This document shows, in pieces, positions 1 through 28,078 of a stretch of 28,078 bases of DNA. Location: IMG/VR virus record IMGVR_UViG_3300001450_007678, positions 29,963 to 58,040 of that record; one strand, 5' to 3'. Both the position numbers and the translations under genes were made by a program. How positions within the stretch are numbered: position 1 is the first letter of the stretch; each line of letters opens with the position of its first letter. The notes under the pieces are model-generated. The model was not told the DNA's origin. It was given only the letters and a program-made list of their open reading frames with translations, and did no database searches. Source of the stretch: a virus.

Positions 1-710
1 AATTGATATTGACTAAATAAACTTTGATTATTTGTTCCTAAGTTGTTCATGTTTAAACCTGTAAACCTTTGTTGAAAATTTGGAGAGCCGTAGTTTTGAC
101 TTCCTTGAAATTTTTGTTGAAAGTTCAAGTTACTCATATCAGTTCCCGCTCCTTGTTCTTTTGTAAACAATGGAGTAAACTCTTGAGCAGCCATACCGCC
201 TAGTTTTACTGTGCTGTTAATTCCTTGTTGTATCATTTTTTGACGAGTCGCTGACGCGTCTGCCGCTCTATCTACATTCCCTTGATATTGTCCTAAATCT
301 AAGTTTACTTTAGCATCTCTCAAAGCCATCTCTTCTTCAACTGTTGCTTTTTCTAAATCTTGCATAGCGCCAATTTGAGTATTTTGAATCTTTTCTTCTT
401 GTGCTTGAGAAGCTTGAAGAACTTTTCCTGCAGTTGCCGCACCTCCTCTTTCGTCACCCTCTACTGCTTGTTGCATTTGTGCTGCTGATTGTATTTGGTT
501 TTGTTCTCTTGCTTTATTATAAGGCTCCATGGATAAACTTAATTCTTCCATGTAGTTAGTCTCAAGTTTACCCCTTGCATCTTTCATAAATTTAGACGCA
601 TCTCGTTCTGCTTTTGCTTGTATTTTTTTCTGCTTATTAGCTTGAATAAAACTACTCCCTGCACTTACAGCTGCACCTGCTGCCATTACTATTGTTGTTG
701 CTGCCGCCAT
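1..710 (-). CDS. Probable internal virion/DNA-ejection protein, partial (3' end outside window)
   Basis: The reading frame opens at the ATG at 710 and stays open for 236 codons to the window edge, so the C-terminus is missing. Residues 1-20 are a small-residue, Ala-rich helix (MAAATTIVMAAGAAVSAG). A long charged helical stretch rich in Lys, Gln, Glu and Ala follows to about residue 150, then a Gln/Asn/Phe-rich low-complexity tail with repeated FQQ(K/R)F and NN segments. A hydrophobic N-terminus, long helix and Gln-rich tail are usual in podovirus proteins that are packed inside the capsid and ejected with DNA. The gene starts one base after the stop of the GNAT-like gene (TAATATG). The role is inferred from composition and position at the end of the tail block; a tail-associated coiled-coil protein is the alternative. 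Confidence 0.6.
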   Translation of the reverse strand, partial: MAAATTIVMAAGAAVSAGSSFIQANKQKKIQAKAERDASKFMKDARGKLETNYMEELSLSMEPYNKAREQNQIQSAAQMQQAVEGDERGGAATAGKVLQASQAQEEKIQNTQIGAMQDLEKATVEEEMALRDAKVNLDLGQYQGNVDRAADASATRQKMIQQGINSTVKLGGMAAQEFTPLFTKEQGAGTDMSNLNFQQKFQGSQNYGSPNFQQRFTGLNMNNLGTNNQSLFSQYQ

Positions 711-711
711 A

Positions 712-1122
712 TTAATATACTTTTATCATTTCTTGAGTGTATTGGTCTCCTGCATTATAACCAAGTTTCTCATAAGTTTTTATTAAGTTTTTATGCCTTA
801 ATAAAGCATAACTATATTTATTGTCTTGCTTTTTACAAATCTCTCCTAAAGTTAAAATCAAAAGCTCTAAAGCTTTTTTTCTTCTTACAGGGTGTCGATA
901 TTCTTTATTAGATATTATCCAATCTACCCACCCCACTCTTGAATTTGTATTGTAAACAAAACCTGCGCATACAGGAGTGTTTTTATCCCATACCATTAAA
1001 CCTCCCGTACCATTTTCAGGTAAAAAATCTCTCTTCGGAGGAGTCCATTCCCATTGTTTCCACCACGGAACTAAAATATTATCATAGTCCTCGTGTTGTA
1101 GTGGTGTTAAATTTAATTCCAT
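712..1122 (-). CDS. GNAT-fold acyltransferase-like phage protein
   Basis: This 136-residue protein has the outline of a small GNAT acetyltransferase: a central strand with VCAGFVY (residues 51-57), a strand with GWVDWIIS (64-71), a helix with RRKKALELLILTL (80-92), and a C-terminal segment HKNLIKTYEKLGY (110-122) typical of the last GNAT helix. The acetyl-CoA loop is poor: the expected Q/RxxGxxG is replaced by YRHPVRRKK, so catalysis is doubtful. Phages often carry such proteins beside ejection proteins; T7 gp13 belongs to a GNAT-like phage family. Here the gene directly precedes the putative ejection gene, so a virion-assembly role is more likely than metabolism. A TAnnTTTG element ends eight bases before the ATG. 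Confidence 0.72.
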   Translation of the reverse strand: MELNLTPLQHEDYDNILVPWWKQWEWTPPKRDFLPENGTGGLMVWDKNTPVCAGFVYNTNSRVGWVDWIISNKEYRHPVRRKKALELLILTLGEICKKQDNKYSYALLRHKNLIKTYEKLGYNAGDQYTQEMIKVY

Positions 1123-1129
1123 TTCACTA

Positions 1130-1137
1130 CAAAGATA
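1130..1137 (-). promoter_or_regulatory. Promoter -7 element TATCTTTG before the GNAT-like gene
   Basis: The minus strand reads TATCTTTG, an exact match to the Bacteroidota -7 consensus TAnnTTTG. A T6 tract lies a few bases upstream (TTTTTTAC). Seven bases separate its final G from the ATG at 1122, so the transcript would start only a few bases before the start codon. No clear -33 TTG element was found. Confidence 0.6.
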
Positions 1138-1161
1138 GTAAAAAATAAAGATAAGTTTTTA

Positions 1162-2067
1162 TTATGGGTTGCTTTTCATAACCTCTGAGCCTATTGAAAA
1201 TAATTCTACAGCATTAGAAGTATTAATCGATAAAGTTATATCTGCGTAATCTCCTAATAAACCATAAGACTCTACTTGTTGGTCTTTTACAAAAAGCAAT
1301 AAAGAATCAGTAAAAAAAGTTGGAGGAACTATTGCGGTATTAATATCTATTTCTACCATAGGTTGACCTACAAAAGGTGAATCAGGTGGAACGGGAGGTG
1401 TAGCAGAGTAATCGGTATTAACACCTATAGCTGTTATAAATCCTGTGTTAAAAGCTAGACCAAGGGTTCCCCCTACTGCACTTTGAGTTATTGTATTATC
1501 ACCTACACTAACGATAGGATTGATAACAAATCCTAAAGGGAAATTTATTCTATACAAAGTACCCCCCAAAGATTCAACATCAGTTGCGACAAAAGTTCCA
1601 ACAGAGCCTACACTCCTTTGATTTACCGCTTCTCCTATTAAGGTTTGTAATAGTGTCACATTAACATTAGCCACTAAAGGAGCATCATAAATATAACTAA
1701 ACATGTGACCCTCTTTAGCTGAAGTCCATTCGCCGTCTCCTGTTGCATTAAAATTAGTAGTATGAGCATCAAATTCCATATTAGAAATTATAGATGTTCC
1801 CCAACCTACCCCCGGTGTTCCAACTAAATTTATACTTTTAAAAACTTTTGTTTCTAAACTTGATTCATTTATAACTGTTCTAACACTACTTGCATGTTGT
1901 GTTCCATAAAAATTAGCACGGTCATTATTAGAATTATGCCTCCATATATTGCCTCCATTAAAAGTGTATAAATAATTATTAGTTCCTTGTATCCACTCCG
2001 GTATAAAACTATAAAAAGACGGCCACCCTTGAACTCCTTTACTATATGTTAATGTATATTCTGCCAT
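1162..2067 (-). CDS. Tail structural protein, WPSFYS-domain type, 301 aa
   Basis: The first 60 residues carry a compact aromatic motif, SKGVQGWPSFYSFIPEW followed by NNYLYTFNGGNIWRHNS and FYGTQ. I associate this pattern with tail or surface proteins of marine Bacteroidota podoviruses, but only from memory. The rest is beta-rich and low in charge, with Gly/Asn/Thr turns (VGDNTITQSAVGGTLG) and a Pro stretch (TPPVPPDSP) near residue 235. There is no signal peptide, as expected for a virion protein made in the cytoplasm. The gene starts two bases after the stop of the preceding Cys-rich tail gene. A tail spike, plug or fibre-base protein is likely; receptor binding is possible but not shown. Confidence 0.6.
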   Translation of the reverse strand: MAEYTLTYSKGVQGWPSFYSFIPEWIQGTNNYLYTFNGGNIWRHNSNNDRANFYGTQHASSVRTVINESSLETKVFKSINLVGTPGVGWGTSIISNMEFDAHTTNFNATGDGEWTSAKEGHMFSYIYDAPLVANVNVTLLQTLIGEAVNQRSVGSVGTFVATDVESLGGTLYRINFPLGFVINPIVSVGDNTITQSAVGGTLGLAFNTGFITAIGVNTDYSATPPVPPDSPFVGQPMVEIDINTAIVPPTFFTDSLLLFVKDQQVESYGLLGDYADITLSINTSNAVELFSIGSEVMKSNP

Positions 2068-2069
2068 AA

Positions 2070-3413
2070 TTAATTATTACAAGGTATTATATTAGTTATT
2101 ACTCCATTGTCATCAACTTGTATTAAAGCAGAAGTGTCGCTAAATGAAGCTCCCCAATTAATCGCTCCATTATTTAATTTTAAAGTTTTATATGCGTTAG
2201 GACCTCCTGTTACTAAATTTACTTTATACCATTGATATTTAAATGTTCCCCCTTCATTTAATCTAAGACCCGTTCCTTGAGCATTAGTAAAAGCAAAAGA
2301 ATTTATAGCAAGAACTCCTTGGTTATACACATCATTGTTAAAGTTAACACCCCCAGGAGTATTAGCTCCTATACTTTCAGGAGTGTTCCATAAACTAATT
2401 TGATGAAGAGTGTTGGGGTAAACTCCCGGAGAACCATCTGTGCACGCAGGTGTAACCAAAGGGTCATTTGTCTCAGTTATTAAAGCACTCATTTCAAAAG
2501 GGGTTGGAACTTGAGGACATACTAATAAAAAATCAAAACCGGTAGTCGACCCCGCTCCGAACGGTGTTCCGGCAAATACTACATCAACATTTTGAGCGTA
2601 AAGACTAGTTTTTGTAACCGGAATAAAAAATACGCCCAAATTAGTTTCACAATCAGCTACTATAGTATTACTTTGACACGCTCCATATTGGTCTATACCT
2701 ATAACTCCCATTTGAGTTACATTTGGAAGCTGAGTACCACTTGTACCGCTATAACCTGAAATTTCACAAGTGAAACCGGTGCTAGTTGGAGTTGCGGGAA
2801 ACCCACCGGCAGCATCATCCCATTCATACACATCATAAGGAGGTGATGTAATTGGACTTCCCGCAGGGTAAGTAGCACAATCCCATTGAGCAGCACCACA
2901 AGCGGCAGAACCCGAAGCAATTCCCGGCCAAGTTAAATCGTAATCATAACCATCTCCCACATAAACTAAATAATCTTCTAACACTGTAGAACCACTAGTA
3001 TTATTATTACTAGCATATCCAAAAACTTGAGATGAACCTTCGGCAATTATTGTTCCTGAACCGGAAGGAAACCTTACGGCTATTGAATCAGGTACACCCA
3101 CAGGGTTTAGTCCTATTAAAGCTACACCTGCTCCTGTTCCTAAACCAACGGTTAATTTAAACATATCTCCCGCATTTCCGCCTTGGTCGTACGTTGCACC
3201 GCACGCTACACTTGGAGGAGCGCAACTAGGGCAATCTAATACAGGGCCTAAACTACACGTACTACTACCACTATTAGTTAAATATCTTTGAATTACTCCA
3301 TTAGAATAATATCCTGAAGGAGCACAAGTAATTAATGTGTTAGAAGTCCACACTCCTGATGCTGTAGAAAAAGTTTCTGAATTTATAAAATAAGGTCCAA
3401 ATTGTACTGCCAT
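2070..3413 (-). CDS. Cys-rich probable tail fibre/receptor-binding protein, 447 aa
   Basis: The protein is dominated by beta-prone, Gly/Ser/Thr/Asn-rich sequence and has at least twelve cysteines, several paired at short spacing (LDCPSCAPPSVACG near residues 60-75, ACGAAQWDC near 170). A block around residues 75-165, with YDQGGNAGDMFKLTV, PDSIAVRFP and DGYDYDLTW, looks like a compact beta-sandwich of the kind used for carbohydrate or surface binding. There is no signal peptide or membrane segment. It lies between the giant tail protein and the 301-residue tail protein. Receptor binding is inferred from context and composition. I do not recognise a named family. Confidence 0.55.
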   Translation of the reverse strand: MAVQFGPYFINSETFSTASGVWTSNTLITCAPSGYYSNGVIQRYLTNSGSSTCSLGPVLDCPSCAPPSVACGATYDQGGNAGDMFKLTVGLGTGAGVALIGLNPVGVPDSIAVRFPSGSGTIIAEGSSQVFGYASNNNTSGSTVLEDYLVYVGDGYDYDLTWPGIASGSAACGAAQWDCATYPAGSPITSPPYDVYEWDDAAGGFPATPTSTGFTCEISGYSGTSGTQLPNVTQMGVIGIDQYGACQSNTIVADCETNLGVFFIPVTKTSLYAQNVDVVFAGTPFGAGSTTGFDFLLVCPQVPTPFEMSALITETNDPLVTPACTDGSPGVYPNTLHQISLWNTPESIGANTPGGVNFNNDVYNQGVLAINSFAFTNAQGTGLRLNEGGTFKYQWYKVNLVTGGPNAYKTLKLNNGAINWGASFSDTSALIQVDDNGVITNIIPCNN

Positions 3414-3424
3414 AATATCTATAT

Positions 3425-6400
3425 TTAATTAATTATTACATCTGTTGTATTGCAATTACAAGCGTCTATTGATATGTCTACCAAAAATTCATATCCTATT
3501 AAAATTATAGGGTTTGGTGGACTTGCTGTTCCCAATACACATACAGTGTAATACTGTCCAGGTTGCAGTCCTATAGTTTGACTAACATTATTTATATCTA
3601 TATAAGAAAATGTTATTAAAGAAGTACCTCCAAATTGTGTAGCGGTAGTAAATAAAGTGTAAGTTGTGTTTTGTCCTACAGGACAAGCGCAATCACAACA
3701 TAATTCTTCTACAAGAGAAGGGTCTTCAGTTGCCGAAGGCATGTGACATAATTCTATTTCTTTAACTACTCTATAATCGTATACTAACCAAAGCTCATCA
3801 GTACCGGCAATTCCTGTTGGTGCAGGCATTGCTGCACTTACACTATTTGTTACAGCTGTTACAGTTGATTGTGGCGCATTTAAAGCAGGAAAAGTACTAT
3901 TTGCAATTACAGTAATAATATTTCCGTAAGTACATCCTAATCCAACAACGTTAGTAATCCTATAATATCCTAAACGATGATAAGTAGAATTAAAAACAAA
4001 ATCATCAGTTGCTAAAACTTGTGTTGATTTAATTGATAAAGTAGACCCGTCTGTTGGAAAAGGACCTTGCCCTTGAAATCCCGTTTCTGTTTCACAAACA
4101 GACGCAACAAAACTTCCATTAGGAGCAACAATACTATTTGGCATACTTAATAACTCATCAGGAGTAGCGCTATTATCCGGAAAAGTAGGAGAAACATAAC
4201 TTCCTTCTACGTATTGAATTTGGTCATGAACTCTTTGAGGGGAAGGTAAAGCATACTGTGGAGAGTTTATTACTAATCTTCTTATATTTAATGGTACAGG
4301 AACAACACAAAAAGCTACAAACGTTACTGTTAATAACGAAGCGCTTATTAAAGTTACTTGAGCCGTGCTAGGGCTTTGACTTCCTTTTACAAATGTAACA
4401 ATATTAGTAGCTGTACCGGAAAAAAATGAACCATCGTACGTTATTAAAATAACGTCCATTATTTCTACAGTTTCAAAAGTAACTGTTCCAACATCACTTC
4501 CAAATTCTACACAAAAATCAATTTGAGCCGTGTTAAATTGATAAGTATATGTGGCATCACAATTAACACAAGGGATATTAGAAGGTAATAGTATATCACT
4601 AGAGTTAACAACATACTCATTCATATAAGGGTCATACCCTCCTAATTTAATATCAGTAGGCTCTTGAATAAATAAATCTCTAAACCAACTTCTCATGCCA
4701 TACTCTGAAACAACTTCAAGTTGTTCACTAGTGTGAGACCCTCCTGATAGTTTTATTACCGCACCTCTTTTTGCATCTGTAAAATATTTATCATAACCAT
4801 ACTCTGCATAACTTTCAGGGTTTCTACTTATACCATATTCTTCTAACCTAGCAATTTGAGTTCCTAAAACTGTAGGTGTAGCTGTCACCGCACCTCCTCC
4901 TGTTGAGTCAGAAAGTAAGTTTTTTCCTGATAAAACATAAGATATTTTATCTTCTTGTAAAACTAATATATCACTTTTTCTTCCTACTAATTTTTGAGTA
5001 GGACCAAATGAATCTTCTAAAGGTTTAAAGTTAAGAAGACCTAAATTAAACTCATTTAATTTATTAATATTACTAAAGTCATTATAAACTCCACTATAAG
5101 TTAAATCAGCAAATCTATGAGCTCTTCCGTAATCTTGAGACGCTGTAGCTGTTACTCTGTTTCCTAACGCAAAAGAATCTCCTTTTACAGAGTCTCTAAT
5201 GGTATAACTTTCTCCTCCATTTCCAAAAGCAAAACAATTAAAATTACCTAATAAAACTTGAGCAGAAACACCTGTGGCTATATCTTGATTTACGTCACCC
5301 GCTGTTGTCCCGGATAAGTGATTACCATTAGCTCCTATACCATAATTATCAGCACCTTCATACCACACATCAGGGAGAGCTTGAGCAGGCATTGTTTCAA
5401 ATATTAATAAATTAACTGCTCTAAAAATAATAATTTCCCCTTCTACTTTAGACCTTTTCTTAGGTCTAGTTCCACATGCTTCCGTTCCTCTTACCAACAA
5501 TCTAATATTATTATCCCCTGCATCATCCATATACCATCGCCATCCATTAACACATTCAAAACCCCATCCATTTAAAGCATTATCATCTTCACCTGCACTT
5601 GTAAGCGCAGTGTTAGGATAATAATTATTTTCTATATCGCATTGGGTGTCGTTTCCAACAAAAGCATCACCTGTATTTTCTTCAATAATATCCCCTATAT
5701 TTTCTTCATTCCACCAATCTATTATATTATCGTACGTATCACCTACAAAAAAATCATCAGGCTCATAATCATAAGTTCTACGCTCACAAGCTTTTTTACC
5801 GCCACCCCATGACCCTCTTCTTTCAAACTTCATTCGTATTCTAACTCTTGTTCCTGCAGGCAATGGTAAAGGGTCTAAATAAGTACCTGTCGAACTATCA
5901 TAAGCATTAAAAGCTGCAGGTCCTAATTTTAAAACAGGAAAGCCTGAACCGCTCCTTGTTTTTGATTGCCAACCTGTTGTGGTTATAGCGTCCGGTGGCA
6001 CATTTAAATCGACTCCACTTGCTTTTATTTTCATATACACTCCTGCGGGCGCTGCTACTGAAGGACCTCCGGGGTCAGCAGGGTCAAAAGGAACTGTTAT
6101 AAAACCTGGTGGTTGTGCCTTTTTTTCTAATACTGTAACATATTTACATCCATTTATAGGTCCTGCCATATCTGACTTAACAATAAGACGTGTTCCTTCT
6201 TCAACTTTTCTTGAATTTTCTCCATCTAATAAAATGTAAGCATCTGCCGAGCCCGACTCTCTAAAAACAAGATTTGCAAAAATTGATTCATAAGTTGTTT
6301 TATCGGGTTTAATTACAAACTTGTAGCTTTGTGACCACCAAGGAGCAACTTGAGATGGAGGTATAGTAACTTGAATTCTATTTTGAATATCACTATAACT

Positions 6401-8374
6401 ACATCCAACATGAACCGAATTGTTTAAACTTGTAAATGCGGTAGTAGACCTTTTAAAAGCATCCATATAAACAATACCAACTTCGTAACCTCTGTTACTA
6501 TGTAAACTAGGAACAGCCGCAGGTGTAATAAAATTTGCAAGTAATTCTTCTGTAGGTGAGCCTGTATTACTTCCAATACTAAAAGCTAAAATCCACGCAA
6601 TATTAGTAGAAGTAGTATCAGTAGGTAATTGAGAATATCTAATAGCGGGAAATTGAAGTGTCATAACATTTCCCACAACTGTAGGGGTGATTCCTTGACC
6701 ACTTACAGTAATTCCATAGTCTGTTTTATACAAACCCATTGTGTCTCCAAAAGGAGGTGCAGCGGGGTTATAAGGAGATAGGGTAGTGTAAAAACCTAAA
6801 GGTACAGCAGAATTAAAGCGGTCAGTAAAAGTATTACCTGATTCGCAATTAGACATAGGTTGAGCACCTAACGTTCCTAGTGCTGCTAAAAAATTAGCAC
6901 TTGCAGCAAGGTCAGCCACCCCTCCAAAATCTGTAGGCAAAGTATATTCCCATTCTACATTTAATAAAAAAGGAGGGTTAGCGCTAAAAAATCCAGGAAT
7001 AGGGTTAGTTACAAGAGTACCTCCTTGACTTTGTTGTATATATCCAAATATTTGAATACCAATGTTTAATGTTGCTCCTGCTACCAAACCGGTGCTAACA
7101 GAACTAAAATCTAATTGTAAAGCAGCATTATTATTAGTTATAGGAGTTGTTCCAATTGTGTAAGATGCAGTTGTTCTAGTGGCAGCTGAATCTAAATCAA
7201 CTTCACCAATCTCCGTTTGAAGAAGGGTGCAATTGTAATCAATATTAGTAGGAAGAGCATCAGTGGTATCAGCGTTTTTTAAATCATAATTTTCTACATA
7301 ATTACCATACACTAGTCTATTCCCCATTAATGTTTGAGCTTTAGCAAATCTCGGGACGTTATCATATAATCTTAATATTTCAGAATCAGGCAATACAGTA
7401 AGAATTTTACTTGTATTAAACTGTCTACTTATATCTATATTATCTGCAAACAATCCTTCTTTTGTAATTCTTTCCATTACTTTTATTATACCATTGTCAT
7501 TGTCTTTCCATAACAACTCTATGCCTTTTACTAATGAGCTTCCTGTATTAAATGTTACAGTGGCTACATTTCTACTATTAATCATCCCTTCATTTAAAAA
7601 ACTTTGAGGACTAAAAGCAAATCGCTTTGGTATAAAAGCGGGGTCTGAAAATTGTGATGTAGCAGAAAATTCTCCATCTTCATATCTATATCTATAAGCA
7701 AACGAAATAAACCTTTCTTCTAAAAAATTAAATTCATCTGAACCTGAAGATAAAGAAACGGTCGGAGAATTATTTGGAGGTCTTACAATTACTCTAATTT
7801 CTTCGGCAGAAAAATTATCACTAGACACAATAACATTTGCAGAAATTGTTGGAGGAGCGTATCCTCTTCTAACATTTATACATCTAGGAGGATTTCTATT
7901 ATCCGTCCAAAACAATAAATCATCAACTAAATTACACCCTGTAATTAAAAATCTTTCATTAAAATTTAAAGTGCTCCTTGCGGAAGCTCCTTCTTGAACA
8001 CTAACCAAATGATAAGATATTTGACCGGTGTTTGCATTATATGAAAGAACTAAGTCTAAAATAGTAGTAATTAGGGGAGATGTTGCTCCTTGACCTGTAA
8101 ACGAAGGGTCATGAACAAACCAATAAATAGTTTCTGTTGCAGGGTCATCTATCGCTCCTATACACCTTGCTGCATTTGATAAAGCGGTATTGTTATAAGA
8201 AATAGTAGTAATCTGAGTATTTCCTCTTGTTATTTCAATAGAACCTACTTCAGAAGTTTCTGTAGAGCCTAAACGTAAATTTTGAGCATCTACATATTCT
8301 CCCGGTGGCAGTAAACGTTCGTCTACCGCCTTGTTCATTTTTCCTGCCGCAAAAGTTCTTTTAACTTGTACCAT
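3425..8374 (-). CDS. Giant tail hub/stabilisation-type protein, 1649 aa
   Basis: The N-terminus (VQVKRTFAAGKMNKAVDERL, then PPGEYVDAQNLRL and VGSIEITRGN) matches the opening of the long gp10/muzzle-type tail stabilisation proteins of crAss-like and marine podoviruses, as I remember them. Repeats of the FSDPAFIPKRFAF and YRYEDGEFSATSQF type near residues 230-255 fit a propeller-like tail nozzle. A segment near residues 1090-1180 (RAHRFADLTYSGVYNDFSNINK, shown in part) carries the tail-nozzle aromatic pattern. The last 100 residues form a separate beta domain that begins with a dense Cys cluster, CCDCAC (about 1559-1564), and ends near CNC. The start ATG overlaps the upstream stop (TAATG). The exact virion position is inferred. 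Confidence 0.65.
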   Translation of the reverse strand: MVQVKRTFAAGKMNKAVDERLLPPGEYVDAQNLRLGSTETSEVGSIEITRGNTQITTISYNNTALSNAARCIGAIDDPATETIYWFVHDPSFTGQGATSPLITTILDLVLSYNANTGQISYHLVSVQEGASARSTLNFNERFLITGCNLVDDLLFWTDNRNPPRCINVRRGYAPPTISANVIVSSDNFSAEEIRVIVRPPNNSPTVSLSSGSDEFNFLEERFISFAYRYRYEDGEFSATSQFSDPAFIPKRFAFSPQSFLNEGMINSRNVATVTFNTGSSLVKGIELLWKDNDNGIIKVMERITKEGLFADNIDISRQFNTSKILTVLPDSEILRLYDNVPRFAKAQTLMGNRLVYGNYVENYDLKNADTTDALPTNIDYNCTLLQTEIGEVDLDSAATRTTASYTIGTTPITNNNAALQLDFSSVSTGLVAGATLNIGIQIFGYIQQSQGGTLVTNPIPGFFSANPPFLLNVEWEYTLPTDFGGVADLAASANFLAALGTLGAQPMSNCESGNTFTDRFNSAVPLGFYTTLSPYNPAAPPFGDTMGLYKTDYGITVSGQGITPTVVGNVMTLQFPAIRYSQLPTDTTSTNIAWILAFSIGSNTGSPTEELLANFITPAAVPSLHSNRGYEVGIVYMDAFKRSTTAFTSLNNSVHVGCSYSDIQNRIQVTIPPSQVAPWWSQSYKFVIKPDKTTYESIFANLVFRESGSADAYILLDGENSRKVEEGTRLIVKSDMAGPINGCKYVTVLEKKAQPPGFITVPFDPADPGGPSVAAPAGVYMKIKASGVDLNVPPDAITTTGWQSKTRSGSGFPVLKLGPAAFNAYDSSTGTYLDPLPLPAGTRVRIRMKFERRGSWGGGKKACERRTYDYEPDDFFVGDTYDNIIDWWNEENIGDIIEENTGDAFVGNDTQCDIENNYYPNTALTSAGEDDNALNGWGFECVNGWRWYMDDAGDNNIRLLVRGTEACGTRPKKRSKVEGEIIIFRAVNLLIFETMPAQALPDVWYEGADNYGIGANGNHLSGTTAGDVNQDIATGVSAQVLLGNFNCFAFGNGGESYTIRDSVKGDSFALGNRVTATASQDYGRAHRFADLTYSGVYNDFSNINKLNEFNLGLLNFKPLEDSFGPTQKLVGRKSDILVLQEDKISYVLSGKNLLSDSTGGGAVTATPTVLGTQIARLEEYGISRNPESYAEYGYDKYFTDAKRGAVIKLSGGSHTSEQLEVVSEYGMRSWFRDLFIQEPTDIKLGGYDPYMNEYVVNSSDILLPSNIPCVNCDATYTYQFNTAQIDFCVEFGSDVGTVTFETVEIMDVILITYDGSFFSGTATNIVTFVKGSQSPSTAQVTLISASLLTVTFVAFCVVPVPLNIRRLVINSPQYALPSPQRVHDQIQYVEGSYVSPTFPDNSATPDELLSMPNSIVAPNGSFVASVCETETGFQGQGPFPTDGSTLSIKSTQVLATDDFVFNSTYHRLGYYRITNVVGLGCTYGNIITVIANSTFPALNAPQSTVTAVTNSVSAAMPAPTGIAGTDELWLVYDYRVVKEIELCHMPSATEDPSLVEELCCDCACPVGQNTTYTLFTTATQFGGTSLITFSYIDINNVSQTIGLQPGQYYTVCVLGTASPPNPIILIGYEFLVDISIDACNCNTTDVIIN

Positions 8375-9297
8375 TATTTAATCCATTTATCCCTTCCTCT
8401 TAAATTCATTAAGAGTCTTCCAGGATGTATGTTACTTAATCTTATTTTTGCATTTCTCAATAAAGCACTTTTGTTTTTTTTTGCTCTTGAAACAATGTAT
8501 TCTTGCACCCCAAACTTACTAGATAAAATAGCATAATTAATATACGCGTATATATAATCTTCAAATAATTTATTAACTGATATATTAGAATCTACACCCC
8601 CTTCCATTCCATCTGAAACGTATTCTAAAACACACTGTTGACCTATCATAGTTGAATTAAAATTAATTACACCTCCCTTTTTATCAATTCTAAAAGTTGG
8701 GTTACTATTAGCGGTTTCAGTGTTTAATCCAAATCGAGAACCAATAGTGTAGTCAAAATACCAATTACCTTCCCAATTATAACCTTCCTGTCCATTAAAA
8801 GGACTATTTTGATTTAAATAAATACTTTTTTTTGTTCCCGAAATTCTATCTAAATCTAAAGGAGAAAACTGAGGACTAAGTATATTGCCATCTTGGTCGT
8901 ATAGCCAATTACCATTATTGTCTTTTAAATAAGATAATGCCGTATTAGCTTGAATATTTTCTGTTAAAGGCATTAAGCATCCATTTTTATATAAAGATAT
9001 TCTCACCCAATTAACATAATCAGGAGGCATTATCATCAAAGCTTGCGCATTAATTTCTACTTGTAATATTTTTATTTCTCTAAAAGCATCATAGTTTAGC
9101 TCTTGTATACCACGTTTAGCATGAAATAAAACTTTATATCTTTCTTCACTTGAAACTAATGTGTCATTATCGTTGTAAATTAACATAAAATTATTAACCA
9201 CATCATAAAGACTAACAAACTGATACGAACCCCAATTCAAATCAGTTGGGACTGTACCATTGTTTTCATAATATTGTAAATTCGATATATATGTCAT
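8374..9297 (-). CDS. Tail tubular/adaptor protein (P22 gp4 or T7 gp11 type), 307 aa
   Basis: Residues 40-110 carry a helix pair with RYKVLFHAKRGIQELNYDA followed by a strand and the loop PPDYVNWVRISLY. This is the usual arrangement in the tail tubular/head-completion proteins that form the ring under the portal. The middle (residues 125-215) is aromatic and Asn-rich, with DNNGNWLYDQDGNIL and NWEGNWYFDY. The C-terminal 60 residues are helical and basic (SRAKKNKSALLRNAKIRLSN), consistent with portal or DNA contact. It lies between a second probable ring protein and the giant tail protein, and its stop shares a base with the next start (TAATG). The family is judged by motif pattern and genome position; I am fairly sure of the neck role. 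Confidence 0.65.
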   Translation of the reverse strand: MTYISNLQYYENNGTVPTDLNWGSYQFVSLYDVVNNFMLIYNDNDTLVSSEERYKVLFHAKRGIQELNYDAFREIKILQVEINAQALMIMPPDYVNWVRISLYKNGCLMPLTENIQANTALSYLKDNNGNWLYDQDGNILSPQFSPLDLDRISGTKKSIYLNQNSPFNGQEGYNWEGNWYFDYTIGSRFGLNTETANSNPTFRIDKKGGVINFNSTMIGQQCVLEYVSDGMEGGVDSNISVNKLFEDYIYAYINYAILSSKFGVQEYIVSRAKKNKSALLRNAKIRLSNIHPGRLLMNLRGRDKWIK

Positions 9298-9299
9298 AA

Positions 9300-10370
9300 T
9301 TATTTACTTGTTTGCTCTGCACTCTCTGCAGATTCTAAAGCTTGTCCGTATTGAACAATTCCTGCTTCTCTTATTGTTAATCCTCCGTATTGTAATATAC
9401 GAGATACTAAATCTTGAAAATTATCTTGAGGTAATTCAAAATCCTGATAATCTGCTGCTGCTTGGTTAAAAAATGCTCTTCCTCCTGTATTTAATGATGT
9501 CCAATTAGGTGTTTTAGGGTATCGTATGTACTGACAAAAAACCATACCGTCTTCATTTATAACTTCTATAGGGTATACCTCTGCTGCTTGATTGCCGCTA
9601 TCTTTATCTCCCCTTAAAACGTAAGAGGGCCATTGAGTACTAGGAGCTGTTAAATTAGAAGTTGTTAAGTTAAATATTCTTTTTTGACTTACCTTTTCTA
9701 TTTCTATCAATCCTTTTTTAGAAAATATTTTTACTGAAGGAAAAGTAACTCCATTTCTAAATATATATAAATCAGAAGCATATACCTCATCTGCTCCGGC
9801 AGGATTATCAAAAAAAGACATTACAGTTGATACAGGATATTCTGTAGATGTGTCTCCTGCAGGCAATAGGTTAACAATATAATCACCAATAGATAATGTA
9901 GGTGTGTTAGGGTTCATAAAAAGGCCTGTGAATAAATTTCCTTTTTCAGGAAAAGCTGCAGGCAAAGCACTTATAGACGCAGCCGGAATGTCATATAATA
10001 AAGTTGGTAAGTAAAAAAGTTTATTTATAAAATAATAATCATAAGGTAAACTGTATAAATTATTTATTGCATTACTATTAGCATTTACAGTCCACCCCCC
10101 TGCAATAGGTTGAAAACTTTGATTAGTTAAAGCTACTGTAGTAGAAAATATACTTATTGTTTCTTCTATTCCTTTTGCAATATCAGGGTATCCTGTGTCC
10201 GACCTTCTTCCTGCTCGTTTAGTAATTTGCATATTATAATCAATAAACAAATCTTCAAAAATATCTAACTGAGCTTGTTGTGCAAACAAGTTAAATTCTT
10301 GAGGAGTCATGTATCCATAATTATTTTTGTTTAGCAGAGCTAAACACATTTGATATACTTCGTTTATCAT
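9300..10370 (-). CDS. Neck/ring (adaptor) protein, 356 aa
   Basis: The start was set at the ATG at 10370 (MINEVYQMCLALLNKNNYGY). The frame is open further upstream, but that extension is a hydrophobic translation of a T-rich promoter region and overlaps the preceding gene. Residues 1-50 form helices with YMTPQEFNLFAQQAQLDIFE, a pattern seen in head-tail ring proteins. A beta-rich middle with LPYDYYFINKLFYLP follows, then a C-terminal segment FELPQDNFQDLVSRILQYGG and a short helical tail. It sits just before the tail tubular gene, where crAss-like phages keep ring proteins. A TATCTTTG promoter element ends six bases before the ATG, giving an almost leaderless message. Confidence 0.6.
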   Translation of the reverse strand: MINEVYQMCLALLNKNNYGYMTPQEFNLFAQQAQLDIFEDLFIDYNMQITKRAGRRSDTGYPDIAKGIEETISIFSTTVALTNQSFQPIAGGWTVNANSNAINNLYSLPYDYYFINKLFYLPTLLYDIPAASISALPAAFPEKGNLFTGLFMNPNTPTLSIGDYIVNLLPAGDTSTEYPVSTVMSFFDNPAGADEVYASDLYIFRNGVTFPSVKIFSKKGLIEIEKVSQKRIFNLTTSNLTAPSTQWPSYVLRGDKDSGNQAAEVYPIEVINEDGMVFCQYIRYPKTPNWTSLNTGGRAFFNQAAADYQDFELPQDNFQDLVSRILQYGGLTIREAGIVQYGQALESAESAEQTSK

Positions 10371-10375
10371 AACCA

Positions 10376-10383
10376 CAAAGATA
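10376..10383 (-). promoter_or_regulatory. Promoter -7 element TATCTTTG before the ring-protein gene
   Basis: The minus strand shows T10, then ATTATCTTTG, then five bases (TGGTT) and the ATG at 10370. The element matches TAnnTTTG exactly. The long T tract upstream is shared with the element at 10784. It lies in the 46-base gap after the 120-residue gene. A short inverted repeat GTTAAG/CTTAAC at 10416-10434 is too weak to call a terminator. Confidence 0.65.
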
Positions 10384-10416
10384 ATAAAAAAAAAAGAGAA
10401 ATGTATTTTTACAAGG

Positions 10417-10779
10417 TTAAGGTATTTTCTTAACAGAGACCGCGCTAACATAAATAGGAGGAACTGTAGGAGGGGGAGCAATTAAGCTACTAGGAATAGG
10501 AGGAAGGCTATAATCTACATCTATACTGCCATTACTTGTTCTAGCTAAGTTAAAAGCTTTTTTAAAGGCATTTATAACCCTATGTGCAGGGTCAGCTGTG
10601 TGAGTAAGCTCAATAGTCATTTGCCCTGCGTAATATAATTTTATCTGCGTAGAAGACATTCTTTCAGCCCAAATAAAACCTTCTACCGGTAAATACTCTT
10701 TTTGATACGGGTTAAGCGCATGGATTGCCGTGTCCCAATAATAAAAACATATATACTTATGATTTTGTGAAATACTCAT
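10417..10779 (-). CDS. Small protein of the head-neck region, 120 aa, function unknown
   Basis: I do not recognise the family. Residues 1-60 are beta-prone and aromatic (KYICFYYWDTAIHAL, VEGFIWAER, QIKLYYAGQMTIEL). An amphipathic helix follows (DPAHRVINAFKKAFNLA, about residues 64-80), then a strand (GSIDVDYSLPP) and a Pro-rich tail (PPIPSSLIAPPPTVPP). The order strand-helix-strand resembles the neighbouring 93-residue protein, so the two may be distant relatives. The gene has its own promoter element four bases from its ATG and is preceded by a terminator. It sits between the small 93-residue gene and the ring-protein gene, suggesting a virion-assembly role. Confidence 0.6.
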   Translation of the reverse strand: MSISQNHKYICFYYWDTAIHALNPYQKEYLPVEGFIWAERMSSTQIKLYYAGQMTIELTHTADPAHRVINAFKKAFNLARTSNGSIDVDYSLPPIPSSLIAPPPTVPPIYVSAVSVKKIP

Positions 10780-10783
10780 AATG

Positions 10784-10791
10784 CAAAGATA
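10784..10791 (-). promoter_or_regulatory. Promoter -7 element TATCTTTG before the 120-residue gene
   Basis: The minus strand reads TTTTTTTATTATCTTTG, then CATT and the ATG at 10779. Only four bases separate the element from the start codon, so the transcript should begin at or next to the ATG. The T tract just upstream is also the T tract of the terminator hairpin at 10802-10827. Confidence 0.68.
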
Positions 10792-10793
10792 AT

Positions 10794-10827
10794 AAAAAAA
10801 AAGAGGCCCACTTTTTTGTAGACCTCT
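10794..10827 (-). terminator. Rho-independent terminator after the 93-residue gene
   Basis: Read as minus-strand RNA, 10827-10818 (AGAGGUCUAC) pairs with 10811-10802 (GUGGGCCUCU) across an A6 loop, giving a ten-pair stem with two G-U pairs, followed at once by a run of about eight to nine U. On the plus strand the two G-U positions would be A-C mismatches, so the structure works only in the direction of the genes. It lies 28 bases after the stop of the 93-residue gene. Confidence 0.82.
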
Positions 10828-10854
10828 CTTTACTTACTGATATACGTAAACTAA

Positions 10855-11136
10855 TTAAGCATTTACAATACTTGTTACAGCTTTAGGTAATGTAAGAGAA
10901 TACATTGGTCTTGTCCAACTTGTAACTAATGCTGCCTCAATAGCCTCTAATATAGCTGTGTAAACATCATGAGAAATTTGTGCTGCAGTTGTTACTGTAG
11001 TAGTTGTACCATCAACATAATCGATTGTAACCGTTGTTGCTGTTCCTGAAGCTGCCGTAGCAAGTGCTTTTACTCCGTTAAGACTGATTATTTGACCTGT
11101 AATTGGAGCGTTTGTAACTTTGATAAATTTTTCCAT
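10855..11136 (-). CDS. Small Thr/Ala-rich protein with own promoter and terminator, 93 aa
   Basis: I do not recognise a family. The protein has an N-terminal beta segment (KFIKVTNAPITGQIISLNG), a Thr-rich strand region (TTVTIDYVDGTTTTVTTAAQ), one helix (VYTAILEAIEAALVTSW, about residues 58-74) and a final strand. It has few charged residues. The gene forms its own transcription unit: a TATCTTTG element 44 bases upstream and a strong terminator 28 bases downstream. A small protein with a dedicated promoter close to the major capsid gene could be an abundant head decoration or auxiliary protein, but this is inference. Its leader of about 40 bases has no Shine-Dalgarno sequence. Confidence 0.6.
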   Translation of the reverse strand: MEKFIKVTNAPITGQIISLNGVKALATAASGTATTVTIDYVDGTTTTVTTAAQISHDVYTAILEAIEAALVTSWTRPMYSLTLPKAVTSIVNA

Positions 11137-11179
11137 TTTATAAAAAGGTTTTAATGGTTATATGAGATTGTTCTCGATA

Positions 11180-11187
11180 CAAAGATA
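11180..11187 (-). promoter_or_regulatory. Promoter -7 element TATCTTTG before the 93-residue gene
   Basis: The minus strand reads TGTATCTTTGTATCG; TATCTTTG matches TAnnTTTG exactly. It lies directly after the stop codon of the 246-residue gene (11190-11192), leaving a 43-base interval to the ATG at 11136. Confidence 0.62.
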
Positions 11188-11189
11188 CA

Positions 11190-11930
11190 TTAATTTTCTA
11201 ATGTTTTTTCTAACAACTTAAAAGACTGCTCTCCTTCTTCACTTTGTAAATATGAGCTTACAATATAAACCTCATCTTCACCTGCAGGAATAACAACCAT
11301 TCTTTTCTTGTTAGATTTAGTATTAAAGAAAATATCTTTACCTTTTTTTAATATTAACCCATTATCAAAAAATGCTTGTACTTGAGCAGTAAACTTTAAC
11401 TGAGGGTCAGAAATAATATTTAAAAATTCTGCAGGTTCATTTCTTGCAAAAACTAAAACGTCTCTACGAATTTCTGCTGTAGATTTTTTAGTAACGTTTC
11501 CAAATAAAACTCTACCCACTTCAACTAATTGTTCTACCGATAAAGAACGAGCCTCAACTAAAGCATCTACTTCTTGATTAAGTATTTCAACTACGTCTTC
11601 CGCATCTTTTTCATTATTAATAACCTCAAACATTCTTCCTTTTAAGGGATGGTGTTCTAAAAACTGTTGTAGTATTTGATTATTTTTTCTAACGTACAAT
11701 AAACCGTCTTCAAAAATAATAGCTTCTAAAATAACATTTTCATCTTGTTCGTCTACATAAATACTTTTTTGATTAGTAGAATATCTTAATTCTCTATTAA
11801 TTCCTGTTTCTTCATCAAAATGTAATATGGGAAATCTTTTTGTATGCCTTGTAGGTAACATGTAAGAAAGAGGTGTCGAATCACCTAGTAACCTATAAGC
11901 TTTGTCTGTAAATTTTGCTGTTTTTTTCAT
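11190..11930 (-). CDS. Conserved-looking phage protein after the capsid gene, 246 aa
   Basis: The N-terminal half holds a distinctive stretch: YRLLGDSTPLSYMLPTRHTK, LHFDEETGINRELRY, KSIYVDEQDENVILEAIIFE and ILQQFLEHHPLKG (residues 12-97). I recall similar text in uncharacterised proteins of marine phages but cannot name a function. Residues 105-175 are helical and acidic, and the C-terminus is mixed alpha/beta with basic KKGKDIFFNTKSNKKR. There is no signal peptide or membrane segment. It follows the major capsid gene across a terminator, so it is either read by read-through or from a promoter I did not identify in the 83-base gap. A virion or assembly role fits its place between capsid and neck genes. 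Confidence 0.62.
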   Translation of the reverse strand: MKKTAKFTDKAYRLLGDSTPLSYMLPTRHTKRFPILHFDEETGINRELRYSTNQKSIYVDEQDENVILEAIIFEDGLLYVRKNNQILQQFLEHHPLKGRMFEVINNEKDAEDVVEILNQEVDALVEARSLSVEQLVEVGRVLFGNVTKKSTAEIRRDVLVFARNEPAEFLNIISDPQLKFTAQVQAFFDNGLILKKGKDIFFNTKSNKKRMVVIPAGEDEVYIVSSYLQSEEGEQSFKLLEKTLEN

Positions 11931-11960
11931 TTCAATTTAATTTAATATAATTTATAATTT

Positions 11961-11996
11961 AAAAAATAATAAGAGTGTCTCCTTAAAGAGACACTC
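11961..11996 (-). terminator. Rho-independent terminator after the major capsid gene
   Basis: A perfect nine-base inverted repeat, GAGTGTCTC at 11973-11981 and GAGACACTC at 11988-11996, encloses a six-base loop. In the minus-strand direction it is followed by TTATTATTTTTT. It lies 17 bases after the capsid stop codon in an 83-base intergenic gap that is otherwise plain AT-rich DNA. Confidence 0.88.
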
Positions 11997-12013
11997 CTAT
12001 CATCACTCTTCAA

Positions 12014-13468
12014 CTACGCGTTGAATATCACAAAGTTATTTGCACCTAAAGTACAAACACATCTTTCTGATAAGAAGTTCACTTGCATTTCATCAACTGA
12101 TGAAGTTCGTGCACCTCCTGCTGAACCTGTAATCCATGTTTTATATCTACGGTCTTCAGTTTGTGAAGCTCTATATCTAACATGTAAGAAAGGTCGTTTA
12201 GCGTTTTTACCAAGAATTTGGTCATAAACAGATGTAGAACCCGCAGGTACTAACAAACCATTTACAGAACCACTTCCTGCTATAGACGATAAACCTCCTC
12301 TCATTGTAGGGTCATTTAGGTATTTCCAATCAGACTTGTAAAAGTCATATCCTCTTCGGAATCCTGTGAATCCTAGATTTAATGCCATTTCTTCATCATT
12401 ATCGAATAAACCATAAGAAGTACCACCTGCACCGTAAGAATTTTGTGCCGCTAACATGTCATCAATATCAAAACCGAAATCTCTGTTAACAAATACAACA
12501 TTCTCTTCGATAGCACCTTGCTTATCTAATCTTGAGATAACAGTATCCCAATCAGCTAAAGCAACAGGGTTACCTCCTGCCCAAACGTTTCCTCTCTGAT
12601 TTACTACATAGAAGATACCTTCAGAACCTTTATTACCTACTTGTTCAAAACCTGCACCACCTGCTAAGCCGATTACACCTGAACCTGCTTCAGCAGGAAC
12701 AGCTTCAATCATTGCTGTTTCTAGGTAATCATCAAAACGTAATCTTGTTTCATGTTCTGACTTTAGATACCATAAGTATCCTGCAGCGCCATCTTCAGTA
12801 GTAACTTCTACCCATCCGATTTGTGCCATATCTGAACCTGTAACATTATATGTGTCTTTAATGATAATTGGTGAATTATTAAAGAACTCATCGTTAGCTT
12901 CTAACGAACCTATCATTCCTGAAGTTCCTTTTCTAAATTCTGAACCATAAATAAACATTGTAAACGTATCCGCACCTGCTGCAGTCATACCCGCTCCTTC
13001 ATAGAAGTAAGCAACGAATGTGTCTGGCGCACCTGCATTTAAAGTTACCGCAGTAATAATACCTTTATTAGATGAACTACCGTTATTATTTTGCATAAAA
13101 ACAGTTTGTCCAACTCTTAATGATACGTCTGCTGCTGCCGGAGCCATGGCATCGTTTACAATAAATGTAGCATTGTCTGCTGCTGCTAACGCACCACCAC
13201 CATTAATAGCTACATTTGTATACTTAGTGTGTAACCTTCCTTGTTCCGCCCAAGTAACTTGGTCAGAAATTGAAGGCATTTCTGCTCCTACCATTCTAAG
13301 GAATGAAGAAACAGTTCTATTACCATAACGCTCAAACTCTTTTTCGTAAGTGTCAGGCAAATATTGCTGTAACCACGTAAAATCTGCGTTGGTAAGATAA
13401 TTATAAGGTGCAGCTACTTGCTCGGAAGCAGGTTGTAGTTGTGCACCTGGGGTTGCTAATAAACTCAT
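12014..13468 (-). CDS. Major capsid protein (HK97-fold, crAss-like type)
   Basis: The 484-residue protein has the size and sequence style of major capsid proteins of crAss-like and related large podoviruses. An N-terminal helix region with YLPDTYEKEFERYGNRTVSS (about 38-57) precedes an Ala/Gly-rich beta region. The C-terminal third contains FRRGYDFYKSDWKYLNDPT, RPFLHVRYRASQTEDRRYK and finally WITGSAGG with VNFLSERCVCTLGANN (445-480), which I recognise as a pattern conserved at the end of these capsid proteins. Position after a portal and a scaffold-like gene agrees. No promoter element lies directly upstream; it probably shares the transcript starting before the scaffold gene and ends at the hairpin terminator. 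Confidence 0.85.
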   Translation of the reverse strand: MSLLATPGAQLQPASEQVAAPYNYLTNADFTWLQQYLPDTYEKEFERYGNRTVSSFLRMVGAEMPSISDQVTWAEQGRLHTKYTNVAINGGGALAAADNATFIVNDAMAPAAADVSLRVGQTVFMQNNNGSSSNKGIITAVTLNAGAPDTFVAYFYEGAGMTAAGADTFTMFIYGSEFRKGTSGMIGSLEANDEFFNNSPIIIKDTYNVTGSDMAQIGWVEVTTEDGAAGYLWYLKSEHETRLRFDDYLETAMIEAVPAEAGSGVIGLAGGAGFEQVGNKGSEGIFYVVNQRGNVWAGGNPVALADWDTVISRLDKQGAIEENVVFVNRDFGFDIDDMLAAQNSYGAGGTSYGLFDNDEEMALNLGFTGFRRGYDFYKSDWKYLNDPTMRGGLSSIAGSGSVNGLLVPAGSTSVYDQILGKNAKRPFLHVRYRASQTEDRRYKTWITGSAGGARTSSVDEMQVNFLSERCVCTLGANNFVIFNA

Positions 13469-13490
13469 AATCTAATTTTTTTAAATATTT

Positions 13491-14609
13491 TTAACTCTTT
13501 TTAAAACTTTTTATTCTTAAACCTCTTCCACTATTTTGTGATAAAGATTTAATTTTCATCCCTCCTTTGCTAGCAACTTCAGGTGTATTTCGCGTAGTCA
13601 TTTTAATATTTTTAGTCTTACGCATTACATCTTCTGCCGCCATCGATTTGCCTTGTTCATAAAAGAACTCAGCAAACTTTTGAGGGTTCATGGCCGCAGA
13701 TAGTGCCATGTGGTAGTTACTTGCATTTTTAATTAAACCCTTTTCATCTAAATGTTTTTCTAAAAATGTATTAGGTGTTAATTGTTGCTGTTTAACTTCC
13801 TCAGCGCTACCAGGCGAATAAACTAGTTTTTGTTCCCCAATTTTGAACTCAAAACCTTTGAACTCAGGGTTAAAAACTTCATTGGTTTTATTAATAAAAA
13901 ACTCACGCTTTTTAGTAGTAACCTCTTCAGCCGTTTTTGCATCTGCCATATATTGCTTATAATTCTTTAAAATTTCTTTATCCTCTGTAGAAACACCATC
14001 TCCTCTTGACTCAAGTGGTTGGCTATAATCTTCTTTTTGAGTATTAAAGAATTTTTTTGCTTTAGCAATATTTTTTTTCTTCTCTAACTTTCTTCTTCTT
14101 ATTACATCCGGCTCATCAACCTCTTTGTCATAAGAAAAATCTTGCATCATATAATTTACATCCTCTTCATCTAATCCCTCTTCTGTAGCCATATAATACT
14201 GCTTTAGTAGAGTGTCCTCAGGAAGTTCATCAAAATTTTGATTTAATTTAACATAATCATCAAAACCTCTTCCTGTATCTTTTTTATATTTTAAATAAGC
14301 TGAAACGTCTTCAGGTAAAGGTTCTGAATCTTCTCTTTCCTGAAATAATTCGTCTACAGACTTTATTTCTTTATTGTATCTTTCATTTATATGTGAAAGA
14401 ATATCGTTTTCACTAAACTCTTTTTTAGCTTCCTCCTGAACCTGTTGAGTTGTAGGAGTATCTTGTGTTGCTTCAGTTTCTTGTTTTGCAACAACCTCTT
14501 CTTGTTGTTTAGCGTCATGTTTTTGCAAAAGCTCTTTTTCAATTTCTTGATTAGATTTTGCTTCTGTGAGTTTTACCTCTCTTACTTTTATGTTTTCATT
14601 TAATTTCAT
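13491..14609 (-). CDS. Probable capsid scaffolding protein, 372 aa
   Basis: This protein is highly charged and predicted helical through most of its length: Gln/Glu-rich residues 20-75, acidic residues 85-165 (DELFQEREDSEPLPEDV, EEGLDEEDVNYMMQDF), then mixed helices. The last 35 residues are basic (KGGMKIKSLSQNSGRGLRIK). A long acidic helical body with a short basic C-terminal hook is the usual design of phage scaffolding proteins, which bind the inside of the capsid shell. It lies exactly between portal and major capsid genes, the normal scaffold position. A TAACTTTG element stands 16 bases before its ATG. There is no sign of a maturation protease domain. Confidence 0.72.
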   Translation of the reverse strand: MKLNENIKVREVKLTEAKSNQEIEKELLQKHDAKQQEEVVAKQETEATQDTPTTQQVQEEAKKEFSENDILSHINERYNKEIKSVDELFQEREDSEPLPEDVSAYLKYKKDTGRGFDDYVKLNQNFDELPEDTLLKQYYMATEEGLDEEDVNYMMQDFSYDKEVDEPDVIRRRKLEKKKNIAKAKKFFNTQKEDYSQPLESRGDGVSTEDKEILKNYKQYMADAKTAEEVTTKKREFFINKTNEVFNPEFKGFEFKIGEQKLVYSPGSAEEVKQQQLTPNTFLEKHLDEKGLIKNASNYHMALSAAMNPQKFAEFFYEQGKSMAAEDVMRKTKNIKMTTRNTPEVASKGGMKIKSLSQNSGRGLRIKSFKKS

Positions 14610-14625
14610 TAGATATAATTTTATA

Positions 14626-14633
14626 CAAAGTTA
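14626..14633 (-). promoter_or_regulatory. Promoter -7 element TAACTTTG before scaffold and capsid genes
   Basis: The minus strand reads ATTATTAACTTTGTATAAAA; TAACTTTG matches TAnnTTTG. It sits in the 51-base gap after the portal stop codon and 16 bases before the scaffold ATG at 14609. It would drive scaffold and major capsid up to the terminator at 11961-11996. Confidence 0.6.
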
Positions 14634-14660
14634 ATAATTTTTTTAATAATAATTTAAACA

Positions 14661-17105
14661 CTACCTAGGCCCAAATTGTGCTAAGTCAAAACCATCTAAA
14701 GTGTCTTCGTTAGACTCAAACTTTTGTGGTGGTAAATTGTTCTTTTTTTGGTTTATTAATCTAGCTTGCTGATTATTTTGTTGCGTGATTCTATCAGATT
14801 TAGCTTTCTCTCTTTGAGATTCTCGATTTTGCAACCCACCTTCAGACATGTTTCTTAATTGTAAATTGTAATCAAACTCTTCTCTCATAAGTTGAGATTT
14901 TAATTGAGCTTCTTGTTTCATTTTTTCTACTTCAAATTGAATTTCCGCTTGTTTAAAAGCAACCTTAGCTTGAATTTCTGCTTGTTGTTTTTGAATTGCA
15001 AGTTGAGCTGCCATTTCTTGAGATTTTAATTGTTGTTGAGCTTGCATAGCTTGTTTTTGCATCACCATTTTTTCTTCTCTATCTTGCTTTTGCACACGTT
15101 TAACTTTTAATAATTGATTGGCAAGTTTTATATTTTTAATTTCTCTAATATCTATTGCGTCTTCTAAATTAATATCTTGTTTAGATAAAGCCATTTGTAT
15201 ATTAGCCTCTAATTGAGCTTTTTGCTCTTCATCTGGAGATATTTCTATAAAGATACCAAAGTCATATATGTATAAATCTTTTATGTCATTTAAAATAGAA
15301 ACATTATACTTACCTATTTTATTTATAAATGAATCTTTAAAATCTGAATACTCTAATATGTCTGCTACTCTATAAGACAATCCTTCTGCTAATCTTCTAT
15401 ATATATACAAACTACCTTCTAAAATGTGTCTTGTAGCAGTATTTGAATTTAATGCAGCTAATTTTTGAACACCAACTAAAGAATTAGGGTCAGGTGTTGA
15501 CCCATCTCTTGCTTCATTAAGTCCCGTAACAGCTCTAATCATTCCTAAATAATGATTATAATTAGCAACTAACATTTGAACTTTACCTGAACCGGAACTT
15601 GTGTTTAGTGGTGTAATTGGAACTTTAGCATGATTATAGTCCCCATCTTGCGTAAAACTTCTACCCACAACACTACCTGTTTGAAAGTAAAGACGTAAAG
15701 CGTCTTCAGGGTTGTATTCATTACCTGAACCTAAATCAACTTCGTTTAAACCATCAGCATCAATAAATACCCCATCCGGAACAGTTCGTGCTATTACTTG
15801 TTGAAGTTTTAAATGGGTAATTTGTATTAAATCAGCAAAAGGTATCATTCTTCTAACTAAAGACTCTATAACTCCTTTATACATACGTGGCGCAACAGCT
15901 ACATAATTAGGAAGAGCATGTTGGTTGGCTGACTTAGGTCGAACCATATTATGAGCTAGCTCCCACTTTAAAATAATATTTGTTCCCATAACCATAACCC
16001 CATCATACCAAACATCAATTGTTTTTTCAACCTTTTCAAAATTACCTTCTTCCATCATTTCACTTGGAGGATTAAATTGGTCATTTTTTTCAATCATCCT
16101 TGTATTACCATTGTCATATTTTTTTTTCTTATAAACTATCTTCTTAGTAGTTTTATAATTAAAATACATTACAGTTGCGGTATCTTTATAAAAAATATCA
16201 TTTTCATAAAACTGTGCTACATTGTAATAATTATACCAATTTTGACTATATTGTGTAATCTCCTCTAAGTCTTCATTAGTTAAACTTTGATTTATTTTAA
16301 GAAGCTCTGTAATAGGTAAAGTTTTAATCTCTCCCCAATAAAAACAATCTTTAAAATGAGGGTCTTCAGTATAGCTATAAACCACGTTTGCAGGGTCTAC
16401 ATAACTAACCTGAACTCCTGAACCTTCTAAAAACTCGTGTTTAGCAATAGCAATTCCTAAAGTAGTTAAATCATAATCATATCTTTTTCTTAAATCTTGA
16501 TAATGATTTTCTTGAAACATTGTGTCAATAGCTTCTTCTTCTGCTATTTCTATAGCAGGTTTATATTTTAATTGCATAAACAACTGAAGCTCCTCATCTG
16601 TTTCAGGAAGTTGCTCAGGGTCCATGCTAAACGGGTCAACACCTCCACGTTTTTGAATGGTTTCTAAAATAGGTTTAGCGGCCATTTGACCCTCTATCAT
16701 ATCTTGGTATTTACTTCTTTTAGATTGAGACATTGCATCTTGAGCATACGCTTTTACTTTAAATAATCTATCTGCCATACCATTAACTACAATGTCTACA
16801 AATTTAGGCAATATAGGAACAGGTGTCCAATCTAAATTAAGATGAGAAAGGTCTCCATCTACTGATATTTCATTTTTATATTTAGCCACAGATTGTTCGC
16901 CACGAGCATATAATCTTAATCTGTGAAAATCTCTCCATTGGCTATAATAACGACAATTAGTAGAATCTTTTCTAAACCATTCGTATTGTATCGCTTGACC
17001 TATTTGAAGTCCATACTCTTTTGTAGCTTTTTTCTCGTCTGAAACAAACTGTGTTGGAAAAGCTGCTTGCTTTATATTTATGGTTACAGGTTTGTTATTC
17101 TTCAT
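14661..17105 (-). CDS. Portal protein (crAss-like/large podovirus type), 814 aa
   Basis: The protein forms the dodecameric gate through which DNA enters the head. Its N-terminal region (residues 40-110) has the helix-rich WRDFHRLRLYARGEQSVAKY and PILPKFVDIVVNGMADRLF segment seen in portals of this group. A region near residues 530-560 with AVTGLNEARDGSTPDPNSL and GVQKLAALN matches the loop and clip area where portals carry a G-x-N/DGS turn. Residues 670-750 form a long Gln/Glu/Lys coiled coil, the expected C-terminal barrel. The start ATG overlaps the terminase stop (ATGA). A TAACTTTG element inside the end of the terminase gene may give an additional promoter. Confidence 0.85.
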   Translation of the reverse strand: MKNNKPVTINIKQAAFPTQFVSDEKKATKEYGLQIGQAIQYEWFRKDSTNCRYYSQWRDFHRLRLYARGEQSVAKYKNEISVDGDLSHLNLDWTPVPILPKFVDIVVNGMADRLFKVKAYAQDAMSQSKRSKYQDMIEGQMAAKPILETIQKRGGVDPFSMDPEQLPETDEELQLFMQLKYKPAIEIAEEEAIDTMFQENHYQDLRKRYDYDLTTLGIAIAKHEFLEGSGVQVSYVDPANVVYSYTEDPHFKDCFYWGEIKTLPITELLKINQSLTNEDLEEITQYSQNWYNYYNVAQFYENDIFYKDTATVMYFNYKTTKKIVYKKKKYDNGNTRMIEKNDQFNPPSEMMEEGNFEKVEKTIDVWYDGVMVMGTNIILKWELAHNMVRPKSANQHALPNYVAVAPRMYKGVIESLVRRMIPFADLIQITHLKLQQVIARTVPDGVFIDADGLNEVDLGSGNEYNPEDALRLYFQTGSVVGRSFTQDGDYNHAKVPITPLNTSSGSGKVQMLVANYNHYLGMIRAVTGLNEARDGSTPDPNSLVGVQKLAALNSNTATRHILEGSLYIYRRLAEGLSYRVADILEYSDFKDSFINKIGKYNVSILNDIKDLYIYDFGIFIEISPDEEQKAQLEANIQMALSKQDINLEDAIDIREIKNIKLANQLLKVKRVQKQDREEKMVMQKQAMQAQQQLKSQEMAAQLAIQKQQAEIQAKVAFKQAEIQFEVEKMKQEAQLKSQLMREEFDYNLQLRNMSEGGLQNRESQREKAKSDRITQQNNQQARLINQKKNNLPPQKFESNEDTLDGFDLAQFGPR

Positions 17106-19348
17106 TGCATTATTTCACTAGTTAATCCCTGGTTATTATACCTTGCAAAGTTAATACTTATTTTTGACTGTTTTTGATTTGGCGTATAAAGATGCTTCTG
17201 ATTAGCCATAATAGCTAACCCTGTGCTAATTGTAGCATCAAAAGCGGTTCTATTATTTATGTCAAACTTTGCCCAATCTTCAAGAGTTTTACTAAACAAC
17301 ATTGTGCCCATTAAGTCAGAATCTCTATATGTTCCTTGCAAATCTAATCCTACATGTTTTTCAATATACGACTCAACCGCGGCAGCATGAGCCTGTTTTA
17401 CATCTTCAGAACTATTCGGTATTCCTCCTAGCTCTCTTTCTGTTTTAGATAATTTAATAAGTTTTTTATCAGGTCTATTAATTGAAAAAGCTCTATATCC
17501 TCTATTTTTTAAATGATATAACAATCTAGGTTTGTTATTTTCCACTAATATAGGCATACCATAAAAAACACAAGCCATTAAAACTTCTTCAAAAAATATT
17601 TCTGCAGTCTGTGGTCGGGCTATATATTCTAAAAAAAACTCATTACTTGGAACTTCATCCATATTAAATTTTGTTAATCCGTGTAACGAACCATTTGACC
17701 CCTTACCCCCAACTGTCCCTGAAATATCATACGAGTCACAACCAAAAGAGCCTAAATGCTCATTGCCGGGATATTTATTTCCTTTTCTTTCTATTACTTT
17801 ATTTTGTAAATTTTTCGGAAGCAACCAACTAATTAAAAAACGACCTCTTGTATTAGGTGACCAAACCACTTTACTATCTTTAACACCATTTGCCCAACTA
17901 AAACTACCTCGCGTTAAATGTTGTCCTTGAATTAATGAATCATTATAATCTATTTGTTGATAAATCTTTGTTAAATTAAATAAAGAAGATTTACTTTCAT
18001 CTCTAAACGCATGAGATTCAGTACGAGGAAATTGTCTATAAAATTCATTTAAAGCATCAGCATCTTGTTTTAAAGAATCTACTTCTGCTTTCCAATAGTC
18101 AATTGCTCCTTTAGTAATATATTCGCCATCTACTCCTACAATTTTCTCTTTAGGGTTAAAAAAAACAGGCATACCATATCTATCTATAAAACCTTCCATA
18201 TTCCATTCCATAGGAATAAACAATGAATACATTCCACTTTTTGTTTGACCATTTGCATTTCTAGTACTTACATCAGAGTCTTCAAATAGTTTTTTAAAAT
18301 TACCACCACCCTTTGATAAAGAATTAGAGGTAGAGCCCATTAAACATTTTCCTATAATTTTACTTCCTAATCTTAAACAAGTTTTTGTAACCCTCCAATT
18401 ATTTAAAATATTATTTGGCTTAACCCATTTACCACTTTCATCGTGAACTAATAATAAAAGTTTTTCACCATCATAAGAGTTTTCATCAGTATTTTTCCAA
18501 TCTATTGTAGTATCAAGTCCATATAACTCTTCATTAGTCACGTCATACATATTTTTTTTAGTTATTTTAGATGCAGGAATTCTAAATGCTAATTCAGTTT
18601 TAGGTTTATCCATACCATCTTGAATAGGTCTAAAAAAGAAAGGTAATCTACTTGAAATAGGAACAACTTTGTCGGTAAACATTTTTTTTGCATCAGAACC
18701 CGTTTTAGATAATATACCTACTCTTGAATCTTTTGCTAATGTACCTACATTTATACATTCAGAAGAACCCATATAAGAAAAGCCTGACCGTCTTATTTTT
18801 AAATAAGTCATTCCAAAACTTCTATTATCTGCTCTACACGCTTCCCAAAATAAAAAAAATATTCTATTCGCTTCTCTATAATCAGGATACCCTACATCTA
18901 TGTTAGTCCATTGTAAATACATGTAATGAGAACCTGTAATGTAAGTTGGAATACCATTATTCATAAACCAATACCCTTCTTCTCTTTTATCAAACTCACT
19001 TTCTATATAATCTACCCATCTACTCTTAAATTCTTTAGGAGCATCATTCCATTGAAATATTGATTGTATTTTAGATAAAGATTTAGGAATGTTTTCTCTC
19101 TCCCAATACTGTTCAATTTTATTACTACTTCTACTATAACATTCTTTGGGGAATAAAGGAAGCCCTATTATAAGTCCTGAAATATTAATTATTTTACCTA
19201 CCCTTCCTGTTTTAGATATATTTATAAAATCATATTTTTCATTATATCCATACTGCCAAGTTCCTCCCCGATTTTTATTAGATAAAACTCGTTTAGGAAT
19301 ATAGTCTTCTAAAACTTTATATAAATTATTTTGAACGTCTTTCTGCAA
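17102..19348 (-). CDS. Terminase large subunit (packaging ATPase and nuclease), 748 aa
   Basis: TerL cuts concatemeric DNA and drives it into the prohead. The ATPase half has a non-standard P-loop, KIRRSGFSYMGSS (residues 184-196), with lysine in front of the loop and no GK(S/T). The Walker B strand is LLLLVHDESGKW (297-308), ending in Asp-Glu. The RNase H-like nuclease half shows the acidic residues expected: D538 in FGCDSYDIS, E603 in PILVENNKP and D704 in AFDATISTGLAIMA. The frame has no ATG before codon 129, so the start is probably the TTG at 19348, which overlaps the preceding gene by 23 bases. Length and order (small gene, TerL, portal) suit a crAss-like phage. Confidence 0.88.
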   Translation of the reverse strand: MQKDVQNNLYKVLEDYIPKRVLSNKNRGGTWQYGYNEKYDFINISKTGRVGKIINISGLIIGLPLFPKECYSRSSNKIEQYWERENIPKSLSKIQSIFQWNDAPKEFKSRWVDYIESEFDKREEGYWFMNNGIPTYITGSHYMYLQWTNIDVGYPDYREANRIFFLFWEACRADNRSFGMTYLKIRRSGFSYMGSSECINVGTLAKDSRVGILSKTGSDAKKMFTDKVVPISSRLPFFFRPIQDGMDKPKTELAFRIPASKITKKNMYDVTNEELYGLDTTIDWKNTDENSYDGEKLLLLVHDESGKWVKPNNILNNWRVTKTCLRLGSKIIGKCLMGSTSNSLSKGGGNFKKLFEDSDVSTRNANGQTKSGMYSLFIPMEWNMEGFIDRYGMPVFFNPKEKIVGVDGEYITKGAIDYWKAEVDSLKQDADALNEFYRQFPRTESHAFRDESKSSLFNLTKIYQQIDYNDSLIQGQHLTRGSFSWANGVKDSKVVWSPNTRGRFLISWLLPKNLQNKVIERKGNKYPGNEHLGSFGCDSYDISGTVGGKGSNGSLHGLTKFNMDEVPSNEFFLEYIARPQTAEIFFEEVLMACVFYGMPILVENNKPRLLYHLKNRGYRAFSINRPDKKLIKLSKTERELGGIPNSSEDVKQAHAAAVESYIEKHVGLDLQGTYRDSDLMGTMLFSKTLEDWAKFDINNRTAFDATISTGLAIMANQKHLYTPNQKQSKISINFARYNNQGLTSEIMQ
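17146..17153 (-). promoter_or_regulatory. Possible promoter -7 element TAACTTTG inside the terminase 3' end
   Basis: The minus strand reads TATTAACTTTGC, identical over ten bases to the element before the scaffold gene except at its edges. It lies within the last 17 codons of terminase, 41 bases before the portal ATG. Because it is coding sequence (Asn-Phe-Ala), chance is a real possibility. Confidence 0.35.
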
Positions 19349-19604
19349 AGCCTTGTTTAGTATCTATTTGTTTAACATTATCTAATTCTTTTAAACTTTC
19401 CTCCTCACCATCAATTCTATTTAATATTTCAAACGCATCAAAAATAGCAAGCTTTTTGGTAGCAGCAGCATTTTTTAATCGGTCTGCAGCCAATTCATCT
19501 TCTGGGTCAGGTTTAATTATCTCTTCTTTTGCCACTTTAATTAATTGTCTAACAGCTTTCCTCCCCGCTTCTATAATTTGTATTTTTAACTCTTTTGAAT
19601 TCAT
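19326..19604 (-). CDS. Small helical protein before terminase, 92 aa
   Basis: The protein is almost wholly helical and charged. It starts MNSKELKIQIIEAGRKAVRQ and contains ELAADRLKNAAATKKLAIFD (about residues 38-57) and FEILNRIDGEEESLKEL. I recall very similar short proteins directly before TerL in Bacteroidota phages. The position is that of a small terminase subunit, but it is shorter than known TerS proteins and shows no clear DNA-binding motif, so the role is open. It overlaps terminase by 23 bases. An A9 run precedes the ATG. Confidence 0.65.
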   Translation of the reverse strand: MNSKELKIQIIEAGRKAVRQLIKVAKEEIIKPDPEDELAADRLKNAAATKKLAIFDAFEILNRIDGEEESLKELDNVKQIDTKQGFAERRSK

Positions 19605-19707
19605 TTTTTTTTCGATTATATTTTTTTTTACTTTGATGCACCATCGGTTTGGTAAGCTTTCTTGTTTCTTTCCAATCTATTTTTTTCCATTCAAACTTGT
19701 CGCTCAT
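19549..19707 (-). CDS. Small basic protein, 35-52 aa, end uncertain at an A9 tract
   Basis: The ATG at 19707 overlaps the stop of the dioxygenase gene (ATGA), the usual junction in this genome. The product begins MSDKFEWKKIDWKETRKL and continues TKPMVHQSKKKYNRKK. As read, the frame runs 56 bases into the next gene and stops at 19549. The tail beyond residue 34 is out of frame with that gene and ordinary for random sequence. If the A9 run near 19603-19611 held ten A, the protein would end after NRKKK with a TGA overlapping the next ATG, the same ATGA junction again. The first 34 residues are likely real; the extension is doubtful. Function unknown. Confidence 0.5.
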   Translation of the reverse strand: MSDKFEWKKIDWKETRKLTKPMVHQSKKKYNRKKNEFKRVKNTNYRSGEESC

Positions 19708-20171
19708 TTTTTTAAAAATAAAACTTGCACCAATCTTGAATTATTTTTATCACCAAAATTATTATACAAATTTCTCGAGTGTTTTTCGTGAGAATCAAAC
19801 ACAACTAGTCTGTTATATTTCATATAAATTCTTACAGACTTATCTTCATCTTTATCATACAACACTGTTCCTGCATTTGGAGGATAATACTTATTTAAAT
19901 ATACCAAGACTGTTTTATCCCCCATCATTTCATCTGTATGAATATAATTCGGCTCTATTTGTTTAAAAGGTGATTGACGAATAAAATTATATTTCACTGT
20001 ATAATCAGGAAACAGTAATAACACAAATTTCTCTACTTCATCATTTGCTCGTGATTGTATTCCTTTAAACAAATTATCACCATCTTCTACATCCACAAAA
20101 GGATTTTTTAATACATCTTGTACATACTCATCGGGATGTGCTAATATATCATCTAACACAAATAAAGTCAT
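19704..20171 (-). CDS. 2-oxoglutarate/Fe(II)-dependent dioxygenase (prolyl 4-hydroxylase-like), 155 aa
   Basis: The catalytic set of this fold is complete. The HxD pair is H78 and D80 in YIHTDEMMGDKTVLVYLN; the distal histidine is H131 in VVFDSHEKHSRNLY; and R146 in NSRLVQVLFLKK is placed to bind 2-oxoglutarate. Strands between them (GTVLYD, NRLVVFD) complete the double-stranded beta helix. At 155 residues it is a minimal domain, as often seen in phages. Substrates of such phage enzymes are mostly unknown; protein prolyl or other side chains, or nucleic acid, are possible. The start overlaps the GroES-like gene stop (ATGA), so the two are probably coupled. Confidence 0.83.
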   Translation of the reverse strand: MTLFVLDDILAHPDEYVQDVLKNPFVDVEDGDNLFKGIQSRANDEVEKFVLLLFPDYTVKYNFIRQSPFKQIEPNYIHTDEMMGDKTVLVYLNKYYPPNAGTVLYDKDEDKSVRIYMKYNRLVVFDSHEKHSRNLYNNFGDKNNSRLVQVLFLKK

Positions 20172-20731
20172 AATTTTATAGTTATTTGATGGTCATACAT
20201 TCTGTATAACTTCTCGTCTTCTACTCTAAACTCATATTCACTATCAGGAACAAAAGATACTTTGTCACCCGTCTTTAAACCTTGCAATTTTAAATAATTA
20301 TTTACATACACCATTTCTCCCATTAAAGGCTCTTTATTAGTGTTTTTAAAAATAACACTTTCTGTCTTTGGAATAGGTCTAACAAAACAATATCTACCGT
20401 AAGTTTTCCATTTATTATTTTGTTTGTATAAAAAAAACTGCTCCATGTCTACCAAAAAACAATCATCTTTTAAAAAACTTTTACCACTTTTTTGCCTTCC
20501 CCTCATATCGTAATAATACTTGAAAACATTATGGTGTACCAATAAAACATCTCCCTTTTTAATATCCCCTTTATAATTTAAAGGAATTTCAACTACTTCG
20601 GCCTCTCTATTGGAAAAACTAACATCTTCTTGAGAAGTGCTAATAATAATATCTTTACCCCCTATTTTTTTTGAGTTGTTATATCTCCTTTTATTAACAG
20701 GAGATACAATAAACTGTGTAGGAGACCTCAT
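20168..20731 (-). CDS. GroES/Hsp10-like protein, 187 aa (tentative)
   Basis: The pattern resembles a GroES beta-barrel with a long insertion. EAEVVEIPLNYKGDIKKGDV then LLVHHNVFKYYYD (residues 43-75) parallels GroES 'GxVVAVG...KVGDxVLF', and CFLVDMEQFFLYKQ (about 91-104) parallels the 'yliv.eddIlai' strand. A second barrel-like repeat (VRPIPK, then GEMVYVNNY, KTGDKVSFVPDSEYEFRVED) follows at 115-170. The N-terminus SPTQFIVSPVNKRRYNN would be the first strand. Phages such as T4 carry a GroES-like gp31 needed to fold the capsid protein, which would suit a gene near the capsid block. The match is by pattern only. It shares a base with the upstream stop (TAATG). Confidence 0.5.
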   Translation of the reverse strand: MRSPTQFIVSPVNKRRYNNSKKIGGKDIIISTSQEDVSFSNREAEVVEIPLNYKGDIKKGDVLLVHHNVFKYYYDMRGRQKSGKSFLKDDCFLVDMEQFFLYKQNNKWKTYGRYCFVRPIPKTESVIFKNTNKEPLMGEMVYVNNYLKLQGLKTGDKVSFVPDSEYEFRVEDEKLYRMYDHQITIKL

Positions 20732-20955
20732 TATATATTTATATTATATTCTAAAGAAACAGGAATAGTGTTATTAAACTCTTTCCATTTTAAAATTACA
20801 TCTCCATCTCTAATATAAATTCTTATAGACTGAGAGTCTTCATCTTGTTTTATAAGCTCTATAATGTAATTACCACCCAAGACAGGTTGTCCTACTATGT
20901 AGTGCATAGCTCCCGACTTATAGTCAGGACCTACTGATATTTTTCTAATTTCCAT
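20731..20955 (-). CDS. Small conserved-looking protein, 74 aa
   Basis: The start is set at the ATG at 20955 (MEIRKISVGPDYKSGAMHYI). The open frame continues upstream to 21030, but that part overlaps the previous gene. The protein is beta-rich, with VGQPVLGGNYIIELI, SIRIYIRDGDVILKWKEFN and the end VSLEYNINI. I recall short phage proteins with the same opening 'EIRKISvGpDyk..aMHY' but no assigned function. It sits between a small fibre-like gene and the GroES-like gene. Confidence 0.65.
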   Translation of the reverse strand: MEIRKISVGPDYKSGAMHYIVGQPVLGGNYIIELIKQDEDSQSIRIYIRDGDVILKWKEFNNTIPVSLEYNINI

Positions 20956-20965
20956 TTTATTTAAT

Positions 20966-21232
20966 TTAAACAACGACTTTAACCAAGAAATCTCCTGTAC
21001 CGTCATCTGTTTTGTATAATTGTCCTGCAACCATTCCTATAGTTAAAGCTGTTGTGTTGTTGGGTACAGTAGGCATACTAATCACTGCTCCTCCTAAAGT
21101 TCCTCCCAATAATCCTAATAATTGTTGAGCAGTAAAATTTTTAGTAGCATTACTACTACTAACATCTGTACCAATTAAGTTGTCGGTTAATTCTGGAGTT
21201 GTTACGTTTGAATATGAGCTAATTTTTGCCAT
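20966..21232 (-). CDS. Small fibre-like beta protein, 88 aa
   Basis: The N-terminus MAKISSYSNVTTPELTDNLI followed by GTDVSSSNATKNFTAQQLL has the style of phage fibre and baseplate-type proteins, in which a short 'D.liGtd...tknf' segment introduces a trimeric or repetitive region. A Gly-rich hinge (GLLGGTLGGA) and a beta segment ending in GDFLVKVVV follow. It is short for a fibre and may be an appendage or decoration protein. It starts one base after the stop of the preceding gene. Function is inferred from style only. Confidence 0.6.
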   Translation of the reverse strand: MAKISSYSNVTTPELTDNLIGTDVSSSNATKNFTAQQLLGLLGGTLGGAVISMPTVPNNTTALTIGMVAGQLYKTDDGTGDFLVKVVV

Positions 21233-21233
21233 T

Positions 21234-21563
21234 TTATCTATTTTTAAATTGTTGTTCTCTTTTATTTTTTACCTCTTCTTTGTCTTCTACTTTTAAGTAT
21301 TTATCTTTTTGTTTAACAGAGACTTTGCCTGTTTCTAAACTAACTTTAGCATCTGCACCATATTTAACAATAAGAGATTTCTCTTTATCTATTAGCTTAG
21401 TTTTAATTATACCAAGTACTTTTTTAACTTCTTCTTGCTCAAGAACATTGTCTGCTAATTTTATTTTTGCAGAGTTTAAATCTTGAATTACTTGTTTAAT
21501 TTCATTTAACTCATCTTTAGTTAAATAATCTTCTATTAATTCTGTTTTTTCTTTTTTTGACAT
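21234..21563 (-). CDS. Coiled-coil (prefoldin-like) small protein, 109 aa
   Basis: Residues 12-65 are a long amphipathic helix (LTKDELNEIKQVIQDLNSAK, then DNVLEQEEVKKVLGIIKTKL), followed by a short YGADAKVSLETGKVS beta turn and a basic coiled tail. Short helix-hairpin proteins ending in a 'yG...sleTG' segment occur in many Bacteroidota phages; the function is unknown to me, and an assembly chaperone is only a guess. A TATATTTG promoter element precedes it by 24 bases, so it heads a transcript that may run through the GroES-like, dioxygenase and terminase genes. Confidence 0.65.
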   Translation of the reverse strand: MSKKEKTELIEDYLTKDELNEIKQVIQDLNSAKIKLADNVLEQEEVKKVLGIIKTKLIDKEKSLIVKYGADAKVSLETGKVSVKQKDKYLKVEDKEEVKNKREQQFKNR

Positions 21564-21587
21564 TTTGATTAAATTTTAATTTATATA

Positions 21588-21595
21588 CAAATATA
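21588..21595 (-). promoter_or_regulatory. Promoter -7 element TATATTTG before the coiled-coil gene
   Basis: The minus strand reads TTAGTATATTTGTATATA; TATATTTG matches TAnnTTTG. It lies in the 40-base gap after the 99-residue gene and 24 bases before the ATG at 21563. The AT-rich setting makes a chance match more likely than for the TATCTTTG copies. Confidence 0.45.
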
Positions 21596-21603
21596 CTAAT
21601 ATT

Positions 21604-21903
21604 TTACCACTTAACTTTATTCGCCCAATAAGCTGCCGAACACTTTCCTTTAGATATATTTTTTCCATGTCTTGATTTAAAAGACTTTCTTTTCTTTTTC
21701 ATTCTATCAGATTCTCCTTGTTTAGGTTTTCCTGCTGTGCTAGCTCCCTGTTCTCCGAATCGAATAGTTTTTATTTTTCCTTCACATACCGTTACTACCA
21801 CATGAGACTTTGTAGGATGAGACGGAGTTCTTTTAGGTTTATTTAAACCAGAGACTCCTGCATTTTTTAATGCTGATTGTTTTTTAGCACTAGTTATTTT
21901 CAT
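21604..21903 (-). CDS. Conserved-looking basic phage protein (RFGEQG/SAAYWANKVKW type), 99 aa
   Basis: The protein has two recognisable blocks: KTIRFGEQGASTAGKPKQGE (about residues 44-63) and a C-terminal block of KRKSFKSRHGKNISKGKCSA then AYWANKVKW. I have seen this pairing in short proteins of many marine podoviruses; no function is known to me. It is strongly basic. The start ATG overlaps the stop of the upstream 41-residue gene (ATGA). A structural or DNA-associated role is possible given charge and context. Confidence 0.7.
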   Translation of the reverse strand: MKITSAKKQSALKNAGVSGLNKPKRTPSHPTKSHVVVTVCEGKIKTIRFGEQGASTAGKPKQGESDRMKKKRKSFKSRHGKNISKGKCSAAYWANKVKW

Positions 21904-22025
21904 TGTTTTTTTGGTTTAGTATGAGTGTATCCCTTTTTTTTTAATTTAAAATGTTCTTTCATAGAAGTAACTTTAATACATTTATCTTTTTTACACATCA
22001 TGTGTATTTTAAATTTCTTTTTCAT
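21900..22025 (-). CDS. Small basic protein, 41 aa
   Basis: The ATG at 22025 follows the preceding stop by one base (TAATATG) and the TGA at 21900-21902 overlaps the next ATG (ATGA), so both ends fit the junction pattern of this genome. The product is MKKKFKIHMMCKKDKCIKVT then SMKEHFKLKKKGYTHTKPKKQ, very basic, with a CKKDKC pair that could bind metal. Function unknown. Confidence 0.6.
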   Translation of the reverse strand: MKKKFKIHMMCKKDKCIKVTSMKEHFKLKKKGYTHTKPKKQ

Positions 22026-22026
22026 A

Positions 22027-22155
22027 TTATTTTTTAATTTTTTTAATCTTACCATTTGTAGTTCTTGCATACTTGTGAGTTGAAGTTTCCCTACTAGGTA
22101 TTTCTACCCCACAGTACTTTTTCTTTCCATAAGGCCAACATATTTTTTTCCCCAT
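22027..22155 (-). CDS. Small basic protein, 42 aa
   Basis: The ORF fills the gap between the holin gene (stop 22160) and the 41-residue gene with a four-base and a one-base spacing. The product starts MGKKICWPYGKKKYCGVEIP and ends RTTNGKIKKIKK. It has two cysteines (C6, C15) and is strongly basic. No family recognised. It is probably co-translated with its neighbours. Confidence 0.55.
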   Translation of the reverse strand: MGKKICWPYGKKKYCGVEIPSRETSTHKYARTTNGKIKKIKK

Positions 22156-22159
22156 AATT

Positions 22160-22534
22160 TTATCTTTTTATTTTTTCTAATGAACGACCCCCAAAGTACG
22201 CTCCCACAACAGAAATCATAACGAGTTGCAAAAGGTCAACCCAAGAATTTTTAACTTCAAAATTTATAAACCCCGCGTCTATAAATATAAGAAGCACAGT
22301 AGATATTAATAAAAAAGCTAACGTTAAAGGCCTTATGTTTTTAGATAACCAACTATCAGAACTCATGTCAGCCTTCCATCTTTCAGTTACATTTTTTTGT
22401 AATTCAACTTCTGATTCTAATAACATTTTTTTCATAGCATTTCGTAATGCCATTTTTTCTTCTTTTGATGTAACTACATCATCAATAATAGTTGATGCGT
22501 CTCCAATTAATGATTTTATAAATCCTTTTATCAT
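22160..22534 (-). CDS. Holin (GTA-holin/3TM-like), 124 aa
   Basis: The N-terminal 60 residues are an amphipathic, charged helical domain (IKGFIKSLIGDAS, later RWKADMSSDSWLSKNIRPLT). Two clear membrane helices follow, about 69-90 (PLTLAFLLISTVLLIFIDAG) and 98-116 (WVDLLQLVMISVVGAYFGG), with a basic end KIKR. The 'D..S.sWLsKniRPl' approach to the first membrane helix is characteristic of the GTA-type phage holin family as I know it. Its start overlaps the endolysin stop (ATGA), a normal endolysin-holin pairing. Holins time the release or activation of the endolysin at the inner membrane. Confidence 0.82.
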   Translation of the reverse strand: MIKGFIKSLIGDASTIIDDVVTSKEEKMALRNAMKKMLLESEVELQKNVTERWKADMSSDSWLSKNIRPLTLAFLLISTVLLIFIDAGFINFEVKNSWVDLLQLVMISVVGAYFGGRSLEKIKR

Positions 22535-23010
22535 GCTTTTTTATATTTAGTTTTTCCATTAGAATCTTTATATGCTTCTAATAACTGACATCTATTTCCT
22601 TTAAGGTTGTATGAAATATGTATCCATGCGTAATCAAACTCATTTATCATTTGGTCAAAAGGAATATTGTTTTCTAACACATAATCCCATATAACTTTAT
22701 TATCAACCTTTCCCTTATTGTTTCTATATTTTAAATCTGCCGCTTGACCTTTGCAATGTTGACTTGTAGGCATATAAACACCGTCTTTTATTTTATGAGC
22801 ACCTCCTAAAGCTTTATTTAACTCTTCAGACCTAAAGCCTGAATTAATTCCCAACATTCCTATGCCATCTCTTATAGGTTGTAAAGTAAATTCACACAAT
22901 GATTTCATTTGCTCTATGTGATGAAACTCTGGAGAATTATCAATACCATGTCTCTTTGCTACATTTGATTTTAAAAACTCCGCCAAGAAAAAATTTTTAG
23001 ATAACTTCAT
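22531..23010 (-). CDS. Endolysin, peptidase M15 (D-Ala-D-Ala carboxypeptidase-like), 159 aa
   Basis: The M15 zinc site is complete: H85 and D92 in SQHCKGQAADLKY (residues 83-95) and H131 in WIHISY, with the usual helix-turn NSGFRSEELNKALGG (56-70) before it. The N-terminus KLSKNFFLAEFLKSNVAKRH with IEQMKSLCEFTLQPIRD is typical of phage M15A endolysins. There is no signal peptide, so export depends on the adjacent holin. It cuts peptide cross-links of peptidoglycan. It is preceded by a secreted thioredoxin-fold gene, three bases away, and overlaps the holin start. Confidence 0.9.
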   Translation of the reverse strand: MKLSKNFFLAEFLKSNVAKRHGIDNSPEFHHIEQMKSLCEFTLQPIRDGIGMLGINSGFRSEELNKALGGAHKIKDGVYMPTSQHCKGQAADLKYRNNKGKVDNKVIWDYVLENNIPFDQMINEFDYAWIHISYNLKGNRCQLLEAYKDSNGKTKYKKA

Positions 23011-23011
23011 T

Positions 23012-23371
23012 TTACATAAATTTCTTTAATACTAATTCTTCAACTTTCTTTTTAGCGTCTTTAATGCTTAATTTAAATGTTAAATCTGCTTCATATTTCT
23101 CTATTACCTCTTTGTTATAAAAAACAATAATAGTAGGAACGGAAAGTATTTTATATTTTGAAACAAGATTGGGATAATCTTCTATGTTAATTGTATAAGT
23201 CTTAATATCTTTAAATTCCGACAAATCAACCATATTATCTTTGTTCCAATCTGCATAAAATTCTATTACAACAATATCTTCTTTTAATATCGACCCCAAC
23301 TCATTTTCCTTAATAGATGTTTGTCCAAAAACTAAAGTTGTGATTAATAATAATAAAGATAAAAATTTCAT
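23012..23371 (-). CDS. Secreted thioredoxin-fold protein lacking the CxxC site, 119 aa
   Basis: Residues 1-17 are a Sec signal peptide ending in VFGQ, a common Bacteroidota cleavage context. The mature part has the thioredoxin order: strand VVIEFYADW (34-42), then where the active site should be the sequence W-N-K-D-N (42-46), so both catalytic cysteines are replaced by asparagine. A strand TYTINIEDYPNLVSKYKI follows, then the conserved cis-proline loop SVPT (77-80) and strand IIVFYNKEVIEKYE. It cannot do thiol exchange. A binding or chaperone role in the periplasm is inferred. Its ATG overlaps the upstream stop (ATGA) and it sits directly before the endolysin, suggesting a lysis or envelope task. 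Confidence 0.75.
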   Translation of the reverse strand: MKFLSLLLLITTLVFGQTSIKENELGSILKEDIVVIEFYADWNKDNMVDLSEFKDIKTYTINIEDYPNLVSKYKILSVPTIIVFYNKEVIEKYEADLTFKLSIKDAKKKVEELVLKKFM

Positions 23372-23655
23372 TTTTGTATTATTTCATACAATCGCTCATC
23401 CATTACATCTATCTTTTTTTCTATTGCATCTAATGTTTCTTTATTGGATAAAACGGTTTGTCTTATTAATTCATTTTTCATATTTATTTCTCCTGCACTT
23501 GGATAGCCGTCAAACTTTTCAACTTTAACTTCTATTGAGTTAACTTGACCGACTAAATTGTAATAAGTCCCCACTAGTCCTATTACCATTACAATAAAAC
23601 TTATTAAAAACTTTAAGTCAGTGCTTACTTTTGTATTGTTGCTTATTTGAGCCAT
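23368..23655 (-). CDS. One-pass membrane coiled-coil protein (spanin- or holin-associated type), 95 aa
   Basis: A single membrane helix lies at about residues 15-33 (LKFLISFIVMVIGLVGTYYN), with a polar N-terminus and a C-terminal helical domain of about 60 residues (VNSIEVKVEKFDG, then NKETLDAIEKKIDVMDERLY) that would lie in the periplasm. This is the form of an inner-membrane spanin or of small lysis accessory proteins. No lipobox partner is visible, but the neighbour upstream is secreted. It overlaps that neighbour by 13 bases. Role inferred from topology and place in the lysis cassette. Confidence 0.65.
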   Translation of the reverse strand: MAQISNNTKVSTDLKFLISFIVMVIGLVGTYYNLVGQVNSIEVKVEKFDGYPSAGEINMKNELIRQTVLSNKETLDAIEKKIDVMDERLYEIIQK

Positions 23656-24224
23656 TTTACTTTACCGTTTTGAATATAAATACTTTCAGGTTTTCTTATA
23701 ACCTGACCTTTTAAATTGTAAATTAAATTAGTCTCTTCTGAGTTTTTAATTATTTCTATAATTTGAGTGTTACACGGAAGTCCTGTGTCACAATCAATAT
23801 ATTCTTCTATATATATCCATTCGGTTTCAATTACTTCTATAAATAAAGTATCTAATATATCTTCATAAATATAAAGAGTATCTATTTCTTCTATTACTTG
23901 AATTTCAATAATAGTATCGGTTAAGTTAATATATTCTATCACGTCTACATACACTGTATCGCACTCTACAACATCAATAGTGCAATCAATAATAGTTGTA
24001 GGTGTAGTTTCTTGTTCATCTGTTGCATCTACACAGTCTTCCCATCCATCATTAAGCCACGTTCCTGGAACACACCCCTCAGGTGAGTATTGTGTCCAAT
24101 TAGATTCATCATCTCCACAATAAAAACCTCCTGACTCTGCACAAGCCACGCAGTTATTATTATAATCTTGAGACAACACAATTCCGCTTAATAAAATAAA
24201 TAATAATAATATGTATTTTTTCAT
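23643..24224 (-). CDS. Secreted Cys-rich protein with T9SS sorting-tail-like C-terminus, 193 aa
   Basis: Residues 1-19 form a signal peptide (MKKYILLLFILLSGIVLS). The mature N-terminus is Cys-rich: C25, C28, C36, C51 and C64 in a PSI/knottin-like spacing (CVACAESGGFYC, EGCVPGTW, EDCVDATDE). Residues 80-150 are acidic and alternate hydrophobic and polar residues (DTLYIYEDILDTLFIEVIE), suggesting extended beta structure. The last 27 residues, with LIYNLKGQVIRKPE followed by SIYIQNGKVKWLK, match the 'YnlkGqvv..p..giYi.nGK' form of type IX secretion C-terminal tails in Bacteroidota. Outer-surface delivery is therefore plausible but unproven. Two bases separate it from the beta-barrel gene. Confidence 0.7.
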   Translation of the reverse strand: MKKYILLLFILLSGIVLSQDYNNNCVACAESGGFYCGDDESNWTQYSPEGCVPGTWLNDGWEDCVDATDEQETTPTTIIDCTIDVVECDTVYVDVIEYINLTDTIIEIQVIEEIDTLYIYEDILDTLFIEVIETEWIYIEEYIDCDTGLPCNTQIIEIIKNSEETNLIYNLKGQVIRKPESIYIQNGKVKWLK

Positions 24225-24226
24225 AC

Positions 24227-25243
24227 TTAAAAGAATAAATAGTTAAACCCAACCTTTAATTCATATACAGGCTTCATCCAATACCTTTGGTGTGTTCCTT
24301 CTACAAAGATACCTAAATTCTTTGTAACTCGTGAACCAAACACAACTCCTGCGTCCCATTCTGCCCAATCACTGTTCTCGAGTCCATACTCAAAAGAGTA
24401 ATTATCAAACCCATAATGCAAAGGTAGTAAATTATACCATATATGAATCCATAGTTTTGGTGACCATTTATAGTACGAAACACCTAAAACAGCACTTATT
24501 TCGTTTTGAGTGCCTAACTTATCTAATTCTTGTTCATTGAAAGATGCGACTGCATCTCCAAAATAATGCTTATAAAACTCATCATTTGATGTAGCTATTA
24601 GCTTTTCATTACTAAACCAATGCCACCCCCCATTTACAAATTGCCTGCTATATCCAAAGTCTGCAGCCAACTCGACAAAAGTAGTTTCCCCGGGTGTCCA
24701 AAAATCCTCAATAGGATTAACTCCATATACAGGATGATTACGGAAACATAATCCGGCAGTAAAATCCCACGCACCTTTTGTAACTCTAAATCGACTATCA
24801 AAAGAAGTATATTCTAAATTTACTCTTTGATTGTCTTTGTATTGTAATTTATTAACTGTTTTATTTCCAAGATAACGTAACCAAAAATTTGCATTATTAA
24901 ATTTTTCACCACGATTCCGTATAAAAGAATAATTAAGAAGATACTCCCAACCATTAGCATTACCAACAGTAACGTTATCTGAAACAGTTCGCTCAGTACC
25001 GTAGTACCACGTTTTAACTTTGTACTCATAATCAAATCTAGCAATTTTTCGAATACCTATTGTTAAATTATAGTCATATTCGTTAATTTGTGTTACATCC
25101 TCATAACCCCTATCTATAGCAATGTAATTTTCTCTTTCCACCATAGAAGTACCCATAGTAAAAGAAGTATATACAGTAGAATATTTAAAGAATTGTCCAA
25201 ATGAAAGTAACGGAAATAATAATAATAAAAATAATGCTTTCAT
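24227..25243 (-). CDS. Secreted outer-membrane beta-barrel-type protein, 338 aa
   Basis: Residues 1-17 are a clear Sec signal peptide (MKALFLLLLFPLLSFGQ). The mature chain is rich in aromatic residues and alternates polar and hydrophobic positions in many stretches (YDYNLTIGIRKIARFDYEYK, WEYLLNYSFIRN, AWDFTAGLCFRNH, WDAGVVFGSRVTKNLGIFVE), as outer-membrane barrels do. It ends in KVGFNYLFF; a terminal aromatic residue is the BAM recognition signature. It has no membrane helix beyond the signal. A phage-made outer-membrane protein could block further phage adsorption, or weaken the outer membrane at lysis. Its start overlaps the upstream 42-residue ORF (ATGA). Confidence 0.72.
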   Translation of the reverse strand: MKALFLLLLFPLLSFGQFFKYSTVYTSFTMGTSMVERENYIAIDRGYEDVTQINEYDYNLTIGIRKIARFDYEYKVKTWYYGTERTVSDNVTVGNANGWEYLLNYSFIRNRGEKFNNANFWLRYLGNKTVNKLQYKDNQRVNLEYTSFDSRFRVTKGAWDFTAGLCFRNHPVYGVNPIEDFWTPGETTFVELAADFGYSRQFVNGGWHWFSNEKLIATSNDEFYKHYFGDAVASFNEQELDKLGTQNEISAVLGVSYYKWSPKLWIHIWYNLLPLHYGFDNYSFEYGLENSDWAEWDAGVVFGSRVTKNLGIFVEGTHQRYWMKPVYELKVGFNYLFF

Positions 25244-25368
25244 CTTCCCTGACCTCTATAATGTTTTACATAATTAGTAGCTCCCTTTGAATACGTAGAC
25301 TTGCTCTTGCTGTGTCTTTTGTGCTTGTTCTTTTTGTTGGGCTGAAATCGAAATACGGTTTTTGACAT
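25240..25368 (-). CDS. Small basic protein, 42 aa, overlapping another ORF
   Basis: The product is MSKTVFRFQPNKKNKHKRHS followed by KSKSTYSKGATNYVKHYRGQGR. The TGA overlaps the next ATG (ATGA), the standard junction here. Its Lys/Arg-rich body and YRGQGR ending resemble other short phage proteins of this kind I recall. Against it: the codons in the overlap often end in G or C, unlike neighbouring genes, and 95 bases are shared out of frame with the 50-residue ORF at 25274. One of the two, or both, may be real. Confidence 0.45.
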   Translation of the reverse strand: MSKTVFRFQPNKKNKHKRHSKSKSTYSKGATNYVKHYRGQGR

Positions 25369-25426
25369 CTTTAATAAAATATTTTATTTTATAGCTACCA
25401 TTTAGTGTTATGCCCGTTGTCCACAT
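25274..25426 (-). CDS. Small protein, 50 aa, overlapping another ORF
   Basis: The ATG at 25426 follows the stop of the 182-residue gene by one base (TAATATG), the most common junction of this genome. The product starts MWTTGITLNGSYKIKYFIKD and continues with a Gln-rich helix AQQKEQAQKTQQEQVYVFKG. Codon endings are mostly A or T as in neighbouring genes, which favours this frame. It overlaps the 42-residue ORF by 95 bases in another frame. Function unknown. Confidence 0.5.
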   Translation of the reverse strand: MWTTGITLNGSYKIKYFIKDVKNRISISAQQKEQAQKTQQEQVYVFKGSY

Positions 25427-25427
25427 A

Positions 25428-25976
25428 TTAATTATACGTAATATAAATTAGACCATCACTACTAATGGAAGTATTTTTAAGAAGTGCTACAGTCTGTATA
25501 GGAACAATTGATATTTCTGATAAAACAGGACCAAGCCAAGTGTGTACACCAATAAGTCCGGAGGTAGAAACAGACGTCCCATCCCATCCCAGGTCGGCAA
25601 ATTCTAATATGTCAGTTTTGGCTAGGTCACCACAAAACATTAGTATTCCTGCATGAGGAGTGTTTTTATATATACCTACAGGTTTACCGCCTGCTACACC
25701 CGTGGCATCTGTTACCGCAAACTTTATGCCGGAAGTTATACTTGTTATTATACTTCTATTACCTATAGCAGGTCCATTAGGAACATATATAACATCTCCA
25801 ACACCCACACCGTCTGCCAATATATCTTGTCCTGCAACAAGAGTAATATCGAGTCCTACAACCAAGTTAACATCATAAGTTTTTATATAGTTTTGAGGTG
25901 CAGGATTATAAACGTTGTTTGGATTTGCTCCATCTAGTCTAAAAGCTCTTTTTGGGTAAAATAATTGATTAGGCAT
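25428..25976 (-). CDS. Beta-rich probable virion protein, 182 aa
   Basis: The protein lacks a signal peptide and membrane segment and is low in charge. Its N-terminus is MPNQLFYPKRAFRLDGANPN then NVYNPAPQNYIKTYDVNLV. The middle is a run of beta strands and turns (DITLVAGQDILADGVGVGDV, YVPNGPAIGNRSIITSITSG), with a C-terminal half containing GILMFCGDLAKTDILEFADL and ending GLIYITYN. The Gly/Val/Ile-rich beta style suits a head decoration or appendage protein. It is the only mid-sized acidic-neutral product among many tiny basic ones. I do not recognise the family. Confidence 0.6.
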   Translation of the reverse strand: MPNQLFYPKRAFRLDGANPNNVYNPAPQNYIKTYDVNLVVGLDITLVAGQDILADGVGVGDVIYVPNGPAIGNRSIITSITSGIKFAVTDATGVAGGKPVGIYKNTPHAGILMFCGDLAKTDILEFADLGWDGTSVSTSGLIGVHTWLGPVLSEISIVPIQTVALLKNTSISSDGLIYITYN

Positions 25977-25989
25977 AACTTTTTTTTAT

Positions 25990-26208
25990 TTATTTATCAT
26001 AAGGGAATATTCTGTTTAAGGAATCTTTTCGTTTTCCACACCCACAGTCTTTTCCTGTTGCATTTGCTACCGCATCTACAGCTTTTTTAATTCCTGTAGC
26101 TTTAGTAAATTTCTCTATCGTATCTCCCAATCCACGACTTTTGTCATTGGAAGGGATATATTTATTTTTATTAGGACCAACTCCTAATACTTGTCTTCTA
26201 GTACTCAT
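25990..26208 (-). CDS. Small protein with DCGCGKRKDSLN motif, 72 aa
   Basis: The start is set at the ATG at 26208 (MSTRRQVLGVGPNKNKYIPS), two bases after the preceding stop; an upstream TTG in frame would overlap that gene. Residues 28-48 are helical (GLGDTIEKFTKATGIKKAVD), and the C-terminus is DCGCGKRKDSLNRIFPYDK. Short phage proteins ending in a C-G-C-x-K-R-x-x-x-L-N-x-x-F-P-Y segment are common, in my memory, in many unrelated tailed phages, but their function is unknown to me. The paired cysteines could bind metal. Confidence 0.65.
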   Translation of the reverse strand: MSTRRQVLGVGPNKNKYIPSNDKSRGLGDTIEKFTKATGIKKAVDAVANATGKDCGCGKRKDSLNRIFPYDK

Positions 26209-26210
26209 AT

Positions 26211-26378
26211 TTAACAATTGCAGTTTTTATTAAAACCTATGTTAAATATAATAAATTTAGCACATCCTTTTGATAGGTCTCCTTTGACTTCTAACATAGT
26301 TAATCCTCCTACTCTCCATTCTATTGCTATCTTGTCCCATTGTCTTGCGTTACTTGAAAAATAATTTACAAACTTCAT
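26211..26378 (-). CDS. Small protein, 55 aa
   Basis: This ORF fills the gap between the 159-residue basic gene and the 72-residue gene. The ATG at 26378 begins MKFVNYFSSNARQWDKIAIE, followed by WRVGGLTMLEVKGDLSKGCA and KFIIFNIGFNKNCNC. It has 55 residues, a mixed beta composition and three cysteines, two in the terminal CNC. The stop lies two bases before the next ATG. Codon use is like the neighbours. Function unknown. Confidence 0.6.
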   Translation of the reverse strand: MKFVNYFSSNARQWDKIAIEWRVGGLTMLEVKGDLSKGCAKFIIFNIGFNKNCNC

Positions 26379-26397
26379 ATTATATTAATTTTAATTA

Positions 26398-26877
26398 TTA
26401 TTTATTTCTTTTCATGTTCATTCTTTTTAAACTCACTCTTTGAGTTTTAGGAACACCTGTATATTTTTTCTTTTTTACTCTATGTCCCCTTTTTGTAGTT
26501 ACTACTTTTTCTTTTTGAATATGCTTTCGGTTGTAGTTAACAGTTTGTTTTTGTTTAACATTACCTGACTTTACTTTTTGCTTTACAACTCTTCGTTCAC
26601 CTATAACACCTTCTTGTCTTTTGTCAACCTGTACTCGTTTGTTTCCGCCCTCAGTTTTAACAACTTTTCTTTTTCTTCCTGTTATGGGGTTTTTATATCT
26701 CCTAGTAGTAACTTTTCTTCCAGACGCATCAGTTGTTTTAGTTTGTTTATATACAGGCTTAATTATTTTCTTAACTACTTTTTTTACTCCTGCGCGTGCT
26801 TTTCTTATAGCATTACCAACTTTACTACCTCCCGGTTTTCTTCGTAACGATATTTTTCTTTTACCCATTTTTGGCAT
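26398..26877 (-). CDS. Highly basic protein, histone/protamine-like composition, 159 aa
   Basis: I count 57 Lys or Arg in 159 residues against about six Asp or Glu, a net charge near +50. Runs include GKRKISLRRKPGGSK, ARAGVKKVVKKIIKP, RRYKNPITGRKRKVVK and RVKKKKYTGVPK. A repeated V-V-K/T-x-K-R-G pattern gives alternating basic and beta-branched residues. No enzyme motif is present. Nucleic-acid binding, for example DNA condensation or packaging inside the capsid, is the natural inference, but a ribosome-directed role cannot be excluded. It lies in a cluster of five other small basic genes. Confidence 0.65.
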   Translation of the reverse strand: MPKMGKRKISLRRKPGGSKVGNAIRKARAGVKKVVKKIIKPVYKQTKTTDASGRKVTTRRYKNPITGRKRKVVKTEGGNKRVQVDKRQEGVIGERRVVKQKVKSGNVKQKQTVNYNRKHIQKEKVVTTKRGHRVKKKKYTGVPKTQRVSLKRMNMKRNK

Positions 26878-26884
26878 AACTCAA

Positions 26885-27085
26885 TTATTTAGTACTACAT
26901 CCAAAGTTTTTGGCATAATTAGCCATTTTTACAACACTACCTGAATACTTTTTAGTATTCTTCATAACGGCATTAGCAGCCGAACAAGCGTCTTTAAACC
27001 CGTTCTTTTTTGCCCAATCCGTAAATTTTCCCTCATTTTTTTCTTTAATTTCAGGAAACTTTTTAGTTCGTCCTTTTGTAGCCAT
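26885..27085 (-). CDS. Small phage protein of FTDWAKKNGF/MANYAKNFGC type, 66 aa
   Basis: Residues 19-63 form a compact unit, GKFTDWAKKNGFKDACSAAN, then AVMKNTKKYSGSVVKMANYA and KNFGC, with two cysteines (C34 and C63) that recur at the same places in similar phage proteins I remember. Two or three helices are expected. The basic N-terminus MATKGRTKKFPEIKEKNEGK is flexible. The start shares a base with the upstream stop (TAATG). Function unknown; a virion-packaged protein is possible. Confidence 0.68.
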   Translation of the reverse strand: MATKGRTKKFPEIKEKNEGKFTDWAKKNGFKDACSAANAVMKNTKKYSGSVVKMANYAKNFGCSTK

Positions 27086-27339
27086 TATGATTTTCTCATT
27101 ATACCCGTTCTATTACTACCTGTTTGAGTTTTAAACCCGTGGTGTAATTTAGCTTTTACGCTTTTAGGGTAGTGCTTGTCTTCTTTCATTGAATGATTAC
27201 CTTCGTACGGGTGACCATATCTTGATTTAGACATTCCTTTAGACTCATCTCTTCGAGACTTCATAGATTGAGAATGAGGTCCTTTATGCTTCATACCTAA
27301 AGATTCATCTAATCTTGAATTATAACCTTGCTTTTTCAT
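27085..27339 (-). CDS. Small basic protein with SRxDESxGM repeats, 84 aa
   Basis: The chain is hydrophilic and probably disordered. An internal repeat is visible: SRLDESLGM at about residues 8-16 and SRRDESKGM at about 28-36, each followed by a basic His/Ser stretch (KHKGPHSQSMK, SKSRYGHPYEG). The C-terminus is KLHHGFKTQTGSNRTGIMRKS. It has about ten histidines or arginines mixed with lysines. I recall similar RLDESLGM/RRDESKGM phage proteins without known function. It is coupled to the 66-residue gene by TAATG. Confidence 0.65.
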   Translation of the reverse strand: MKKQGYNSRLDESLGMKHKGPHSQSMKSRRDESKGMSKSRYGHPYEGNHSMKEDKHYPKSVKAKLHHGFKTQTGSNRTGIMRKS

Positions 27340-27361
27340 TTGTTAATTTTTAAAATTATTA

Positions 27362-27535
27362 CTAGTACCCTGTACTTTTCATTGTTTTCTCCACGCCGTA
27401 GCCTGGGTTATTCTTTATTGAACCGTGATTCATTTTTGCAAACTCATGTGCTTGCGCTTTTCCTACTGCGGTATAAGGAAAAACTTTTGTTTTAGTTTTA
27501 CCTGTATTGTCGCATTTATATTTTACTGTTGGCAT
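27362..27535 (-). CDS. Small conserved-looking protein, 57 aa
   Basis: The ATG at 27535 opens MPTVKYKCDNTGKTKTKVFP then YTAVGKAQAHEFAKMNHGSI and ends GYGVEKTMKSTGY before a TAG. The pattern 'GKTKTKvFPYTa.GkaqA..FAk.n.G....NPGYG' is familiar from short proteins of tailed phages. The gene has its own TATCTTTG element 20 bases upstream. Function unknown. Confidence 0.65.
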   Translation of the reverse strand: MPTVKYKCDNTGKTKTKVFPYTAVGKAQAHEFAKMNHGSIKNNPGYGVEKTMKSTGY

Positions 27536-27555
27536 ATTTTATATATTTTATTTTA

Positions 27556-27563
27556 CAAAGATA
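27556..27563 (-). promoter_or_regulatory. Promoter -7 element TATCTTTG before the 57-residue gene
   Basis: The minus strand reads AATTTACTATCTTTGTAAAA, with the same ACTATCTTTGTA core as the element before the GNAT-like gene. It lies in the 36-base gap after the 113-residue gene and 20 bases before the ATG at 27535. Confidence 0.62.
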
Positions 27564-27571
27564 GTAAATTA

Positions 27572-27913
27572 TTATTTCTTCTTTTCCTTATTATTTTTTT
27601 TCTTGTTTAAACTTTTTTTGGTTGCACTAATTGTATTATAAGCCTCCAAGACTTTACCTTTTTTAATATTACTAATGGTTTCTTTTGTTCCTTTATATAA
27701 CTTGTAAAGATTAGTGTCTTTAGCTTTAGAAACTTTATCTACTACTTTTTTAACAACCTTACCTACTTTAGTCTTTTTAACTTTATCTATTGCCTGCTCT
27801 ACTCCCGTTTTTCCTGTAGATTTTTTTATTTCCTGGCGCTTATTTTTTCTTTCTTGTCTTTTATTAACTCGCTCTTCTTTTTTAGCGCGCATTTTATCTC
27901 CAAATTTACTCAT
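27572..27913 (-). CDS. Lysine-rich helical protein, 113 aa
   Basis: Residues 1-32 are a continuous charged helix (KFGDKMRAKKEERVNKRQER, then KNKRQEIKKS). A middle part GVEQAIDKVKKTKVGKVVKK and VVDKVSKAKD is amphipathic and Lys/Val-rich, and the last 20 residues are almost only Lys and Asn. It has no enzyme motif and no membrane segment. The composition resembles eukaryotic linker histone tails and bacterial histone-like proteins, so nucleic-acid binding is likely. The start follows the preceding stop by one base (TAATATG). Confidence 0.65.
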   Translation of the reverse strand: MSKFGDKMRAKKEERVNKRQERKNKRQEIKKSTGKTGVEQAIDKVKKTKVGKVVKKVVDKVSKAKDTNLYKLYKGTKETISNIKKGKVLEAYNTISATKKSLNKKKNNKEKKK

Positions 27914-27914
27914 A

Positions 27915-28078
27915 TTATTTATTTGTTGGTCGTGTTACTGTTCTTTTACCTTTAGAATAATTAATAGTTTTCTTTAACTTTCCTTTTTTATTAAACTTTT
28001 TTACCTTTCTAGTTCCTTCTGATATTTTATTTAATAACGACTTATTGTCTGAACCTGTTGTCTCAACAATTTTTTTAA
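27915..28078 (-). CDS. Basic protein, C-terminal fragment (5' end outside window)
   Basis: The frame is open from the window edge for 53 codons to TAA at 27915-27917. It reads KKIVETTGSDNKSLLNKISE, then GTRKVKKFNKKGKLKKTINY and SKGKRTVTRPTNK. It is very basic and resembles its neighbours in composition. The N-terminus is not in the window, so no family can be assigned. Confidence 0.55.
   Translation of the reverse strand, partial: KKIVETTGSDNKSLLNKISEGTRKVKKFNKKGKLKKTINYSKGKRTVTRPTNK

Follow-up and report, generated by a model that had tools for sequence, protein, structure and literature searches.

An exported barrel, coiled-coil and redox-dead thioredoxin module of Bacteroidota phages as a candidate for spanin-like envelope disruption

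Introduction

Two-component spanins such as lambda Rz/Rz1 pair a one-TM inner-membrane protein carrying a coiled coil (the i-spanin) with an o-spanin lipoprotein recognised by its lipobox; the two genes overlap, are nested or are adjacent, and lie near those for the endolysin and the holin. In a unimolecular spanin a single protein has both a lipobox at its N-terminus and a TM at its C-terminus; a later survey reports no other kind of spanin for Bacteroidetes phages (PMC12596118). Kongari et al. (2018) could assign no spanin to about 13% of the genomes in their analysis, listed Croceibacter and Bacteroides phages as spanin-less, and noted that an outer-membrane protein could act as an o-spanin (PMC6139136). 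How phages that have no recognisable spanin open the outer membrane is an acknowledged open question.

The locus described here resembles two-component spanins in encoding a one-TM inner-membrane protein with a coiled coil, whose gene overlaps that of its partner close to an endolysin and a holin. It differs from them in that the partner is a thioredoxin-fold protein and not an o-spanin lipoprotein, in that a barrel gene is usually present as a third member, and in that its role in lysis is putative. The gene set, carried by many uncultured marine phages of Bacteroidota and present in hundreds of uncultured phage contigs, can be expressed and tested.

Results and discussion

Gene order and its conservation

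The window, i.e. the whole 28,078-nucleotide stretch of DNA that was analysed, covers positions 29963–58040 of a 58,040-base uncultured virus record. Matches to its portal, terminase and capsid genes place it near the flavobacterial podoviruses, with portal identities of 76% to the environmental genome ctfjg026, 50% to Maribacter phage Panino and 44% to Flavobacterium phage elemo. Six ORFs are packed end to end on the minus strand at 22160–25243:

24227..25243, minus strand: BARREL, 338 aa, Q-rule signal peptide and predicted outer-membrane beta-barrel (AlphaFold2, Foldseek)
23643..24224, minus strand: CYS, 193-aa secreted protein made of an LDLa-like domain, a stalk that is acidic, DT-rich and variable in length, and a short tail at the C-terminus
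23961..24152, minus strand: LDLa-like domain of CYS, approximately residues 25–88, with a conserved calcium-site-like motif NDGWxDCxDxxDE (Foldseek, Pfam)
23646..23732, minus strand: C-terminal tail of CYS, YNLxGQxIRxPxxIYIxNGKxK, similar to how type IX sorting domains end (motif, profile match)
23368..23655, minus strand: CC, 95 aa, inner-membrane protein with a single N-terminal TM and a heptad coiled coil after it, i-spanin-like
23012..23371, minus strand: TRX, 119-aa secreted thioredoxin-fold protein with no redox cysteines (PF00085)
23234..23248, minus strand: W-N-K-D-N in TRX, where thioredoxin has its WCGPC active site (alignment A4)
22531..23010, minus strand: M15 peptidase endolysin (PF08291, phrog_894)
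22160..22534, minus strand: holin, GTA_holin_3TM (PF11351, phrog_3427)

An earlier note on this DNA, made from the sequence alone, had described six consecutive genes that overlap or nearly abut, and this was borne out for every ORF, with gaps and overlaps of 1–13 nt. Read 5′ to 3′, a 2-nt gap separates barrel and CYS, CYS overlaps CC by 13 nt, CC overlaps TRX by 4 nt, a 1-nt gap lies between TRX and M15, and M15 overlaps the holin by 4 nt.

The IMG/VR database was scanned with four seeds (barrel, CYS, TRX and CC). The 197 distinct TRX loci were deduplicated by TRX sequence and not by lineage, so that the locus counts do not represent independent events. The search for a conserved gene order that the note had suggested found the same order and strand in well over 100 IMG/VR loci. 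Because the arrangement was seen again in so many distinct phage loci, it is far beyond chance. CC lay directly upstream of TRX in 178 of the 194 loci with room for it, most often with a 4-nt overlap, and 173 of these 178 pairs overlapped or stood at most 10 nt apart; a barrel was found upstream of TRX in 130/161 loci. CYS was present in 76 of the 80 barrel-seeded loci, and a barrel in 76 of the 77 CYS-seeded ones. The TRX- and CC-seeded scans recovered a broader set of loci that lack CYS and have the barrel, CC and TRX genes side by side; the minimal unit is therefore barrel–CC–TRX, and CYS is an optional, replaceable passenger. Several records, possibly fragments, have CC–TRX but no detectable barrel. 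In some phages the run of module genes is interrupted by SNase, PAP2 and other genes.

Searches of INPHARED with barrel and CYS gave no match, and those with CC variants at most one weak, chance-level match. Elemo, Panino and ctfjg026 share portal and terminase with the window; all four module genes are absent from the 21–22 kb around their endolysins, near which they encode different one-TM proteins. Elemo and Panino are phages of cultured hosts and still lyse, and the module is therefore not needed for lysis throughout the clade.

Export signals and the barrel

In barrel, CYS and TRX the residue that follows the signal peptide is a Gln; a Gln immediately behind the site cut by signal peptidase I is the 'Q-rule' of Bacteroidota (PMC5837995). 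With a single fixed rule applied across homologues, 67% of barrel, 95% of CYS and 83% of TRX homologues passed, compared with 2% of other ORFs and 9% of CC. Barrel, CYS and TRX thus carry the Q-rule export signal, with cleavage predicted, and these peptides uphold the link to Bacteroidota drawn earlier. Taken together, the sequence evidence supports a conserved exported envelope module of Bacteroidota phages.

The AlphaFold2 model of the barrel (mean pLDDT 75.8) contains about 12 strands, and its Foldseek matches in the PDB were the outer-membrane barrels NanC, the COG4313 channel and FapF, which agrees with the signal-peptide beta-barrel protein read from the sequence beforehand. The window barrel has in common with these a predicted outer-membrane barrel with helical inserts; it differs in showing no sequence similarity to them and in query-normalised TM scores of only ~0.3–0.4. 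It had no family match in Pfam, PHROG or NCBIfam and no relative by sequence among solved structures, and at least 80 relatives in IMG/VR. A host origin was also sought in 399 genomes, from the order of a Crocinitomicaceae MAG discussed below, and in a genome-contig scan, with no match in these searches, which had no positive control.

Between the window and three distant phages (G007, G010 and G012) the barrel is 66–70% identical, whereas the terminase is only 21–42% identical. In the same pairs, four-fold degenerate sites of the barrel gene are 41–54% identical and those of the terminase gene 37–47%, which for AT-rich genes we take as near saturation. Because these sites are near saturation, recent horizontal transfer was rejected as the source of the high barrel identity, which instead reflects old, strong purifying selection. 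The long loops are conserved to the same degree as the strands.

The CC–TRX pair

CC has a TM at approximately residues 10–30, and most homologues likewise have one TM, in a type II-like layout, before a heptad-patterned tail, as expected of the one-pass coiled-coil membrane protein first noticed; the heptad pattern reached a shuffle P ≤ 0.05 in 76% of 179 homologues. We infer the membrane orientation of an i-spanin, with the coiled coil in the periplasm. The periplasmic part would comprise about 60 residues, which is short to span the periplasm alone.

TRX matched PF00085 at 30 bits (cut-off 23.5), placing it in the thioredoxin fold by sequence. No homologue has a CxxC at the active site; W-N-x-x-N stands there instead, and alignment A4 shows no variation at W42, N43 or N46. 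The cis-Pro loop still has its proline. Together with the Q-rule peptide of TRX, these features confirm the redox-dead, signal-peptide thioredoxin proposed in the note.

CYS and exchangeable cargo

The second gene had been read as a Cys-rich signal-peptide protein. Its secretion stands on the Q-rule peptide, and the description is corrected to a protein with an LDL-receptor class A-like domain. The best Foldseek matches of the CYS model were nearly all LDLa modules (target TM up to 0.66), with none at E 0.001 or lower (E at best 0.2), and 25 of 47 relatives matched Pfam Ldl_recept_a, mostly weakly (best 4e-4). CYS thus shares with LDL-receptor class A domains a calcium-site-like motif and, tentatively, the fold; it departs from them in that an Asn replaces the CDG cysteine of the motif and in that its own Pfam score of 15.7 bits lies under the cut-off of 24.1. 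The domain is probably calcium-binding. With the search terms used, we found no paper on LDLa proteins in phages.

The tail motif was present in 126/130 CYS proteins and in 20/1783 other ORFs. Profile matching linked the CYS tail to the tails of other cargo types (81% probability, E 1.2e-5) and weakly to true T9SS sorting domains. CYS as a T9SS type A cargo was rejected, since it fails the TIGR04183/PF18962 models as well as NCBIfam, genome-search and profile–profile tests; for this reason we claim only a motif-level resemblance. The LDLa-like motif also occurs in a protein of the Crocinitomicaceae MAG (L178) that has a T9SS-like sequence at its C-terminus. Because of this shared motif with a T9SS-like end, and because the CYS tail matches other cargo tails, export of CYS towards the surface is plausible.

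In phages with a barrel and no CYS, the gene after TRX often (18 loci) encodes another secreted protein, with a YGDG-type motif. Among the replacement cargoes tested, four have a complete sorting domain of T9SS type A, as in cargo proteins of Bacteroidota, scoring above the TIGR04183 cut-off of 23 bits (L318, 46.7; L322, 44.4; L270, 40.3; L336, 38.9 bits), whereas CYS has a similar short tail and yet fails the family models; other replacements end in a short CYS-like tail. The surface-targeted protein of the note is therefore upheld as a linked exported protein and not as an obligatory part, as other secreted proteins take its place. The module may include phage-encoded cargo of the host type IX route, a possibility for which we found no description in the literature searched.

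Lysis genes and the search for spanins

The endolysin and holin matched curated families above cut-off, as the note had assigned them: PF08291 at 44.3 bits (cut-off 23.2) and the endolysin family phrog_894 at 4e-32 for M15, PF11351 at 25.5 bits (cut-off 24.8) and phrog_3427 at 6e-30 for the holin. Across the TRX loci, the gene directly after TRX was M15 in 56 of about 180, and in 8 more it was a holin or a second endolysin-like family, D32, which matches the phrog_33083 endolysin. An M15, D32 or amidase gene lay within ~3 kb in 59 of the 131 loci with room, i.e. more than half of these had no recognised endolysin within that distance. In other phage types CC–TRX follows M15–holin (L342 and L351) or stands between an amidase-like gene and a holin (L354).

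Two lipobox pattern screens found no credible o-spanin ORF in the 58-kb record, in line with the missing lipobox noted before, and no protein that joins an N-terminal lipobox to a C-terminal TM; a classic spanin elsewhere in the record was thereby rejected as far as pattern search reaches. The overlapping gene pair of two-component spanins is present as CC/TRX, and the screens gave no lipobox o-spanin. Unimolecular spanins, which share the proposed role and host phylum, have no counterpart here with lipobox and TM. By definition the module is not a spanin; by analogy it may work like one.

Proposed role of the module

We consider lysis-time envelope disruption to be the best reading of the module, with a probability of roughly 0.5. 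A non-lipoprotein trans-envelope module in the lysis cassette of a Bacteroidota phage would carry out the outer-membrane step. CC, as an i-spanin-like anchor, and TRX would together bridge the periplasm and dock on the barrel, held apart by the peptidoglycan until the holin lets the M15 endolysin out; the coil would then collapse, pulling the membranes together until the outer membrane breaks, as Rz/Rz1 do, with the barrel standing in for the o-spanin lipoprotein. The LDLa protein would be an accessory whose C-terminal tail directs its export towards the cell surface, where it may bind calcium or remodel the surface; in related phages other secreted proteins take its place.

This reading draws on the nearly inseparable, overlapping CC–TRX pair, the barrel upstream, the one-TM, heptad anatomy of CC, M15 as the next gene after TRX in 56 of about 180 loci, the place of CC–TRX beside lysis genes in other phage types, the missing o-spanin lipobox, the Q-rule peptides, the old, strong constraint on the barrel, and the spanin-less list and outer-membrane-protein remark of Kongari et al. 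Against it stand lysis by elemo and Panino without the module, the several barrel-less CC–TRX records (possibly fragments), the many loci lacking a near endolysin, the short periplasmic part of CC, a CC topology and a barrel–TRX contact that are both predicted, and a lipobox screen that is a pattern search. The spanin-replacing system first suggested is thus partly supported: the exported module, often linked to endolysin and holin, its redox-dead thioredoxin and the lack of a lipobox are kept, and the relatives without the module speak partly against it. The note named CC among the genes and gave it no role, assigning the mechanism to the barrel, the surface-targeted protein and the thioredoxin; CC paired with TRX is now the best candidate for a spanin-like element. 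More tentatively, the proposed lysis machine, in which a barrel-anchored, TRX-bridged coiled coil replaces spanins, would also carry an exchangeable payload (LDLa, YGDG-domain or T9SS-tailed) acting on the surface at release.

The best-surviving alternative, which we regard as rather unlikely, is surface remodelling or superinfection exclusion: during infection barrel and cargo would alter the host surface so that a second phage is blocked or progeny do not adsorb to debris; CC and TRX would aid export or folding, and the lysis genes would be mere neighbours in the late region. The surface-type domains of the exported proteins in the cargo slot, four with true T9SS sorting domains, would suit it, as would the many loci without a recognised endolysin close by and the cultured relatives that do without the module. 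However, an arms race at the surface would be expected to make the barrel loops variable, whereas they are as conserved as the strands, and CC–TRX stays where barrel and cargo are missing, in some phages still beside lysis genes.

We consider it doubtful that CC, TRX and barrel form an export or display apparatus, a trans-envelope path that, by itself or together with the type IX system of the host, would carry tailed cargo to the surface or anchor it there. The short tail common to unrelated cargo types, the full T9SS domains in four of them and the predicted placement of the parts in inner membrane, periplasm and outer membrane all fit such a path, but barrel–CC–TRX often occurs without recognised cargo, and the searches run showed no T9SS component similar to the barrel. 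That these are unrelated accessory genes (morons), chance neighbours in a late region with no joint function, finds a point in its favour in the genes inserted among them and is nevertheless highly improbable, being largely refuted by the linkage counts of CC, barrel and TRX, with order and strand kept in well over 100 loci from four independent seeds, CC–TRX overlapping in most, and the barrel protein conserved though its silent sites are near saturation.

Holin conservation

The holin encoded in the window (22160-22534, minus strand) showed unusually high identity (67-72%) to those at L166:9358-9753 and L169:18715-19089 (L-numbers denote the loci compared, mostly from IMG/VR), whereas the terminases of the same phages were 21-41% identical. 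This conservation held even where the holin gene lay on the opposite strand.

Variation in and around the module

Several loci with genes of the module of beta-barrel, coiled-coil protein (CC) and thioredoxin (TRX) differed in composition. In about six, the interval between the barrel and the secreted protein CYS encoded a protein of 63 aa whose start resembles a lipobox (for example L035:9059-9250), possibly an o-spanin-like lipoprotein in those phages. The barrel frame was interrupted by a stop in one contig (L076:7983-9028), and CC was doubled in tandem ahead of TRX in L302 (122-442 and 426-710). Downstream of TRX, many loci carried a PAP2 phosphatase (PF01569; L137:3061-3615 and relatives), which may be a lipid phosphatase. 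Near the module, four phage contigs encoded secreted proteins that measure 737-1022 aa and bear a genuine T9SS type A sorting domain:

L318:1524-3818, large secreted protein, T9SS type A sorting domain
L322:4412-6622, the same
L270:2546-5611, the same
L336:2867-5086, the same

Three relatives without the module encoded proteins of 181-207 aa near the endolysin, with a single N-terminal TM and a DT-rich stretch like the CYS stalk; these are possibly an alternative envelope protein:

L083:12326-12871, one-TM DT-rich protein
L081:11391-12014, the same
L082:8701-9303, the same

Other genes

Among the genes of the record are one for a GroEL-type chaperonin (PF00118; L162:698-2317) and another that matches Cpn10 weakly (window 20168-20731). 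A weak 2OG-Fe(II) oxygenase superfamily match (window 19704-20171) lies immediately upstream of the small terminase-like gene.
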